DNA of 64,000 nucleotides from Bradyrhizobium huanghuaihaiense (GTDB lineage Bacteria; Pseudomonadota; Alphaproteobacteria; Rhizobiales; Xanthobacteraceae): NCBI RefSeq assembly GCF_007830635.1, contig NZ_VLLA01000002.1, positions 372,001 through 436,000 of the forward strand, written 5' to 3'. Made by a program: the position numbers and the translations under genes. Position 1 is the stretch's first letter, and every line of letters begins with the position of its first letter. Below, piece by piece: positions 1-64,000 of the stretch. The notes under the pieces were generated by a model that made no database searches, had not been told where the DNA came from, and was given only the letters and a program-made list of their open reading frames with translations.

Positions 1-285
1 CGCGCGCCGCCGCGCAAGCTGCCTCACCGACTTCCAATCCGATCGAATGAGCGCTTCCTTCTTGGCACGGCTCCATCCTTTGAGCTGTCGCTCAGCCGCA
101 ATGCCATCAATGATGCGATCGAAATATTCCGACCACACCAGAGCCACCGGGCGCCTCGAATAGGTATATCCTGGATAGGCGCCGGCATTGTGCTCATCGA
201 CCCGCTTGGACGTGTCCTCGCCAGTTGCGCTCCCGATGTAGAAAGAACCATCCGCGCAGCGCAGCATGTAGACATAGATGCCCAC
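1..285 (-). CDS. GIY-YIG nuclease superfamily protein, 3' end outside window
   Basis: The minus strand reads from a GTG at 285 off the left edge without a stop (95 codons seen). The translation opens VGIYVYMLRCADGSFYIGS, the GIY and YIG strands of the small UvrC/URI-like nuclease fold (UPF0213 type), followed by a conserved R (..SKRVDEHNAG) and the WSRAKKEALI segment typical of this family, which is usually about 90-110 residues long, so little is missing. GTG is the only sensible start: an ATG slightly upstream is in another frame. These single-domain proteins are presumed DNA endonucleases of unknown role. The start abuts the palindromic repeat at 291-459, so its promoter must lie in or beyond that repeat. 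Confidence 0.8.
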   Translation of the reverse strand, partial: MGIYVYMLRCADGSFYIGSATGEDTSKRVDEHNAGAYPGYTYSRRPVALVWSEYFDRIIDGIAAERQLKGWSRAKKEALIRSDWKSVRQLARRRA

Positions 286-290
286 AACAT

Positions 291-459
291 CATCCTTCGA
301 GGCTCCCGGCACAGTGCTCCGCACTGCGCCGCTCGCACCTCAGGATGACGGCAGTGTCTTGGTTGTCAAGTTTTGATGAAACAACCTCAGGCAGATCCCC
401 GTCATCCTGAGGTGCGAGTTTCGCGGTGCAGAGCACCGCGGAGCGAGCCTCGAAGGATG
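291..459. repeat. Large inverted repeat (two ~60-bp arms)
   Basis: The left arm (291-350) and right arm (400-459) are imperfect reverse complements. Both carry the core CCTCAGGATGACG or its complement on the inner side and CCTTCGAGGCTC or its complement on the outer side, with about 50 bp between the arms. The element fills the gap between the GIY-YIG gene and the beta-helix gene. A shorter relative with the same TCGAAGGATGG end occurs near 18168-18211. It looks like a dispersed palindromic element of the kind common in Bradyrhizobium intergenic DNA. Confidence 0.75.
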
Positions 460-484
460 AACGGCCCGGCTGCCAACCGCGCAC

Positions 485-1855
485 CTACCGCCGCACCGCA
501 TTCCCGCCAACCATGACCTGCGCAAAGCGCTGCGCGCCGTCCGCCGACAGGTCCGCCGTCACCGCGCGGGCGTGGTCGAGGCCGACCACGGCGCCGCGCG
601 GGGTTTCCGAGATCATGTTGTTGTTGACGAGCGCGGTGCCGGCGCCGGGCACCACGGAGACGCCGACGCCGGCCAGCGCCTTGCGGATCACATTGCCCGT
701 GATCGCGACGTCGCGCAGATATTTGCCCCAGCCGGCGACGATGCCGTAGGACGGCGCGTTCTCGATCACATTGCCGGTCACCGAGGTGTCCGCCTCGATG
801 TAGATGCCGACGCCGGCATCGTCGTCCGGCGCGGTGCCGATGGGGCGCTTCGGAATCAGATTGCGAATGATGTTGCCCTGGACCACCGCGATGCGGCCGC
901 CCTCGTTGAAATTGCAGACGGAGACGCCGACCGCGGCGCCATCGACTGTGTTGTTGGCGATCACGGCGGCTTCGAACGCGAACTCGGAATACAGCGCGAC
1001 CTCGCGCACGTCGCTGACGCTGTTGCCTGTTATGTGGATGTTCGAAGCCGAGTTGCCGCGCACTGCGGAATAGTCGCAGTTCCTGATGCGGTTGCCGCGC
1101 ACGATCACGTTGCCGGCGCGGAAGGCGTTGATGGCGTTGCCGTACTGGCCGGAGCCGCCGGGGCCTGCCTTGATGTTCTCGATGCGATTGTCCGCCACCA
1201 GCGTGCCGTCGTCGCCGATCGCCGTGCGCAGGATCTCGATGCCGTTGTCATTGGTGCCGAGAATCGTGTTGCGGGACACGCTGAGCCCTCTGGCATCGAA
1301 CGAGACCACAGCCGTGACCGCAATATTCGTGAAGATGTTGCCCGAGATGTCGCCCGTGACCTGCTCCAGCCAGATGCCGCTGCCGCCGGAGTCCGTGATC
1401 TCGCAATCGGTGATGCGCACATCGCGCCCGCCGAGCACATGGATCAGCCCGCGCCGCGTCGGCAGCGCAATGCCGCCGCCGTCGAAGGTGATGCCGGTGA
1501 GACCGATCGCATCGGAGCCATCGCTCTGGATCGCCGAGGCGCCGCCGGTGAAGACGAGTTTGGTCGCGCTGCGCACGCCGATCAGTTGCGCGCCATTCGG
1601 CAGCCGCAGCAATCCGCTGCGGTAGACGCCGGGCGGCAAGGCGAGCGGCATTTGCACCCGGGCGGCCTCGTCGATCGCGCGCTGCAGCGCGCGCGTCTGG
1701 TCCTCGCTGCTGCCGGGCCGCACGCCATATTGCGTGGCATCGCGGCCGAGCAGCGACGTCAGCGGCGCCGCGCGTGCGGCGTCGGCCGGCATGGCCAGCG
1801 CGCCGGCGATGCCAGCGGTCGAAGCCCCGATGAGGTGACGGCGATTGAGGTCCAT
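485..1855 (-). CDS. Tat-exported beta-helix repeat protein (TIGR03808 type)
   Basis: 456 aa. The N-terminus carries a twin-arginine signal (NRRHLIGAS at residues 4-12, followed by an Ala-rich hydrophobic stretch ending near ADAARAA). The mature part has many short repeats with N-x-I/V and G-N-x-I steps (for example ITGNSVSDV, VIRGNRIRN), the pattern of a right-handed parallel beta-helix as in pectate-lyase-like proteins. It matches my memory of the family 'twin-arg-translocated uncharacterized repeat protein' TIGR03808. It is expected in the periplasm. No catalytic residues can be assigned, so enzyme activity on a polysaccharide is only a guess. Start at the ATG just before the Tat motif. Confidence 0.85.
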   Translation of the reverse strand: MDLNRRHLIGASTAGIAGALAMPADAARAAPLTSLLGRDATQYGVRPGSSEDQTRALQRAIDEAARVQMPLALPPGVYRSGLLRLPNGAQLIGVRSATKLVFTGGASAIQSDGSDAIGLTGITFDGGGIALPTRRGLIHVLGGRDVRITDCEITDSGGSGIWLEQVTGDISGNIFTNIAVTAVVSFDARGLSVSRNTILGTNDNGIEILRTAIGDDGTLVADNRIENIKAGPGGSGQYGNAINAFRAGNVIVRGNRIRNCDYSAVRGNSASNIHITGNSVSDVREVALYSEFAFEAAVIANNTVDGAAVGVSVCNFNEGGRIAVVQGNIIRNLIPKRPIGTAPDDDAGVGIYIEADTSVTGNVIENAPSYGIVAGWGKYLRDVAITGNVIRKALAGVGVSVVPGAGTALVNNNMISETPRGAVVGLDHARAVTADLSADGAQRFAQVMVGGNAVRR

Positions 1856-1967
1856 GACGCGTCCTCCGGCGGACGCGGGGGTCCGCAGCGGATTAGGTAG
1901 CGCAGGGCGGCAGGGGTCGTGAGGATTGTTCGCGGTAGGGTTAAATGTTTACCGCAAGGACGGTGCA

Positions 1968-2057
1968 GTAGGGTGGGCAAAGCGCAAGCGTGCCCACGTT
2001 ATCGCAGATCGGAACAAGATGGTGGGCACGGCGCAAGTGCGCCTTTGCCCACCCTAC
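1968..2057. repeat. Palindromic repeat family A, copy 1
   Basis: Bounded by GTAGGGTGGGCAAAGCGC on the left and GCCTTTGCCCACCCTAC on the right, with inner GTGCCCAC/GTGGGCAC arms. The same element occurs at 21099-21187 and, inverted, at 25843-25933. The right end of this copy contains the stop codon of pcp (TAG at 2054-2056 on the minus strand). Confidence 0.85.
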
Positions 2058-2710
2058 GAGGCCGGTGTGTTCCGCGTCTTCCTTGCCAACGCCACCATCT
2101 CCATCAGCATCGCTTCCCCCGCATCCACCAGCTCGTCCAGCGTGATGCGCGGCGCCCCCTTGCGCCGCACCGCGCCGCTGCGCGCGAGCAGGGGAATGTG
2201 GATGAACGCCGCCAACTTTGGCCCGCCCGCCCTGACGTTCTCGATCGCGCGCCAGCTCAGATAGTTGCAGAGATAGGCGCCGGCATCGCGCGAGGCGCGC
2301 GCGTCGATGCCGGAGAGGCGCGCGGCGCGCAGCAGCCGTGCCGTGTGCGGGCCGAACATCATCGCGTCGGCATGGCCGGCGATGCCGCGCTTGCTGGAGC
2401 GGGTGTTGGCCGCATCGGGCCAGAGCATGGTGACCGCGTTGCGTGCGCGGGTCTCGATGCGCAGATATGGCGTGCGCGCGGCGAGGCCGAACATAAGCAG
2501 TGCGTCAGGCTTTTGCGCAGCGAGCACGTCAGGCAATTGCCGGTCGACGGCAGCATAGGTGACCGGGAAGATGTGGCTCGTGATCGCGACATTATCGAGC
2601 GCCGGACGGCGCAGTTGGGCCAGCCGTGCCACCAGCGGCTGGGTCGGATTATAGGGCGCGCCGGGGAACGGACCAAAACCGGTGAGGAGAATGCGGAGCT
2701 TGTCGCTCAT
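2054..2710 (-). CDS. pcp: Pyroglutamyl-peptidase I
   Basis: 218 aa cytosolic cysteine peptidase (C15) that removes N-terminal pyroglutamate from peptides. The three catalytic positions are recognisable: Glu86 in YLRIETRARN, Cys148 in DAGAYLCNY and His171 in AAFIHIP, at spacings close to the family triad Glu81/Cys144/His168. The N-terminal LLTGFGPFPG is also typical. The ATG at 2710 overlaps the meaB stop (ATGA), so it is translationally coupled to meaB; longer in-frame extensions upstream only run through meaB in another frame. The stop codon lies inside a palindromic repeat, so the last residues may vary between strains. Confidence 0.9.
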   Translation of the reverse strand: MSDKLRILLTGFGPFPGAPYNPTQPLVARLAQLRRPALDNVAITSHIFPVTYAAVDRQLPDVLAAQKPDALLMFGLAARTPYLRIETRARNAVTMLWPDAANTRSSKRGIAGHADAMMFGPHTARLLRAARLSGIDARASRDAGAYLCNYLSWRAIENVRAGGPKLAAFIHIPLLARSGAVRRKGAPRITLDELVDAGEAMLMEMVALARKTRNTPAS

Positions 2711-3696
2711 TGCAGCAACTCCAGGATCTGCTCGGCGGCGAGCGCCGGCGTGAGATGGCCATCGGCGACTTCTGTCTCGATCTTGCGGACCTTGGTCCGC
2801 ACCGAGGCCTCGGTACGCAGCCGTGCTAGCATGCGCTGCTCCAGCATCGACCACATCCACTTCACCTGCTGCTCGCGCCGCCGCGCGGCGAAATCGCCGG
2901 ACGCATTCATCGCCTTGCGGTGATCCAGAACCTTCTGCCACAACTCGGCGATGCCGGTGCCGGCCAACGCCGAATAGGTGACAACGGGTGGATGCCAATG
3001 CTCGGATCGCGGCGCCAAAATATGCAGCGCGCCGCGATAGTCGGCAGCGGTGATGTTGGCGCGCTTGAGGTTGTCGCCGTCGGCCTTGTTGATCGCGATC
3101 ATGTCGGCGAGCTCGACCAGGCCCTTCTTGATGCCCTGCAGCTCGTCGCCGCCGCCCGGCAGCATAAGAGCGAGGAAGAAATCGGTCATGTCGCAGACAG
3201 CAGTCTCGGACTGGCCGATACCGACCGTCTCGACCAGCACGACGCCGAAGCCGGCCGCCTCGCACAAGAGCATCGCCTCGCGCGTCTTGGCGGCGACGCC
3301 GCCGAGCGTGCCCGAGGACGGCGAGGGGCGGATGAAGGCGTCGGCGGAGGCCGACAACCGCGCCATCCTGGTCTTGTCGCCGAGGATCGAGCCACCGCTG
3401 CGCGCCGAGGACGGATCGACCGCGAGCACCGCGACCTTGTGGCCCTGCTCGATCAGATAGGTCCCGAGCGCATCGATGGTGGTGGATTTGCCGACGCCAG
3501 GCGAGCCGGTGATGCCGACACGAAACGCCTTGCCGGTGTCGGGAAGCAGCTTCTGCACCAGCTCCCGCGCCAGCGCCTGATGGTCGGCGCGACGGCTCTC
3601 CACCAGCGTGATGGCCCGCGCGAGCGCCGCGCGGCTGCCGGCGCGCAGGTCGCGGGCGAGGGTTTTGATGTCCAGCGAGGCCTTCTTCTCAGTCAT
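2707..3696 (-). CDS. meaB: Methylmalonyl-CoA mutase-associated GTPase MeaB
   Basis: 329 aa G3E-family GTPase (older name ArgK) that gates cofactor delivery to, and protects, B12-dependent methylmalonyl-CoA mutase. Walker A is at residues 61-71 (GITGSPGVGKS); the VLAVDPSSARSGGSILGDKTRM and ETVGIGQSE segments are family signatures. The C-terminal helical dimerisation region is present, so the protein appears full length. It lies 51 bp after tctA and overlaps pcp by 4 bp, whereas its mutase clients (mutA, mutB) are 5-10 kb upstream on the same strand, with unrelated genes between. Confidence 0.95.
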   Translation of the reverse strand: MTEKKASLDIKTLARDLRAGSRAALARAITLVESRRADHQALARELVQKLLPDTGKAFRVGITGSPGVGKSTTIDALGTYLIEQGHKVAVLAVDPSSARSGGSILGDKTRMARLSASADAFIRPSPSSGTLGGVAAKTREAMLLCEAAGFGVVLVETVGIGQSETAVCDMTDFFLALMLPGGGDELQGIKKGLVELADMIAINKADGDNLKRANITAADYRGALHILAPRSEHWHPPVVTYSALAGTGIAELWQKVLDHRKAMNASGDFAARRREQQVKWMWSMLEQRMLARLRTEASVRTKVRKIETEVADGHLTPALAAEQILELLQ

Positions 3697-3747
3697 GCCC
3701 TGCTTTACAACGCCGAGGGAGGGCAGGCGAGGGCCGCCCGCCCGATA

Positions 3748-5259
3748 TCACCGGGTCGTTGCCATGGCCGTCTGCGCCGGCTTCACCTTCCGCCACACCC
3801 ACACCATCACCGGCCAGAGCAGGGCGCCGATCGCCATCGCGGCGAGGATGGCGGCGACGGGCCGCTCGAAGAACGGCAGGATGCTGCCGTCGGACTTGAT
3901 CAGCGAAGTGACGAAGGCCTGCTCGACCATGGTGCCCATGACGATGCCGAGCACCATCGCGGCGACGGGATAGCCGTTGGCTTCCATGACGTAGCCGATC
4001 ACGCCGAAGGCGGCGACGGTGACAACGCCGAACATGTTGTTGCCGATCGCGAACGAGCCGACCGCGCAGCACAGCATGATGATCGGCATCACGGTCGAGC
4101 GTGGCGCCAGCAGGATGTAGGCTGCGACGCGGATCATGGCGATGCCGAGCGGGATCATCAGGATGTTGGCGATGATGAACATCAGATAGATCGCGTACAT
4201 GCTCGACGCCTTCTCGGTGAACAGCGTCGGGCCGGGATTGAGGCCCTTCATGTAGAGCACGCCGATCGCGATCGCGGCGATGGTGTCGCCGGGGATGCCG
4301 AACAGCAGCGAGGGCACCCACCCCGAGGCGATGCTGGCATTGTTGCTGGCGCCGGCCTCGACCAGGCCCTCGACATGGCCGGTGCCGAACTTTTCCTTCT
4401 CCTTGGAGAAGCGCTTCGACATCGCGTAGGAGACCCACGCCGCCATGTCGGCGCCGGCGCCGGGCAGCACGCCGATGATGATGCCGACGATGTTCCCGCG
4501 CGTCATCTGCCAATGGTATTTCCGGGTCAGCTTCCACTGGCCGGCCATGATGCTTCCGAATTTTCGGCGCGGCAGCGGCGGCGGCTCGGGGGTCAGCATC
4601 GCACGCATCACCTGCGCCACCGCGAACACGCCGACGAGGGCCGGGATCGGCTCGATGCCGCCGAACAGGTCGGTGATGCCGAAGGTGAAGCGCGGGATGC
4701 CGCCGGGATTCTCGATGCCGATGCACGAGACGAGCAGACCAAGGAACATGCCGGCGATCGCCTTCACCGGCGAGGAGCGTGCCACCAGCGTGGCGCACAT
4801 CAGTCCGAGCAGCGCGAGCCAGAAATATTCGAAGGTCGAGAACGACAGCGCGATCTCGGCGAGCGGCGGCGCCAGGATCATCAGCGACAGCACGCCGGCG
4901 ATACCGCCGACGGCGGAGAACCAGACGCCGGCACCGAGCGCGAGCTCGGCCTGGCCCTTGCGCGTCATGGCATAGGCTTCGTCCGCGTAAGCCGCGGAGG
5001 CGGGCGTGCCGGGAATGCGCAAGAGCGCGCCGGGAATGTCGCCGGAGAAGATCGCCATCGAGGACGCCGCCACGATGGTCGCGATCGCCGCGATCGGCGA
5101 CAGGTAGAAGGTGACGGGGACGAGCAGGGCGGTCGCCATGGTCGCCGACAGGCCTGGCAGCGAGCCGATGACGAGGCCGTACACGGAGGCCGCGAACATC
5201 GCGATGATGACCTCCCAGGTGGAGATCAGCGCGAAGGCATCAATCAGGGTCTTGAGCAT
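3748..5259 (-). CDS. tctA: Tripartite tricarboxylate transporter, large permease TctA
   Basis: 503 aa, about 11-12 predicted membrane segments. Residues near the N-terminus (VYGLVIGSLPGLSATMATALLVP) carry the TctA signature, and the repeated motif PGAGADMAAWVSY lies mid-protein. It forms the membrane channel of a secondary, binding-protein-dependent carboxylate importer with TctB and TctC. The start MLKTLIDAFA at 5259 lies 4 nt after the tctB stop; the open frame extends further upstream but that part is the tctB overlap in another frame. Substrate cannot be read from sequence. Confidence 0.95.
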   Translation of the reverse strand: MLKTLIDAFALISTWEVIIAMFAASVYGLVIGSLPGLSATMATALLVPVTFYLSPIAAIATIVAASSMAIFSGDIPGALLRIPGTPASAAYADEAYAMTRKGQAELALGAGVWFSAVGGIAGVLSLMILAPPLAEIALSFSTFEYFWLALLGLMCATLVARSSPVKAIAGMFLGLLVSCIGIENPGGIPRFTFGITDLFGGIEPIPALVGVFAVAQVMRAMLTPEPPPLPRRKFGSIMAGQWKLTRKYHWQMTRGNIVGIIIGVLPGAGADMAAWVSYAMSKRFSKEKEKFGTGHVEGLVEAGASNNASIASGWVPSLLFGIPGDTIAAIAIGVLYMKGLNPGPTLFTEKASSMYAIYLMFIIANILMIPLGIAMIRVAAYILLAPRSTVMPIIMLCCAVGSFAIGNNMFGVVTVAAFGVIGYVMEANGYPVAAMVLGIVMGTMVEQAFVTSLIKSDGSILPFFERPVAAILAAMAIGALLWPVMVWVWRKVKPAQTAMATTR

Positions 5260-5263
5260 GGGA

Positions 5264-5755
5264 TTACCAGGGCGTCGGCAACAGGCCGGCGGGCAGCGGC
5301 ACGCGCAACAGTTTGCCGAAGATGAGGTGGATGGCGAAGGGCGACAGCGCGGCGAGCGGCAGCGCCAGCTTCCACTTGGCGCCGAGCGCCGTCGAGGTGA
5401 CGTAGACCATGATCGCCGCGGTGATGATGAAGCCGAGCCGGTCGGCGGCAAAGACGTAGAACAGCAGCAGCGCCGGCGGCAGCAAGGCGCGCAGGCCGTA
5501 GAACCTGCCCTGCGGCGGCGGGGCAGCTGCCTGGCCGTCCTCCATCGGGATCAGCTCTTCCTCCTCCTCGAAGGAGTGGCCAATGCCGAACACGATCGCG
5601 AGCCCGCATAGCGCAAGGCCCGTACCGATCACGAGCGGAAACACGTTGGGGCCGACCGGCTGCCCCGGCACCGGCGGCAGGATGTAGCCGCCATAGGCGG
5701 CAGCCGCGCCGAGCACGACGAGAAACGATCCCGTGACGGAGTCGGGAAGACGCAT
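5264..5755 (-). CDS. tctB: Tripartite tricarboxylate transporter, small permease TctB
   Basis: 163 aa with four hydrophobic segments (about residues 7-27, 38-58, 90-110 and 113-150) separated by an acidic loop (EEEEELIPMEDG), the usual TctB layout. It follows tctC after a 122-bp gap that contains a strong hairpin and is tightly joined to tctA. Confidence 0.9.
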   Translation of the reverse strand: MRLPDSVTGSFLVVLGAAAAYGGYILPPVPGQPVGPNVFPLVIGTGLALCGLAIVFGIGHSFEEEEELIPMEDGQAAAPPPQGRFYGLRALLPPALLLFYVFAADRLGFIITAAIMVYVTSTALGAKWKLALPLAALSPFAIHLIFGKLLRVPLPAGLLPTPW

Positions 5756-5781
5756 GAGAGGGGTCCTGTGGGCTTTCTTCT

Positions 5782-5809
5782 CCCTCTCCCCGTTCTTACG
5801 GGGAGAGGG
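5782..5809. repeat. Strong hairpin between tctC and tctB
   Basis: CCCTCTCCCCGT and ACGGGGAGAGGG form a perfect 12-bp stem with a 4-nt loop. There is no T-tract, so it is more likely a REP-like or mRNA-stabilising hairpin than a terminator. Its place between the binding-protein gene and the permease genes suits a role in raising TctC over TctBA, but that is inference. Confidence 0.7.
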
Positions 5810-5877
5810 TCGGGGTGAGGGGACTTTCCGCGCAGACGGTGAGAGTTGGATTCGCGGAGATCCCCCTCATCCGAACG

Positions 5878-6870
5878 TCACGCCTTGCTCAGCCCCGCGG
5901 CCTTCATCGCCTCGCCCATCTGGGCATCGCCCTTGTCCATGAAGCCGGCGAAATGGGCCGCGTCGCCCCAGACGGTGCCGAAGCCGCGATTGCTCATGAA
6001 GTCCTTGAACTCGGCGGAGTCGTAGACCTTCTTCAGCGCCGCGGTGAGCTTGGTGGCGATCTCCGGCGGCAGGTTCTTCGGTGCGCCGATGCCGCGCCAG
6101 GCGCCGGTCGCGTAGTCGATGCCCATCGCCTCCTTCAGCGTCGGCACGTCCTTGAAGATCGGGTTGCGCGCCGGCGCCATGATGGCAAGGCTCCTCGCCT
6201 TGCCGGCCTCGATGATCGCGCGCGCCTCCGGCACCGAGCAGGTGGTGAGGTCGAGGCCGCCGGCAGCGAGATCCTGCATCGCAGGGGCCGCGCCGTTCGA
6301 GGGCACCCAGGCGACCTGGTTGGCCGGCAGGCCCATGGCCTGCATCCAGCCGACGAGCGCCAGGTGCCAGATGCCGCCCTGACCGGTGCCCGAGGCCTTG
6401 AACTTGCCGGGAGGCGCCGCCTTGATCGCTTCGGCGAGCTCCTTCACCGTCTTGTAGGGCGAGGAGGAGGAGACCTGGATGCCCGGCGGATCCTCGTTCA
6501 TCAGCGCCAGCGGGGTGTAGCTCTTCGGCGTCAGCTCGGTGAGGCCCTGCCAATGCATCATCGAAATCTCGACCGTGAGCATGCCGATGGTGTAGCCGTC
6601 GGGCTGCGCGGTCGCGATCGCGCTATGGCCGACCACGCCGGAGCCGCCGGTGCGGTTGACCACGTTGAAGGGCTGGCCGAGATCCTTTTCCAGCAGTGCT
6701 GCGACAATGCGCGCCGTCGCATCGGTACCGCCACCGGCGCCCCAGGGCACGATCACGGTGACCGGCCGGGCCGGATAGGCCTGCGCGAGTGCGGGCTTGA
6801 ACCCGAATGCAGCGGATGCCGCAACGGCGGCGGTCGAAGCCGCAAACGTGCGGCGCGAAATCTTGGACAT
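5878..6870 (-). CDS. tctC: TctC/Bug-family periplasmic solute-binding protein
   Basis: 330 aa. Tat-like signal at the N-terminus (SKISRRTFAAS followed by an alanine-rich core, cleavage near ALAQA), then YPARPVTVIVPWGAGGGTD, the standard opening of Bug proteins, with the ligand-carboxylate-binding loop. Mature protein is periplasmic and feeds TctBA. GGGAGG sits 6 nt before the ATG. First gene of the tctCBA-meaB-pcp run. Confidence 0.95.
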   Translation of the reverse strand: MSKISRRTFAASTAAVAASAAFGFKPALAQAYPARPVTVIVPWGAGGGTDATARIVAALLEKDLGQPFNVVNRTGGSGVVGHSAIATAQPDGYTIGMLTVEISMMHWQGLTELTPKSYTPLALMNEDPPGIQVSSSSPYKTVKELAEAIKAAPPGKFKASGTGQGGIWHLALVGWMQAMGLPANQVAWVPSNGAAPAMQDLAAGGLDLTTCSVPEARAIIEAGKARSLAIMAPARNPIFKDVPTLKEAMGIDYATGAWRGIGAPKNLPPEIATKLTAALKKVYDSAEFKDFMSNRGFGTVWGDAAHFAGFMDKGDAQMGEAMKAAGLSKA

Positions 6871-6951
6871 GAATGCCTCCCAGCGGCGCCCGTAACACCG
6901 GGCGCTCTTGTCAATGGCGGCATTCTAGTCGGCTTTGCAGCGAGGCTGCAA

Positions 6952-6963
6952 GGTAGCGCTACC
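6952..6963. promoter_or_regulatory. Candidate LacI-family operator upstream of tctC
   Basis: GGTAGCGCTACC is a perfect 12-bp palindrome with the central GCGC-type step typical of LacI-family operators. It lies about 80 bp before the tctC start, in the 214-bp gap to the divergent SRPBCC gene. No LacI-family gene is in the window, so the regulator would be elsewhere. Confidence 0.5.
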
Positions 6964-7084
6964 AGTGAGACCAATGCGCTGTGCGAAACCCGGATACCCA
7001 CCGGCTGAGCAGTCGGAAATCGGGTGGGTTTACCCACGCGGATCGCGATCAATGGGCGCATCGCCGAAGCCAAGGGCAACCCCG

Positions 7085-7564
7085 ATGACCCAAGCCTATT
7101 ACAGCGCCGTGCTGGACCATCCACTGGACACCGTCTGGTCGCTGATCCGCGATTTCAACAACTATCCCGCTTATATCGACGGGGTGAGCGAGAGCGTGAT
7201 CGAAGACGACAAGCGCGGCGACGAAGTCGGCGCCATCAGACGCTTCTGTTATCTTGGAAACTGGATTCGCCAGCGCCTGGTCGAACACTCGGACCGGCAG
7301 CACATCCTGACCTATGCCGGTCTCGAAGCGCTGCCATATCCGCAAGATGACGGAAGCCAGAGCGCAGCGCCGACGCGCTACCAGGGCACGATGCACCTGC
7401 GCCCGGTCATCGACGGCGACCGCACCCTCATCGAATGGTCGGTCGCCCTCGATACCGAACCTACGGACGCCGATCGCTGGCAGGCCCTGTTTGCCTCCTG
7501 GATCCCTGATTGGACGGATTCACTCGCGCGGACACTGGCTCGGGTGCGTCCGCAACACGATTAG
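7085..7564 (+). CDS. SRPBCC-family (START/Bet v1-like) protein
   Basis: 159 aa, single domain. The opening (YYSAVLDHPLDTVWSLIRDFNNYPAYIDG) and the later LIEWSVALD strand are the polyketide-cyclase/dehydrase pattern of the helix-grip fold, which binds a hydrophobic ligand in a cavity. No partner gives its ligand. ATG at 7085 chosen because the domain starts there; an in-frame extension to 6935 is low-complexity and crosses the promoter region. Convergent with the next gene, 7 bp apart. Confidence 0.8.
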   Translation: MTQAYYSAVLDHPLDTVWSLIRDFNNYPAYIDGVSESVIEDDKRGDEVGAIRRFCYLGNWIRQRLVEHSDRQHILTYAGLEALPYPQDDGSQSAAPTRYQGTMHLRPVIDGDRTLIEWSVALDTEPTDADRWQALFASWIPDWTDSLARTLARVRPQHD

Positions 7565-7571
7565 CGCCCGC

Positions 7572-8351
7572 TCACTGCGCCTCCGCGTCACCTTTGGGTC
7601 GCGCGCCGCCGAAGACGCGCGCGCCTTCCGCGGTGAGGTAAGGCTTCAGCGTCTCCCAGGGCACGAACGCGACATATTCGCCCTCGGCATAGGGGCCGAC
7701 CGCATAGGGCGGATAGTGGAAGGTGAGCCCGGAGCTCATGTCCGCCTCGGTCGGCGGGGCGAGCGTCACCGCACCGATCTTGAGCAGGGTCGGCTCGATG
7801 CCCTTGAACCATTCGTCGGTCGCGGTCTCGCTGGTGTCGCGCTTCTTCTTCTCAGCCTTGAGCGAGGCAATCACGGCCTTGACCATCGCCTTCATGGTGG
7901 GACCGCCATCGGCGGTCTCGGTGAAGAACGGGCGGATCGAGATGCGCTTGTTCGCCGTCCTGTCCCACAGGATCGTGTTCACGTCCGAATTGGGGTGGGC
8001 GCCGTGGGTGTCCATGTAGTCGTTGCGCAGGATGCTGACATAGCGGTCGGCCACGACGGAACGGATGCTGTATTTGCGCTCAAAGTCCCAGCCGCCGTTC
8101 TTGAAGAACTGTGGATCCTCCTTGCGCGATGCCGCAGCTTCCGCTGCGTTCTTGTCGAGCCACTTCTCGCCCTCGGTCAGGCAGTCCGCAGCCAGCGCCG
8201 CATCCGCCTTGATCCCGTCATCGAGGAAGATGCGCGCCTCGATGCTCTTGTTCTTCAGGACGGCATCGGGCTTGGGGGCGGCGGCGAGGGCGGAAAACGC
8301 GCATGTTGCGCTCAGCGCCAGGGCGACGCTCAAACCGGTCATGAACTTCAA
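7572..8351 (-). CDS. Exported DUF3298/RsiV-like protein
   Basis: 259 aa with a signal peptide (KFMTGLSVALALSATCAFSALAAA). The C-terminal part (residues about 205-245, LTFHYPPYAVGPYAEGEYVAFVPW) is the DUF3298 pattern seen in RsiV-like and heat-shock-related exported proteins. TTG at 8351 is preferred: AGGAG lies 8 nt before it, while the ATG at 8342 is too far from that site and the longer frame to 8489 has a basic, unlikely start. Function unknown; probably periplasmic. Confidence 0.75.
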   Translation of the reverse strand: MKFMTGLSVALALSATCAFSALAAAPKPDAVLKNKSIEARIFLDDGIKADAALAADCLTEGEKWLDKNAAEAAASRKEDPQFFKNGGWDFERKYSIRSVVADRYVSILRNDYMDTHGAHPNSDVNTILWDRTANKRISIRPFFTETADGGPTMKAMVKAVIASLKAEKKKRDTSETATDEWFKGIEPTLLKIGAVTLAPPTEADMSSGLTFHYPPYAVGPYAEGEYVAFVPWETLKPYLTAEGARVFGGARPKGDAEAQ

Positions 8352-8373
8352 GGATGGTGCTCCTGCGTGAGCG

Positions 8374-8670
8374 TCAGAATATTTCGAAAATGTCGCCCGC
8401 AATGTGCTCCACAAAGCGAGGTGAAATGGAGTGCCGGACGGTCGCCTGCGTCTGCAAGCCAGTCGCATCTTCGATGATCTGCTCGACATCGATCAAATTG
8501 AGCAGCGAGAAGGATGTCTCCGGTTCGACCTCGACAAGGACGTCGATGTCATTGTCCGGGCGGTAATCCTCATTGGCGCGTAAACCCAATACGGCAAGCT
8601 TTGACACGCCCTTGCCTTTGATGGCATCGGCGTTCTTGCGTATCGCAGCGACGATCTCGTCACGTGTCAT
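8374..8670 (-). CDS. MNT-type nucleotidyltransferase domain protein, no HEPN partner
   Basis: 98 aa. Motif LGLRANEDYRPDNDIDVLVE (residues about 29-48) is the minimal nucleotidyltransferase signature, G-x-R-x-x-E ... D-x-D, with both metal-binding aspartates (DID) present but Leu where Ser usually stands in GS. Such proteins are normally MntA antitoxins encoded next to a HEPN (DUF86) toxin; no HEPN gene lies on either side here. Start could also be the ATG at 8706 (adds MLDWPRNRPDCI), directly after the mutB stop; neither has a good ribosome site. Confidence 0.7.
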   Translation of the reverse strand: MTRDEIVAAIRKNADAIKGKGVSKLAVLGLRANEDYRPDNDIDVLVEVEPETSFSLLNLIDVEQIIEDATGLQTQATVRHSISPRFVEHIAGDIFEIF

Positions 8671-8706
8671 GATACAATCTGGCCGGTTACGCGGCCAGTC
8701 TAGCAT

Positions 8707-10863
<2,157 letters not shown>

Positions 10864-10886
10864 GGCTTCAACCATATCATAGGCGC

Positions 10887-11351
10887 TCAATCATGATCCG
10901 GATGCTGATGGCTGACGATGGTTGCCATCTTCTCCGGTCCGTAATTCTGCTGCGTGGTCTGGCTCGGCAGATTGGCGATGCCGACCACCCAGCCGAGGCG
11001 GGATTCGGTGCCATATTGCCGTGTCGGCACCACGTGGTCCGGCCGGTCGAAGGCGCCGGTCATGATCTCGATGCGAGGACCGTCGATGCGGCGGAAGCTC
11101 AGGGGCGTGCCGCAGGCGGCGCAGAAATCGCGCATCGCGATCGACGAGGATTGGAACGCCGATGGCGTGCCCTTGGTCCAGGCAAAGTCCGTCTTCTCGA
11201 TGTCGGCGAAGGAGGCAAACGGCGCGCCGCTGGCCTTCTGGCACATCCGGCAGTGGCAGATCGAAATCTTGTTCGGCGACGCCGTCAGCGCAAAGCGCAC
11301 CGCGCCGCATTGGCAGCCACCGGTAAGAACGGGTTTGCTGGTCTCGGTCAT
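10887..11351 (-). CDS. GFA-family (CENP-V/GFA domain) zinc-binding protein
   Basis: 154 aa. Carries the GFA cysteine pattern: CQC (13,15), CHCRMC (32,34,37) and CAAC (77,80), which bind structural and catalytic-site zinc in glutathione-dependent formaldehyde-activating enzyme and its many relatives of unknown function. Its ATG overlaps the mutA stop (ATGA), and mutB follows within 24 bp, so it is embedded in the mutase operon. It may simply be a passenger; a role with a thiol or CoA adduct is speculation. Confidence 0.9.
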
Positions 11352-13219
11352 GCCATTTCCATCCGTCGATAGGCGTCCTGCAACGTGGCAACCGCATCAC
11401 CCCCGGCGAAGACAAAACCCGTGACGCCGGCGGCCCGTAAGCCCGCCTCGGCCTCAGTCGGGCGGCCTGCCAGATAGATATGTCGCCCGCCGGCCGATTG
11501 CAGGGCCTTCGCCGCAGCTTCGGCGTGTTCCGCATAGACCTTGTCGCTGGAACAAAGGCAGGCAAGCGCAGCGCCGGAGGCCTTGAAGGCGGCGGCCAGC
11601 TTGGCCGGATCGGCAAAACCCTCGCTCTCGACGGCCTGGATGCCGCCGGCCTCGAAGAAGCTTTTCGCAAAGGTCGCGCGCGCCGTGAAATCGGCGGGCG
11701 TGCCGAGATTGGCCAAGAACACCTTTGGCCGCGCCCCGTGCGCCTTCAGTGCCGCATCGGATTTGTCGCGCAGCGCCTCGAACGGCTCCGCCAACCGGAT
11801 CGGCGGTAGCGCCTCGAACTTGTATTTCTGTTCCCCGTAAGGCGCGAGCGCGACAGGCGTTGCCTTCAGCACAGCGGTTTCGCTCTCCTGCAAGTTCGGA
11901 AACTCGCTGGCGCCGGTCAGAACGTCGCGCCGCTTTGCGATGTTGGCATCGCGCGCCTTTCGCGCGGCCGCGACCTTGCTCTGGAACAGGCCCTGCTGGA
12001 GCGCTGCGAAGGCGCCACCGGCGCTCTCGCTCTCCTGGAACAGCGCCCAGGCCGCTTCGCACAGTTGCGCGGTCAGCGTCTCGATGCCGCCGGCGCCAGC
12101 CGCGGGATCGCTGACCTTGGCGAGATTGCTCTCCTCCAGCAGCAGGAGTTGCGTGTTGCGTGCCACGCGCCGCGCGAACGGATCGGGCAGTCCGAGTGCC
12201 AGCGTATGCGGCTGCACGGTGATGGCATTGGCACCGGCGAGTCCCGCCGCGAACGTCGCCATGGTCGCGCGCAGCATGTTCACGTAAGGGTCGCGCTGCG
12301 TCAGCATGCGCCAGGCCGTATCGGCTGCAATGAACAGCGGCTTTGGCGTCAGCCCGCAAGCGGTCTCGATGCGCGCCCACAACAGCCGCAGCGCGCGGAA
12401 TTTAGACATGGTCAGGAACTGGTCTGCATCCGCGGCAAGCCGCGCATAGATCATGCCCTGCGCCTGCTCCAGCGGGACACCGGCACCCTCGATCGCGCGC
12501 AGATAGGCGACGCCGCAGGCGAGCACGAAGGCGAGCTCCTGCACTTCCGATCCGCCGGCATCGTGGATCACGCGTCCGTCGGCGGAGGCAAACGGCCCCT
12601 TGAAGCCGAGCGCGGCCAGACCCTTGATGGCGCCGGTGACGGCGGGGACGATCTCCTCCCACGTATAAGGGCTGTGGCCCCACACCGCGCCCGCCGCGAG
12701 CGGATCGAGCCCGAACCGGATGTTGCAGGCCGCGGGATCGAGGCCGTTGCTCTTCACATATTCCGCGACATGGATCGCGGCCATCCGCGATTGCGGACCG
12801 ATCTCGAGGTCGATCCCGATTCCGGCGTCGAGATGAATGTCCTTCAGGACCTTTGCGACCGCATCAGCCGTAGGTTCCAGGCCAAAACCGCGAGCGCCGT
12901 TGGCGCCGGCGAACACCAGCGCGAGCCCCGTCGCGCCGTTCTCCAGATCCTGCAAGGCCTGCGCATTCGCGAGTGCCGCATCGGGATGGTCGATCCGCTG
13001 CACGATCTGCCACGGTGCCGCCGCCGGCCGGCCCACCACGGGCGCCACGCCCCTGGCGCGCGGATAGAGCGGATCGATCTTCAGGCCATCATAAGTCTTG
13101 CCGACCAGCTTCTCGAACGGCGCGCCCTTCAGCACGCCGTCGACCAGCTTGCGCCAGTCTTCGACGGTGGCCTTGGGAAAATCCGCCGCCAGCGGCAGGT
13201 CGTCAGTCACGGAGGTCAT
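11348..13219 (-). CDS. mutA: Methylmalonyl-CoA mutase, small (non-B12) subunit
   Basis: 623 aa. Homologous to mutB over the barrel (for example VARNTQLLLLEESNLAKVSDPAAGAGG) but shorter and lacking the cobalamin ligand: where mutB has DGHDRG this protein has LGTPADFTAR, as expected for the structural subunit of heterodimeric actinobacterial/Bradyrhizobium-type mutase. First gene of mutA-GFA-mutB; start at the ATG 82 bp upstream of the folK end region. Confidence 0.9.
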   Translation of the reverse strand: MTSVTDDLPLAADFPKATVEDWRKLVDGVLKGAPFEKLVGKTYDGLKIDPLYPRARGVAPVVGRPAAAPWQIVQRIDHPDAALANAQALQDLENGATGLALVFAGANGARGFGLEPTADAVAKVLKDIHLDAGIGIDLEIGPQSRMAAIHVAEYVKSNGLDPAACNIRFGLDPLAAGAVWGHSPYTWEEIVPAVTGAIKGLAALGFKGPFASADGRVIHDAGGSEVQELAFVLACGVAYLRAIEGAGVPLEQAQGMIYARLAADADQFLTMSKFRALRLLWARIETACGLTPKPLFIAADTAWRMLTQRDPYVNMLRATMATFAAGLAGANAITVQPHTLALGLPDPFARRVARNTQLLLLEESNLAKVSDPAAGAGGIETLTAQLCEAAWALFQESESAGGAFAALQQGLFQSKVAAARKARDANIAKRRDVLTGASEFPNLQESETAVLKATPVALAPYGEQKYKFEALPPIRLAEPFEALRDKSDAALKAHGARPKVFLANLGTPADFTARATFAKSFFEAGGIQAVESEGFADPAKLAAAFKASGAALACLCSSDKVYAEHAEAAAKALQSAGGRHIYLAGRPTEAEAGLRAAGVTGFVFAGGDAVATLQDAYRRMEMA

Positions 13220-13300
13220 GCGGCGAGGGGCTCCCGAAAATCTTGTTATTCGCAGGCGAAATTGCCACGGCGGACCGTCCCTGCAAACGGTTGTTTTTGG

Positions 13301-13792
13301 TTAACCGGTATCCGGAAGCCGCTCAATGCCTTGCGTCGAGACGCTGGCAAGCCCGTCACGCACACGAATGCCCGAGATCACGCGGTCCGGCGCGATTTCG
13401 GCCAGCGGCACCAGCACGAAGGCACGCTCGAACAGGCGCGGATGCGGCAGCGTCAGGTCGGGCTTCTGCAAGGACACATCGTCGTAGGCGATCATGTCGA
13501 GATCGAGCGTGCGCGGGCCCCAGCGCCGCTCCTTGTCCCGCGTGCGGCCGAATTTCTGCTCGACCTTTTGCAGCACGAACAGCAGCGCATGCGGATCGAG
13601 GCTGGTCTCGATCTCGACGCAGGCATTGATGAAGGGGGCCTGGTCCTCGTCGCCCCAGGGCGGCGTCGCATAGTCCGAGGAGCGCGCGATCAGTGCGGCC
13701 TGCGCCATGCCGCAGATGTGCGAGATCGCCTTTTTGAATGTCGCGCGGACATCGCCGACATTGCCGCCAAGTGCGATCAGCACGCTTGCCAT
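13301..13792 (-). CDS. folK: 2-amino-4-hydroxy-6-hydroxymethyldihydropteridine pyrophosphokinase
   Basis: 163 aa HPPK, which transfers pyrophosphate from ATP to the pterin alcohol in folate synthesis. ALGGNVGD near the N-terminus and the signature RWGPRTLDLDMIAYDD (about residues 89-104) with the Mg-binding D-x-D are present. Its ATG shares one base with the folB stop (TAATG). Confidence 0.95.
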   Translation of the reverse strand: MASVLIALGGNVGDVRATFKKAISHICGMAQAALIARSSDYATPPWGDEDQAPFINACVEIETSLDPHALLFVLQKVEQKFGRTRDKERRWGPRTLDLDMIAYDDVSLQKPDLTLPHPRLFERAFVLVPLAEIAPDRVISGIRVRDGLASVSTQGIERLPDTG

Positions 13793-14160
13793 TATGGATG
13801 CCGCGAGCGCGTCAGCATGATGCCGACGTCGTCGAAGATCGCCGCGATCGGCGCGTGCGGCTTGTGCACGGTGATCTTCACCGCACGGATGCGCGGGAAG
13901 TGCGACAGGATGGCATCCGCAACCGCGCCGGCCGCGCCTTCCAGCAGCTTGTAATTGGTGTTCTTGAACGCCGCCGTCGTGGTCGACACGACTTCGGCGT
14001 AGGACACCGTGTCGGCGAGCCGGTCGGTGCGCGCGGGCTCCGACAGGTCGGTGTAGAGCTCGAGGTCGATCACGAAACGCTGGCCGACTTCGGTTTCGTG
14101 ATCCATCACGCCATGGCGCGCATGGATCGACAGGCCGGTCACGAAGATCGTATCGGTCAT
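13792..14160 (-). CDS. folB: Dihydroneopterin aldolase
   Basis: 122 aa. Cleaves dihydroneopterin to 6-hydroxymethyl-dihydropterin and glycolaldehyde. Family features include GLSIHARHGVMDHETEVGQ with the substrate-side Glu, SYAEVV, LLEGAAGAVAD and the conserved Lys in VKITVHKPHAPI. Middle gene of folP-folB-folK, overlapping both neighbours (ATGA with folP, TAATG with folK). Confidence 0.95.
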   Translation of the reverse strand: MTDTIFVTGLSIHARHGVMDHETEVGQRFVIDLELYTDLSEPARTDRLADTVSYAEVVSTTTAAFKNTNYKLLEGAAGAVADAILSHFPRIRAVKITVHKPHAPIAAIFDDVGIMLTRSRHP

Positions 14161-15017
14161 TGCTTGCTCTCGATTGCGTGTGCCACCCGCAGGGCCTGCA
14201 AGGTCTCGGCGACGTCATGGGTCCGGATGATCCTGGCGCCGCGCTGCGCGGCAATCAGGTGCGCGGCGATCGAGCCGGCGAGGCGCTCCGATGGCTCCGA
14301 CGGCGACACCGAGGCGATGAAGCGCTTTCGCGAGGCACCGACGAGGATCGGCAGGCCGAATATGTCGAGTTCGCGCAGCCGGGCGAGCGCGATCATACTC
14401 TGCTCGGCGGTCTTGCCGAAGCCGATGCCGGGATCAAGCACGATGCTCTCGCGCGCGATGCCGGCCTTCGCGGCGATATCCAGCGAGCGCAGGAAGAATG
14501 CTTTCATCTCCGCGACGATGTCGATGGCGGGATCGACGCTGTCGCGGTTGTGCATGACGATGACGGGGACGCCTTTTGCGGCGATCAGCGGCGCCATGTC
14601 GGCGTCGCGTTGCAGGCCCCAGACGTCGTTGGCGATCACCGCGCCCTGGTCGAGCGCGAATTTCACCACCTCCGCCTTCATGCTGTCGATCGACACGGGC
14701 ACGCCGAGCGCGACGACGCCTGCCAGCACTGGTTTCAGCCGGGCAAGCTCGTCCTCGGCGGTGACGGCCTTGGCGCCGGTGTAGGGCCGGGTGGATTCGG
14801 CGCCGATGTCGATGATGTCGACGCCAGCCTCGATCATCGCCCGCGCTCGCTTCAACGCCTGCTCAGGTGCGATGAACTGGCCGCCGTCGGAGAACGAATC
14901 CGGCGTGACGTTGAGCACGCCCATCACCGCCGGGATCGGCCGGCCCACGAGCGTCCGCAGCGCATCAAGCCCGGCCGAGCCGGCCGGCGGGACGGATGGG
15001 GAGGGCGAGGCATTCAT
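14157..15017 (-). CDS. folP: Dihydropteroate synthase
   Basis: 286 aa TIM barrel; joins p-aminobenzoate to the pterin pyrophosphate, target of sulfonamides. Signatures: VMGVLNVTPDSFSDGG, DIGAESTRP, the DPGIGFGKT phosphate loop, and GASRKRF near the C-terminus. The start MNASPSPSVPP at 15017 avoids the palindromic repeat through which the longer frame (to 15176) would run; no clear Shine-Dalgarno is seen for either. Confidence 0.95.
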   Translation of the reverse strand: MNASPSPSVPPAGSAGLDALRTLVGRPIPAVMGVLNVTPDSFSDGGQFIAPEQALKRARAMIEAGVDIIDIGAESTRPYTGAKAVTAEDELARLKPVLAGVVALGVPVSIDSMKAEVVKFALDQGAVIANDVWGLQRDADMAPLIAAKGVPVIVMHNRDSVDPAIDIVAEMKAFFLRSLDIAAKAGIARESIVLDPGIGFGKTAEQSMIALARLRELDIFGLPILVGASRKRFIASVSPSEPSERLAGSIAAHLIAAQRGARIIRTHDVAETLQALRVAHAIESKQ

Positions 15018-15086
15018 GCGCGTGGCATTGCGCTGTCGGGAGGGGGGAGTCAAGATGTTGTGGCATTCTCGCGCATCACTCCCGCT

Positions 15087-15214
15087 GTCGTCCCGGCGAA
15101 GGCCGGGACCCATACCGCGGAATCTATCGATTGCGGAAGGGTCGGAGTACCGAACGACTAGTCTTCGCCAAACCACTCCCTGTGGTTATGGGTCCCGGCC
15201 TTCGCCGGGACGAC
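15087..15214. repeat. Inverted repeat with self-complementary arms upstream of folP
   Basis: Arms GTCGTCCCGGCGAAGGCCGG (from 15087) and its reverse complement (ending 15214) enclose about 70 bp. Each arm is itself a small hairpin (CCCGGCgaaGGCCGGG). A typical Bradyrhizobium-type dispersed palindrome; one copy in this window. Confidence 0.8.
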
Positions 15215-15257
15215 ACCGAGAAGGTCGCGCGAGAATCCGTCTGCGGAGAGCGCGACC

Positions 15258-15665
15258 TTAATAAGTGATCTTCGGCGGCAGCTTCTTGGCCTTGGCGATG
15301 ATGTCGCCGACCGACTTCTCCGACGGCAGGATGCGGACCAGCTTCTTCTTCTCGTTGGCCTCGCGCATGCTCTGGGCGAGCCTCGCCGGATTTCGATAGG
15401 AGAGCTCGCGCACGGTGGTGACGCCGGCGGCGCGGACCAGGCCGACCTTGGCCCGGCCCATGCCGGGGATGCGCATGTAGTCGGAGACGTTGGCCCATTC
15501 CAGCAGCAGCTGCTCGCTGATGCCGGTCTTGGCGGACAGCGCCTTGCGGCCCTTCACGGTCGAGGCGGCCTCGAGCAACGCGGCGGTGGTGCGGATGCCC
15601 TGCGCCTTCAGCTTGTTGGCGGCAAAGGAGGGCAGGCCCTCAATCTCGGAGATCGGATATGTCAT
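15258..15665 (-). CDS. DUF4332 helix-hairpin-helix protein
   Basis: 135 aa. Two helix-hairpin-helix-like units are visible: the first around IEGLPSFAANKLKAQGI, the second MRIPGMGRAKVGLVRAAGV (about residues 64-82), the arrangement of DUF4332, which is related to non-specific DNA-binding HhH modules. Function unknown; a DNA-binding role is inferred from the fold only. Confidence 0.85.
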   Translation of the reverse strand: MTYPISEIEGLPSFAANKLKAQGIRTTAALLEAASTVKGRKALSAKTGISEQLLLEWANVSDYMRIPGMGRAKVGLVRAAGVTTVRELSYRNPARLAQSMREANEKKKLVRILPSEKSVGDIIAKAKKLPPKITY

Positions 15666-15689
15666 GATACTCGATATGAAAAGCGTCGC

Positions 15690-16055
15690 TCAGGCGAACT
15701 GGCTGAGGCCCGGCGTCCCCGCGATGATCTTGCCCATCTGATCCGCTCCGATTTTGTCTCGGCCGTAGCGGAAAAGTTCACGGGCAATGGTCTGAATCTC
15801 GGACATGCCGAGGCCCAGCCCCATCAGGCGCGTGCCCACAGCCATCAAGCCGCCGCCCATCAGCCGCGACAGTCCGCCGCCGCTTCTGGACGCCTCGATC
15901 GCCGCTTCCGCTCCGGGAATCTGATTGATCAGGGCTTCGACGTTCTCGGAAGGGCCTTCGTTGCGGAGAAAGCCCAGGATAATGCCGACGGTCTTTTCGG
16001 CCACAGCACTATCTATGCTGGCGTTCGCCGCCAGCCGTCCGATCAGCTCGTCCAT
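15690..16055 (-). CDS. DUF2267-like small helical protein
   Basis: 121 aa, mostly helical, with a Gly/Met-rich centre (SGGGLSRLMGGGLMAVGTRLMGLGLGMSE, quoted only by its ends SGGGL and GMSE). The opening AVAEKTVGIILGFLRNEGP resembles DUF2267 or YidB-like proteins; I cannot decide between them. No signal peptide. Leftward gene of a divergent pair with the HerA-like ATPase. Confidence 0.65.
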   Translation of the reverse strand: MDELIGRLAANASIDSAVAEKTVGIILGFLRNEGPSENVEALINQIPGAEAAIEASRSGGGLSRLMGGGLMAVGTRLMGLGLGMSEIQTIARELFRYGRDKIGADQMGKIIAGTPGLSQFA

Positions 16056-16403
16056 ATGGCCTGCCCCTCAGCCGGTTCACATGCCGGAGTATTGTTTTCG
16101 AAAATGATCTTGAGCCGGTGCGATGTGAAATACAAGCGATGAACGCGACCAACGTCCGATTCACTCCCGAACGCGCGAAAAGTGTTGCAGCGATGCAAGA
16201 GCGGAGATGGAATCAGCAAGAAATTACCGCGGTGCGAACGCCTCGTTCCAACTTTCGGCTGATGTCGCCCGCTTGTTTCCGACAATGTCGCATGCTCAGG
16301 CCGCGTTGAACGGTTTTAATCGGCGCGCGACATGCGTTAAACTACGGAACTGGCGCATTTGGGTTTCAATACGCGAAACACGGCAGAGGGATCAGAGAGA
16401 ATA
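16056..16403. other. 348-bp divergent intergenic region
   Basis: Lies between the DUF2267-like gene and the HerA-like ATPase gene. Short frames here have no family features. It holds a TTTTCGAAAA palindrome (16095-16104), GAGAGA about 5 nt before the ATPase ATG, and nothing else I can assign. Confidence 0.5.
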
Positions 16404-18026
16404 ATGACGGCACAGGACAGCAAGCTCGGCGACACTGACGACAAGATCTTCGTCGGCAAGGGAGACGAGCAGGCATGGCTGACGCTGGCGCTCGCCAATC
16501 GCCATGGCCTTGTCACCGGAGCAACCGGAACCGGCAAGACGGTGTCGCTGCAGGTCATGGCGGAAGGATTTGCGCGCGCCGGTGTCCCGGTCTTCGCCGC
16601 CGACATCAAGGGTGATCTCTCCGGCATCTCCGAGATCGGTGAGGCCAAGGACTTCATCGTCAAGCGCGCCTCCGAGATGGGGCTGAAATTCCAGCCCGAC
16701 CAGTTCTCGACGGTGTTCTGGGATGTTTTCGGCGAGCAGGGCCACCCGGTGCGCGCGACCGTCACCGAGATGGGGCCGCTCCTGCTCGCGCGCATGCTCG
16801 ACCTCAACGATGTGCAGGAAGGCGTGCTCAACGTCGCCTTCCGCGTCGCCGACGACAATGGGCTGACCCTCATCGACATGAAGGATCTGCGCGCGCTGCT
16901 CGATGCCATCGTGCCCGATAGCGGGAAGAAGGGAGCGGATGCTGAGGACAGCCCGCTTGCCGACATCAAGAAGGAGGCGCAGGGCTTCGGCAACGTCACG
17001 AAGGCCACCGTCGGCACCATCCAGCGCCAGCTCCTGGTGCTGGAGAACCAGGGCGGCACCAAGTTCTTCGGCGAGCCGGCGCTGGCGCTGAAGGATTTCA
17101 TGAAGACCGATCGCGACGGCCGCGGCGTGGTCAACATCCTGGTCGCCGACAAGCTGCTGCAGAGCCCGCGGCTTTACGCGACATTCCTGCTGTGGATGCT
17201 GTCGGAGCTGTTCGAGGAGCTGCCCGAGGCCGGCGACCTGCCGAAGCCCAAGCTGGTGTTCTTCTTCGACGAGGCGCATCTGTTGTTCAACGACGCGCCC
17301 AAGGCGCTGATGGACAAGATCGAGCAGGTGGTGCGTTTGATCCGCTCCAAGGGCGTCGGCGTCTATTTCGTGACGCAGAACCCGGTCGACGTGCCGGACC
17401 GCGTGCTCGGCCAGCTGGGTAACCGCGTGCAGCATGCGCTGCGCGCCTTCACCCCGCGCGACCAGAAGGCGGTCGCGGCGGCGGCCCAGACCTTCCGCCC
17501 CAACCCGAAGCTCGACACCGCCAAGGTCATCACGGAGCTCGGCAAGGGCGAGGCGCTGGTGTCCTTCCTCGAAGGCAACGGCACGCCGACCATGGTCGAG
17601 CGGGTGATGATCCGGCCGCCGTCGGCCCGGATCGGGTCGATCACGCCGGAGGAGCGCAAGGCGATCATGGATGCAAGCCCGGTGAAGGGCAAATATGACA
17701 CCGCCGTCGATGCTGAATCCGCCTACGAGATGCTTCAGAAGCGCATCGCCGGCACCGCGGCTACGGCCGACGGTCCGGCCGGCGAAAGCGGCGGCGGCAT
17801 CCTCGGCCAGATCGGCTCGATCGTCGGCACCATCTTCGGCACCAATGTCAAGCGCGGCCGCCTCTCGACCGGCCAGGTCATTGCGCGGGATGTGACGCGA
17901 TCGGTGACGAACCAGGTGATTGGCGGGCTGGCCGCCAATGTCGGCAAGTCGGTCGCCGGCCAGCTCGGCGGCTCGATCGGCCGCACCCTGGTCCGCGGTG
18001 CGCTCGGCGGGCTGCTGCGGAGATAG
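16404..18026 (+). CDS. HerA-like ATPase, DUF853 family
   Basis: 540 aa. Walker A GATGTGKT at residues 39-46, Walker [14 protein letters not shown] near residue 283, and the [29 protein letters not shown] segment (quoted ends IRSKG and LGNR) with the sensor and arginine-finger region place it in DUF853, a bacterial branch of the HerA/FtsK superfamily (E. coli YjgR). A Gly-rich C-terminus follows ([18 protein letters not shown]). Role unknown; cytosolic, probably oligomeric. ATG at 16404 chosen over the in-frame upstream start at 16359 because GAGAGA precedes it and the conserved domain follows. Confidence 0.9.
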
Positions 18027-18059
18027 GCAGAGCGCCCTCTTGTGGCAATCCGTGTTCGG

Positions 18060-18211
18060 TCGGCTTGACTTCGGCCTGCATGGTTCGCCCGGCGATGCGA
18101 AGCATCGTCCGGGCCCGCTGCGCGGGCTCCTCACCATGAGGGTCTGAGATCTTGCCGCGAAACGAGACCTCATTCTGAGGAGCCCGCCAAAGGCGGCGTC
18201 TCGAAGGATGG
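18060..18211. repeat. Composite palindromic repeat
   Basis: Contains nested hairpins: GCCCGGCGATGCGAAGCATCGTCCGGGC (18088-18116; ends GCCCGG and CCGGGC), CCCGCTGCGCGGG, and CCTCATTCTGAGG, ending TCGAAGGATGG. The end portion resembles the outer arm of the repeat at 291-459. Fills most of the gap between the ATPase and GT87 genes. Confidence 0.6.
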
Positions 18212-18313
18212 CCGCGGGGACACGACCCATCACCACCAGCACAATTTCAAGTGAGGGGCTCTCCAAGCCCGCGCCGGTCTGCTACGTGCTATTTGTTGCC
18301 GACTGGACATAAT

Positions 18314-19654
18314 GTGACCTCGACCGACCCATTCCCCAAGCCTGATGCGCCGAGACGCCTGTCGCTGCGTGCGCCGCTGGACCTGCTTTTCCTGCTCTGC
18401 TGTGTCATTCTGACCGCCGACGTTCTCGTTCCGGAGATCTTCGGCCACGGCAAGACCAAGGACTACGGGCTGTGGTACTGGGCCGGGCAGCAGGTTCTGA
18501 ACGGCGGGCCGCTCTATCCCGCCGACATCCACTCGTATTTTGAATTCATCTATCCGCCGCTTCCCGCCATCCTGCTCGCGATCCCGAGCTGGTTCGGCAA
18601 GATCCCGCTCTACATCGTGCTGTCGATCCTGAATGTGCTGGCGTGGTGGTACACCGGCACATTGTCCAATGCGATGACCGGTTCGGGCCGCACGGCTGGC
18701 CCTTGGCTCGAGGCACTGCCGGCTTTCGTTACGGTGACCTTCGTGTTCGACATGTTCGACCTCGGCCAGCCGAACCTTCTGCTGCTGGCGATGATGCTCT
18801 ACGGTTTCTGGAGCCTGCAGCATCAGCGAGCGTGGCGCGCAGGCTTCATGTTCGCGCTCGCCACCGCCATCAAGGTGTTTCCGATCGCGGTGCTGCCCTA
18901 TCTGATGTGGCGGAGGAAGTGGGCCGCCGTCGCCGCGACGGTCGCCTTTACCGGCATCCTTCTCTATGTCGTGCCGGCCCCGATCCGCGGTTTCGAGCGC
19001 AACGCGGCCGAGCTCAAGACCTGGTATCAAGGCATGGTCGGGTCGAGCTCGGAAAGGGGCTTTGGCCAGCGCGACGAGCAGAACTGGTCGTGGGTCAATC
19101 AGTCCCTCATCGCCGTGACGCATCGCCTCGTCCGCCCGATCAACTATAATCAGGAGGATCCGAACAAGCCGCCGCGCACGATGAATGTCATCGACGTTGA
19201 TTACAAAACGGCGAACTTGATCGTGCTGGCTGTCTCAGTCCTGCTCGGGCTCGGCTTCATTGCGGTCATGCCGCCGCGACGACGGCGAACGGCGCGCTCG
19301 GATGCCGAGGAGCTCGGCATCCTGTTCTGCCTGATGACGGTGGCCTCGCCCCTGGCGCGGCAATACTATTTCATGTGGCTGTTCTTCCCGATGACGGTGC
19401 TGATGCATCGTGCCGCCTTCGACGAGCGGGCGAATGTGCGGCTGGGAACCTGGCTCGCGCTGGGCGCGGCCGGCACCCTCATGCTGCTGGCGCTGCCGTG
19501 GTTTCCCAATGTCATCCAGGCCTGGGGCAACAACCTCGCCGCCACGGCCATTCTTGCCGGGAGCCTCGCATGGCACTTGCGGCATCCGCCGGTTGCCGCT
19601 GGCTCCGGGCCTGCGACGGGGCTAAAACCCAACAATCTTGAGAAGCCGTCTTAA
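18314..19654 (+). CDS. GT87-type (DUF2029) polyprenyl-phosphate-sugar glycosyltransferase
   Basis: 446 aa integral membrane protein with about 9-10 hydrophobic helices. An early periplasmic-loop motif (DYGLWYWAGQQVLNGGPLYP, about residues 45-64) and FIYPPLPAILL correspond to the GT-C/GT87 family (mycobacterial PimE-like mannosyltransferases), which use lipid-linked sugars outside the membrane. The acceptor is unknown. GTG at 18314 is chosen; the frame stays open to 18251 but that start lies in repeat-adjacent DNA. Confidence 0.8.
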   Translation: MTSTDPFPKPDAPRRLSLRAPLDLLFLLCCVILTADVLVPEIFGHGKTKDYGLWYWAGQQVLNGGPLYPADIHSYFEFIYPPLPAILLAIPSWFGKIPLYIVLSILNVLAWWYTGTLSNAMTGSGRTAGPWLEALPAFVTVTFVFDMFDLGQPNLLLLAMMLYGFWSLQHQRAWRAGFMFALATAIKVFPIAVLPYLMWRRKWAAVAATVAFTGILLYVVPAPIRGFERNAAELKTWYQGMVGSSSERGFGQRDEQNWSWVNQSLIAVTHRLVRPINYNQEDPNKPPRTMNVIDVDYKTANLIVLAVSVLLGLGFIAVMPPRRRRTARSDAEELGILFCLMTVASPLARQYYFMWLFFPMTVLMHRAAFDERANVRLGTWLALGAAGTLMLLALPWFPNVIQAWGNNLAATAILAGSLAWHLRHPPVAAGSGPATGLKPNNLEKPS

Positions 19655-19678
19655 GACTCAATAGTCAGGAATCCGACC

Positions 19679-21073
19679 ATGGCCAATGCGCAGCTTCAAT
19701 CCGTGCTCGACCACATCGACAAGGATTTTGACAACAGCCTGGAGCGTCTGTTCTCGCTGTTGCGGATCAAGTCGATCTCCGCGGATCCGGCCTTTGCGGC
19801 CGATTGCAAGGCGGCGGCCGAGCATCTCGCCAAGGATATCGCCAGCCTCGGCGTCGCCACCGAAGTGCGCCCCACTGCCGGCCATCCCGCTATCGTCGGC
19901 AAGACCAAGGCGGGCGGACGGCCGCATGTGATCTTCTACGGCCATTACGACGTGCAGCCGGTCGATCCGGAAAATCTCTGGCACCGTCCGCCGTTCGAGC
20001 CCGTGGTCACCGACCACGCCGACGGCCGCAAGATCATCGTCGCCCGCGGCGCCGAGGACGACAAGGGCCAGGTCATGACCTTCGTCGAAGCCTGCCGCGC
20101 CTGGAAGAAGGTGACGGGCTCGCTGCCGATCGACGTCACCTTCCTGATCGAAGGCGAGGAGGAGGTCGGCTCGAAGAATTTCGTGCCCTTCATCGAGGCC
20201 AACAAGGACGAGTTCAAGGCCGACTACGTGCTGGTCTGCGACACCGGCATGTGGGACCGCAACACGCCCGCGATCACGACCTCGCTGCGCGGCCTGCTCT
20301 ACGAAGAGCTGAAGATCACCGCCGCCAACCGCGATCTGCATTCCGGCGTGTTCGGCGGCAGCGCGATGAATCCGATCCGGGTGCTCACCAAGATTCTCGG
20401 CGGCCTGTTCGACGACGACAACCGCATCACCATTCCCGGCTTCTATGACGGGGTGAAGGATCTGCCGCCCGACATCCTGGAGCAGTGGAAGAAGCTCAAC
20501 CTGACGCCGGAGATGTTCTTGAAGCCGATCGGCCTGTCGATCCCGGCCGGCGAGAAGGGCCGGTTGCTGATCGAGCAGGCCTCCTCGCGTCCGACCTGCG
20601 ACGTCAACGGCATCTGGGGCGGCTACATCGGCGAGGGCTCCAAGACGGTGATCCCCTCGCATGCATCCGCCAAGGTCTCGTTCCGCCTGGTCGAAGGGCA
20701 GGATCCCGCAAAGATCCGCAAGGCCTTCCGCGACTATGTGACGGCGCGCCTTCCCGGCGACTGCAAGGTCGAGTTCGGCGACCACTCCGCCGCGCCCGCG
20801 GTCGCGCTCGACTGGAACATGAAGCCGCTCGCCGCCGCCAGCAAGGCGCTGGCGGAGGAATGGGGCAAGGAGACCGTGCTGATGGGCTCCGGCGCCTCGA
20901 TCCCGATCGTCGCCGACTTCAAGCGTACGCTTGGCCTCGACTCGCTGCTGGTCGGCTTCGGCCTCGACGACGACAACATCCATTCGCCGAACGAGAAGTA
21001 CGACCTCCGCAGCTTCCAGAAGGGCATCCGCTCCTGGGCCCGGATTCTCGCAGCGCTCGCGGAGGTGAAGTAA
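19679..21073 (+). CDS. M20-family metallopeptidase (dipeptidase-like)
   Basis: 464 aa. All five di-zinc ligand motifs of M20 enzymes are present: YGHYDVQP, the bridging Asp and Glu in EDDKGQ and EGEEEVGS, VCDTG and DDDNIHSPNEKY. A dimerisation (lid) domain lies between, with its HSGVFGG motif. This subfamily includes carnosine-type dipeptidases and acyl-amino-acid hydrolases; exact substrate not deducible. Cytosolic, no signal peptide. It is 24 bp after the GT87 gene, so it may be cotranscribed, though functions do not match. Confidence 0.92.
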   Translation: MANAQLQSVLDHIDKDFDNSLERLFSLLRIKSISADPAFAADCKAAAEHLAKDIASLGVATEVRPTAGHPAIVGKTKAGGRPHVIFYGHYDVQPVDPENLWHRPPFEPVVTDHADGRKIIVARGAEDDKGQVMTFVEACRAWKKVTGSLPIDVTFLIEGEEEVGSKNFVPFIEANKDEFKADYVLVCDTGMWDRNTPAITTSLRGLLYEELKITAANRDLHSGVFGGSAMNPIRVLTKILGGLFDDDNRITIPGFYDGVKDLPPDILEQWKKLNLTPEMFLKPIGLSIPAGEKGRLLIEQASSRPTCDVNGIWGGYIGEGSKTVIPSHASAKVSFRLVEGQDPAKIRKAFRDYVTARLPGDCKVEFGDHSAAPAVALDWNMKPLAAASKALAEEWGKETVLMGSGASIPIVADFKRTLGLDSLLVGFGLDDDNIHSPNEKYDLRSFQKGIRSWARILAALAEVK

Positions 21074-21098
21074 GCACGGTGCCGTAGGCACCAGTGCC

Positions 21099-21187
21099 GT
21101 AGGGTGGGCAAAGCGCAGCGTGCCCACCACTTCCCAAATGAGCTGCAAGATCGTGGGCACGGCGCTGCGCGCCTTTGCCCACCCTAC
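21099..21187. repeat. Palindromic repeat family A, copy 2
   Basis: Same bounds as at 1968-2057 (GTAGGGTGGGCAAAGCGC ... GCCTTTGCCCACCCTAC), same orientation. Sits right after the M20 peptidase gene. Confidence 0.85.
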
Positions 21188-21200
21188 GAGACCTCTCCTC

Positions 21201-21279
21201 GTCATTGCGAGCGCAGCGAAGCAATCCAGAAATCCCTCCGCGGAGACAGTCTGGATTGCTTCGCTGCGCTCGCAATGAC
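21201..21279. repeat. Palindromic repeat family B, copy 1
   Basis: Arms GTCATTGCGAGCGCAGCGAA and its reverse complement enclose a short centre around CTCCGCGGAG. A second copy is at 30284-30361. Stacked directly after a family A copy. Confidence 0.85.
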
Positions 21280-21304
21280 GGGGCAGGCGACCGGCCAAAA
21301 ATAA

Positions 21305-21332
21305 AAACGCCGCCCGGAATTGGGCGGCGTTT
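21305..21332. terminator. Bidirectional rho-independent terminator
   Basis: AAACGCCGCCC and GGGCGGCGTTT form a perfect 11-bp stem with a 6-nt loop, with an A-run on the left and T-run on the right. It lies between the convergent M20 peptidase and class II aldolase genes and can serve both. Confidence 0.85.
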
Positions 21333-21389
21333 CATTCCAAAAGGCGTAGAGGTTCGTTGAGCGCTACCCTACACCAAATCCGGAAAATC

Positions 21390-22169
21390 TCAAGACCGGT
21401 AGCCGGGATTGACGCGGTCGAGCTTGCGCAGCAGCGGCGGCCACACGAGGTTGTTGGCGCGCAGCTCGGCGCGGTCGCGGTTCGCGAGCAGCTCGGTGTT
21501 CTTCTCGATTGCGATCTCCTCGACCGGATATACCGGCGTGCCCAGCGCGCGCGTCCGCACCTGCATCGAGCAGGCGCGCTCGAGGTGATACATACGCTCG
21601 AAGGCGGAGGCGACCGAGCGGCCGACCGTCAGCGTGCCGTGGTTGCGCAGGAGCATGTGGTTGTGGTCGCCGAGGTCCTTCTGCAGCCGCGGCCGCTCCT
21701 CGTGATCAAGCGCGATGCCTTCATAGTCGTGATAGGCGAGGTCGTGGGTGACGAGCTGCGCGGTCTGGTTCAGCGGCAGCAGGCCTTCCGCGCTGCTCGA
21801 CACCGCGGTGCCGTCGAGGGTGTGGAGATGCAGCACGCAGATCGCGTCCTCGCGTACCTCGTGGATCGCCGAATGGATGGTGAAGCCGGCCGGATTGATG
21901 CTGTACTCGCTCTCGGAGAGCTGGTTGCCGTGCAAATCGACCTTGACGAGGCTCGAGGCCGTGATCTCCTCGAACATCAGCCCGTAGGGGTTGATGAGGA
22001 AGTGATGGTCGGGGCCGGGCACGCGCGCGGAGATGTGGGTGTCGACCAGATCGTCCCAGCCGTACAGCGCGACGAGGCGATAGCAGGCGGCGAGATTGAC
22101 CCGTTGCTGCCACTCGGCCTCCGTCATGTTGGAGGGCATTTCCCTCAGGCGGGCTTCTGCTGGTGACAT
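21390..22169 (-). CDS. Class II aldolase/adducin family protein
   Basis: 259 aa. Zinc ligands of the fuculose-1-phosphate-aldolase fold are visible: HLHT (about residues 110-113) and the third His in RNHGTLTVG. THISARVPG near residue 44 and the ENNNLVWPP-like tail (RANNLVWPP) are typical of the decarboxylase/aldolase relatives widespread in rhizobia. No sugar-phosphate pathway neighbour is present, so substrate is open. Confidence 0.9.
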   Translation of the reverse strand: MSPAEARLREMPSNMTEAEWQQRVNLAACYRLVALYGWDDLVDTHISARVPGPDHHFLINPYGLMFEEITASSLVKVDLHGNQLSESEYSINPAGFTIHSAIHEVREDAICVLHLHTLDGTAVSSSAEGLLPLNQTAQLVTHDLAYHDYEGIALDHEERPRLQKDLGDHNHMLLRNHGTLTVGRSVASAFERMYHLERACSMQVRTRALGTPVYPVEEIAIEKNTELLANRDRAELRANNLVWPPLLRKLDRVNPGYRS

Positions 22170-22259
22170 GGCAATTCTCTCCGAACCTCGTTGTTGCGGA
22201 GCGAGAGCCTAGACTTGGGTGAGGCTGGCAGCAAGGCGCCCAAAGCGCGGCAGTTCAGC

Positions 22260-22362
22260 GTAGCCCGCATGCTTGTCCGCCGTAGCTCGAAGAGCGAAGG
22301 CGGAAGCGATATGCGGGGTCGCCCAAGAAGGTCCCGGATGTCGCTTTGCTCATCCGGGCTAC
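22260..22362. repeat. Palindromic repeat (GTAGCCCG ... CGGGCTAC)
   Basis: GTAGCCCGCAT at the left and CATCCGGGCTAC at the right, with CCCGGATGTCGCTT/AAGCGATATGCGGGG inner parts. Another dispersed intergenic palindrome family, single copy here. Confidence 0.7.
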
Positions 22363-22400
22363 GGGACTGTCCCGAATTTCGGAACTGCAGGAGAAGAATC

Positions 22401-24050
22401 TTACGGCGCGGGGATCGAGAGCAGGCTGGAAATGCTGCGGCCGCGGATGTCGTAGACGCGGGCGAACACCACGTCGTCGCGCTTGATCTCGACCATGACG
22501 GGCGCGGTGAGGCCCTTGCAGTAGAACTCGCCGAGCGTCATGGCGAAATCGGCCGCATTGGAATCCCAGCCGATGGTGAAGTCGGGCCCGAGCGCGACCT
22601 GCGCCGGACGCTGCGGACCGCACACGGCGACCTTCCATTTGCGATTGACGGGCGGAACTTCCTGGCGCTCGACCAGCTGCTCGCGCAGCTCGTCCGAGGC
22701 CTGCTTCAGCGCGAGGCCCCAATAGTCCAGCATGAAGCGGTCGTCGGCGGCGCGCACGGTGCCGGCGATGTGGTTGAAGTGGGTGTACTGGTAGGGGTGC
22801 AGCCGGATCATCTCGGCGAGCGAGAGAGCGAGGCCGAAGCAGAAGGTCGCGAGCACGACCGGCTGCCAGGTGCGGTGGTTGGCGCGCAGGCGCTCCATGC
22901 TCCAGGCGAAGGCGACGCCGCCCAGCACCGCCATCGGCGGGATCACGAAGACGAAATGGCGGATGCCGTTGTAGAGCGCGGGACGCTTCACCATCGCGAT
23001 CGCGAGCGGCAGGGTCGCAGCCAGCGTCAGCATCAGGAGAATGGTCTTGCGGCGGGCCGGAACGTCGCCGCGCGGCAGCAGCGCGAAGGTGCTGACCACG
23101 GCGCCGCCCATCAGCACCAGCATCACCTCTGGCAGCTGCAGCGCGAACAGCGTCGGCAGGTAGGACCAGGGCATGTCGGGCACGGACACGATCGCGCCGT
23201 CGAACATCTCCTTCCACGGCTTCTCGAAGAAGTGCGAGAAGTAGGTCAGCGCCTCGAACGGATTGCCGGGCTCCATGATCGACCACGGCCAGATCAGCCC
23301 CATCACGAGATAGCCGACCACGAGACCGGGCAGCAGCACATAGACGACATGGGCGATGCGGCGGACCGATTCGCGCAGGCCCTCGGTGCGCAGTTCCTCC
23401 AGGAACAGCGGGATGAAACCGAGGATGGCGTAGACCAGTGCGAGCCCGCCGAGAACGCGGCAGCCGAGCGAAAGACCGGCTCCTAAGCCGACGATGAGGA
23501 TCGTGCGCGGCGAAGGCTGCGGATATTCCTCGGCGAGCCGGACCAGGCCCAGCATCAGGATGATCATGGCCACCGCGAAGGGCGCATCCTTCGGGTTCAT
23601 GAACATGTGGCCGTAGAAGATCGGGCACAGCGCGAGCAGCAGGAGCGAAGCAAGACCCGCGAGGGGGCCGCCGACGCGGCGGCCGAGCCGCCAGGTCACC
23701 GCAAGTCCGACCACCCCGACGATCGCTCCGACCAGGCGGCGCGTCTCGAACAGCTCGAGCGGGAGCACCTTGTGCAGGAGAGCCGCGACCATGTCGAAGC
23801 CGCCGCCATACATGTAGAGATTGGCGAAGGAGAGCGCCGCAGTGTCCTTGAAGCCGGAACCGAACATGCGCAGCAACAGGTCGGCATATTCAGCGTGGGT
23901 GTAATCGTCCCAGCCGAGCCCGTAGTCGCGGAAGGTCAAGCCTGCAATCACGGCGACCGCGGCCAGCACCAGCATGGCGAGATCCTCGCAAGTCCGTTCG
24001 ACCGAGCGCCGCAGAGGCGTGTCGATCGCCGAAGTCGTGATGGATGTCAT
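22401..24050 (-). CDS. GT39/ArnT-like membrane glycosyltransferase
   Basis: 549 aa, about 10-12 membrane helices. The first loop holds DYGLGWDDYTHAEYADLL (about residues 42-59) with the acidic pair used as catalytic base in GT-C enzymes, and MNPKDAPFAVAM is conserved in dolichyl/undecaprenyl-phosphate mannosyl- or arabinosyltransferase relatives. A soluble C-terminal domain of about 130 residues follows. Acceptor unknown; likely acts on cell-envelope glycans on the periplasmic face. Confidence 0.8.
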   Translation of the reverse strand: MTSITTSAIDTPLRRSVERTCEDLAMLVLAAVAVIAGLTFRDYGLGWDDYTHAEYADLLLRMFGSGFKDTAALSFANLYMYGGGFDMVAALLHKVLPLELFETRRLVGAIVGVVGLAVTWRLGRRVGGPLAGLASLLLLALCPIFYGHMFMNPKDAPFAVAMIILMLGLVRLAEEYPQPSPRTILIVGLGAGLSLGCRVLGGLALVYAILGFIPLFLEELRTEGLRESVRRIAHVVYVLLPGLVVGYLVMGLIWPWSIMEPGNPFEALTYFSHFFEKPWKEMFDGAIVSVPDMPWSYLPTLFALQLPEVMLVLMGGAVVSTFALLPRGDVPARRKTILLMLTLAATLPLAIAMVKRPALYNGIRHFVFVIPPMAVLGGVAFAWSMERLRANHRTWQPVVLATFCFGLALSLAEMIRLHPYQYTHFNHIAGTVRAADDRFMLDYWGLALKQASDELREQLVERQEVPPVNRKWKVAVCGPQRPAQVALGPDFTIGWDSNAADFAMTLGEFYCKGLTAPVMVEIKRDDVVFARVYDIRGRSISSLLSIPAP

Positions 24051-24353
24051 GGCTATTGGTGACCCGGAATCCCCTCTTGGCCCAGCTGGTGCGCGCGGGC
24101 CACTTCCCCGGTCTCCCTATAGCGCAGTTCCATTACCAAGTAATTGGGCATTATGGCTAAATTCCTGATGCGACGCAGCAAATCCTTGCAACCGGGAGCT
24201 TCCCAACAGTAGCGAGCCGTAGCTGAAGGGAATGTGAATAAGTCCCTGATTTCCTTCTCTTTAGGAACGCCGACCACAATTCACGGTTGGCGTGGAACGC
24301 CGTATGACGGTATCGTGGCGTGACGGGTGTCGCGTGTGGATGCGCGGCCGGGG
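24051..24353. other. 303-bp divergent intergenic region
   Basis: Between the GT39 gene (leftwards) and the Pro-rich membrane protein (rightwards). I see no repeat and no convincing small gene; it presumably carries both promoters. Confidence 0.4.
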
Positions 24354-25229
24354 ATGAGTTCGATGAGCTTGGCAATGTTGATCGTGGGGATTGTCGCCGT
24401 GGTGGCGGGCCTCCTTGCGATCCTGTTTGGCTTCACCGTGAGGGAATTCAGCCTCGGCAGCACTCTCATAATCTCCGGCACGATCGGCGTCTGCTCCGGG
24501 ATGTTACTGGCCGGCCTGCACCTGGTGCTGCTGGAGCTGAAGGGCATCGCCCGGCGGCTCGCCGGCGCACCGTCCGAGGTTCGGGTCAGGCCCGTGCTGC
24601 CGGGCCTCGCGGTGCCGGGCGCGGCTGCGTCCGAGCCGATGCCTGCTCCGGCCATGCGGGCCGAGCCGACGCCTCCGCCATCGCCGGCAACGGCGCCGCC
24701 ATGGCTGGGCGAAGCGCCGGCGCGGGAGCGTCCGCGCGCCGAGCAGCCGCCGGAGCCGGTCGCACCGACGCCTCCTGCGGCGCCGGAACCGCCGCGCCGT
24801 CGCAACCTGATGTTCGCCTCGACCTCACGCAAGGAGCGCGAGCGCGCGGAGGCCAAGGCCGTCGAGGGGGCGCCGCCGACTGCAGAGCCCGCAGCACCTG
24901 CCGCGCCGGACACCCCGCCTGCGAGCTTCGACGACGCCTGGCCGAAGCCGGATCGCATGCGCCCGCCGGAACCGCCGGCTGCCGCACGCCGTCCGCCCCC
25001 GCCACCGCGCTCGCCCTCGACCTTCACCGAGGCTCCCCCGCCGCCGCCTGCACCCGAACCGGAGCCGGCGGCCGAACAGTCGCCTGTGACGGTGCTCAAA
25101 TCCGGTATCGTCGACGGCATGGCCTATTCGCTCTATTCCGACGGCTCGATCGAGGCGCAAATGCCGGAAGGCATGATGCGCTTTGCCTCGATCGACGAGT
25201 TGCGCGCGCATCTCGATCAGCGGTCCTGA
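24354..25229 (+). CDS. Membrane-anchored Pro/Ala-rich protein with conserved C-terminal domain
   Basis: 291 aa. Two hydrophobic segments near the N-terminus (about residues 5-26 and 36-60) are followed by a 150-residue disordered linker dominated by P, A and E, then a compact C-terminus (VLKSGIVDGMAYSLYSDGSI ... FASIDELRAHL). The C-terminal piece is, to my memory, conserved across Bradyrhizobiaceae without known function. In-frame starts at GTG 24327, ATG 24354 and ATG 24363 are all possible. Confidence 0.7.
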   Translation: MSSMSLAMLIVGIVAVVAGLLAILFGFTVREFSLGSTLIISGTIGVCSGMLLAGLHLVLLELKGIARRLAGAPSEVRVRPVLPGLAVPGAAASEPMPAPAMRAEPTPPPSPATAPPWLGEAPARERPRAEQPPEPVAPTPPAAPEPPRRRNLMFASTSRKERERAEAKAVEGAPPTAEPAAPAAPDTPPASFDDAWPKPDRMRPPEPPAAARRPPPPPRSPSTFTEAPPPPPAPEPEPAAEQSPVTVLKSGIVDGMAYSLYSDGSIEAQMPEGMMRFASIDELRAHLDQRS

Positions 25230-25400
25230 GACCTGAGGTACGCAAGTCCGGGCTACGCAAGTAAAGCGCGACCGTTCTTGTCACGTCGCCAGTCGTCAGC
25301 TCATATTCGCCAGTTGTCGTATTTTCGCCGAACGTATTGTTGACACGGAATACTTTGGCGTCGTCAATCCCGCGCGGCGCAACAGGGAAGGGGCAAGCCC

Positions 25401-25820
25401 ATGTCGGATGCCGGGACTAAGAATTTCATCGAGCTGACGGCGAGCATCGTGTCGGCCTATCTCGGTAACAATCCGACGCCGGCCGCCGAGATTCCGAACC
25501 TGATCAGCCAGGTGCACGGCGCCCTGGTGCGGGTCTCGACGGGCCGCACCGAGGCGGCGCCGCTCGAGCCGGCAAAGCCGGCTGTGTCGCTGAAGAAGTC
25601 GATCGCGCCCGACTATCTCGTCTGCCTGGAAGACGGCAAGCGCTTCAAGTCGCTGAAGCGCCATCTGCGCACGCAGTACAACATGACGCCGGAGCAGTAT
25701 CGCGAGAAATGGGGCCTGCCGGCCGACTATCCCATGGTCGCGCCGAACTACGCGGTGGCGCGCTCGCAGCTGGCCAAGCAGATGGGCCTGGGACAGCAGC
25801 AGCGGAAGAAGGGGAAGTAG
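25401..25820 (+). CDS. MucR/Ros-family transcriptional regulator with altered zinc finger
   Basis: 139 aa. Full MucR layout: N-terminal helical oligomerisation part (FIELTASIVSAYLGNNPTP) and C-terminal zinc-finger domain ending MTPEQYREKWGLPADYPMVAPNYA. Family members are H-NS-like repressors governing exopolysaccharide, motility and symbiosis. The finger reads C75-x2-D78-x9-H88, and the positions of the fourth ligand (His-His or His-Tyr in relatives) are Gln92-Tyr93, so the classical Cys2His2 set is incomplete. An upstream TTGACA (25339) may belong to its promoter. Confidence 0.92.
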   Translation: MSDAGTKNFIELTASIVSAYLGNNPTPAAEIPNLISQVHGALVRVSTGRTEAAPLEPAKPAVSLKKSIAPDYLVCLEDGKRFKSLKRHLRTQYNMTPEQYREKWGLPADYPMVAPNYAVARSQLAKQMGLGQQQRKKGK

Positions 25821-25842
25821 TCCGTCCGCTCGGTCAGCTCTC

Positions 25843-25933
25843 GTAGGGTGGGCAAAGGCGCGCAGCGCCGTGCCCACCATCTTTCTTCAATCGCGCTGGA
25901 AACGTGGGCACGCTTCCGCTTTGCCCACCCTAC
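25843..25933. repeat. Palindromic repeat family A, copy 3 (inverted)
   Basis: Same ends as copies at 1968 and 21099, but the inner segment is in reverse orientation. Lies between the convergent mucR-like and sufE genes. Confidence 0.85.
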
Positions 25934-25943
25934 GGCAGCGGCG

Positions 25944-26372
25944 TCACGTCGCTTCCGCGAGCGCCTCTTTCGCATCCGTTTTGATGCGCTCGACCATCGA
26001 GCGCAGGCCGTTGGAGCGCTGCGGCGTCAGATGATCGCGGAAGCCGAACTCGTTGAACACGGCGATCGCGTCGGTCGCGAGGATTTCCTGCGGCGTGCGG
26101 CCGGAATAGAGCGCGAGCACGATCGCGACCAGCCCGCGCACGATATGGGCGTCGCTGTCGCCGCGATATTTCAGGATCGGCGCGCCATTGCTGCGGTCGA
26201 CCAGCTTCTGCAGCCAGACCTGGCTGACGCAGCCCCGCACCTTGTTCTCGGCGGAGTGCTCCGCCTCCGGCAGCGGTTCCAGGGTGCGGCCGAGCTCGAT
26301 GACATACCGGTAGCGGTCGTCCCACTCGTCCAGAATCTCGAAATTGTCCCTGATTTCGTCGATCGTCGTCAT
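25944..26372 (-). CDS. sufE: SufE-family cysteine desulfuration protein
   Basis: 142 aa. Accepts sulfane sulfur from SufS and stimulates it in Fe-S cluster assembly. The acceptor cysteine is Cys48 in VRGCVSQVW, and GRTPQEIL and FGFRDHLTPQRSNGL complete the family pattern. The suf operon itself is not in the window, so this may be the solitary sufE common in alphaproteobacteria. Confidence 0.93.
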   Translation of the reverse strand: MTTIDEIRDNFEILDEWDDRYRYVIELGRTLEPLPEAEHSAENKVRGCVSQVWLQKLVDRSNGAPILKYRGDSDAHIVRGLVAIVLALYSGRTPQEILATDAIAVFNEFGFRDHLTPQRSNGLRSMVERIKTDAKEALAEAT

Positions 26373-26440
26373 ATTGGCCCACGGTTCCGGTTAAGGCCAA
26401 TATAGGGACGCGAAGCCGTGAAATCGATAGGGTTTGGGCC

Positions 26441-26884
26441 CTAATTCGCTGCCTGAGGGCCGCGCCATTCCAGCGCGAGGTCGTCCTGGGTCAGGGTGTC
26501 GCGCGGTGCCTCGCTCGCGGCGGCGTCGCCTTCGCCGGCCATCGCGATCGAGCCGGTATGGTCGGGCGCCTTCTTATGGTCGTTCTTGGGGCCGTCGTTC
26601 TTGTCGTTGGTGATCTGCTCCTTCTTGTCGTTGATGATCTGATAGATCTTCTTCGCGCCGTCCTGTGCGCGCTGGCCGATGATGGTCGCGGCCTGGCCGC
26701 CGACCTCGCAGGCCGCCGGCTGGCGCTTGCAGAACTGGGTCATGTCGGAGACGGCCGCGGTCGCAGCCGAGACCGCATCGGCGGCACCGATCTGCGGCAG
26801 CTTCTCCGATTCGGGTGTCTTGTCCCTGGGCAGGAGCACCAGCACCAGCCCGAGCCAGAATGTGATGCGGAGCAGAAAGCGCAT
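26441..26884 (-). CDS. DUF5330 membrane-anchored protein
   Basis: 147 aa. One N-terminal hydrophobic segment (RFLLRITFWLGLVLVLLP) without a cleavage site, a conserved pair of cysteines (TQFCKRQPAAC, residues about 50-59), then a charged, Lys/Asp-rich low-complexity part (IINDKKEQITNDKNDG). This is the DUF5330 pattern of Rhizobiales; role unknown, probably periplasmic and anchored. Confidence 0.8.
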   Translation of the reverse strand: MRFLLRITFWLGLVLVLLPRDKTPESEKLPQIGAADAVSAATAAVSDMTQFCKRQPAACEVGGQAATIIGQRAQDGAKKIYQIINDKKEQITNDKNDGPKNDHKKAPDHTGSIAMAGEGDAAASEAPRDTLTQDDLALEWRGPQAAN

Positions 26885-27295
26885 CTTGTCGAACCTGTAC
26901 TTTAGATCCCGCCGCGGCGATCTCCGCGGGCTTGCGACCTAGCAACTCTCGATAAATCGCAAGTGATTGCCTTGAGCTTAATTCGCGGAAAATTGACGCA
27001 AAAATCTTCGCACGGCCCCGGTCTCGTAAATTTTCCATTGATGCTGCGGCCCGTGACCTTCCGGAGCCCGCGTATCCACCAATTCGAAACCATGCGGCGG
27101 ACGGTGAAACCCTGTGTTCACCATCCTCACCGAAGACGTCGTCAAATCGTCTAAAAAGCTCCGCGATGACACGGTGTCCGGCCGCGTGCCGCGTCGCCTT
27201 AGCACTCGTTTAAGGTCGCTCTGACAGGTTGGCTCAACGACAAGGAGGCGTTCCGGCGCGTCTTCTCAAGACGATTGAGCCGAAGCGCGAGACCC
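26885..27295. other. 411-bp divergent intergenic region
   Basis: Separates the DUF5330 gene from the sensor kinase gene. It is relatively AT-rich in its first third. Apart from the CtrA-like box at 27199-27213 no feature or small gene could be supported. Confidence 0.5.
27199..27213. promoter_or_regulatory. CtrA-like box upstream of sensor kinase
   Basis: TTAG-N7-TTAA, one base off the alphaproteobacterial CtrA consensus TTAA-N7-TTAA, 83 bp before the chosen kinase start. Confidence 0.35.
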
Positions 27296-29155
27296 GTGAC
27301 AGTTTTGAGTATCATCCGCGATTGTCTCGATGCGCTGCTGCATCCCTCCGCGCGTTACGATGCGCTGACGCGAGCGCGCCATCGTGCCTTCATGGCGCCG
27401 CGGCTGCTGGGCAGCCTGGCAGCGTTTGCCGCATTCCCTGTTTATCTTGCCATGCGTGGCGCGCCGAGCGCAGTCGAGGTCGCGGCCTTTGCCTGGCTGA
27501 TCGCGCCGATCATGCTGTCCTGGTTCCTGTCGCGGACCGGCCGCTACGAGGGCGCGCACGTGCTGTCGTCGCTGGCGCTCTCCGGCCTGATCATGGCGGT
27601 CGCGGTCACCACGGGCGGAATCGATTCGTTCGCGGCGGTCTGGCTGGTCGTGGTTCCCCTCGAAGCTGCGCTGTCGGCCTCGCGGCGCGTCGCCGCTTTT
27701 GCCTCGCTGCTGGCGCTGTCCTGCGCCGGAGTGCTGATCCTCGTCAGCCAGCTCGGCTGGTTGCCGGTGGAGGAGCCGAGCGCTGCGCATCGCGGCGTGC
27801 TGATGGCCTTCGGCGTTGCCTCGGCTACTCTTTATGCAGCGGGCCTAGCGTTCGGCGCGGAATCGCTGGCGCGCACCAGCGTCGCGCTGTTGTCGCGCGA
27901 GGAGGAACGTTATCGCCTGCTCGCGCGCAACATGAGCGACGTGATCTCCCGGCATCAGCGCAACGGCGCGGTGCAGTTCATCTCGCCGGCCGCCGAGGCC
28001 ATGCTCGGCCTGTCAGTGACGCAGCTGCACGGTCACGGCCTGTTCGACCGCGTCCATGTCGCCGATCGTCCGGCCTATCTCACCGCGTTGTCGGATGCCG
28101 CGCGCGGCGACGTGCGCAGCGTCGAGTTCCGGGTGCGGCGCGAGCCTGCCGGCTCGGAGCGCGGCCAGGTTGATTTCATCTGGGTCGAGATGCGCTGCCG
28201 GCCGCTCGACCAGGATCGGGGCCGGGATCCCGCGCGCGAGGCCGAGGTCGTCGCGGTGATGCGCGACGTCACCGATCGTAAGCATTCCGAGCAGGCGCTC
28301 GATCAGGCCCGCAGCGCTGCGGAAGCCGCCGATGCCGCCAAGACGCGCTTCCTCGCCACCATGAGCCATGAGCTGCGCACGCCGCTCAATGCGATCATCG
28401 GCTTCTCGGAGATGATCGCGCAGGAGCAGACCCTGATGCTGGGTGCGGCCCAGCGCAAGGAATATGCCCAGCTCATCAACGATTCCGGCCAGCATCTGCT
28501 CTCGGTCGTCAACGGCATCCTCGACATGTCGAAGATGGAATCGGGCAATTTCGAGATCGCATCGGAGCCGTTCGCGCCGCGCGCCTCGCTGCTGCATTGC
28601 TGCAATCTGCTGGCGCTGAAGGCGCGGGAGAACGGCGTCGACCTCGTCACCGACGCGCCGCAGGACCTGCCGGTCATGACCGGCGATCCCAGGGCCTTCA
28701 AGCAGATCGTGCTCAACCTCGTCGCCAACGCCGTCAAGTTCACCGAACGCGGCGGTCAGGTCTCCGTATCAGCAGCGGTGACCGGATCGCAGCTCACGCT
28801 GCGCATCAGCGACACCGGCGTCGGCATCGCGCCCGACGATCTCAAGCGCATCGGTGCGCCGTTCTTCCAGGCCGGCAAGACCTATCAGCGCCGTCACGAA
28901 GGTACGGGACTTGGATTGTCCATCGTCAAGAGTCTCGTGGCATTGCATCTCGGCGAATTGACGGTACAAAGCCGGTTAGGTGAGGGCACCGCCGTCACCG
29001 TCAAGCTGCCGCTCGTCTATACACCGCCGCAAGCCAAACCGGTCGAGAGCAAGGTCACGACCTTGACGCCGGTGCCGCGCCAAGAACTTCACAAAGAAGA
29101 AGAACTCAACGATCAACGTCACGACCAACCTGCTCCGGTGAAGAAAAGTGCCTAA
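27296..29155 (+). CDS. DivJ/PleC-like membrane PAS sensor histidine kinase
   Basis: 619 aa. Five to six hydrophobic helices occupy roughly residues 35-190; a PAS domain follows (RYLLARNMSDVISRH-like segment YRLLARNMSDVISRH, about 205-325), then HisKA with FLATMSHELRTPLN (phospho-acceptor His about 356) and HATPase_c with N-box NLVANAVKF, DTGVGI and GTGLGLSIVKSL. The Tyr of DivL is not present, so it is a competent kinase type. The opening HPSARYDALTRARHRAFMAP resembles rhizobial DivJ as I remember it; DivJ/PleC act on DivK to control CtrA and the cell cycle. GTG at 27296 chosen; a TTG at 27275 is possible. Confidence 0.85.
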   Translation: MTVLSIIRDCLDALLHPSARYDALTRARHRAFMAPRLLGSLAAFAAFPVYLAMRGAPSAVEVAAFAWLIAPIMLSWFLSRTGRYEGAHVLSSLALSGLIMAVAVTTGGIDSFAAVWLVVVPLEAALSASRRVAAFASLLALSCAGVLILVSQLGWLPVEEPSAAHRGVLMAFGVASATLYAAGLAFGAESLARTSVALLSREEERYRLLARNMSDVISRHQRNGAVQFISPAAEAMLGLSVTQLHGHGLFDRVHVADRPAYLTALSDAARGDVRSVEFRVRREPAGSERGQVDFIWVEMRCRPLDQDRGRDPAREAEVVAVMRDVTDRKHSEQALDQARSAAEAADAAKTRFLATMSHELRTPLNAIIGFSEMIAQEQTLMLGAAQRKEYAQLINDSGQHLLSVVNGILDMSKMESGNFEIASEPFAPRASLLHCCNLLALKARENGVDLVTDAPQDLPVMTGDPRAFKQIVLNLVANAVKFTERGGQVSVSAAVTGSQLTLRISDTGVGIAPDDLKRIGAPFFQAGKTYQRRHEGTGLGLSIVKSLVALHLGELTVQSRLGEGTAVTVKLPLVYTPPQAKPVESKVTTLTPVPRQELHKEEELNDQRHDQPAPVKKSA

Positions 29156-29867
29156 GAAGTCTGCCAAGGACGAAGCTGCTCCGCGCCGCCGTGGTGCCAA
29201 GGGTGGGGCCAAGGCTGCGGTCATCGATGTCGAGACCGAGCGCAACCTCGTGATGCGCGTGCTGCTGCACAGTCCGAAGGACACATTGGCCGGCCTCGTT
29301 GCCGTTGCCGCGATCGGTGCGATCGTCGCCAATGCGCTGTTCCTGCAGACCGGCCGGCATCCTGCGCCGATGTTCGGCACCGTGATCAATCTTCCCGCGC
29401 CGTCCTCGGTGCCGCTGTCGAATCCCATGCCGCGTCCACGCCCGGTCGGCGCCGACACCTCGCCGCTCGAACCTAAGGCCACCGAGTTTCGCGTCGAGCC
29501 CAAGCCGGCCGAGCGCGCCGCCGAGAAGCCGGTGGAGAAACCGGTCGAGGCGACCGCATCGACGCCGCGCGCGGGCAACGATCCCATGACCAATCTGGTC
29601 AAGGCGACGACCTCGACGCCGCCGTCCGCGATCCGTCCGCCGGCCCCGATTCCGATGCAGAGCCCGGCCGCGCGGCGCATCGCCGGCGTGCAGCGCGCGC
29701 TGTCCGAATACGGCTATGGCAATCTGAAGATCACCGGCACGATGGGCGGCGAAACCCAGTCCGCGATCCAGAAGTTCGAGCGCGAGCACAAGATGCCCGT
29801 CACCGGCCAGGTCTCCGACCGCCTGCTGCGCGAGCTCGCCGCCGCGATCGGCCATCCCGTCGAATAA
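29148..29867 (+). CDS. Membrane-anchored peptidoglycan-binding domain protein
   Basis: 239 aa. A basic cytosolic tail (KKSAKDEAAPRRRGAKGG), one membrane helix (about residues 48-67), a Pro/Ala-rich periplasmic linker, and a C-terminal PG_binding_1 domain (VQRALSEYGYGNLKITGTMG ... AIQKFEREHKMPVTGQVSDRLL). GTG start overlaps the kinase stop by 8 bp, so the two are coupled; this suggests an envelope or division link for the kinase, by inference. Confidence 0.85.
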   Translation: MPKKSAKDEAAPRRRGAKGGAKAAVIDVETERNLVMRVLLHSPKDTLAGLVAVAAIGAIVANALFLQTGRHPAPMFGTVINLPAPSSVPLSNPMPRPRPVGADTSPLEPKATEFRVEPKPAERAAEKPVEKPVEATASTPRAGNDPMTNLVKATTSTPPSAIRPPAPIPMQSPAARRIAGVQRALSEYGYGNLKITGTMGGETQSAIQKFEREHKMPVTGQVSDRLLRELAAAIGHPVE

Positions 29868-29925
29868 TCGTCAGGCTTGCTTGCAAGGCTGGTGCTGATG
29901 GCGGCCCTGGCCTATCGTCCTTTCC

Positions 29926-30270
29926 ATGCGTTTGAAATCCAACATATGGGTCGCGGCCTACTTGCGCCGCTGCCAGACCGAGGGCGTGTTCGGCGCGGTG
30001 CGCCGCCGCGGCGCCGAGGAGGCGGGCGCGGTGTTCGTGAAAGTGTCGCTGCTCGACGGCAATGCGATGCTCTACGTGCCGGCGCCGCAGACGGTTTACG
30101 ACGACGGTCGTCCCGTCGATCGCTTCTTCGTGCCGGTGGCGCCGCAGCCTCTGCCGGAGCACACGATCGAGGAGCGCCTGACCAAGGAGCTTCGCTTCGA
30201 TCCGGATGCGTGGATCGTCGAGACCGAAGACCGCGCGGGCCGGCATTTTCTGGAACTGGCGAAGACGTAA
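29926..30270 (+). CDS. DUF1491 family protein
   Basis: 114 aa. MRLKSNIWVAAYLRRC at the start and the segment RRRGAEEAGAVFVKV followed by FDPDAWIVETEDR are the DUF1491 pattern, a small cytosolic alphaproteobacterial family without known function. 58 bp after the peptidoglycan-binding gene. Confidence 0.88.
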   Translation: MRLKSNIWVAAYLRRCQTEGVFGAVRRRGAEEAGAVFVKVSLLDGNAMLYVPAPQTVYDDGRPVDRFFVPVAPQPLPEHTIEERLTKELRFDPDAWIVETEDRAGRHFLELAKT

Positions 30271-30283
30271 CTACTGCCTCACC

Positions 30284-30361
30284 GTCATTGCGAGCGCAGC
30301 GAAGCAATCCAGACTGTCTCCGCGGAGGGACTCTGGATTGCTTCGCTGCGCTCGCAATGAC
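30284..30361. repeat. Palindromic repeat family B, copy 2
   Basis: Same arms as at 21201-21279 (GTCATTGCGAGCGCAGCGAA and complement), slightly different centre. Lies between the convergent DUF1491 and DUF2336 genes. Confidence 0.85.
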
Positions 30362-30426
30362 GAGTCCGGGGCGGGCTGCATGCCTAACTCGCAGCGTCAC
30401 TGCCCACAGGGTCAAGCGCGAGAAAT

Positions 30427-31404
30427 TCAGCGATCGGACGACCCGCCGGTGCCGGTGCGCACCGTTGGGCTGGAGCCCGGCTGCACGCCCGGCCGCGTCT
30501 GGCTGGCGCCGGCGCGAGCGCGCTGGCGTTCGCCGTCATGCAGCGATGACTGGTATTTTGCCCGCGTCACCGCGAGCGTCGAGCCGCGCCAGGCCGCCAG
30601 CATGACCAGGGCGGAGCGGTCGTCGAGGCGGTCGTAGAGCCGCGACAGCCGGTACACCTCGTTCACGGAATTGCCGATCTCCGGCTTGAAGAACAAGAGG
30701 ATGCGCTGGAAGTTCGGGCTCGGCATGTCGAGCGCGCGCGCGGCGACCGCGAGCGCTTCGCCGCCGGCATCGTCGACGATCTGTGCTGCGACGCGCGAGG
30801 GCAGGATCAGGCTGTCGCCGAGCTCGAGGGTGAAACTCTCGACGTCGCCCGCGATCGCCGCCATCTCCAGGATCTGGAACGCGCGCTTGGCGCGCACGGT
30901 GGGAATCCGCGGCGCGGCCTTCAGCGGCGTCTGCGCCAGATTGTGCAGGATCAGCGCGCGCTCGGAGGCGGAGGCGCGGAAGAACATGTCGTGGATCTCG
31001 GCGGCGTCCTTCGGCTGCATCGCCATGTTCGCCGCCATGCGCTGCTCGGCCTCGGTCGGCGCGCGCACCGGGGAGCAGGCCGGCGCGGGCGCGGGGATTT
31101 CGCGTGCCAGCGGAATCCTGCGGCCTTCCTGGGCCGCGACCAGCCCGAGCTTCTGCAGCACCGGGACCGGCGTCTGCGGATAGACCGCGAGCTTGGCCTT
31201 GATGGCCGCGCGCGTCGCGTCGTCGACCTGGTCGATCAGCCGCGTCGCAAGCTCGATGAACTGGCGCTGCTCGTCATCGCTGTGAACGCGCGTCTGGACA
31301 TAGAGGTCGGTCAGCACGCGCAGCAGCGTCGGCCGAACATCGACGCCTTCGCGACGGGAGAGGCTCATCAGCCCGTCGAATCCGGGAAACAGCGACTTGG
31401 TCAT
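30427..31404 (-). CDS. DUF2336 family protein
   Basis: 325 aa, nearly all helical, with heat-repeat-like helices (for example RVLTDLYVQTRVHSDDEQRQ; FQILEMAAIAGDVESF). DUF2336 is an alphaproteobacterial family without known biochemistry. ATG at 31404 chosen; TTG at 31419 is in frame. A perfect TTAA-N7-TTAA CtrA-type box lies 56-70 bp upstream. The C-terminal 40 residues are disordered and basic. Confidence 0.82.
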   Translation of the reverse strand: MTKSLFPGFDGLMSLSRREGVDVRPTLLRVLTDLYVQTRVHSDDEQRQFIELATRLIDQVDDATRAAIKAKLAVYPQTPVPVLQKLGLVAAQEGRRIPLAREIPAPAPACSPVRAPTEAEQRMAANMAMQPKDAAEIHDMFFRASASERALILHNLAQTPLKAAPRIPTVRAKRAFQILEMAAIAGDVESFTLELGDSLILPSRVAAQIVDDAGGEALAVAARALDMPSPNFQRILLFFKPEIGNSVNEVYRLSRLYDRLDDRSALVMLAAWRGSTLAVTRAKYQSSLHDGERQRARAGASQTRPGVQPGSSPTVRTGTGGSSDR

Positions 31405-31459
31405 GGGAGGCGTACGCAACTCGGAGAAGATACTTGGGGCGAGCCTAGCGCAGGTTCCT

Positions 31460-31474
31460 TTAAAGGCTCGTTAA
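31460..31474. promoter_or_regulatory. Perfect CtrA-type box (TTAA-N7-TTAA)
   Basis: TTAAAGGCTCGTTAA in the divergent promoter between the DUF2336 gene (start 31404) and the small conserved ORF (start 31659). A TTAACCAT half-site is at 31584-31591, closer to the small ORF. Confidence 0.5.
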
Positions 31475-31658
31475 GGAAAACGAGGCGTGAAGCCGGCCCT
31501 TAAATTTGAGGCCTTCTCGTGCCGCAACGGGACGGCGCGGCCGGTCCGTGCAGTTACGGTCTAAAGGGCATGTTTACACCCCGTTAACCATGAGCTGATC
31601 TTAATGATCGCCATGTTGCAGGGGCGTATTTGATCGCGCGGCAATTGAGAGAGCTGAC

Positions 31659-31847
31659 ATGGGGACCATCATCGAATTTCCGGCCGGTCGCCGGGTAGGC
31701 TCATCGGGGGACGTCACACCGCACGCGGACATGGGAACGATTCTGATTCTCCCGGTGATCCGCATCGAGCGCGAGAGCGACGAAACCAGCGGCGATCGCG
31801 GACCAGAGCAGGGCACAGCGCCGGGGCGCCGTCGTCGCCGTCGCTAG
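31659..31847 (+). CDS. Small conserved hypothetical protein
   Basis: 62 aa. Opens MGTIIEFPAGRRV, has a second short strand MGTILILPVIRIERE, and ends in a run of arginines (GRRRRRR). I recall similar MGTIIEFP...ILPV(I/V)R(I/V)ER proteins in Bradyrhizobium, which argues that it is real; GAGAG lies 5 nt before the ATG and it is followed within 16 bp by the lipoprotein gene on the same strand. Function unknown. Confidence 0.6.
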   Translation: MGTIIEFPAGRRVGSSGDVTPHADMGTILILPVIRIERESDETSGDRGPEQGTAPGRRRRRR

Positions 31848-31862
31848 GTCCGGCTTTTTGCA

Positions 31863-32624
31863 ATGCCGGACCTCATCCGCCATATCCGGCCTTTCGTATC
31901 GGCCGTCCTGCTCGCGCTGCTCGGCGCGACGTTGGGCGCCTGCAGCGGCGGCGATTTCGGCCGCACCCGCGCCGACATGCGCAGCGACGACATGCATCGC
32001 TGGCTGGGCGCCGAGGCCACCGGCAGCGTCGGCCTGCAGGCTTCGCAATTCCAGCTCACCGACGAGGAACGCCAGCTTCGCGACCTCGCCTATCCCATGA
32101 TCGAGCCGCCGCTGTCGCGCCCGGCCTGGAAGAGCGTGTTCGGCGACTACAAGCCGCTGCCATCGCCCTGGCACCAGAAGATCGTGTTGGACCGCACCAT
32201 GTACGGCCGCACGCTGATCGACGAGCCGCACCGCTCGCATTCCTCGCGCTATGCGCAGCTGATCGAGGATGTCCGCAACGACATCACCCGTTTCGAGCCG
32301 TTCTTCGCCAGCGCGATCCGCGTCATCGATCTCGACAGGAAGCGCGATGCCACCATGGCGCGCGTCTCCGCGCTCTCGCCCAGGGAGAGGGACGATGCGG
32401 TCGCGCGCATGCAGGAGAACTCGCTGATCGTGCAGTGGGTGCAGCAGTGCCTGGAGCAGCGCGTCTCCTCCTACCGCTGGGCGCTGGAGCGCCTGGTGAT
32501 CCAGGCGCCCGACGGCATGGCCGCCGATGCCGACCGCCTGATCGGCGAGCTCGCCGCCCAGACTGCCCATCCGCCGGTCATGAGCCAGCCGCCTTACGGC
32601 CGCGCGGTCGTCTCGAAGGGCTGA
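31863..32624 (+). CDS. Putative outer-membrane/periplasmic lipoprotein
   Basis: 253 aa. Type II signal: hydrophobic core FVSAVLLALLGATLGAC with lipobox LGAC and lipidated Cys27. The remainder is helical with no domain I recognise (for example LTDEERQLRDLAYPMIEPPL). The last 47 bp overlap the end of the convergent LysR gene. Confidence 0.75.
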   Translation: MPDLIRHIRPFVSAVLLALLGATLGACSGGDFGRTRADMRSDDMHRWLGAEATGSVGLQASQFQLTDEERQLRDLAYPMIEPPLSRPAWKSVFGDYKPLPSPWHQKIVLDRTMYGRTLIDEPHRSHSSRYAQLIEDVRNDITRFEPFFASAIRVIDLDRKRDATMARVSALSPRERDDAVARMQENSLIVQWVQQCLEQRVSSYRWALERLVIQAPDGMAADADRLIGELAAQTAHPPVMSQPPYGRAVVSKG

Positions 32625-33483
32625 CTCTTTTGCGCGCGCCGGGCCGTCGTCCGGTCGGCTCTGGCTTTCGCCGCTGCTTCTGAAGCTTCCCGACAAAATC
32701 CTTCAGCGCATCCGCCAGCGGCGCCGATGCGCGATAGGCCAGCCCGACCTCGCGCGTGACCTTGACCTCGATCTCGCGCACCGCGACATCGGGACTGCCG
32801 CGTGCCACGCCTTCCGGGACGATGGCGATGCCGACGCCGGCAGCCACGAGCGCCATCGCCCAGTCCTCCGATTGCGCGATCGCCGCGGTCTGGCGCCGCT
32901 GCGCATTGCGGCCGAAGAATGCGCTCTGCTCGCAATGGCAGCGGTCGATCAGCGGGACCTCGGCGAGGTCGGCGGCGCGGAGCTTCTCCTTCAGCGTCAG
33001 CGGGTGTGACGGCGGCAGCGCCGCGACATAGCGCTCGCTCCACAGCGCGACGAAATGCTCGTCATCGCGCAGCATGGTCTTTGCGATGATCCGCGCGTCG
33101 GCGCGCTCGTCGCTGCCGACGAGGCGGAGCGCGATGTCGCTGCGCGCCGTCAACGGCTTGAGCAGCGCGATCGTCCTGGGCACGTCGAGCGTGCGCATCA
33201 GGCCCAGCGTCACCGTAGTTTTTGTCGCCGGCTTCCTGAACAGGCTGCGCGCGGCATCGGCCTCGTCGATGATGCGGCGGGCCAGGGTGTGAAACTGCTC
33301 GGCCGAGGCGGTGGGCGCGACGCCCTTCTTGTGCCGGATGAACAGCGTGGTGCCGAGCTCGGCCTCCAGATGGGTGATCGCGGTCGAGATCGACGGCTGC
33401 GACACGAAGCAGGCGCGCGCCGCGGCGGTCAGGTTGCGCTCGCGGTAGACGGCGGCGAAGTAGCGAAGCTCGCGGATGTCCAT
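32578..33483 (-). CDS. LysR-family regulator of the adjacent MBL hydrolase
   Basis: 301 aa. N-terminal winged helix (MDIRELRYFAAVYRERNLTA, then SQPSISTAITHLEAELGTTL) and a C-terminal effector domain (about 90-290), with a basic tail. Divergent from the MBL-fold hydrolase, 94 bp apart, so it most likely controls that gene. The 3' end overlaps the lipoprotein gene tail to tail. Confidence 0.92.
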   Translation of the reverse strand: MDIRELRYFAAVYRERNLTAAARACFVSQPSISTAITHLEAELGTTLFIRHKKGVAPTASAEQFHTLARRIIDEADAARSLFRKPATKTTVTLGLMRTLDVPRTIALLKPLTARSDIALRLVGSDERADARIIAKTMLRDDEHFVALWSERYVAALPPSHPLTLKEKLRAADLAEVPLIDRCHCEQSAFFGRNAQRRQTAAIAQSEDWAMALVAAGVGIAIVPEGVARGSPDVAVREIEVKVTREVGLAYRASAPLADALKDFVGKLQKQRRKPEPTGRRPGARKRVSPSRRPRGRKAAGS

Positions 33484-33502
33484 AGGATAGGCCTAGAGAT
33501 AG

Positions 33503-33517
33503 TATCAATATTCGATA
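33503..33517. promoter_or_regulatory. Candidate LysR box (TATC-N7-GATA)
   Basis: Perfect inverted repeat TATC AATATTC GATA, fitting the T-N11-A rule of LysR boxes, in the 94-bp divergent gap; flanked by an outer ATAG/CTAT pair (33499 and 33524). Confidence 0.45.
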
Positions 33518-33577
33518 TTTTACCTATGGCACCAGCGATGGCAAGAACGCTCCCGTCACAACAGGCGAGGGTCATCC

Positions 33578-34459
33578 ATGAAAATCCACCATCTCAACAC
33601 CGGCACGATGTGCCCGGTCGGCCGCCGCCTGGTGAACGGCACCGGCAGCCTGTTCCAGCGCGCCCGCCTGGTCTGTCATTGCCTGCTTGTCGAGACCAAT
33701 GACGGGCTCGCGCTGGTCGACACCGGCATCGGCCTCGGCGATATCGCAGCGCCCGGCCGGCTGGGGCGGCGATGGCTGCGGCAGACCGCGCCAAGGCTCG
33801 ATCCGGCCGAGACGGCGGTGCAGCAGGTCAAGGCGCTCGGCTATTCACCCAAGGACGTACGCCACGTGCTGCTGACGCATCTCGACCGCGATCACGCCGG
33901 CGGCGTGCCCGATTTTCCGCATGCCGCGATCCACGTCCATCGCGCCGAACACGACATGGCGGTGCTGCGCAAGCCGGCGCCGCCGGAAGGACGCTACGTC
34001 ACCGGGCAGTGGAGCCATGGACCGCGCTGGGCCTTCTATGGCGAGGAGGGCGAGGACTGGTTTGGCTTCAAGGGCGTGCGCGCGCTCGGCGACAAGGAAG
34101 CGGACGTGCTGATGATCCCGCTCGCCGGCCACACGCTCGGCCATTGCGGCATCGCGGTGCGCTCAGGCGAGAAATGGCTGCTGCATGCCGGCGACAGCTA
34201 CTTCCACCACGGCCAGCTCGACGCCTCGCCGCGCGTGCCCCTGATGCTCGGCTACTTCCAGCGCCGCGGCGACATGGACCGCAGCATGCGGATCGCCAAC
34301 CAGGAGCGGCTACGCGCGCTGAAGCTGAACCACGGCGACCGCGTGAGGATCGTCAACAGCCACGATCCCGCCGACTACGAGCACTGCCGCTGCGGGACGC
34401 ACCAGGTGTTGAAACCAGAGTCAACCGTTCGTCGAGGCGACCGGACCGGATCAAGCTGA
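33578..34459 (+). CDS. MBL-fold metallo-hydrolase (lactonase-like)
   Basis: 293 aa. Metal-site motif THLDRDHAGG (His101, Asp103, Asp105, His106), a variant of HxHxDH in which the second His is Asp; further ligands in LAGHTLGH and HAGDSYFHH. The segment LLVETNDGLALVDTGIG is typical of AHL-lactonase-like and related hydrolases. Substrate unknown. Overlaps the end of the convergent LysR gene by 9 bp. Confidence 0.87.
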   Translation: MKIHHLNTGTMCPVGRRLVNGTGSLFQRARLVCHCLLVETNDGLALVDTGIGLGDIAAPGRLGRRWLRQTAPRLDPAETAVQQVKALGYSPKDVRHVLLTHLDRDHAGGVPDFPHAAIHVHRAEHDMAVLRKPAPPEGRYVTGQWSHGPRWAFYGEEGEDWFGFKGVRALGDKEADVLMIPLAGHTLGHCGIAVRSGEKWLLHAGDSYFHHGQLDASPRVPLMLGYFQRRGDMDRSMRIANQERLRALKLNHGDRVRIVNSHDPADYEHCRCGTHQVLKPESTVRRGDRTGSS

Positions 34460-35341
34460 ACCGCCCGCCGCAAGCTCACGCGTGATCCACTCGGCAAAAA
34501 CGCGGATCGGCCGACGCTGCCGGCTTGCGCGTGGAAAAACGAGATGATGGCCGACATAACGGATGTCGACCGAGCGTCCGGCAAGGGGCGCAACCAACCG
34601 CTTCGTCGCGATCTCGCGTTCGGCAAGCCGCGTTGATTCCAGCGTCACGCCGAGGCCGCTCGAAGCCATCGCGATCGCCAGGAAGCTGCGATCGAAGCGC
34701 ATGCCGTGAATGGCCGGCGCTTCGAGCCCGTTTGCGGTGAACCATTGGTGCCACTGCACCTGCTTCACGTCCGAGCGGATCAACACCTGATCGAGCAGGT
34801 CCTTCGGTTTGCGGATTTTTTTCGCGAGTTCGGGGGTGCAGAGCGGCGTCACGGTTTCTTCACCCAGCGAAACGACCTCGACGCCGTCTGCCCTCGGCTG
34901 GCCGTATACGATGTCGATGTCGAAGTCGTCGTTGCTGAACCGCGCATATTCGGTGTTGGCGGCAAGCCGTACCTCGAGCTTCGGCTCTGCGGCCATGAAG
35001 CGGGCGAGGCGCGGGGCAAGCCATTGGGCGGCAAAGCTCGGCGCGCAGTGCACCCTCAACAATTGCGGGCCGCGGCCCGCGACCTCTTCGATACCCCGGC
35101 GCAGATTGTCGAACGCGGCACCCGCATGACGCATCAGGTTCTCGCCCGCCGGTGTCAGCCGGACCGCCCGGGCGCTGCGCTCGAACAACGTGGTGCTCAT
35201 CGCGCTTTCGAGCTTGCGAATGGCGTGGCTCACCGCGCTCGGGGTGAGATGAAGCTCGTTCGCCGCGTCCCGGAACGAGCCGGTACGTGCGGCCGCCTCG
35301 AAGGCGCGGATGGACGATATCGGAATACTGGACAGCAACAT
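34451..35341 (-). CDS. LysR-family regulator (GcvA type) of the SDR-transketolase-TRAP genes
   Basis: 296 aa. Winged helix ISSIRAFEAAARTGSFRDAA / LTPSAVSHAIRKLES is the GcvA-like subgroup. Effector domain covers about 90-290. Divergent from the SDR gene, 130 bp apart, which suggests it controls the whole rightward run. Confidence 0.92.
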   Translation of the reverse strand: MLLSSIPISSIRAFEAAARTGSFRDAANELHLTPSAVSHAIRKLESAMSTTLFERSARAVRLTPAGENLMRHAGAAFDNLRRGIEEVAGRGPQLLRVHCAPSFAAQWLAPRLARFMAAEPKLEVRLAANTEYARFSNDDFDIDIVYGQPRADGVEVVSLGEETVTPLCTPELAKKIRKPKDLLDQVLIRSDVKQVQWHQWFTANGLEAPAIHGMRFDRSFLAIAMASSGLGVTLESTRLAEREIATKRLVAPLAGRSVDIRYVGHHLVFPRASRQRRPIRVFAEWITRELAAGGSA

Positions 35342-35348
35342 CGGACAA

Positions 35349-35363
35349 GTGAACCAAATTCAC
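35349..35363. promoter_or_regulatory. Candidate LysR operator (GTGAA-N5-TTCAC)
   Basis: Perfect inverted repeat GTGAACCAAATTCAC directly before the LysR start and 109 bp before the SDR start, consistent with autorepression and divergent activation. Confidence 0.45.
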
Positions 35364-35471
35364 CCATGCAAGACAACAGCGCGTTTGTGGGAAAGCGGGC
35401 GGCGGCATTATTAACCGCGCCAAGAACAGCGGCGCCTTCGGGCCCGGCAACAGCCATTCAGGGAGGAGCGA

Positions 35472-36230
35472 ATGCTGCTACGCGGCAAGACTGCAATCGT
35501 TACAGGAGCCGCCTCTCCGCGGGGTATTGGACTTGCAACCGCCCGCCGCTTTGCGGCCGAAGGGGCCCGGGTCGCGATTCTCGACATCGACGGCCCTGCG
35601 GCGGAAGCCGCCGCGCGCAGCCTTGAATCCGCAGGCGAGCCGCATCTCGGCCTCGCCTGCAATGTGGCCGACAAGCATGCCTGCATCAAGGCCGTCGAGG
35701 CGGTCATCGCAAAATTCGGCCAGATCGACATCCTCATCAACAACGCGGGCGTGACCCAGCCCGTGAAGCTCCTCGACATCAAGCCCGAGGATTGGGACCG
35801 CATCCAGGACGTCAACCTCAAGGGCATCCTGTTCCTGTCTCAGGCCGTGATCCCGCACATGCAGAAGCGCAAGAGCGGATCGATCGCGTGCATGTCGTCG
35901 GTCTCCGCCCAGCGCGGCGGCGGTATTTTCGGGGGACCGCACTATTCGGCGGCCAAGGCCGGCGTGCTCGGGCTTGCCAAGGCGATGGCGCGCGAGTTCG
36001 GCCCCGACGGCATCCGCGTCAACTGCGTGACGCCGGGCCTGATCGGCACCGACATCACCGCCGGCAAGCTCACCGACGAAATGCGGACGAAGATTTTGGA
36101 GGGAATTCCGCTCGGCCGGCTCGGCGAGGCTGCTGACGTCGCCGGCATCTACACTTTCCTCGCCTCCGACCTCTCGGCCTACGTGACCGGCGCGGTGATC
36201 GACGTGAACGGCGGCATGCTGATCCACTGA
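35472..36230 (+). CDS. Short-chain dehydrogenase/reductase
   Basis: 252 aa classical SDR. Cofactor motif VTGAASPRGIG (10-20, longer than the usual TGxxxGxG), NNAG (90-93), catalytic Tyr158/Lys162 in YSAAKAG and the serine in SSVSA. Asp at the end of strand 2 (ILDIDG) suggests NAD(H). GGGAGGAGC precedes the ATG. First gene of SDR-transketolase A-transketolase B-TRAP; probably oxidises a polyol or sugar acid to the ketose/keto form that the transketolase uses. Confidence 0.93.
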   Translation: MLLRGKTAIVTGAASPRGIGLATARRFAAEGARVAILDIDGPAAEAAARSLESAGEPHLGLACNVADKHACIKAVEAVIAKFGQIDILINNAGVTQPVKLLDIKPEDWDRIQDVNLKGILFLSQAVIPHMQKRKSGSIACMSSVSAQRGGGIFGGPHYSAAKAGVLGLAKAMAREFGPDGIRVNCVTPGLIGTDITAGKLTDEMRTKILEGIPLGRLGEAADVAGIYTFLASDLSAYVTGAVIDVNGGMLIH

Positions 36231-36252
36231 GCGGAGGAGGGGAGAAACCATC

Positions 36253-37098
36253 ATGGCAACACCGACACTCGCAAACGCGCCGACGCTTGCCCAGCGCGCC
36301 CGCAGCATCCGCCGCAATGCCTTGCTGATGGGCGAAGTCCAGGGCCAGGGCTACATCGCGCAGGCGCTCGACATCGCCGATGTGCTGGCGGTGGCTTACT
36401 TTCACGCGATGCGTTTTCGCGCCGAAGATCCAGCCTGGGAAGGCCGCGATCGCTTCCTGCTGTCGAACGGACACTATGCCATTGCACTCTATGCGGCCCT
36501 GATCGAGGCCGGGATCGTTCCCGAGGCTGAACTACAGACCTACGGCTTCGACGAGAGTCGCCTGCCGATGTCGGGCATGGCGTCCTATACGCCGGGCATG
36601 GAGATGTCCGGCGGCTCGCTGGGCCTTGGCCTCGGTATCGCCGTCGGTATGGCGCTCGGGCTGAAGCGAAAGAAATCGGCGGCGCGCATCTTCACGCTGT
36701 TCTCGGACGGCGAGCTGGACGAGGGCTCCAAATGGGAAGCCATCATGTCGGCCGCCCATCACAAGCTCGACAATCTGATCGCAATCGTCGACGTCAACAA
36801 TCAGCAGGCTGACGGTCCCTCGAAGCAGATGCTCGGCTTCGAGCCGCTCGTCGACAAGCTCGAGGCCTTCGGCTGGTTCGTGCAGCGCGTCGACGGCAAC
36901 GATCTCGATGCGGTGGTAGGGGCTTTCGATGCAGCGATGTCGCATGCCGAGCCGAAACCCCGCATGATCGTTGCCGACACCTTGATGGGCAAGGGCGTTC
37001 CGTTCCTGGAGCAGCGTGAGAAGAATCATTTCATTCGCGTCGAGCCGCATGAATGGCAGCTCGCACTGTCTGCACTGAACGCGGGAGACCAGTCATGA
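36253..37098 (+). CDS. Split transketolase, N-terminal (ThDP/pyrophosphate-binding) subunit
   Basis: 281 aa. Corresponds to the first third of transketolase: FLLSNGHYAIALYAAL, the invariant Gly-rich MSGGSLGLGLGIAVG and the ThDP motif SDGELDEGSKWEAIM ... IAIVDVNN. It lacks the Pyr and C-terminal domains, which are in the next gene. Split transketolases are known in specialised sugar pathways (for example apulose-4-phosphate and sulfofructose transketolases). Confidence 0.93.
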   Translation: MATPTLANAPTLAQRARSIRRNALLMGEVQGQGYIAQALDIADVLAVAYFHAMRFRAEDPAWEGRDRFLLSNGHYAIALYAALIEAGIVPEAELQTYGFDESRLPMSGMASYTPGMEMSGGSLGLGLGIAVGMALGLKRKKSAARIFTLFSDGELDEGSKWEAIMSAAHHKLDNLIAIVDVNNQQADGPSKQMLGFEPLVDKLEAFGWFVQRVDGNDLDAVVGAFDAAMSHAEPKPRMIVADTLMGKGVPFLEQREKNHFIRVEPHEWQLALSALNAGDQS

Positions 37099-38105
37099 AG
37101 TCCGCCGGATCGACACCGCCCGGAAAGCCGCGGCTGACCACGTCGGCCATGATCGCCTCGATCGCGGCGGAAGGTCAGCGCACCAAGCCAGCCCCCTTCG
37201 GCCATGCGCTCGTCGAGCTCGCGCGCAGCCGCGAGGACGTGGTCGGCATGACTGCCGATCTCGGCAAGTACACCGACCTGCACATCTTCGCGCATGCCTT
37301 TCCCGATCGCTACTACCAGATGGGCATGGCCGAACAGCTCCTGTTCGGCGCAGCCTCGGGTCTGGCGGCTGAAGGCTTCATGCCGTTCGCGACGACCTAT
37401 GCGGTGTTTGCCTCGCGCCGGGCCTACGATTTCATTCACCAGACCATTGCGGAGGAAGACCGCAACGTGAAGATCGCCTGCGCGCTGCCGGGCCTGACCT
37501 CGGGCTACGGACCGAGCCACCAGGCCGCCGAGGACCTCGCGCTGTTTCGCGCAATGCCCAATATGACGGTGATCGACCCCTGCGATGCGCATGAGATCGA
37601 GCAGATTGTGCCGGCCATCGCCGCGCATCGCGGGCCGGTCTATATGCGGCTGTTGCGCGGCCAGGTGCCGCTGGTGCTCGACGAGTACAACTACCGTTTC
37701 GAGCTCGGCAAGGCCGCGCTTCTGCGCGACGGCGCCGACGTCCTGATCATCTCCTCGGGCATCATGACAATGCGTGCGCTGGAGGCGGCCCAGGCCCTGT
37801 CGGACGACCGCGTCAGCGTAGGCGTCCTGCACGCTCCGACGATCAAGCCGCTCGATACCGAGGCGATCCTGCGCGAAGCCGCTAAGCCCGGCCGCCTGGT
37901 CGTCGTCGCCGAGAACCACACCGTGATCGGCGGCCTCGGCGAAGCCGTCGCGGCGCTGCTGATGCGCTCGGGCGTCCATCCGGCCTTCCGGCAGATCGCG
38001 CTTCCGGACGAATTTCTTGCCGCCGGCGCGCTGCCGACGCTGCACGACCGCTACGGCATCTCGACCGCAGAAGTGAAGCGGCAGATCAAGGAGTGGCTGC
38101 GCTAG
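37095..38105 (+). CDS. Split transketolase, C-terminal (pyrimidine-binding) subunit
   Basis: 336 aa. Pyr domain with the ThDP-activating Glu in YYQMGMAEQLLFGAASGLA, then FATTYAVFASRRAYDF and GPSHQAAEDLALFR; C-terminal transketolase domain from about residue 200. Overlaps subunit A by ATGA, indicating coupled, equimolar translation. Confidence 0.93.
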   Translation: MKSAGSTPPGKPRLTTSAMIASIAAEGQRTKPAPFGHALVELARSREDVVGMTADLGKYTDLHIFAHAFPDRYYQMGMAEQLLFGAASGLAAEGFMPFATTYAVFASRRAYDFIHQTIAEEDRNVKIACALPGLTSGYGPSHQAAEDLALFRAMPNMTVIDPCDAHEIEQIVPAIAAHRGPVYMRLLRGQVPLVLDEYNYRFELGKAALLRDGADVLIISSGIMTMRALEAAQALSDDRVSVGVLHAPTIKPLDTEAILREAAKPGRLVVVAENHTVIGGLGEAVAALLMRSGVHPAFRQIALPDEFLAAGALPTLHDRYGISTAEVKRQIKEWLR

Positions 38106-38275
38106 CCGCGCACGCAGCCAACCCTTCACGTCCGTTCAAGCCGACCTGCTTCGCGGCAACGCCGCGGAGAACGAGAGCTGCTGTCCAATGCTGGCGCATC
38201 GAGAGCCGGCCAGCAGCAACACCCGGTGGCGAAAGCCGCCGCTGCTGATCAATCCATGCTCAACGGGAGGAATCG

Positions 38276-39301
38276 ATGCCAACGCGGAAACCAATCACCC
38301 TCAGCCGCCGCAAGCTGCTCATGGCCGGTGCGGCCGTGCCGCTATGTGCCATTCTCACCCGCCCGGCCTCGGCCGCGGAGTTCACCTACAAGCTCGCGAC
38401 CGGCCAGGACCCGACGCATCCCGTCAACGTCCGTGCCAAGGAAGCTGTCGACCGCATTCGCGAGGCGACGAACGGCCGGCTGGAGATCAATCTGTTTCCG
38501 GCCAACCAGCTCGGCTCCGATACCGACCTGCTGACGCAGGTCCGCAACGGCGGCGTCGAGTTCTTCAACCTGTCGTCGCTGATCCTCGCGACGCTGGTCC
38601 CGGCGGCGGGCATCGTCAACCTTGGCTTTCTCTTCACCAGCTATGACGCGGTCTGGAAGGCGATGGATGGCGAACTCGGCGCCTATATCCGCGCACAGAT
38701 CGCCAGGACACCGATCATGGCGGTGTCGAGCCCCTGGGACAACGGCTTCCGCCATGTCACCTCGTCTGGCCGTGAGATCAGGGCGCCTGAGGATCTGAAG
38801 AACTTCAAGCTGCGCGTGCCGGCCGCACCCAATCTGACGTCGCTGTTTCAGGCGCTCGGGGCGGGACCGGCACCGATCAATTTCAACGAGGTTTACTCCG
38901 CCCTGCAAACCAAGGTCGTTGACGGGCAGGAGAACCCGCTGCCGATCATCGCCACGGCCCGGCTCTATGAGGTGCAGAAGACCTGCTCCCTGACCGGGCA
39001 TGTGTGGGACAATTACTGGATCCTCGGCAACAAGCGCGCCTTCGAGAAGCTGCCCAAGGACGTGCAGGAGATCGTGACGCGCGAGCTCGATCGTTCGGCC
39101 AAGGACGAGCGCGCCGACGTCGCCAAGCTCAGCGAATCGCTGCGCGCCGATCTGACCGCCAAGGGCATGCAGTTCATCGACGTCGACCGCGGCGCGTTCC
39201 GCCAGGCGCTGGCGAAGACCAGCTTCTATGCCGACTGGAAGACCAAGTTCGGCGATGAGGCCTGGGCGCAGCTCGAGAAAGCGGCGGGCAAGCTGTCATG
39301 A
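38276..39301 (+). CDS. TRAP transporter substrate-binding protein, DctP type
   Basis: 341 aa. Twin-arginine signal (LSRRKLLMAGAAVPL, cleavage near ASA-AEF). The mature part is the DctP/TeaA fold; the arginine that grips the substrate carboxylate is expected in KLRVPAAPN (about residues 180-188). This points to an organic-acid substrate. Follows the transketolase by 170 bp, with GGGAGG before the ATG; overlaps the next gene (ATGA). Confidence 0.93.
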   Translation: MPTRKPITLSRRKLLMAGAAVPLCAILTRPASAAEFTYKLATGQDPTHPVNVRAKEAVDRIREATNGRLEINLFPANQLGSDTDLLTQVRNGGVEFFNLSSLILATLVPAAGIVNLGFLFTSYDAVWKAMDGELGAYIRAQIARTPIMAVSSPWDNGFRHVTSSGREIRAPEDLKNFKLRVPAAPNLTSLFQALGAGPAPINFNEVYSALQTKVVDGQENPLPIIATARLYEVQKTCSLTGHVWDNYWILGNKRAFEKLPKDVQEIVTRELDRSAKDERADVAKLSESLRADLTAKGMQFIDVDRGAFRQALAKTSFYADWKTKFGDEAWAQLEKAAGKLS

Positions 39302-41190
39302 CCGCGATCAACCATATGCCTGAGGTCGATCAGGGCGCCGCAGTCGCGGCGTCTCAATCCGGTGTGCGTCTGTGGGCCGCCAGGGCCAACAGGGCGCTTG
39401 GTCATGTGGTTGCGATCCCGGCGGCACTGCTGGTGCTGGCCGAGATCGTCGTGTTGTCGGCCGGCATCGTCGGCAGGTACGTTTTTCACGCTCCGATCAT
39501 CTGGGCTGACGAGCTGGCCGGCATTCTGTTCCTGTGGCTCGCCATGCTGGGATCGGTGATCGCGTTCCAGCGCGGGGAGCACATGCGGATGACGGCCATC
39601 ATCGGCATGCTTCGCCCCAATGCGCGCGCATTCCTGGACGTCGTCGCCGCCGCAGCATCGTTGGCGTTCCTCCTGCTGGTGATCCACCCGGCTTACGAGT
39701 TCGCGGCCGACGAGGTGTTCGTCACGACGCCCGCGCTCGAGATCGTCAACAGCTGGCGGGCAGCGGCGTTACCCGTCGGCATCGGCTTGATGCTGGTCGC
39801 GGCGGTGCTGCGACTGGTTCGGATCGCGGGCCTGAGGGATCTGCTCACCGCGGTTGCGCTCGTTGCCGGGATCATCGCGACGCTGGTGCTGGTGGCGCCG
39901 GTGCTGAAACCGCTCGGTAATTTCAACCTGTTGATTTTCTTCGTCGTCATCGTCGGCGCCATGGTGTTGGCGGCGGTGCCGATCGCCTTTGCCTTTGGTC
40001 TTGCTACCGTTGGCTATCTGGCCCTGACGACGAGCGCGCCCGATGTCGTCATCATCGGACGTATGGACGAAGGCATGAGCCATCTGATCCTGCTGGCCGT
40101 GCCTCTGTTCGTGTTCCTCGGCCTGCTGATCGAAATGACTGGCATGGCTCGAGCCATGGTGGGCTTTCTCGCCAGCCTGCTCGGACACGTACGCGGCGGC
40201 CTGCACTATGTGCTGGTCGGCGCGATGTACCTGGTGTCGGGAATCTCGGGCTCCAAGGCGGCCGATATGGCCGCAGTGGCGCCCGTGCTGTTTCCGGAGA
40301 TGACCAAGCGCGGCGCCAAGCCCGGCGATCTCGTCGCGCTGCTAGCGGCGACCGGCGCTCAGACCGAGACCATACCGCCCTCGCTCGTGCTGATCACGAT
40401 CGGCTCGGTGACGGGCGTATCGATCGCGGCGCTGTTTACCGGCGGTCTGCTGCCCGGCATCGTGCTGGCGATCGGGCTCTGCTCCGTGGTCTGGTGGCGA
40501 TATCGCGGCGAAGACCTCTCGCATGTGAAGCGCGCGACGGGGCGCGAGATCGGCCGCGCCTTCGTCATCGCGATTCCGGCGATGGCTCTGCCCTTCGTCA
40601 TCCGCGCCGCGGTGGTCGAAGGGGTTGCGACGGCGACCGAGGTGTCGACCATCGGCATCGTCTACTCGGTCCTCACGGGGCTCCTGATCTACCGGCAATT
40701 CTCCTGGCGCCGGCTGTATCCGATGTTGGTGGAGACCGCGTCACTATCCGGCGCGATCCTGCTCATCATCGGTGCTGCGACCGGGATGGCGTGGGCTCTC
40801 ACGCAATCGGGTTTCTCGGCCTCACTCGCGAAGTTCATGACCGCGCTGCCGGGCGGAACACCGGTCTTCCTCGGCGTAACCATCGTGGCCTTCGTCATTC
40901 TAGGCAGCGTGCTCGAAGGCATCCCGGCCATCGTTCTGTTCGGGCCGTTGCTGTTTCCGATCGCACGCCAGGTCGGCGTGCACGAAGTACACTACGCAAT
41001 GGTCGTCGTGCTCGCGATGGGCATAGGCCTGTTCGCCCCGCCGTTCGGCGTCGGCTACTACGCGGCCTGCGCCATCAGCCGCATCAATCCCGACGAGGGT
41101 ATCAAGCCGATCGTCGGCTATATCGCGGCCTTGCTGATCGGCACGCTCGTGGTTGCCGCGATACCCTGGATTTCGACCGGCTTCCTCTGA
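39298..41190 (+). CDS. Fused TRAP transporter permease DctQ-DctM
   Basis: 630 aa. Residues about 1-165 are a DctQ-like four-helix small subunit (IWADELAGILFLWLAMLGS), a linker of two helices follows, and about 205-630 is the 12-helix DctM (AVPLFVFLGLLIEMTGMARA; GISGSKAADMAAVAPVLFPEM). Together with DctP it forms a sodium-coupled importer in the inner membrane. Fusion of Q and M occurs in a minority of TRAP systems. Confidence 0.93.
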   Translation: MTAINHMPEVDQGAAVAASQSGVRLWAARANRALGHVVAIPAALLVLAEIVVLSAGIVGRYVFHAPIIWADELAGILFLWLAMLGSVIAFQRGEHMRMTAIIGMLRPNARAFLDVVAAAASLAFLLLVIHPAYEFAADEVFVTTPALEIVNSWRAAALPVGIGLMLVAAVLRLVRIAGLRDLLTAVALVAGIIATLVLVAPVLKPLGNFNLLIFFVVIVGAMVLAAVPIAFAFGLATVGYLALTTSAPDVVIIGRMDEGMSHLILLAVPLFVFLGLLIEMTGMARAMVGFLASLLGHVRGGLHYVLVGAMYLVSGISGSKAADMAAVAPVLFPEMTKRGAKPGDLVALLAATGAQTETIPPSLVLITIGSVTGVSIAALFTGGLLPGIVLAIGLCSVVWWRYRGEDLSHVKRATGREIGRAFVIAIPAMALPFVIRAAVVEGVATATEVSTIGIVYSVLTGLLIYRQFSWRRLYPMLVETASLSGAILLIIGAATGMAWALTQSGFSASLAKFMTALPGGTPVFLGVTIVAFVILGSVLEGIPAIVLFGPLLFPIARQVGVHEVHYAMVVVLAMGIGLFAPPFGVGYYAACAISRINPDEGIKPIVGYIAALLIGTLVVAAIPWISTGFL

Positions 41191-41197
41191 GGTCGCG

Positions 41198-41776
41198 TCA
41201 CCGCTGGCCGTCGTGCACCGAGATCTCCGACGCCTTGAGGCCGCCGATGCGCGCGTGGGGACGGCCGCCGGTCGCCATCACGAGGCCGAAGGCGATCTCG
41301 TCACGGCGTGGCGAATCCCACAGCGTCATCTCCGCGGTGCCGAAATGACTGCGGACATAGGCCGCGTGGATGTGGCCGAGCGGCACCATCAGGCGCGTGC
41401 CGGGTCCGCCGATGGTCTTCGCCGCCGGAACGATCGCTTTGGGCTGTCCCAGCACCTCGCGCATGCCGTGGCCGCCGGCCTCGTGCCAGACGGCGCCATG
41501 CTCGAGCTCGCCGTCCTCGCCGACGATGATGCCCTTGCCATAGGCCTCGATGCGCCCGGCGCCGCCGAGCTGCGCGATCAGCCCGGTTGCGAGCTCGCGC
41601 CCGAGCTCACGCAAGGAGGCCTGGAACGGCATCAGGTCAGGTTCATAGCGACCTGCGAAGGGATTGCGGACGACTGCGGTGGCCGTCCCGACCAGCAGCG
41701 GCTTCTCCAGCCGCGGGCCGCGCTCGTGCCAGACGGTCTCGACGCTGAGCGCGGTCTTGCGAATGTCGTGGGACAT
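41198..41776 (-). CDS. Amino acid synthesis family protein (PF06684)
   Basis: 192 aa. Start MSHDIRKTALSVETVWHERG, a GKGIIVGEDGELEHGAVWHE core and the LMVPLGHIHAAYVRSHFGTAEM tail (quoted ends LMVPL and TAEM) match the 'amino acid synthesis' family, whose actual function is unknown and which is often next to catabolic genes. 8 bp after the FAH gene, same operon. The longer frame upstream overlaps the FAH gene and is not real. Confidence 0.85.
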   Translation of the reverse strand: MSHDIRKTALSVETVWHERGPRLEKPLLVGTATAVVRNPFAGRYEPDLMPFQASLRELGRELATGLIAQLGGAGRIEAYGKGIIVGEDGELEHGAVWHEAGGHGMREVLGQPKAIVPAAKTIGGPGTRLMVPLGHIHAAYVRSHFGTAEMTLWDSPRRDEIAFGLVMATGGRPHARIGGLKASEISVHDGQR

Positions 41777-41784
41777 GCGCGGTC

Positions 41785-42648
41785 TTACGCCTCGTCCACG
41801 ACGGGATTCCTGAGAACGCCGATGTTCTCGATCTCGACCTCGACCACGTCGCCGGGCTTGAGGAAGATCGGCGGCTTGCGGGTGAAGCCGACGCCGGCCG
41901 GCGTGCCGGTGGCGATGACGTCGCCGGGCACGAGGTCGAAGATGGTCGAGCAATATTCGATCAGCCGCGGGATCGAGAAGATCAGCATCGAGGTGTCGGA
42001 GGACTGCACGGTCGCGCCGTTGACGCGGGTCTCCAGCTTCAGCTTGGTGGGATCGCCGATCTCGTCGGGCGTGACCAGCCACGGTCCGAACGGACCGGTG
42101 CCGACGAAGTTCTTGCCGGAGGCGATCTGCTGCGCGTGGCGCTGCCAGTCGCGCACGCTGACGTCGTTGTAGATCGAGTAGCCGGCGACGTGATTCCAGG
42201 CATCGGCCTGGCTGATGTGACGACCGCCCTTGCCGATGACGACGGCGAGCTCGCCCTCCCAGTCGAAATTGTCGGAGACCTTCGGCCGGATCACCGGTGC
42301 GTTGTGCGCGACCTGCGAGCGCCAGACCCGCAGGAAGATCGGCGGAAACTCCGTGATCTCGCGCTTCATGCCGAACGCCACCGCTTCGTTGTGGTGGTCG
42401 AGATAGTTGCGCACGGCGCAGACGATCTTCTCGGGCCGCGGGATCACCGGCAGATATTTGACGTCGCTCAGCGCCAGCGTGGGCTCGTGCCCGGCAACGA
42501 TGGCCGCGCGGCGCGCATAGTCGTCGCTGCCGAGGAAGTCGGCGAGGGTCGGGTACTGGGGCAGGGCGCGGCCGAGATCCACCACGCCGTTTTCGACAAC
42601 GGCGCCCCAGCTTTCGCGGTTTCCATCCAAGAACGACAGCAGCTTCAT
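41785..42648 (-). CDS. Fumarylacetoacetate hydrolase-family protein
   Basis: 287 aa. C-terminal FAH domain from about residue 75: KIVCAVRNYLDHHNEA, the metal-site Glu residues in DWEGELAVVIGKGGR, and DLVPGDVIATGTPAGVGFTR. Family members cleave C-C bonds of dioxo acids (fumarylpyruvate, acylpyruvates, ring-cleavage products). First gene of the leftward operon controlled by the divergent GntR gene's operator set. Confidence 0.92.
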   Translation of the reverse strand: MKLLSFLDGNRESWGAVVENGVVDLGRALPQYPTLADFLGSDDYARRAAIVAGHEPTLALSDVKYLPVIPRPEKIVCAVRNYLDHHNEAVAFGMKREITEFPPIFLRVWRSQVAHNAPVIRPKVSDNFDWEGELAVVIGKGGRHISQADAWNHVAGYSIYNDVSVRDWQRHAQQIASGKNFVGTGPFGPWLVTPDEIGDPTKLKLETRVNGATVQSSDTSMLIFSIPRLIEYCSTIFDLVPGDVIATGTPAGVGFTRKPPIFLKPGDVVEVEIENIGVLRNPVVDEA

Positions 42649-42670
42649 GGTTTCGCCCCAAGGGTTTCGA

Positions 42671-42700
42671 TTTTCGATGAGGTGTATTATTTTCGAAAAT
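42671..42700. promoter_or_regulatory. Candidate GntR operator before the FAH operon
   Basis: A half-site TTTTCG (42671-42676) is followed by the perfect palindrome ATTTTCGAAAAT (42689-42700), 41-52 bp before the FAH start. The same composite arrangement occurs at 43502-43530. Confidence 0.65.
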
Positions 42701-42742
42701 CAGCCCGGGCGCAAGGCCGCCGTGTGCGAAAATGCGGTTGCA

Positions 42743-43444
42743 CTATTCGGTGTCGAGCAGATGGCCCGCGTAGGTCGCGACGTTATCGGAGGTCGAGCGG
42801 ATATGCGCCTCGATCAGCTGCACGGCCAGATCGGCATTACGCGAGATCGCGGCCTGCATGATGGCCTGGTGCTCGCCGGCCTTGTCGCGCGGACGCGGGC
42901 GGAAATTGGCGGAGAGGTGCCGGTAGCGCTCGGCGCGGTCGAACAGCTCGGCGCGAATGGCGAGCAGCGTCGCCGAGCCGCAGGCGGAGACCAGCGCCTG
43001 ATGGAACTGGCGATGGGCGATCTTCCATTCGGGATCGCGCAAGGGATGCTCGGGATCGCGCTGCTCGATCCGCTTCAGGCGGTGCAGCGTCGAGATCACG
43101 GCGATTTCCCAGTCATCGTCGCCGCGCTCGATCGAGCGGCGGATCAATTCCACCTCGATCAGCACCCTTGCATCGGTGACCTCCACCAGATCCTGGCGGC
43201 TGACCGGCGCCACGCGAAATCCGCGCTGCTCCTGGGCGTCGACCAGCCCTTCCGCGGCGAGCGCCGTCAGCGCCTCGCGCAGGGTCGTAAAGCTCGCGCC
43301 GAAGCGTTCGCGCAGCACGTCGAAGCGCAGCGGCTCGCCCGGCGCAAGGCCGCAGGCAATGATCTCCTCGCGCAGCCGATGGGTGATGTCGGCGGCAATG
43401 GTCTTGCCGAATTCCTTGCGGGGGCGGATGGCGCTGTCGGGCAT
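42743..43444 (-). CDS. GntR-family (FadR subgroup) regulator
   Basis: 233 aa. N-terminal winged helix (ITHRLREEIIACGLAPGEPL ... LRERFGASFTTLREALTALAAEGLV) and an all-helical FCD ligand domain (about 95-225) with the metal-binding D and H pattern (DARVLIEVELIRRSIE; HRQFHQAL; EHQAIMQA). Start ATG at 43444; the frame is open further up, into the promoter. It lies between the two candidate operators and likely represses both the leftward FAH operon and the rightward oxidoreductase operon. Confidence 0.93.
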   Translation of the reverse strand: MPDSAIRPRKEFGKTIAADITHRLREEIIACGLAPGEPLRFDVLRERFGASFTTLREALTALAAEGLVDAQEQRGFRVAPVSRQDLVEVTDARVLIEVELIRRSIERGDDDWEIAVISTLHRLKRIEQRDPEHPLRDPEWKIAHRQFHQALVSACGSATLLAIRAELFDRAERYRHLSANFRPRPRDKAGEHQAIMQAAISRNADLAVQLIEAHIRSTSDNVATYAGHLLDTE

Positions 43445-43501
43445 GGGCCTGCCAATGAATCGATGGCTCAAGATGCCGCGGCAACGACCATCTTGCAATA
43501 A

Positions 43502-43530
43502 TTTTCGTAAACGGTATGATTTTCGAAAAT
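43502..43530. promoter_or_regulatory. Candidate GntR operator before gntR and the oxidoreductase operon
   Basis: TTTTCG half-site (43502-43507) plus perfect palindrome ATTTTCGAAAAT (43519-43530), 24 bp before the oxidoreductase ATG. Matches the motif at 42671-42700, including a shared GGT between the parts. Confidence 0.7.
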
Positions 43531-43553
43531 ATGGTTCTGGGGAGCGTGAAGAC

Positions 43554-44546
43554 ATGAGGGCAGTGCTGGTGCGTCAGCCGGGTGGGCCGGATGCACTTGA
43601 GGTGGTCGAGCTTCCGGTGCCCGTGCCGGGCGCAGGCCAGGTGCAGATCCGGGCCGAGGCGTTCGGGGTCGGACAGCCCGACGCGCTGATCCGGCGCGGC
43701 GTCTACAAATGGATGCCGCCGCTGCCGGCCAATCCCGGCAGCGATGTCGCCGGCCGCATTTCCGCGCTGGGGCCTGATGTCGAGGGCTTTGCCGTCGGCC
43801 AGAAGGTGCTGCTGAGCGCGCGCGATCTGTCCCAGCGCGGCGGCTGCTACGCCGACTATGTGGTCGCACCCGCAGATGCCGTTCACGCGCTGCCCGATCA
43901 TGTCGATCTGCAAGCCGCCGTGTGCCTGTCGAACTACCAGGTGGCCTACGCGCTGCTGCACGAGTGCCGCCATCCGCGCGCACCTAGCAGCGCGCTGGTG
44001 CTCGGCGCGGCCGGCGGCGTCGGCACCGCGCTGGTGCAACTGGCAAAGCTCGCGGGGATGAACGTGATCGGCACGGTCTCGACCGAGGAGAAAGCCGCGT
44101 TCGCGAAGGCGAACGGCGCCGATCACATCATCTTCTACCGCAGCGAGGATGTCGTGGCACGGACGCGCGAGCTGACCAGGGGCGAGGGCGTCGGCCTCGT
44201 GCTCGATCACGTCTGCGGGCCGGAATTCACCGCCTATCTCGGCGCGCTCGGCAAATGGGGCACGCTGCTGTCCTACAACGCCTTCGCCGGATTGCCGGAA
44301 GAGAATTTGATGGCGGCGATGCGCAACCATCTCGACATCTGTCCCGCCGTGCGCTGCTTCTCCTTCCACATCTATGACCATGATCGCGACGGCCGCCGCG
44401 CCCTGATGCGCAGCGTGATCGAGGCGCTCAGCCGCAATGCGATCAAGCCGGCGATCTCGGCAGTGCTGAAGCTCGACGAGGTCAGGAAGGCGCATACGCT
44501 GCTGGAGCAGGGCTCCGCGCTCGGCAAGATCATCATGACGCCATGA
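43554..44546 (+). CDS. Zinc-independent quinone oxidoreductase-like MDR protein
   Basis: 330 aa medium-chain dehydrogenase/reductase. GroES-like N-terminus (PGSDVAGRISALGPDVEGF) and Rossmann domain with VLGAAGGVGTALVQLAKLAG (about residues 144-163). It lacks the catalytic zinc Cys/His set, so it belongs with QOR/NADPH-dependent reductases of quinones or enones. GGGGAGCG precedes the ATG. Leads the rightward GntR-controlled operon. Confidence 0.9.
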   Translation: MRAVLVRQPGGPDALEVVELPVPVPGAGQVQIRAEAFGVGQPDALIRRGVYKWMPPLPANPGSDVAGRISALGPDVEGFAVGQKVLLSARDLSQRGGCYADYVVAPADAVHALPDHVDLQAAVCLSNYQVAYALLHECRHPRAPSSALVLGAAGGVGTALVQLAKLAGMNVIGTVSTEEKAAFAKANGADHIIFYRSEDVVARTRELTRGEGVGLVLDHVCGPEFTAYLGALGKWGTLLSYNAFAGLPEENLMAAMRNHLDICPAVRCFSFHIYDHDRDGRRALMRSVIEALSRNAIKPAISAVLKLDEVRKAHTLLEQGSALGKIIMTP

Positions 44547-44562
44547 GAGGGTGGACCGCACG

Positions 44563-45465
44563 ATGACACAAGCACCCATTGCACGCTTCACCCGGCTGCG
44601 GCACGCGACCTTCACCTCGCCTGATCCGGAGCGGCTGCTCGACTATTATCGCGGCGTGATCGGTCTCGGCCTCGTCGCCCGCGACGGTGGCCGCCTGTTC
44701 CTCGCTAGTGATTCCGAGCAGCTCTCGCTCGTGATCGAGCGAGGGGACGCCGCGCTGAAGAGCATCGCCTTCGAGATATCTCCTGATGTCCAGCTGGAGG
44801 CGCTGGGCGCCGCGCTGAAGCAGGCGGACTTACGGCCCGAGCTCCACAGCGATTCCCTGCCTGGCGTCTCCAAACTGCTGTCCTTCAGCGATCCCGAAGG
44901 CACGCGCTTCGAGCTGATCCAGGGCTGGACGCCGACGCCCGCGCAGGAGCGGATCGGCGCCCTCGCGGTCGCCAAGCTCGGCCATGTCGCGCTGCGCACG
45001 CCCGATCCGCAAGCCGCTTCGGAGTTTTATGCTGATGTGATGGGCCTGCGGGTCTCCGACTGGATCGAAGACCGCTTCGTCTTCATGCGCAGCGGCTTCG
45101 AGCACCACACGCTCAACTTCGCTCGCGCGCCCGAACGCAGTCTTCATCACTTCGCCTTCGAGCTGCGGGGGCCCGAGCACATGCACCGGGCCTGCGATCA
45201 TCTCGCGCGGCACAAGCTGCCCGTGCTGTGGGGACCGGTGCGCCACGGCCCCGGCCACAACACGGCGATCTACCACCGCAATCCCGACGGCCATCTGGTC
45301 GAGCTGTTTTGCGATCTCGACCGCATGACCGACGAGGCGCTCGGCTATTTCGAGCCGCGGCCGTGGCATCGCGATCGTCCGCAGCGGCCAAAAATCTGGG
45401 TCGGCCTGCCGCGCGACGTCTGGGGCATGGCGCCTTCGCCTGAATGCACGGAGTTCGCGCGCTAG
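44563..45465 (+). CDS. Extradiol-dioxygenase-like VOC protein
   Basis: 300 aa, two VOC modules, the arrangement of type I extradiol ring-cleavage dioxygenases (BphC/catechol 2,3-dioxygenase, about 290-305 aa). The Fe(II) triad positions are filled: His141 (KLGHVALRT), His195 or 196 (LHHFAFEL) and Glu247 (DGHLVELF), followed by the typical NPDG before it. This predicts cleavage of a catechol-type ring, with the FAH-family protein a possible later step. 16 bp after the oxidoreductase. Confidence 0.85.
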   Translation: MTQAPIARFTRLRHATFTSPDPERLLDYYRGVIGLGLVARDGGRLFLASDSEQLSLVIERGDAALKSIAFEISPDVQLEALGAALKQADLRPELHSDSLPGVSKLLSFSDPEGTRFELIQGWTPTPAQERIGALAVAKLGHVALRTPDPQAASEFYADVMGLRVSDWIEDRFVFMRSGFEHHTLNFARAPERSLHHFAFELRGPEHMHRACDHLARHKLPVLWGPVRHGPGHNTAIYHRNPDGHLVELFCDLDRMTDEALGYFEPRPWHRDRPQRPKIWVGLPRDVWGMAPSPECTEFAR

Positions 45466-45539
45466 CGGATTTGAGTTCGAACGGAAGATCGCCGCGCGCG
45501 CTGCGGCCAAAGACATAACAATCAAGGGGAGAAGCATCC

Positions 45540-46517
45540 ATGCGAGGGATGAAGCGGCTTGCTGCGGCCATTTTTCTGCTGGGCGGTTGTCTTGCAACCA
45601 CTCTTGCGGCGGCGGACACCTATCCGTCGCGCCCGATCCGCCTGCTGCACGGATTTGCCGCAGGCGGTGCCGCGGACACGCTGTCGCGCATCATCGCCGA
45701 CGGGCTCGCGAAGAAGCTCGGGCAGCCGATCATCGTCGAGGCCAAGCCCGGCGCCGGCGGCAACATCGCGGCGGATGCGATCGCAAAGGCTGCGCCCGAC
45801 GGCTACACGCTCGGGCTCGTCACCGGGGCGCATGCGATTTCCGCGGCGACCTACAAGAGCCTCGCCTACCAGCCAGCCGAGAGTTTCGAGATGATCTCGA
45901 CGCTGGTCTATTACGCGCTCGTCATCGCTGTGCGCAACGATCACCCCGCAAAATCGCTCGGCGATCTCATCACGATCGCGAAGGAGAAGCCGGGCGCGCT
46001 CAGCTTCGGATCGGTCGGCTTCGGCAGCACGCATCACCTCGCCGGAGAGCTGCTGAACGCGGCGGCCGGCGTCGAGATCGTGCACGTGCCGTATCGCGGC
46101 GATGCGCAGTCCGTCACGGCGCTGCTCGGCGGCGAGGTTCCGGTCATCGTCGGCACCCCCGTCCTGCTCGCCCCGCAAATCCAGAGCGGCGCGATCCGCG
46201 GCCTCGCGGTGACGTCGCCGGCGCGCACCGCGTTGTTGCCCGATGTCCCCACGGTTCAGGAGGCCGGCATCAAGGGCTACGACGTGCGCACCTGGGCAGG
46301 GCTTCTGGCTCCGAAGGGCACGCCGCCCGCGATCATGGCCGCCCTCAATGCCGCGACGCTCGAGGTGCTTAGGGATCCCGATATCAAGCAGCGCCTGGAG
46401 ACGGCCGTCGGCGGCGAGGTCCGCGGCAGCTCGCCGGCGGAGATGAAGGCGCTGATCGAAACCGAGATCGTCAAATGGACCGGCGTGGTGGAGCGGGCGA
46501 AGCTCCCGAAGATCTGA
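45540..46517 (+). CDS. Orphan TctC/Bug-family solute-binding protein
   Basis: 325 aa. Signal peptide with hydrophobic core AAAIFLLGGCLATTLAAADT, then YPSRPIRLLHGFAAGGAADTL, the Bug opening. Periplasmic. No TctA or TctB gene is adjacent, as is common for Bug proteins, which may share permeases or act as sensors. Context suggests an aromatic or carboxylate ligand. 74 bp after the dioxygenase gene. Confidence 0.92.
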   Translation: MRGMKRLAAAIFLLGGCLATTLAAADTYPSRPIRLLHGFAAGGAADTLSRIIADGLAKKLGQPIIVEAKPGAGGNIAADAIAKAAPDGYTLGLVTGAHAISAATYKSLAYQPAESFEMISTLVYYALVIAVRNDHPAKSLGDLITIAKEKPGALSFGSVGFGSTHHLAGELLNAAAGVEIVHVPYRGDAQSVTALLGGEVPVIVGTPVLLAPQIQSGAIRGLAVTSPARTALLPDVPTVQEAGIKGYDVRTWAGLLAPKGTPPAIMAALNAATLEVLRDPDIKQRLETAVGGEVRGSSPAEMKALIETEIVKWTGVVERAKLPKI

Positions 46518-46543
46518 GGTGAGGGCGCTCGCCCGCTGCTTTG

Positions 46544-47623
46544 CTATGCGCCCGAATGCACGCCTGCAGTCCGGAGCATGCGTTGCCTCACCGTCCGCGC
46601 GATCGCGGCCGGTGCCTCCTCGGGGATCGCAAAGCACGAGCTCGCATTGATCTCGCACAGCACGTAGGTGTCGGCGCCGGCCGCATCTTTCGGCCCGTAC
46701 AGGAAGTCCGCGTCCCAGATGACCGGCAATGACGGCTCATCGATGCCGAGCGTCGCCATCATCTGCGGCGTCCATTCGTCCTCCATTGCTCGCCGCAGCG
46801 CCTGGAATTGCGGCGCGTCAGGGCCGTGCATGATCCGCGGGCCCGGCTGCGCTTCAGGCGAGTCCGGTCCCTCCGGCGGCGGTGGGATCAAGGCCTTGAT
46901 CTTCTGATGGCCGAAGCCCGCGACCCTGGCGGCGCTCATGTAGCAGCGGATCATGCCGTCGGGCAGGCGTGGCTGAAACGCCTGGTCGATGATGCAGCCG
47001 CCCCAGCCGAAATACGGCTCGCATCGTGCGAGGAGCGCGTCGAGCGGCATGTCCTCAGGGATACTGCCGCGCTGCGCATGGAGCACGCGCACCATGCCGT
47101 CCGTGTCGGGCAGTGCCTCCACCTTCCAGACGCCCTGGCCGCCATTGCCGCGGTTCTGCTTCAGCACGCGCGGGCCGTCGGTCCGAAGACGCGCCGGAAA
47201 CTGGCTGCGGAAGCTTGCCGCGCTGTCGTAGCGATGCGTGTCGGCACCCCAGCCGAGATGACGCGTCCGGTACAGCACCTCCTTGACGCCCATCGTCAGG
47301 ATGACGTCCGGATGCGCGCTCACCCATGGCCCTTGCGCCGCGACATCGCGGAGCAGGGCGTCGAGCCCGGCGCGCGTCTTGCCCTGGTGGATCGGATCGA
47401 CCCAGACCAGCACGCCGTCGGCTGCGAGCAATTGATCGCGGACGGCGCCCGCGACGCTTTCGTCGTAGATCACCGGCGCGGCTTCGATGCCGACGGCGGC
47501 GAGCGCTTCGAAGACGCGGACGAAGCGACTGTTCTGCACTGTAGCCTCGCGGCGCACGGCAGCGTCGCCGCGTGAGAGGATGGCTACGGTCTGGCGGGGG
47601 GAGGAGTGACGTTCGGTGTCCAT
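46544..47623 (-). CDS. Cj0069-family protein, ATP-grasp-like
   Basis: 359 aa. Segments VLKQNRGNGGQGVWKVEAL (about residues 155-173), a central GGCIIDQAFQPRL and VLCEINASSCFAIPEEAP near the C-terminus resemble the nucleotide- and Mg-binding elements of ATP-grasp ligases (K..GNGG.GV; E-x-N). It matches my memory of the Cj0069 family, whose reaction is unknown. ATG at 47623 has GGAG 7 nt upstream. Convergent with the TctC gene. Confidence 0.75.
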   Translation of the reverse strand: MDTERHSSPRQTVAILSRGDAAVRREATVQNSRFVRVFEALAAVGIEAAPVIYDESVAGAVRDQLLAADGVLVWVDPIHQGKTRAGLDALLRDVAAQGPWVSAHPDVILTMGVKEVLYRTRHLGWGADTHRYDSAASFRSQFPARLRTDGPRVLKQNRGNGGQGVWKVEALPDTDGMVRVLHAQRGSIPEDMPLDALLARCEPYFGWGGCIIDQAFQPRLPDGMIRCYMSAARVAGFGHQKIKALIPPPPEGPDSPEAQPGPRIMHGPDAPQFQALRRAMEDEWTPQMMATLGIDEPSLPVIWDADFLYGPKDAAGADTYVLCEINASSCFAIPEEAPAAIARTVRQRMLRTAGVHSGA

Positions 47624-48035
47624 GCGCAAGCTCCACGAATTTGCGTGCTGCGCAGAGCTTGGACCGGGGTCTCAAGGGGAGTCTGCATTGTCCCCGTGGA
47701 GCCAGCTTACGTGAGATGGACTTCAGATTTCAAGAGTGGTTGGCAGTTCCAAACGGGCGCAAAATTCTTTGTGAGGACGCTCGGGGGGAGGGGTGAGTTG
47801 ACAGCTCGGCCACCCGGTCCTCTACTCGGCCCGTCGGGGATGTGCGATCTCCCCGTGAGGCGACATGCCCAAGAATCGCGTCCTGATTTCACCAAGGACG
47901 CAGCATGTCATTCGACACCCGATATCATCCTACAGATCATTTTCGGCTTATTGGCCCGGCGCGGCGCGCCGGCCTCGTCGATGCGTAACCTTGCGAAACG
48001 GACTTCACCTGGGGCGGGGACACAGGAGAATGACC
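47624..48035. other. 412-bp divergent intergenic region
   Basis: Between the Cj0069-like gene and the DUF1259 gene. Short frames are present, but none has a family signature or good ribosome site. I see a GC palindrome GGCGCGCC near 47962 and AGGAG at 48024-48028 serving the DUF1259 gene; nothing else. Confidence 0.45.
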
Positions 48036-48944
48036 ATGCGCACACGGACAATCCTTCAGGCTTTCCTCATTCCGGCGCTGATGGCCATCGGCGCCTGCTT
48101 CATCGCGACCGCCCGCGCGCAGGACGTCGACTGGCAGAAGGTCGATGAAACGCTTGGCCGCAAGCCGGCCGTCACCGGCGACGTGCATCGCTACGGCTTT
48201 CCGCGCACCGACCTCACGGTGACGCTCGATGGCGTGACCATCAAGCCGGCGTTGGCGCTCGGCGGCTGGGTCGCGTTCAAGCCGGCCCATGGCGGTGTCA
48301 TGGCGATGGGCGATCTGGTGCTGCTCGAGTCCGAGATCAACCCGGTCATGCTGAAGATGATCGCGAGCGGGCTGGAGATCACGGCCGTGCACAATCATCT
48401 GCTCGGCGCGAGCCCCGCGACGTTCTACATGCATGTGGCCGGACACGGCGATCCCGTGAGGATCGCAACCGCCCTCAAGGAGGCGCTCGCCGAAAGCAAG
48501 ACGCCGCTCTCGGTGCCGGCTCCCACGGCCCCGCCGCCGGCCGTCGATCTCGACACCGCGCAGCTCGACCAGATCATCGGGGTCAAGGGACAGGCCAATG
48601 GCGGCGTCTACCAGTTCAACGTGCCGCGCCGCGATCCGGTCACGGAGCAGGGAATGCAGCTGAGCCCGGTCGGACCGATGGGCGTTGCGAGCGCCATCAA
48701 CTTCCAGCCGACCGGCGCGGGCAAGGCGGCCATCACCGGCGACTTCGTGTTGACCGGCGACGAGGTGAACCCGGTCATCAAGGCGTTGCGGTCGCACGGC
48801 ATCGCCGTGACGGCGCTGCACAGCCACATGTTGGACGAACAGCCGCGCCTGTTCTTCATGCATTTCTGGGCCAACGACGACGCCGTCAAGCTCGCCAATG
48901 GCTTGCGGGCCGCGCTCGACAAGACGGCGAGCACGAAGAGCTGA
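48036..48944 (+). CDS. Exported DUF1259 (LppY/LpqO-like) protein, duplicated domain
   Basis: 302 aa. Signal peptide (TILQAFLIPALMAIGACFIATARAQ). Two tandem DUF1259 halves: about residues 33-150 (VDWQKVDETLGRKP ... AVHNHLLGASP) and 160-290 (DQIIGVKGQANGGVYQFNVP ... ALHSHMLDEQPRLFFMHFW). The repeated H-x-H motifs (HNH, HSH) look like possible metal sites. The ATG at 48036 has AGGAG 7 nt upstream and is favoured over the ATG at 48030. Function unknown. Confidence 0.88.
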   Translation: MRTRTILQAFLIPALMAIGACFIATARAQDVDWQKVDETLGRKPAVTGDVHRYGFPRTDLTVTLDGVTIKPALALGGWVAFKPAHGGVMAMGDLVLLESEINPVMLKMIASGLEITAVHNHLLGASPATFYMHVAGHGDPVRIATALKEALAESKTPLSVPAPTAPPPAVDLDTAQLDQIIGVKGQANGGVYQFNVPRRDPVTEQGMQLSPVGPMGVASAINFQPTGAGKAAITGDFVLTGDEVNPVIKALRSHGIAVTALHSHMLDEQPRLFFMHFWANDDAVKLANGLRAALDKTASTKS

Positions 48945-48980
48945 TCGAGAACGAAGCCGGACTGGACCGGGCGTTACCGA

Positions 48981-49772
48981 TCAGGATGCGTCGCTTGCGC
49001 TGTCCTCGTCATCCCCGAGGATCGTCTCCGAGAGCAGCGCCGCGGCCTTCTGAAGCGGCGCTATGAACCGATCCAACTCGGTGAAGCTCACGCGTGCCAC
49101 GGGAACGGAAACGCCCAGGCACGCGATCAGCTCGCGATCCGGAGACAGGATCGGAACGGCGCAGCCGACCACGCCTCGCACATATTCTTCATTGGTTTTG
49201 GCCCAGCCGCGCTTGCGCGTCTCGTCGAGCACCTTCATCAGGCTCTCGACATCGATGATGGTCGTCTCGGTGTATTTGGTGAGTGCGAGTGCGCGGCACA
49301 GCTTCTCGCGTGCCCGCTCCGGCAGGCGGCTCATGTAGATCTTGCCGGTCGACGTGCAGTGGAGCGGTGCTGCTTCTCCGGGATTGAACTGGAGTCCCTG
49401 CGGTTGCGATACGCGGACGCTGTCGACGTAGGCAACGACATTGTCCCGCACCACGCCGATCTCGCATTGCTCGCCGATTTCAGCCGCAACGGCCCGGAGC
49501 ACCGCATGCCGGCGCGCGGTCCGGAAAGCTGCGCCGATCACCTTGGCCGACAGCGTGACCAGTTGATTGCCGACCACGTAGCGCTTCGTTCCCACGGCTT
49601 TCTGAAGCAGCCCGCGCTGCTCAAGATTTCCGATGAGCCGGTGCGCGGTCGGCAGCGGCAAGGACAGCGCGCCGGCGATCTCCGCGACCGAGGCTGCTCT
49701 GGTCTGGCTGGCAACATAGCCAATGACCGCGAAGGCGCGGTCCAGTGGCCCGTCGGTACTTGGCTCCTGCAT
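48981..49772 (-). CDS. IclR-family regulator of the aminotransferase/ABC genes
   Basis: 263 aa. N-terminal winged helix (ASVAEIAGALSLPLPTAHRL ... LEQRGLL) and IclR effector domain with AAPLHCTSTGKIYMSRLPE and GVVGCAVPILSPDRELIACLGVS (quoted ends). ATG at 49772 has GGAG 8 nt upstream; two in-frame ATGs upstream are less well placed. Divergent from the class V aminotransferase gene, with an AT-rich palindromic gap. Confidence 0.93.
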   Translation of the reverse strand: MQEPSTDGPLDRAFAVIGYVASQTRAASVAEIAGALSLPLPTAHRLIGNLEQRGLLQKAVGTKRYVVGNQLVTLSAKVIGAAFRTARRHAVLRAVAAEIGEQCEIGVVRDNVVAYVDSVRVSQPQGLQFNPGEAAPLHCTSTGKIYMSRLPERAREKLCRALALTKYTETTIIDVESLMKVLDETRKRGWAKTNEEYVRGVVGCAVPILSPDRELIACLGVSVPVARVSFTELDRFIAPLQKAAALLSETILGDDEDSASDAS

Positions 49773-49793
49773 TTGCCGTTCTCCATTCATATA

Positions 49794-49836
49794 AATTATC
49801 ATTTTTCGGAATAAAAACTACTGAATAATGAAAATT
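49794..49836. promoter_or_regulatory. Candidate IclR operator
   Basis: AATTATCATTTTTC (49794-49807) and GAATAATGAAAATT (49823-49836) form a 14-bp inverted repeat with two mismatches and a 15-nt spacer. It is 22 bp before the IclR start and about 100 bp before the aminotransferase start; the stretch is much more AT-rich than its surroundings. Confidence 0.5.
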
Positions 49837-49938
49837 ATTGTAGTCCTTCCCGCGCCTTTGCCCATATCGTTGGCGTTGCGATGTGGTGAACAGGATTTGT
49901 GCAGTGCGAGCCGTCGCGGACGTGCTCAGGAGATCGGG

Positions 49939-51099
49939 ATGTCAGGCCATTACGACGTGGATGCTGTGCGGAAGGAGTTTCCGGCTGCCGAGCGGATCAC
50001 TTATCTCGACTCCGGCTTCCAGACGCCGCTAGCGCGTCCCGTCAAAGCAGCGATCGACCGTTTCCTCAGCGAAGGCCTCGAGACTGCCGGCCCCAAGAGC
50101 GTCTGGCTCGATCGCGTCGAGCAGACCCGCGAGAAGCTGGCGCGGTTTCTCGGCGCATCGGCCGACGAGATCGCCTTCACCAAGAACACCTCGGAGAGCA
50201 TGAACATCGCCGCGAACGCGCTGCCGCTGCGCGCCGGCGACAAGGTGCTGATGATCCACGGCGACCACCCAAACAACGCCTACGCATTCCTCAATCTGCA
50301 GCGCAAGGGCGTCACGGTCGCGTTCGTGCCGATGACGGAGGTCGTCGACGCCGACGGCCTTCGTCCCTACATCGATGCGAGCACGCGGGCGATCTCGATG
50401 TCGCAGGTGACCTTCCATGCCGGTCACCGTTTCGACGTCGAAAGCATCGGCGCGCTCTGCGCGGAGAAGGGGCTCTACTTCGTCGTCGACGTGATGCAGG
50501 CGATCGGCGTCGTGCCGATCGACGCCAGGGCGATGCGCGCGACCTTCATCGGTTCGGGTAGCCACAAGGGACTGCTCGTGCCGCAAGGGCTGGGCCTGCT
50601 CTATTGGGACAAGTCGAGGACCGAGCTCGAGCCCGGTTATCTTGCGGCCGCGAGCCTTGCGGACGTCCCGGCCGATCTCATCGCCCGGCCCGACAGACTC
50701 GCGCCTGCCCCGAGCGCGCGCCGATTCGAACTCGGCAATTTCAATCTTCCTGCGATCCATGCGCTCGGTGCCTCGCTCGACATGATCGAAGCGCTGGGCG
50801 TTGAGAACATCCAGAACCACTGCTTCGATCTCGGCGATCATCTCATCGCCCGGCTCGACGCGCTCAACGTTCGCCTCGTCGGCCCGCGCGCGCGGCAGCA
50901 TCGCGCGCCGCACATCTACGTCATCGCGCTGCCCGCCGCCGAATGGCTCGGCCATTTCGAGGAGAACGGGGTGCGCGTGTCGCCGGAGCGCGACGGCATT
51001 CGCGTCTCGTTCGGGATGTTCAACACGATTGCCGACGTCGACCGCCTGATCGAGATCATCCAGCGGCGCGGCGTGAAGCCATCATCGAGGGCCGCATAG
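49939..51099 (+). CDS. Class V aminotransferase-fold PLP enzyme
   Basis: 386 aa. Fold-type I PLP protein close to cysteine desulfurase/isopenicillin-N-epimerase-like enzymes: FTKNTSESMNIAANAL (cofactor phosphate loop), HGDHPNNAYAF, the Asp of VVDVMQAIG and the Schiff-base Lys in GSGSHKGLLVPQG. It lacks a C-terminal active Cys loop I could recognise, so desulfurase action is less likely than transamination, racemisation or lyase chemistry. First gene of the five-gene run with the amino acid ABC transporter, which suggests its substrate is the imported compound. Confidence 0.88.
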   Translation: MSGHYDVDAVRKEFPAAERITYLDSGFQTPLARPVKAAIDRFLSEGLETAGPKSVWLDRVEQTREKLARFLGASADEIAFTKNTSESMNIAANALPLRAGDKVLMIHGDHPNNAYAFLNLQRKGVTVAFVPMTEVVDADGLRPYIDASTRAISMSQVTFHAGHRFDVESIGALCAEKGLYFVVDVMQAIGVVPIDARAMRATFIGSGSHKGLLVPQGLGLLYWDKSRTELEPGYLAAASLADVPADLIARPDRLAPAPSARRFELGNFNLPAIHALGASLDMIEALGVENIQNHCFDLGDHLIARLDALNVRLVGPRARQHRAPHIYVIALPAAEWLGHFEENGVRVSPERDGIRVSFGMFNTIADVDRLIEIIQRRGVKPSSRAA

Positions 51100-51122
51100 G
51101 CCGCTCATCAGGGGAGATGTAC

Positions 51123-52025
51123 ATGACGAAGTCTGCGCGTGTCTTGAGCATTCTGTCCGGCCTCGCGGTGCTCGGCGCCATCAGTGGACCCTCGGCTGCG
51201 GCCGACAGTCCCACACTCGCCAGGATCAAATCGAACGGCGCCATCACCATCGGCCACCGCGAGGCCTCGATACCGTTCTCCTATCTCGGTCCCGACCAGA
51301 AGCCGATCGGCTTCTCGCTCGATCTCTGCGCGGCCATCGTCGAGCGCATCAAGGCGGAGACCGGCCTGCCCAGTCTCAAGGTCAATTACGTTCCGGTGAA
51401 CTCGTCCAACCGCATCCCGCTGATCCAGAGCGGCACCGTCGACATCGAGTGCGGCGGCACGGCGAACGACAGGAAGCGGCAGGAGCAGGTCTCGTTTTCC
51501 GTCGCCACCTTCGTCAGCCAGCCGCGCTGGCTGGTCAAGGCGGACAGCGGCCTGAAGACGGCGGGCGATCTCAAGGGCAAGACCGTCGTCGTCACCCAGG
51601 GCTCCAATGCCGTCGGCTTCGCGCAAGGCGTGAATGCGAAGGAGCAGCTCGGCTTCAACATCGTGCAGGCCAAGGACCACGCCGAATCCTTCCTGATGCT
51701 GAACACCGGCCGCGCGGCAGCTTTCATGGAAGACGACATCCTGCTCGCGGGCCTCAAGGCCGCGGCTCCCAAGCCGGATGCGCTGATATTTCTCCCCGAG
51801 GGCTACGCCAAGATCTATTATGGCCTGATGTTCACGAAGGGCGATGCCGGCTTCAAGGCGCTCGTCGACGACGTTCTGTCGAAGCAGATGGCGTCCGGCC
51901 AGTTCGAGAAGACCTACGCAAAATGGTTCACGAGGCCGATTCCGCCCAAGAATGAGAACCTGGCGTTCCCGCTGACGGTCGAGCTTACGGAACGGATCGC
52001 GCATCCCAGCGACGCGGTCGATTAA
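51123..52025 (+). CDS. Amino acid ABC transporter substrate-binding protein (GltI-like)
   Basis: 300 aa. Signal peptide ending SAAADS. Family 3 periplasmic binding protein: LARIKSNGAITIGHREASIP at the start of the mature chain, GFSLDLCAAIV, IECGGTANDRKR (conserved T and R that bind the amino-acid carboxylate). The pattern is closest to glutamate/aspartate-binding GltI. ATG at 51123 has GGGGAG 6 nt upstream. Confidence 0.93.
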   Translation: MTKSARVLSILSGLAVLGAISGPSAAADSPTLARIKSNGAITIGHREASIPFSYLGPDQKPIGFSLDLCAAIVERIKAETGLPSLKVNYVPVNSSNRIPLIQSGTVDIECGGTANDRKRQEQVSFSVATFVSQPRWLVKADSGLKTAGDLKGKTVVVTQGSNAVGFAQGVNAKEQLGFNIVQAKDHAESFLMLNTGRAAAFMEDDILLAGLKAAAPKPDALIFLPEGYAKIYYGLMFTKGDAGFKALVDDVLSKQMASGQFEKTYAKWFTRPIPPKNENLAFPLTVELTERIAHPSDAVD

Positions 52026-52065
52026 TCGCGGAGAGTGTCCCGCAAACCGAGCCCCGAGGTTCGCC

Positions 52066-52860
52066 ATGTTTGCAGTGCTTCTTGAACAGACGGCGGATGG
52101 CCAGCGCTATATCGACTGGCTCGTGTCGGGCCTCGGCTGGACCCTGGCGCTGGCGTTCTTCGGCTGGTGGATTGCTTTTGCGGTCGGGGTCATCGTCGGT
52201 ATCGGCCGCACCGTGCAGAACCGCGCCGTCGCGGCGCTTGCGCGCCTCTATGTGGAGATCTTCCGCAACATCCCCGTGCTGGTGCAGATGTTTCTCTGGT
52301 ACTTCGTCCTGCCGGAGATCCTTCCCGTCGCGCTCGGAAACGCCATCAAGCAGATTCCGCCGCCCTGGGGATCATTCTTTCCGGCGCTGGTGTGCCTCGG
52401 TCTCTACACCGCCGCCCGGATCGCCGAACAGGTGCGTGCCGGGATCGAGGCCCTGCCGAAAGGGCAGGTCGAGGCGGCAAGCGCGCTCGGGCTCAGCGGC
52501 TATCTGACCTATCGCCACGTCATCGTTCCGCAGGCCCTGCGCCTGATCATCCCGAGCCTGACCAGCGAGGTCATGGGCATCTACAAGAACACCTCGGTCG
52601 CGCTCACCATCGGACTGATGGAGCTGACGGCGCAGGCCCGCCAGATCAGCGAAGCGACGTTCCAGACCTTCACCGCCTTTGGCGCCGCGACGCTTGTCTA
52701 CCTCGCGCTGGCGCTCATCGCCTATCAGGGGATGGCGCTGATCGACAGGGCCGTCCGCATTCCGGGCACGGGGCGCGGGGAGGACGCAGTCAAGCCGGCC
52801 ACGCCGCGCGCCACCGAGCAGATCGGCGACTTGCCCGATGCAATGGAGGTTGTGAAATGA
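52066..52860 (+). CDS. Amino acid ABC transporter permease (GltJ-like)
   Basis: 264 aa inner-membrane permease of the HisM family, with about five helices and the EAA loop (EALPKGQVEAASALGLSGYL) that contacts the ATPase. YVEIFRNIPVLVQMFLWYF is the typical polar amino acid permease signature. Overlaps the next gene by ATGA. Confidence 0.93.
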   Translation: MFAVLLEQTADGQRYIDWLVSGLGWTLALAFFGWWIAFAVGVIVGIGRTVQNRAVAALARLYVEIFRNIPVLVQMFLWYFVLPEILPVALGNAIKQIPPPWGSFFPALVCLGLYTAARIAEQVRAGIEALPKGQVEAASALGLSGYLTYRHVIVPQALRLIIPSLTSEVMGIYKNTSVALTIGLMELTAQARQISEATFQTFTAFGAATLVYLALALIAYQGMALIDRAVRIPGTGRGEDAVKPATPRATEQIGDLPDAMEVVK

Positions 52861-53546
52861 ACAGCCTCGATTTCTCCATTGTCCTTCAGGCGTGGCCTTA
52901 CCTCTGGTCGGGCCTGCTGTTTTCGCTGGCACTCACCGCTGTTGCCTTCGTGGTCGGCCTGGTCCTCGGCACCTGCTTGGCGCTGGTGCAGCACTTCGAA
53001 GTGCCCGTGCTCGGCAAGCTCGTGCGTGGCTATGTCGCCCTGATGCGCTCGATCCCGCTGATCCTGGTTCTGTTCTGGTTCTTCTTCCTGGTGCCGATCG
53101 TGCTTGGCCATCTCAGCGGAAACGGGCGGCCGGTCCCGATCGGCGCCACCTGGACGGCGTTCATCACCTTCGGCCTGTTCGAGGCCGCCTACTATTCGGA
53201 AATCATCCGCGTCGGATTGCGGGCGGTGAACAAGGGACAGTTCGAGGCGTGCCAGGCGCTCGCACTGTCCACCTTCGACACCTATCGCTCCGTGATCCTG
53301 CCGCAGGTGCTCCGCGTCGCGAGCCCGATCATCCTGAGCCAGACCATCATCCTGTTCCAGGACACCTCGCTGGTCTATGTCCTGTCGCTCACCGATCTGC
53401 TCGGCGCCGCCTCGAAGCTCGCGCAGCTCAACGGCCGTCTCGTCGAGATGTATCTGGTCATCGCGGTGGTCTACCTCGCAATCAGCTCGGCGGCGTCGCA
53501 ATGCGTGGCGTCGCTCCGCAAGCGGTATGCGATCGCGGGCCGCTAG
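52857..53546 (+). CDS. Amino acid ABC transporter permease (GltK-like)
   Basis: 229 aa second permease; [20 protein letters not shown] and EAA loop [20 protein letters not shown]. Forms the heterodimeric channel with the preceding protein. Confidence 0.93.
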
Positions 53547-53574
53547 CGCATCATCCTGTTCTTGGGAGAGAAAA

Positions 53575-54345
53575 ATGCTTCAACACACAGCCGGGAACGA
53601 GGCCGGACGGTCGACGCCCATCGTCACCGTGGAAAATCTGGTGAAGCGGTTCGGCCATTTCACGGCGCTGAATGACGTCAATCTCAGCGTCGCGGCCGGC
53701 GAGAAGATCGTGCTGTGCGGTCCGTCGGGCTCCGGCAAGTCGACGCTGATCCGCTGCATCAACCACATCGAGAAGCACGATGGCGGCCGGATCGTCGTCG
53801 ATGGCGTCGAGCTGACGGGTCGGATGGACGACATCAACGGCGTCCGTCGCGAGGTCGGCATGGTGTTCCAGAGCTTCAACCTGTTTCCGCACCTCTCGGT
53901 CGTCGAGAATTGCATGCTCGCGCCGATGAAGGTGCGGGCCTTGTCGCGCGCCGAGGCACATGAGCGTGCGATCGGTCTGTTGCGCAAGGTGCGCATCCAC
54001 GACCAGGCAAACAAATATCCGGGGCAGCTCTCCGGCGGCCAGCAGCAGCGCGTCGCCATCGCGCGTGCGCTGTGCATGCAGCCGAAGATCATGCTGTTCG
54101 ACGAGCCGACCTCCGCGCTCGACCCGGAGATGGTCAAGGAAGTGCTCGATACCATGGCGGAGCTCGCGCGGGACGGCATGACCATGGTCTGCGTCACGCA
54201 CGAGATGGGCTTTGCCCGCGAGATCGCTGATAGGGTGGTGTTCATGGATCGCGGCGCGATCGTCGAGGAGGCCGATCCCGAGACCTTCTTCCGCGCGCCG
54301 AGGACTGAACGCGCGAGGGATTTCCTCGGCCAGATCATCCACTAG
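53575..54345 (+). CDS. Amino acid ABC transporter ATP-binding protein (GltL/GlnQ-like)
   Basis: 256 aa. Walker [10 protein letters not shown] (49-57), Q-loop Gln99, signature LSGGQ (152-156), Walker B IMLFDEP (172-178) and the switch His in VCVTHEMGF. Energises the GltIJK-like importer. The last 11 codons plus stop are repeated, with two differences, at 58667-58701. Confidence 0.95.
54311..54345. repeat. 35-bp direct repeat, left copy (3' end of ABC ATPase gene)
   Basis: GCGCGAGGGATTTCC then CGGCCAGATCAT and CACTAG; 33 of 35 positions equal those at 58667-58701, same orientation, 4,356 bp apart. Here it is the functional end of the ATPase gene ([10 protein letters not shown]-stop). Confidence 0.85.
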
Positions 54346-54518
54346 CGATCCGTCTCGGTTTGCGGCGCGTCGCGGGGCTCCGCGGCATTGATTGGCACAT
54401 CTCGCAATCCCGTTGGCGCCTTGTGCCGCTGCCAACGCTGTTCCTGAAATCTAGAGACGTCTGCGAGACCAGTGAGCGGCCTGATCGCTCCTCCCAACCG
54501 CAGACCAAGGAACAGACC

Positions 54519-54989
54519 ATGCAATCATTCCATTTTTCCCGTCGATCCGCCATTTTCCTGTTGATGGCGACCCTGAACATCGGACTGATGCCGATGGCGC
54601 ACGGCGAGGCACCGGTCCCCGACGCGATCGTCGGAACATGGGAGGCGGACGACGGCACCGTGAAGCTCGACATGTTCAAGGCCGGCGCAGAATTCCAGGC
54701 GCGCATGCTTTATGGCAACGAGATCGTCGAGGCGGACAATGTGACCTTCAAGAAGGACGCCAAGAATCCTGACCCCGCGCTGCGTTCGCGGTCGCTCAAG
54801 AACATCGTCTTCATCACGGGCTTGCACTGGGAAAATGGCGAGTGGAGCGGCGGTTCGATCTATGACGCCTCGTCGGGGCGCACCTACAACTGCAAGGCCT
54901 CCGTCAAGGACGGCAAGATGCATCTGCGCGGCTATCTCGGCCTGCCGGCGATGGGACAAACCCGCGCATTCCACCGCGTTCGCGGGTAG
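54519..54989 (+). CDS. Exported DUF2147 protein
   Basis: 156 aa. Signal peptide (SAIFLLMATLNIGLMPMAHGE), then the DUF2147 beta-rich domain: IVGTWEADDGTVKLDMF, LKNIVFITGLHWENGEWSGGSIYDASSGRTY (quoted ends LKNIVF and SGRTY) and KMHLRGYLGLPAMGQTRAF, the lipocalin-like strand pattern of that family. AAGGAA precedes the ATG. Function unknown. Followed by a strong terminator, so it is a single transcription unit. Confidence 0.88.
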   Translation: MQSFHFSRRSAIFLLMATLNIGLMPMAHGEAPVPDAIVGTWEADDGTVKLDMFKAGAEFQARMLYGNEIVEADNVTFKKDAKNPDPALRSRSLKNIVFITGLHWENGEWSGGSIYDASSGRTYNCKASVKDGKMHLRGYLGLPAMGQTRAFHRVRG

Positions 54990-55021
54990 GGGCCTTCCGC
55001 CACCCCCAACTGTTCTGCCGC

Positions 55022-55050
55022 AAGCGCGGTCGCCCGGACCGCGCTTTTTT
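55022..55050 (+). terminator. Rho-independent terminator after the DUF2147 gene
   Basis: AAGCGCGGTC and GACCGCGCTT form a perfect 10-bp stem with a GCCCG loop, followed by six Ts. Confidence 0.88.
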
Positions 55051-55176
55051 CCTGCGAGCACAGCAGTTTGGCCGGTCGCCAGGATTGGCGCGTTGTGCAA
55101 GTCTAGTGGCGCGCTTGGTCAGTCAATTCGTGCCGGGGAGGCGGCAGGATAAGGATCGGAACCAAGAGAGGTTGAC

Positions 55177-56007
55177 ATGTTCGACAGATCGAAAAGAACC
55201 GCGCTCGTCACCGGAGCCTCCTCCGGCATGGGCAAGGAAATCGCAAGGCGTCTGATCAAGGACGGCTTTCAGGTCTTCGTCGCCGCGCGCCACGTCGACA
55301 AGATGGATGATCTCGTCAGGCTCGGGGCAAGGTCCCTGCGCATGGACATATCGAGCGAGGCCGACATCCAGGCGGCGGTCGATGCCATCCTGCGCGAAGT
55401 GGACGGCGTCGATGTGCTCGTCAACAACGCCGGCTTCGGCCTCTACGGTCCCGTCGAGGACGTCGGCATCGACGAAGCGCGTTACCAGTTCGAGGTAAAC
55501 CTGTTCGGCGCCGCCCGCCTGACGCAACTCCTGCTGCCGAAAATGCGCGAGAAGCGGGCAGGCACCATCGTCAACATCACCTCGATGGGCGGCAAGATCT
55601 ACACGCTCCTCGGCGCCTGGTACCACGCGACCAAGCATGCGCTGGAAGGCTGGTCCGACTGCCTTCGGCTCGAGCTCGCTCCCTTCGGCATCAAGGTCGT
55701 CGTCGTCGAGCCCGGCCTGATCGAGACCGGATTTGGCGATGTGGTCGCCAATGGTCTGCTCAAGCGATCGGGTGAAGGTCCCTACGCCAAACTCACGCAG
55801 GCCGTCGCGAAATCGACCCGTGAGGCCTATGGACAGGGACGCGGCACCAATCCGAGCGTCATCGCCGACATCGTGTCCCGGGCTGTGAGGGAGCCGAAGC
55901 CGCGCACGCGCTACGTTGCGGGCAAATATGCCCTGCCGATGATCAAGATTCGCGAGTGGTTCGGCGACCGCATGTTCGACCGCGTTATCATGAGCCAGAT
56001 GCGCTAG
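55177..56007 (+). CDS. Short-chain dehydrogenase/reductase
   Basis: 276 aa. TGASSGMGKEIA (12-23), NNAG (83-86), Ser136, Tyr149 and Lys153 (YHATKHA). AARHVDKM after strand 2 suggests NADP(H). The extended C-terminus and EGWSDCLRLEL helix resemble the retinol-dehydrogenase/DUF-type SDRs that reduce lipophilic carbonyls. Followed after 9 bp by an AraC regulator gene. Confidence 0.9.
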   Translation: MFDRSKRTALVTGASSGMGKEIARRLIKDGFQVFVAARHVDKMDDLVRLGARSLRMDISSEADIQAAVDAILREVDGVDVLVNNAGFGLYGPVEDVGIDEARYQFEVNLFGAARLTQLLLPKMREKRAGTIVNITSMGGKIYTLLGAWYHATKHALEGWSDCLRLELAPFGIKVVVVEPGLIETGFGDVVANGLLKRSGEGPYAKLTQAVAKSTREAYGQGRGTNPSVIADIVSRAVREPKPRTRYVAGKYALPMIKIREWFGDRMFDRVIMSQMR

Positions 56008-56016
56008 GGATCGGTC

Positions 56017-57033
56017 ATGAGCGGAACAGCGGCAGACAGGTGCAAGGTCCCCCGAGCCTTTTGGCAGGCCGTCGAACATATCGGCGTGCCGCCGGCCGTG
56101 CTGTTGCGGCAGGCGAAATTGCCGGCAACCTTGCACCTGAACGATCAAGGGCAGGTCACCACAGTGCAATATTTTGCGCTCTGGAGAGCGCTTGAGGAGC
56201 TGAAGCCGGTGCCCGGGCTCGGCTTGATGCTGGTCCAGAGCGTCGAGACGGCGGTGCATCCGCCGCCGAGCCTTGCTGCGTTCTATGCGCGGGATTATCG
56301 GGACGGACTGCACCGCATCGCGCGCTTCAAGCGGCTGTGCTCACCCGAGCAGCTGCACGTCGATGAAGGCAAGGACGAGTGCGTGGTCACGACGGAGTGG
56401 CAGTACGCAACCGATCCGGAGCCGGCGATTACGACCGACGTGACCTTCGCCACGCTGGTCGAGCTGGGGCGTCGCGGGACGGGACAGCACCTGACGCCGA
56501 AGCGGGTGGAGCTGGTTCGTCCTCGCCCCAAGAGCGATGTCCACCACACTTATTTCGAATGCCAAATCCGCTATGGCGCGGCACGAAACCTGCTGGTCCT
56601 GAAATCCGCTGACCTCGATCGTCCGTTTCCCGGCCACAACAAGGAGCTGCTCGAAATCCTGACGCCGGCACTGGCGTCGGCCCTGGGCGAGCTGGAAGCG
56701 CGCAGCTCCGTCAGGGAGCAGGTGAAGGTCGTTCTCAAGCGCAGCCTTGCGAGCGGGCGACCGGAATTGTCCGACGTCGCGCGCGATCTCGGCCTGAGCG
56801 AGCGGACCCTGCAGCGCCGCATCACCGAGGAAGGCGCGAGCTTCCGCGAGCTGCTCGTCGAGGCGCGTCAGGAGCTCGGGCGGCAGCTTCTGTCGGATCC
56901 AACGGCTGACATCGACGAGGTCGCATGCCTCCTGGGCTACCAGGACGCGAGCTCCTTCTACCGCGCTTTCCGATATTGGGAAGGCGTGACGCCGAGCCGC
57001 TGGCGCGAGCTGCACGGCAACAAGATTCACTGA
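56017..57033 (+). CDS. AraC-family regulator with N-terminal Arabinose_bd-like domain
   Basis: 338 aa. Residues about 20-210 form the OruR/ArgR-like N-terminal domain found before many AraC regulators of lipid or amino-acid metabolism; residues about 240-335 are the double helix-turn-helix (LSDVARDLGLSERTLQRRIT; IDEVACLLGYQDASSFYRAFRYWEG quoted by its ends). Placed between two SDR genes on the same strand, it probably controls one or both. Confidence 0.9.
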   Translation: MSGTAADRCKVPRAFWQAVEHIGVPPAVLLRQAKLPATLHLNDQGQVTTVQYFALWRALEELKPVPGLGLMLVQSVETAVHPPPSLAAFYARDYRDGLHRIARFKRLCSPEQLHVDEGKDECVVTTEWQYATDPEPAITTDVTFATLVELGRRGTGQHLTPKRVELVRPRPKSDVHHTYFECQIRYGAARNLLVLKSADLDRPFPGHNKELLEILTPALASALGELEARSSVREQVKVVLKRSLASGRPELSDVARDLGLSERTLQRRITEEGASFRELLVEARQELGRQLLSDPTADIDEVACLLGYQDASSFYRAFRYWEGVTPSRWRELHGNKIH

Positions 57034-57154
57034 CGGCTGCTGCGTCCTTTTTGGCGCCTGCGGCAACTTCGTTGGCGCGCCTCGTCACTGCCGATCCTGG
57101 CCGGCGAGGATAGGCTTGCCGCGTAAGTCCAATTCAATCCATCGAGGATATCGC

Positions 57155-58003
57155 ATGTCTGGCAAAGTCTGGTTCATCACCGGAGCATCCCGCGGCTTTG
57201 GCCGCGTCTGGGCAGAGGCTGCCCTCAAGCGCGGCGACAAGGTGGCTGCCACCGCCCGCATTCTGGCTGACGTGGCTGATCTTTCGGAAGTCTACGGCGA
57301 CGCCGTGCTGCCGATCGCCCTGGACGTGACCAATGCCCGCGCGGTGCAGAATGCCGTGACCCGGGCTCACGCGCATTTCGGACGGCTGGACGTCGTGCTC
57401 AACAACGCGGGCTACGCGCTGGTCGGGGCGATCGAGGAAGCACACGAGGCCGATGTCCGCGCCGAGTTCGACACCAATTTCTTCGGCGCTCTCCGCGTCA
57501 TCCAGGCCGCGCTTCCCCTGCTGCGACGACAGGGCAGTGGTCACATCATCGGTGTGTCCAGCGTTGCGGGCATCGTCGCCGGGCCCATCACCGGGTTCTA
57601 CAACGCCTCGAAATTCGCCATCGAAGCTCTTCATGAAAGCCTGGCGCAGGAGGTCAAGGGTTTTGGGCTGAAAGTCACGCTGCTCGAGCCCGGCGCCTAT
57701 GCGACGGGCTTTGCCAGCATGGCCTCGCTCAGGATCTCGCCCGTCATCAACGCCTACAGCAATACGCGGGCGGAGGTGTTTGCCGCCGGTGCCAAGCTCG
57801 AGTTTGGCGAGCCGGAGGCGACGGCCGATGCGATCCTGAAGATCGTCGACGCCGAGAATCCTCCGCTCCGATTCTTTGTCGGCACTGAGGGATTGCCGCG
57901 CGCCCGGGCCGCCTATGCCGATCGCCTCGCGACATGGGAAGCGTGGGAGGCTGACTCCAACGCCGCTCAGGGCGAGGCCCGGCAACACAACATCGCATCG
58001 TAG
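57155..58003 (+). CDS. Short-chain dehydrogenase/reductase
   Basis: 282 aa. TGASRGFGRVWAE (9-21), NNAG (83-86), Ser135/136, Tyr149 and Lys153 (YNASKFA). Arg after strand 2 (ATARILAD) suggests NADP(H). Same SDR subfamily as many 'SDR with Rossmann fold, oxidoreductase' genes next to AraC regulators. ATG at 57155 has GAGG 7 nt upstream; the in-frame TTG at 57116 is unlikely. Confidence 0.9.
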   Translation: MSGKVWFITGASRGFGRVWAEAALKRGDKVAATARILADVADLSEVYGDAVLPIALDVTNARAVQNAVTRAHAHFGRLDVVLNNAGYALVGAIEEAHEADVRAEFDTNFFGALRVIQAALPLLRRQGSGHIIGVSSVAGIVAGPITGFYNASKFAIEALHESLAQEVKGFGLKVTLLEPGAYATGFASMASLRISPVINAYSNTRAEVFAAGAKLEFGEPEATADAILKIVDAENPPLRFFVGTEGLPRARAAYADRLATWEAWEADSNAAQGEARQHNIAS

Positions 58004-58066
58004 CTGCACCAGCTTTCTTCGGGACAGACCCGTCTGCTCCTCGCGAGCGGGAAACAGAGGATTGCA

Positions 58067-58666
58067 ATGAACGCTACCGCAGTTGCTGATTTCTTCCAGT
58101 TCTTCCGCTCGTACCTGTCCAATCCCTGGCAGGTCTCCGCCATCGCGCCGTCGGGCCAGTCACTGGCGCGCCTGATGACGCAGGAGATCGTGCCGGGGAC
58201 CGGGCCGGTGATCGAGCTGGGACCGGGCACCGGCATCTTCACCAGGGCGCTGCTCCGGCGAGGAATCGCGGAGCGCGACCTGCTGCTGATCGAATATGGT
58301 TCGGATTTCGTCCGCCTGTTGCAGGAGCGCTTCCCGCGCGCGCGCGTGCTCTGGATGGATGCGCGCCAGCTCGCCCAGTACGAGCGGTTCACGGCGCCGG
58401 CCTCGGCCGTCGTCAGCGGCCTTCCACTTCTGTCGATGTCGCCGCGCAAGGTGATCGCGATCCTGACGGGCGCCTTCCGCCACATGCAGGAGAGCGGCAC
58501 GCTCTACCAGTTCACCTACGGACCGCGCTGCCCGGTGCCCCGGCCCATCCTCGATCGTCTCGGGCTGAAGGCGAGCCTGGTCGGGCGAACCGCGCTCAAC
58601 ATTCCGCCGGCATCGGTTTATCGCATCCGGCGGCGTCCGCAACTCAGGGGCGGGGGCCAAGACTAA
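58067..58666 (+). CDS. SAM-dependent methyltransferase (PmtA/rRNA-dimethylase-like)
   Basis: 199 aa. N-terminal FFRSYLSNPWQVSAIAPSG and SAM motif I VIELGPGTGIFTRAL (48-62) match the small phospholipid N-methyltransferase family of rhizobia (PmtA-like) and KsgA-type proteins. If PmtA-like it would methylate phosphatidylethanolamine at the membrane; the substrate is not proven by sequence. Its stop is immediately followed by the 35-bp repeat. Confidence 0.82.
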   Translation: MNATAVADFFQFFRSYLSNPWQVSAIAPSGQSLARLMTQEIVPGTGPVIELGPGTGIFTRALLRRGIAERDLLLIEYGSDFVRLLQERFPRARVLWMDARQLAQYERFTAPASAVVSGLPLLSMSPRKVIAILTGAFRHMQESGTLYQFTYGPRCPVPRPILDRLGLKASLVGRTALNIPPASVYRIRRRPQLRGGGQD

Positions 58667-58701
58667 GCGCGAGGGATTTCCGCGGCCAGATCATTCACTA
58701 G
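58667..58701 (+). pseudogene. Remnant of an ABC ATPase gene 3' end (right copy of direct repeat)
   Basis: Reads ARDFRGQIIH-stop in the plus strand, the C-terminus of the amino acid ABC ATPase at 53575-54345, with one replacement (Leu to Arg) and one silent change. No upstream part of such a gene remains; the methyltransferase stop is directly before it. Confidence 0.75.
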
Positions 58702-58746
58702 GAACGATGTTTGGCCTGGAGCGGAATGAATGGGGGCGAGGCGAGC

Positions 58747-59148
58747 CTACCTGGCCTCGACCACCTCGCCATCCTCCTTCACGAAGCGGCCGACTGGATT
58801 GTCCAGGAGATCGATGACGGCCTCCGAGGGCCGGCACAGCCGCGTGCCCTTCGCCGTCACCACGATCGGACGGTTGATGAGAATGGGATGCGCCATCATG
58901 AAATCGAGCAATTCGTCGTCCGTCCATTTGGAGTCGGCGAGGCCAAGCTCCTTGTAAGGCGTGCCCTTCTCGCGCAGCAGCGCGCGAACGGGAATTCCCA
59001 TCGCCGAGACCAGCTCCTTGAGCCTGTCGCGCGATGGCGGCGTCTTCAGATATTCGATGACGACGGGCTCGACGCCGCTCTGCCGGATCATCGCAAGCGT
59101 GTTGCGCGAAGTGCCGCAGTCGGGGTTATGATAGATCGTGACACTCAT
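58747..59148 (-). CDS. arsC: Arsenate reductase, glutaredoxin-coupled type
   Basis: 133 aa. Reduces arsenate to arsenite using glutathione/glutaredoxin. Active-site Cys11 in YHNPDCGTSRNTL; the arginines that hold the oxyanion are in LLREKG, INRPIVV and GTRLCRP. Overlaps aqpS (ATGA). Confidence 0.95.
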   Translation of the reverse strand: MSVTIYHNPDCGTSRNTLAMIRQSGVEPVVIEYLKTPPSRDRLKELVSAMGIPVRALLREKGTPYKELGLADSKWTDDELLDFMMAHPILINRPIVVTAKGTRLCRPSEAVIDLLDNPVGRFVKEDGEVVEAR

Positions 59149-59846
59149 GATCGGGTCTCCGCAACAGGAATAGGGCCGCGCGCCTTGGTTTGCCCCAGCA
59201 GCCAGTTCATCAATAGCATGCCGGCGATCGCGCCACAGAGCTCCGCGAGGATGAACCCGGGAAGATCAGCCGGGCGAATGCCGGCAAAGGTATTCGTCAG
59301 CGATCGCGCAATTGCCACCGCCGGATTGGCAAACGACGTCGATGCGGTGAACCAGTACGCGGCCGTGATGTAGAGGCCGACCAGCCAGGGAACCGCCGCG
59401 CGCTGGAAGCGGATGCCGCCGAGGATGGTCGCGACCAGCCCGAAAGCGGCGACGGCTTCGGCAAACCATTGTGCCCCGCCGGTCCTGACCTTCGTCGACG
59501 GATCGAGCAGGGGCAGGCCGAACATCAGATGCGCCGCGATCGTCCCGGCGATGCCGCCGGCGATCTGCGCAATCGCGTAGAGCGCGGCTTCATTCACCGG
59601 CAGCTCGCGCCTGCCGGTGAAGACCAGCGTCACCGCCGGATTGAAATGCGCGCCGGAGATCGGACCAAGAACCGTGATCAGGACGACGAGAATGGCCCCG
59701 GTCGGCAAGGTATTGCACAGAAGCGAAAGCGCGACGTCCTTCGTCAGCGTTTCCGCCATGATGCCGGAGCCGACGACGGTGGCGACGAGGATGCCGGTGC
59801 CGAGTGCCTCGGCCGCCAACCGCCGCGGAAGGTCGAATGTCTCCAT
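59145..59846 (-). CDS. aqpS: Aquaglyceroporin AqpS-like arsenite channel
   Basis: 233 aa MIP channel with six helices and both NPA half-helix motifs: GAHFNPAVT and SFANPAVAIAR. Position between arsR and arsC is the arsR-aqpS-arsC order of Sinorhizobium meliloti, where AqpS lets arsenite produced by ArsC leave the cell down its gradient. Function here inferred from that context. Confidence 0.92.
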   Translation of the reverse strand: METFDLPRRLAAEALGTGILVATVVGSGIMAETLTKDVALSLLCNTLPTGAILVVLITVLGPISGAHFNPAVTLVFTGRRELPVNEAALYAIAQIAGGIAGTIAAHLMFGLPLLDPSTKVRTGGAQWFAEAVAAFGLVATILGGIRFQRAAVPWLVGLYITAAYWFTASTSFANPAVAIARSLTNTFAGIRPADLPGFILAELCGAIAGMLLMNWLLGQTKARGPIPVAETRS

Positions 59847-60205
59847 CAGCGCGCTCGCTCCTTTCGTTTCGGCGAGCAGCAGGCTTGAAGACTGTCGACC
59901 ACCGGCTCGCAGACCTCAGGCCGTCCGCCGCAGCAATCGCGCAGCAGGAAAACCGCAACGTCGCGGAATTCGGTGAGGTTGGCGCGGTAGATGATCGAGC
60001 GGCTGTGCCGCTCGGAGGAGACGAGGCGGGCCCGGCTCAAGATCGACAGATGCGCGGAGAGCGTGTTTTGAGGCACTTCCAAAAGGCGCGCGAGGTCGCC
60101 GGCTGCAAGGCCGTCGGGCTCGTGCCGGACCAGGGTCCGGAACGCCTCCAGACGGGTCGACTGGGACAGGGCGGCGAGCGCCAGGACAGCTTCTTCTGTT
60201 TCCAT
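59846..60205 (-). CDS. arsR: ArsR/SmtB-family arsenic repressor 1
   Basis: 119 aa winged helix (TRLEAFRTLVRHEPDGLAAG ... VPQNTLSAHLSILSRARLVSS). The metalloid site is not in the DNA-binding helix but at the C-terminus: Cys91-Cys92 and Cys99, plus Cys109-Cys110, similar in layout to the Acidithiobacillus ferrooxidans ArsR type. Its stop shares a base with the aqpS start. An operator-like repeat overlaps its own start codon. Confidence 0.93.
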   Translation of the reverse strand: METEEAVLALAALSQSTRLEAFRTLVRHEPDGLAAGDLARLLEVPQNTLSAHLSILSRARLVSSERHSRSIIYRANLTEFRDVAVFLLRDCCGGRPEVCEPVVDSLQACCSPKRKERAR

Positions 60206-60224
60206 ATATCCAGACTTATGGAAA
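60199..60224. promoter_or_regulatory. Candidate ArsR-1 operator
   Basis: TTTCCAT (60199-60205) and ATGGAAA (60218-60224) form a perfect inverted repeat with a 12-nt spacer; the left half contains the arsR start codon. Confidence 0.5.
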
Positions 60225-60267
60225 TGTAAAGGTCTCCGTCAACCCGAATGCGCAGCACTTCACAGAC

Positions 60268-60294
60268 ATTATTTCGAATATTCTAGAAATATGG
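60268..60294. promoter_or_regulatory. Candidate ArsR-2 operator, copy 1
   Basis: ATTATT followed by CGAATATTCTAGAAATATGG (60275-60294), with the palindromic core ATTCTAGAAA. It is 24 bp before the ArsR-2 start. 17 of the last 20 bases equal those of copy 2 at 60671-60690. Confidence 0.65.
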
Positions 60295-60318
60295 TTGACG
60301 GCACGAACGATCGGGCGC

Positions 60319-60648
60319 ATGGTGTCGGCCATGAAAATCGATGACGCAGCAGCGCGCCTGGAAGCTCTGGGCAACCGGACCCGGCTTCAGATCTATCGCG
60401 CCCTGGTCCGGGCCGGACATTCGGGCATGCCTGTCGGCCGCTTGCAGGAAAAGCTGAAGATCCCGGCTTCGACGCTGTCGCATCACATCAAGACCCTGGT
60501 TTCGGTCGGGCTCGTCAGTCAGATCAGGGAATCCACGACGCTCGTCTGTCACGCGAACTTCGAGGCCATGCGGGGGCTGGTCGATTTCCTGGCGGCGGAG
60601 TGCTGCGCAGACGAAGTCGGATGCAAGACTACGCAGACGGCGGCGTGA
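60319..60648 (+). CDS. ArsR/SmtB-family arsenic repressor 2
   Basis: 109 aa. Winged helix (LGNRTRLQIYRALVRAG ... IPASTLSHHIKTLVSVGLVS). With this start the C-terminal cysteines fall at 95, 96 and 102 (ECCADEVGC), the same spacing as the As(III) site of A. ferrooxidans ArsR. ATG at 60331 is an alternative start. Divergent from arsR-1; upstream of the flavoprotein. Confidence 0.92.
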   Translation: MVSAMKIDDAAARLEALGNRTRLQIYRALVRAGHSGMPVGRLQEKLKIPASTLSHHIKTLVSVGLVSQIRESTTLVCHANFEAMRGLVDFLAAECCADEVGCKTTQTAA

Positions 60649-60664
60649 TCTTTTTTTGGCCGAT

Positions 60665-60690
60665 ATTATTCGATGATTCTAGAAAGATGG
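60665..60690. promoter_or_regulatory. Candidate ArsR-2 operator, copy 2
   Basis: ATTATT then CGATGATTCTAGAAAGATGG (60671-60690), 10 bp before the flavoprotein ATG. It sits in the short gap after the ArsR-2 gene, implying a second regulated promoter there. Confidence 0.65.
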
Positions 60691-60700
60691 GAGAAGCCGA

Positions 60701-62065
60701 ATGAACGCCAAGACGGTTGCTATCATCGGGGCAGGGCCTGTTGGCCTCGCTGCAGCAGCCCATGTGCTCGAACGCGGCATGTCGCCCGTCGTGCTCGAGG
60801 CGGGCCCTGAGGCGGGACACGCGATCCGGCAATGGCAGCATGTCCAGCTGTTCTCGCCGTGGGAGTACAATGTCGACAAGGCCGCCGCGCGCATGCTGGC
60901 GCCGACGGGATGGAATTCGCCGGACCCTCAGTCCTATCCGACCGGCGGCGAGCTGCTTGACCGGTACCTGATGCCGCTCGCCACGCGAACGCCGCTGCGT
61001 GAGGCGATCCGGACATCGAGCCGCGTCTCGGCCATCAGCCGCGTCGGCTTCGACAAGGCGAAGACCAGGGGCAGGGAGCAAGCCCCTTTCGAAATCCGCT
61101 ACCAGAACGGCAAGGGCCCCGAGGTCCTGCGGGCGGATGCCGTGATCGATACATCAGGCACTTGGTTCTCGCCGAATCCGGCCGGCCGCAACGGTTTGCC
61201 GGCGATCGGCGAGCCTGAATGCGCCGGCCGCGTTGCCTACGGCATGCCGGATGTGCGAGGTGCCGCTCGCTCCAGATATGCCGGGAAGATCGTTGCTGTG
61301 CTCGGCGCCGGCCATTCCGCCGTTGGCACGCTGATCGATCTCGTGCATCTCGCCGATCAAGTGCCGGGCACGCAACCCGTCTGGCTCTTGCGCGGCGCCG
61401 ATCCCGCCAAGGCCTTCGGCGGCGGCCGCAACGATAAGCTCGCCGCACGCGGTGAGCTTGGCGCTGCCTTCGCCGCGCTTGTCGCCTCCGGGAAGATCAG
61501 AGTTGAGGCCGAATTTGGCGTCACGCATCTCTCGGGATCTGAAGGCCGCCTCAAAATTGCAGCCGGTTCCTGTTCCGGTGCGCGCAGCGTGATCGCAGAC
61601 GAATTGATCGTATCGACCGGCTTCCGTCCAGACTTCTCCTTCCTGTCCGAGCTGCGCCTGCGGCTCGATCCGGCCATCGAGGCGCCGGTCGCGCTGGCGC
61701 CGCTGATCGATCCCAACGAGCACAGCTGCGGCACGGTGCGCCCGCACGGCGCGCGCGAGCTCGCGCACGATGAACCGGGCTTCTATCTCGCCGGCATGAA
61801 ATCCTACGGTCGTGCGCCAACCTTCCTGATGATGACCGGATACGAGCAGGTCCGCTCGATCGCGGCCGATCTCGCTGGCGACAAGGTGGCGGCGGCGAGA
61901 GTCGAGCTTGTGCTGCCCGAGACCGGCGTCTGCACGCGTGGCGGCGTCGAGACCGGGGCCGCAGCGGGATGCTGCGGCGGACCTCCGAAGGAGGAGCTAT
62001 CAGCCTGCTGTGCCGCTGATGAAACGGCCAAGAAGGCTGGCACCGCGGGGTGTGGCTGCTCATGA
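60701..62065 (+). CDS. ArsO-like flavoprotein with cysteine-rich tail
   Basis: 454 aa. FAD-binding GAGPVGLAAA (10-19) at the N-terminus and a second Rossmann motif VAVLGAGHSAVGTLIDL (about 198-214) for NAD(P)H, the layout of class B flavin monooxygenase relatives including the putative monooxygenase ArsO of arsenic islands. The last 35 residues hold six cysteines in CC, CC and CGC pairs (GCCGG, SACCAAD, GCGCS), like a metalloid-binding tail. Overlaps the MFS gene (ATGA). Activity on an arsenical is inferred from context. Confidence 0.8.
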   Translation: MNAKTVAIIGAGPVGLAAAAHVLERGMSPVVLEAGPEAGHAIRQWQHVQLFSPWEYNVDKAAARMLAPTGWNSPDPQSYPTGGELLDRYLMPLATRTPLREAIRTSSRVSAISRVGFDKAKTRGREQAPFEIRYQNGKGPEVLRADAVIDTSGTWFSPNPAGRNGLPAIGEPECAGRVAYGMPDVRGAARSRYAGKIVAVLGAGHSAVGTLIDLVHLADQVPGTQPVWLLRGADPAKAFGGGRNDKLAARGELGAAFAALVASGKIRVEAEFGVTHLSGSEGRLKIAAGSCSGARSVIADELIVSTGFRPDFSFLSELRLRLDPAIEAPVALAPLIDPNEHSCGTVRPHGARELAHDEPGFYLAGMKSYGRAPTFLMMTGYEQVRSIAADLAGDKVAAARVELVLPETGVCTRGGVETGAAAGCCGGPPKEELSACCAADETAKKAGTAGCGCS

Positions 62066-63282
62066 CGCAAGTCCCTGCGGGCCAGGCTCGAGGCCCGCTC
62101 GCCATCGTGCTCGCGCTCGGCACCGCCCAGACGATTGCGTGGGCGTCGAGCTATTATCTTCCCGCCATCCTGGCTGCACCGATCGCCCGCGATCTCGGTC
62201 TTGCGCCGACCTATGTGTTCGGTGCGCTCTCGGGCGCGCTCGTCATCTCCGGGCTGCTCGGCCCGCGGGTCGGGCATGCCATCGACACGTTCGGAGGGCG
62301 CGGTCTGCTCGCGATCTCGAACGTCGTGTTTGTGGCAGGGTTGCTCCTGCTGTCGGTGGCCCATGGCGCGGCGGTGTTGATCGCGGCCTGGGCGTTGCTC
62401 GGGATCGGCATGGGCATGGGCCTCTATGAAGCGGCCTTCGCAACGCTTGCGCGGATCTATGGCACCAATGCGCGGCGAACCATCACCGGCATCACCCTGA
62501 TCGCCGGTTTCGCCAGCACGCTCGGCTGGCCGCTCACGACGTGGCTTGCTTCCGAGTATGGCTGGCGCGTCGCCTGCCAGGTCTGGGCGGCGATCCATAT
62601 CGCGCTCGCGTTGCCGCTCAATCTCTCGCTGCCGCGCGCCGTTCCATTGGACCAGCAGCCTCGACCGGGTGCGGCTGCGAACCGGCAATCCGGACGCCAG
62701 AGCGAGACCTTCGCGATGGTGCTGCTGGCTTACATGTTCGCGGCGGCAAGCTTCGTCAGTTCGGGAATCTCGGCCATTCTGCCGACCATGCTGGTTGCGT
62801 TCGGTGCTAGTCCGGCGCAGGCCTTGCTCGCGGGCGCATTGGTTGGGCCTGCACAGGTCGGCGCGAGGCTTCTGGAGGCGGGATGGCTCGCCAGGTTTCA
62901 TCCGCTGCTCTCGGCGAGGCTGGCCATGCTCATGAATCCGATCGGCGTCGTCGCGCTGGTCGCGGGCGGCCCCTTGCTCGCGACGACTTTCACGGTGCTG
63001 TATGGCGCGGGCAACGGCATCATCACCATCGCCCGCGGGACGCTTCCTCTTGCGCTGTTCGGGCCGGCCGGTTTCGGCAAGCGCGTCGGCATGATCTCGC
63101 TGCCTTCGAGGGTAACGGGTGCCGCCGCACCGCTCGCGCTGGGGCTGATGGTAGAGCACATCGGCAGCAGCGCGCTGTGGATCAGCGCGCTCGTTTCGCT
63201 TTCGGCCTTCTTTGCGCTCTTGCTGTTACGTAGCGAGCAGGCAACATCGACGCCCCTCCAGGTGGGAGAACAAAATTCCTAA
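62062..63282 (+). CDS. MFS transporter, candidate arsenical efflux pump
   Basis: 406 aa with 12 predicted helices (VLALGTAQTIAWASSYYLPA first; last near LWISALVSLSAFFALLLL). Translationally coupled to the flavoprotein, so it may export that enzyme's product. MFS pumps ArsJ and ArsK are known in other arsenic loci; I cannot say which, if either, this resembles. No Acr3 or ArsB pump is in the window. Confidence 0.85.
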   Translation: MTQVPAGQARGPLAIVLALGTAQTIAWASSYYLPAILAAPIARDLGLAPTYVFGALSGALVISGLLGPRVGHAIDTFGGRGLLAISNVVFVAGLLLLSVAHGAAVLIAAWALLGIGMGMGLYEAAFATLARIYGTNARRTITGITLIAGFASTLGWPLTTWLASEYGWRVACQVWAAIHIALALPLNLSLPRAVPLDQQPRPGAAANRQSGRQSETFAMVLLAYMFAAASFVSSGISAILPTMLVAFGASPAQALLAGALVGPAQVGARLLEAGWLARFHPLLSARLAMLMNPIGVVALVAGGPLLATTFTVLYGAGNGIITIARGTLPLALFGPAGFGKRVGMISLPSRVTGAAAPLALGLMVEHIGSSALWISALVSLSAFFALLLLRSEQATSTPLQVGEQNS

Positions 63283-63283
63283 G

Positions 63284-64000
63284 CTGAGCGCTCGGTCCCT
63301 GATTGCGGTGATGTGCATCGGCCAGGTCGGCAATCTGCTGCCGCATGTCACGCTGTCCGCAAACCTGGCGCAGCATCTGATGCCGGCGTGGGGTCTCTCC
63401 GCCGCCGAAGGCGGGTTGATGGCGAGCGGTTATGCCTTCGGCTACATGCTCGCCGTGCCCGTGCTGACGACCTTGACCGACCGCATCGATGCGCGCCTCG
63501 TCCTGCTCTGGGGCTCGATCGTCAGTGGCCTAGCCACCGTAGCATTCGGCATCTTCGCGCAAGGGTTTTGGTCGGGGACCGCGATCTGGTCGCTCGCAGG
63601 ACTTGGATTTGCCGGCGCCTACATGCCCGGCCTGAAGGCGCTGACGGACCGGCTTCCCGCCGGCGACACGTCGCGGGCGGTCACCCTGTACACGTCGAGC
63701 TTCTCGGTCGGCGTCGGGCTCTCGTTCCTCGTCGCGCAACTGATCGCCGACAGCTGGGGATGGCGGGCCGCTTTCCTTGTCACCGCCTGCGGCCCGATCG
63801 CAATGGTTGTCGCGTGCCTCCTGATCGACCGGCGGCAGCCTGTACCGAAGGTCGGGCGGCTGCTGAACTTCGCGCCCGTCTTCGCCAACCGCGAGGCGCT
63901 CGGATACATCCTGGGCTATGGCGCCCACTGCTTCGAGCTCTACGGCATCCGCACCTGGCTGGTCGGGTTCTGGACGTTCGTCGTCGCGCATCAGGGCGCA
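63284..64000 (+). CDS. MFS transporter, 3' end outside window
   Basis: 239 codons seen without a stop. The protein reads LSARSLIAVMCIGQVGNLLP..., with YMLAVPVLTTLTDRIDARLV (helix 2-3 loop), GFAGAYMPGLKALTDRLP and GYGAHCFELYGIRTWLVGFW, the look of a CynX/NimT-like MFS. The start is uncertain: CTG at 63284 or ATT at 63275 are well placed after GGGAG (63264-63268), while GTG 63308 and ATG 63311 would cut into helix 1. It follows the previous MFS gene directly. Confidence 0.75.
   Translation, partial: MSARSLIAVMCIGQVGNLLPHVTLSANLAQHLMPAWGLSAAEGGLMASGYAFGYMLAVPVLTTLTDRIDARLVLLWGSIVSGLATVAFGIFAQGFWSGTAIWSLAGLGFAGAYMPGLKALTDRLPAGDTSRAVTLYTSSFSVGVGLSFLVAQLIADSWGWRAAFLVTACGPIAMVVACLLIDRRQPVPKVGRLLNFAPVFANREALGYILGYGAHCFELYGIRTWLVGFWTFVVAHQGA

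Follow-up and report, generated by a model that had tools for sequence, protein, structure and literature searches.

What does the second arsenic unit in the 64,000-nucleotide stretch of Bradyrhizobium huanghuaihaiense DNA analysed here (the window) do, and why does its flavoprotein end in a tail of paired cysteines? Open reading frames and profile matches give the order arsR-2, flavoprotein gene, MFS1 and MFS2, divergent from ArsR-1, AqpS and ArsC (Table 1), which agrees with an earlier note, which had recognised a further ars unit behind an ArsR gene of its own, separate from the divergent ArsC/AqpS genes. MFS2 and the ArsR-2 operator were absent from that note. As it had described, the ATG of MFS1 overlaps the TGA stop of the flavoprotein gene (ATGA).

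The reading favoured here, with a probability of roughly 0.68, is that the four genes form an ArsR-controlled unit which detoxifies trivalent arsenicals, the flavoprotein probably being ArsV and its tail binding arsenicals. Trivalent arsenic entering the cell would bind the CC-x5-C motif of ArsR-2, and the arsenic-bound ArsR-2 would leave its TATTTC-N10-GAAATA operator upstream of genes whose co-transcription we infer. With NADPH, FAD and O2, the flavoprotein would convert trivalent organoarsenicals, for example methylarsenite, to a less toxic pentavalent form, perhaps also oxidising Sb(III), and MFS1 and MFS2 would export the substrate or the product. The flexible tail would serve as an independent domain binding trivalent arsenicals, capturing the metalloid and keeping it near enzyme and pump; elsewhere it has a gene to itself, its small product probably being under ArsR control.

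Table 1. Features of the arsenic locus in the window.
Feature	Coordinates	Strand	Evidence
ArsC, glutaredoxin-type arsenate reductase	58747..59148	-	TIGR00014 146 bits, cut-off 106
MIP channel, AqpS by context	59145..59846	-	PF00230 83.8 bits
ArsR-1	59846..60205	-	divergent; NF033788 61.1 bits, cut-off 55
Probable ArsR-2 operator	60270..60291		perfect dyad TATTTC-N10-GAAATA, upstream of arsR-2
ArsR-2	60319..60648	+	NF033788 59.5 bits (cut-off 55); PF12840 50.2 bits (cut-off 27)
Second, degenerate operator copy	60666..60687		between arsR-2 and flavoprotein gene; core common to both copies, TTCTAGAA, at 60677
Flavoprotein, FAD/NAD(P), 454 aa, probable ArsV family	60701..62065	+	PF13738 51.2 bits, cut-off 30
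Cysteine-rich tail of flavoprotein, residues 412-454	61934..62062	+	Cys conservation among relatives
MFS1, ArsK-related pump	62062..63282	+	NF033733 (ArsK) 234 bits, below cut-off 400
MFS2, second pump	63275..64000	+	ORF runs on to 64489, beyond the window

Gene neighbourhoods argue strongly for an arsenic link of the flavoprotein family. In a set of 114 homologue ORFs, which contains near-duplicates and the window itself (L095), an ArsR-like gene lies directly upstream of 92 (22 are without a match), one of four pump types comes next downstream in 96, and 13 have none of the query genes downstream; the loci without such neighbours count against the favoured reading. The flavoprotein stop falls within ATGA or GTGA at 60 of 113 loci, suggesting coupling to the next gene. 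Homologues in Ensifer and Rhizobium rhizogenes have the same tail, and each shares 4 bp with an annotated ArsK gene. Annotated plasmid regions with a homologue number 16, and in three of them a neighbour is ArsN1, an arsinothricin-resistance gene. The 18 ArsM matches in the window's own genome include none above cut-off, so methylarsenite would need an outside source, another point against the favoured reading.

ArsR-2 has two possible starts, at 60319 or at the in-frame ATG at 60331, and the relatives compared begin at the equivalent of the latter. On inspection of the sequence, its C-terminal CC-x5-C matches the spacing of the type-2 ArsR AfArsR (Cys95, Cys96 and Cys102; PMC11868830); this spacing varies among close relatives of ArsR-2. 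The dyad upstream of arsR-2 is the sole zero-mismatch match within the window. Across 822 kb of related loci its relaxed form has 55 occurrences, compared with 0.0 in shuffled sequence, and 53 of the 55 lie upstream of an ArsR gene. The degenerate copy differs from the dyad at three positions, and the core TTCTAGAA, with two occurrences in the whole window, is found within the arsR/flavoprotein gap at 40 of 92 loci. Five sites in the window's own genome carry the operator decamer, two of them within the arsR-2 unit; the dyad is absent at the other three. This operator, a new feature of the unit, defines a regulon searchable across other genomes.

Profile scores place MFS1 in a sister group of ArsK rather than in ArsK proper: the ArsK model covers it almost full-length with a score short of the cut-off, and the partner pump in Ensifer reaches 513 bits with the same model. 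MFS2, another new element, extends the unit by a second transporter, which in L009 occupies 7284-8486 (PF07690, 100 bits). From 38 rows of MFS2 matches, 28 near-full-length copies (at least 59% identity) were kept, ten being left out (a single gene split into two fragments, and matches with identity no higher than 49%). MFS2 adjoins the flavoprotein gene in 17 of these 28. The 11 others include four beside ArsR or other ars genes, one at a contig edge (G059) and six around which the ars queries gave no match, the last of which counts against the favoured reading.

The six paired C-terminal cysteines noticed earlier are indeed present (C424 C425, C436 C437, C451 and C453, with C411 just ahead of the tail), and each is conserved in 45-52 of 53 aligned relatives. 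All 114 homologue ORFs have at least four tail cysteines; seven Gram-positive homologues (Bacillota, Actinomycetota) have two to four, which weighs against the favoured reading. At least two CC pairs occur in the last 50 residues of 55 of 57 recognised flavoproteins versus 3 of 585 other ORFs (at least 150 aa, taken from the window plus 81 further loci, including one that overlaps it), so the tail is more than chance; one of these three (L075) is itself a family member missed by the recognition motif. By these counts the tail is a hallmark of the flavoprotein family, which is new here. The AlphaFold model has low confidence at residues 408-435, suggesting flexibility, and the tail gives no Pfam or NCBIfam match above cut-off. 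Clustered or C-terminal cysteine pairs handle soft metal in MerA and bacterial metallothioneins; the likeness is a mechanistic analogy, with no sequence relation demonstrated.

A further new observation is that the tail also occurs detached. Six of nine genomes in the genus Kiloniella have an ArsR-2-like gene together with a tail-like protein of 55–60 aa. In G230, which belongs to another family, a 67-aa detached tail lies directly before an ArsK-like pump, at a locus without operator core and without ArsR, which counts against the favoured reading. No flavoprotein was found in these seven genomes, so presenting As(III) to the FAD, the role that the earlier note suggested for the tail, cannot be its sole role. 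Slightly favoured is the view that the tail is a portable arsenic-binding domain, either fused to the flavoprotein or, in other bacteria, standing alone as a mini-protein (55-67 aa) associated with ArsR or PadR.

ArsD is a metallochaperone, and by likeness to it the tail could instead pass trivalent arsenic on to the MFS transporter encoded next to it, leaving the flavin domain a separate activity. The gene order in G230, with a pump directly after the tail gene, fits this proposal, as do the frequent ATGA and GTGA stops. However, ars queries that included pumps matched nothing besides ArsR and the tail at the six Kiloniella loci, over a distance of about 1.5 kb (about 5 kb at one locus), and delivery to a pump as the tail's function is judged unlikely.

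The earlier note was right about the FAD and NAD(P) sites of the flavoprotein: a two-Rossmann arrangement is indicated by GAGPVG (residues 10-15) and GAGHSA (residues 202-207), the GxGxxG near the N terminus being present in 53/53 aligned relatives and GxGHSA in 52/53. The note's "ArsO-like" label does not hold. The ArsO model NF040505 gives 51.9 bits against a cut-off of 425 (53.3 and 51.9 bits for the Ensifer and Streptomyces FR-008 homologues), and FxGxxxHxxx[YFW], the class-B flavin monooxygenase fingerprint, occurs in 0/53 aligned relatives and is present in FR-008 ArsO. The latter is likewise a two-Rossmann flavoprotein inside an ars cluster, but it lacks the cysteine tail and is encoded by a separate, genuine arsO gene adjoining the homologue of the window flavoprotein.

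Gene context makes the ArsV oxidase family the most likely assignment. Ensifer adhaerens ST2 is, besides Paracoccus sp. SY, a further source of ArsV, and the Ensifer ArsV is encoded by a flavoprotein gene in an ars operon, flanked by ArsR and ArsK. The same flanking genes are present in the Ensifer and Rhizobium relatives; the pump in the window is only ArsK-related. As cited in other papers, ArsV is an organoarsenical oxidase, with antimonite appearing in a cited title, and in Paracoccus sp. SY it occurs with ArsW; a table in one paper assigns methylarsenite efflux to the arsK gene of Ensifer adhaerens ST2. The window unit resembles these systems, by description and context rather than by sequence, in having a flavin-dependent enzyme of ars operons with an Ensifer homologue between ArsR and ArsK, and differs in its two MFS pumps; an NCBIfam profile search of the flavoprotein had no ArsV model among its matches. 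Since ArsV is the most likely family, the term "uncharacterised" applied earlier is too strong and probably wrong: the Ensifer order fits published ArsV/ArsK work as cited elsewhere, and the module in the window is mostly a new example of one probably known already.

Structural comparison points in a partly different direction. The AlphaFold model (pLDDT 86.3) has Bdr and flavin monooxygenases as its nearest solved folds, Bdr being the best (Z 30.9; 321 residues superposed at rmsd 2.9). Further pyridine-nucleotide disulfide reductases also stand in the top rows of this Foldseek and VIA-align comparison, which hardly covers residues past 412. With a disulfide-reductase fold closest and the class-B fingerprint missing, oxygenase chemistry of the flavoprotein is putative. 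The fold, the missing fingerprint and the invariant core cysteines C343 and C411 (53/53 aligned relatives) would suit a thiol-disulfide reductase of Bdr or thioredoxin-reductase type, which recycles the tail cysteines or a thiol-arsenic adduct and does not oxidise arsenicals; yet flavin monooxygenases are among the top folds too, and membership of the bacillithiol disulfide reductases Bdr/YpdA was rejected. Their model TIGR04018 scores 40.5 bits against a cut-off of 339.9, no such cysteine tail is aligned, and Val replaces the Cys of the Gly-rich motif, which has a functional role in Bdr/YpdA. A reductase of this kind is judged a rather improbable alternative to an ArsV-type oxidase.

That the detached tails are functionless remains of deleted flavoprotein genes is very improbable: decayed flavoprotein copies do occur and the fused form is also present in the genus Kiloniella, but the 55-60 aa ORF is intact in six species and retains every motif cysteine, dN is below dS in 15/15 pairs, the start, the ArsR spacing and a hairpin-like sequence after the gene are all kept (by eye), and G230 is an independent case. 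By these substitution rates the Kiloniella gene is under purifying selection, and the operator core is present at five of its six loci. A plasmid search with the Kiloniella protein returned 12 records, 11 being flavoprotein matches or annotated flavoproteins; the twelfth, an apparent detached tail in Bosea sp. AS-1, was rejected as a decayed flavoprotein copy. The G230 protein gave zero matches in the same kind of search.

No description of the tail or of the stand-alone protein was found in the open-licence literature, among the matches listed. According to a 2025 abstract (PMC12093948), a dedicated arsenic-sequestering or chaperone gene has not been found in ars operons. If it does bind arsenic, the tail would be a candidate for this missing intracellular sequestration function, and the detached form a dedicated sequestering or chaperone protein encoded by ars operons. 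A self-contained domain would also be useful in sensors or remediation, as an arsenic ligand that is genetically encoded and very small. Whether tethered thiols supply arsenic to detoxifying enzymes is directly testable by setting the enzyme with its tail beside the tail-deleted form and the tail on its own.

As candidate metallothionein-like proteins, the detached tails are small, cysteine-rich and conserved, with putative metal or metalloid binding through their cysteine clusters. The small protein has one chance-level Pfam match (E 0.13), and the window tail none. Searched against the window's own genome, the tail gives one weak match besides the flavoprotein (E 0.005, C16:177340); two further weak matches lie in L168 and L169, the latter holding a flavoprotein whose tail has diverged.

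The arsR-2 unit, located in a 9.2-Mb genome, runs divergently from the genes for ArsR-1, an MIP channel resembling AqpS and an ArsC of the glutaredoxin type. The earlier note had already described the ArsC/AqpS route as divergent. The three genes it had assigned to the unit (ArsR-2, flavoprotein and MFS1) are real ORFs, including the overlap of the latter two, and a fourth gene, MFS2, directly follows MFS1.

Features of the arsR-2 unit (window positions)
Feature	Position	Remark
ArsR-2	60319 or 60331 to 60648	
Flavoprotein	60701-62065	
MFS1	62062-63282	ATGA overlap with flavoprotein
MFS2	likely start 63275, end 64489	extends beyond the window; overlaps the end of MFS1
Dyad TATTTC-N10-GAAATA	60270-60291	perfect

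The flavoprotein family belongs to arsenic biology. The closest relatives of the window's flavoprotein are from Bradyrhizobium (L014-L028, 86-91% identical), and the family is present in 46 of 198 genomes of the window's taxonomic family. In a set of 114 homologous ORFs with at least 45% identity, which contains near-duplicates, an ArsR-like gene lies immediately upstream of 92. The next matched downstream gene is MFS1-like in 47, MFS2-like in 27, ArsK-like in 14 and similar to the FR-008 MFS gene in 8, while the remaining ORFs are followed by no query gene (13), a contig edge (3) or ArsC (2). A plasmid search returned 155 records with matches from Pseudomonadota, Actinomycetota and Bacillota, some of them ArsO-like or short; of 16 annotated plasmid regions with a homologue that were inspected, 15 contain an annotated ArsR-family gene and three an ArsN1 gene. 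The partner gene bears the annotation ArsK in Ensifer adhaerens E-60 and Rhizobium rhizogenes, where it overlaps the flavoprotein gene by 4 bp. At three loci (L125, L126, L132) the homologues have ArsN1 and a MarR-type regulator nearby; the latter may be an additional regulator of this enzyme. Bosea sp. AS-1, antimonite- and arsenite-oxidizing according to a cited title, carries an unannotated flavoprotein match adjoining ars genes on one plasmid (L129) and a decayed copy on another (L211).

Based on this gene context, we consider it likely (roughly 85%) that the family is ArsV. ArsV was reportedly described from Ensifer adhaerens strain ST2. One review (PMC10080717) and two research papers (PMC11719878, PMC9144182) name ArsV as acting on organic arsenicals; antimonite appears in addition in a title that they cite, and arsK of E. 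adhaerens ST2 is tabulated there as a gene for methylarsenite efflux. The core unit is a new member of a probably known system; its new parts are the detachable tail, the second pump MFS2 and the operator-like dyad. The earlier note's assignment to arsenic biology holds, "uncharacterised" was an overstatement, and its family name, "ArsO-like", has to be given up: the flavoprotein reaches 51.9 bits against the ArsO model, whose cut-off is 425. One cluster of Streptomyces FR-008 contains both an annotated arsO and, as a separate gene with an MFS gene behind it, a homologue 52% identical to the window's flavoprotein, and the FMO fingerprint present in FR-008 ArsO occurs in 0 of 53 members of the flavoprotein family. 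The AlphaFold model (pLDDT 86.3; good except for tail residues 408-435) has Bdr/YpdA as its best solved structural neighbors (Z 30.9, rmsd 2.9 over 321 residues), followed by flavin monooxygenases and thioredoxin reductases; the cysteine of the Bdr motif GGGPCG is a valine in the window's protein.

What the sequences show is the gene order, the families, the operator-like dyad, the conservation and the detached tails. In the proposed mechanism a trivalent arsenical would serve as both signal and substrate of the unit; the flavoprotein would oxidize it, the pumps would export substrate or product, and the tail would bind arsenic. A search of the unit's own genome found no ArsM above the cut-off, so that any organic trivalent substrate probably has an external source.

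The cysteine tail is conserved. At least four cysteines follow an LPETGVC-type motif in all 114 ORFs (one with a variant motif, one cut by a contig end), and in an alignment of 53 rows C343 and C411 are invariant, C424, C425, C436 and C437 are kept in 51-52 rows and C451 and C453 in 45. The consensus of 25 tails reads CCGGP-x6-ACC-x2-D-x2-AK-x2-G-x2-GCGC. Seven plasmid homologues of Actinomycetota and Bacillota have only 2-4 tail cysteines, so the full tail is seen only in Pseudomonadota. Of 585 other ORFs in the window and 81 further loci, three have two CC pairs within their last 50 residues, and one of these three belongs to the family but escaped the motif. Searches of Pfam and NCBIfam gave no match to the window's tail with an E value of 10 or below.

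A profile built from the 25 tails was searched against 41 relatives and against 289 genomes of the class, 398 of the phylum, 20 of the family of G230 (a genome from another family of the window's order) and 61 of the order of genome G493, these draws partly overlapping. The matches in the class, G230-family and G493-order searches were inspected and are of two kinds, flavoprotein ORFs and separate short ORFs. Among relatives and phylum, most strong matches were classed by open-frame length alone (455-576 aa). In the genus containing Kiloniella laminariae, six of nine genomes carry a gene for an ArsR with 54-58% identity to ArsR-2 and, 48-101 bp behind it, an ORF of 55-60 aa that has the tail motif. 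Two others encode the flavoprotein with MFS1, the only flavoproteins a search of this genus found, and one (77% complete) has neither form. The six small genes show dN of 0.06-0.57 and dS of 0.33-2.02, several of the dS values lying close to saturation; each of the 15 pairs has dN lower than dS. On visual inspection, a purine-rich stretch lies ahead of the start and a hairpin-like sequence behind the ORF in at least five of the six. In G230, where a search found no flavoprotein, a 67-aa version preceded by a GGAGGA site is flanked on one side by a PadR-like regulator and on the other by a pair of ArsK-like (50%) and ArsH-like (77%) genes. This regulator (L180, ~3280-3699), which contains a CC motif and ends in a C-terminal ACCG, is possibly an arsenic-sensing PadR. 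The existence of stand-alone genes argues for an independent role of the tail, which may be sequestration or chaperoning; fusion would add local delivery to the flavoprotein or pump.

MFS2 likely starts at a rare ATT codon (63275-63277) behind a GGAG-like site, and ATT occupies the equivalent position in all eight copies compared (window, L014, L015, L016, L017, L025, L026, L028). Of 28 near-full-length copies (at least 59% identity, from 198 genomes; 10 other rows dropped), 27 were placed: 17 lie within 2 kb of a flavoprotein, four more adjoin ArsR or other ars genes and six lie elsewhere. The two MFS genes are found in either order, and the flavoprotein can also be followed by MFS2 without MFS1; we infer that the two pumps serve different arsenic species. 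One ars operon (L136, G075:C23; ArsR, ArsC, AqpS, ArsC) ends in MFS1-MFS2 and contains no flavoprotein match. About 1.2 kb past MFS2, beyond the window, lies a low-molecular-weight phosphatase-like protein (PF01451) with an apparent signal peptide (L009, 9651-10205).

The core of the operator-like dyad, TTCTAGAA, occurs twice in the 64-kb window, at 60281 and 60677, corresponding to the two control gaps, and 94 times in 1.0 Mb of flavoprotein loci. Within loci with an assigned upstream ArsR, 51 of 92 cores lie upstream of ArsR, 40 in the ArsR-flavoprotein gap and one elsewhere (by locus, 50/92 and 40/92); the exact core is absent upstream in 42 loci, in 20 by a single mismatch. Loci L014-L093 (822 kb) contain 55 matches to the relaxed dyad, whereas shuffled sequence gave 0.0; of these matches 53 lie upstream of an ArsR gene, one in the gap before the flavoprotein and one elsewhere. 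An Ensifer copy (L011) also has the dyad. The core precedes ArsR in five of the six Kiloniella-genus small-protein loci (one full dyad, four with one mismatch), which ties these five small genes to the same repressor type; the core is absent from the sixth locus and from G230. In the window, the dyad with up to three mismatches has nine matches against 3.3 expected, a number reached in 0 of 100 shuffles, though most of the weak matches may be due to chance. Two of these, with three and two mismatches, overlap each other at the start of arsR-1 (60197-60226), where chance or cross-regulation are both possible.
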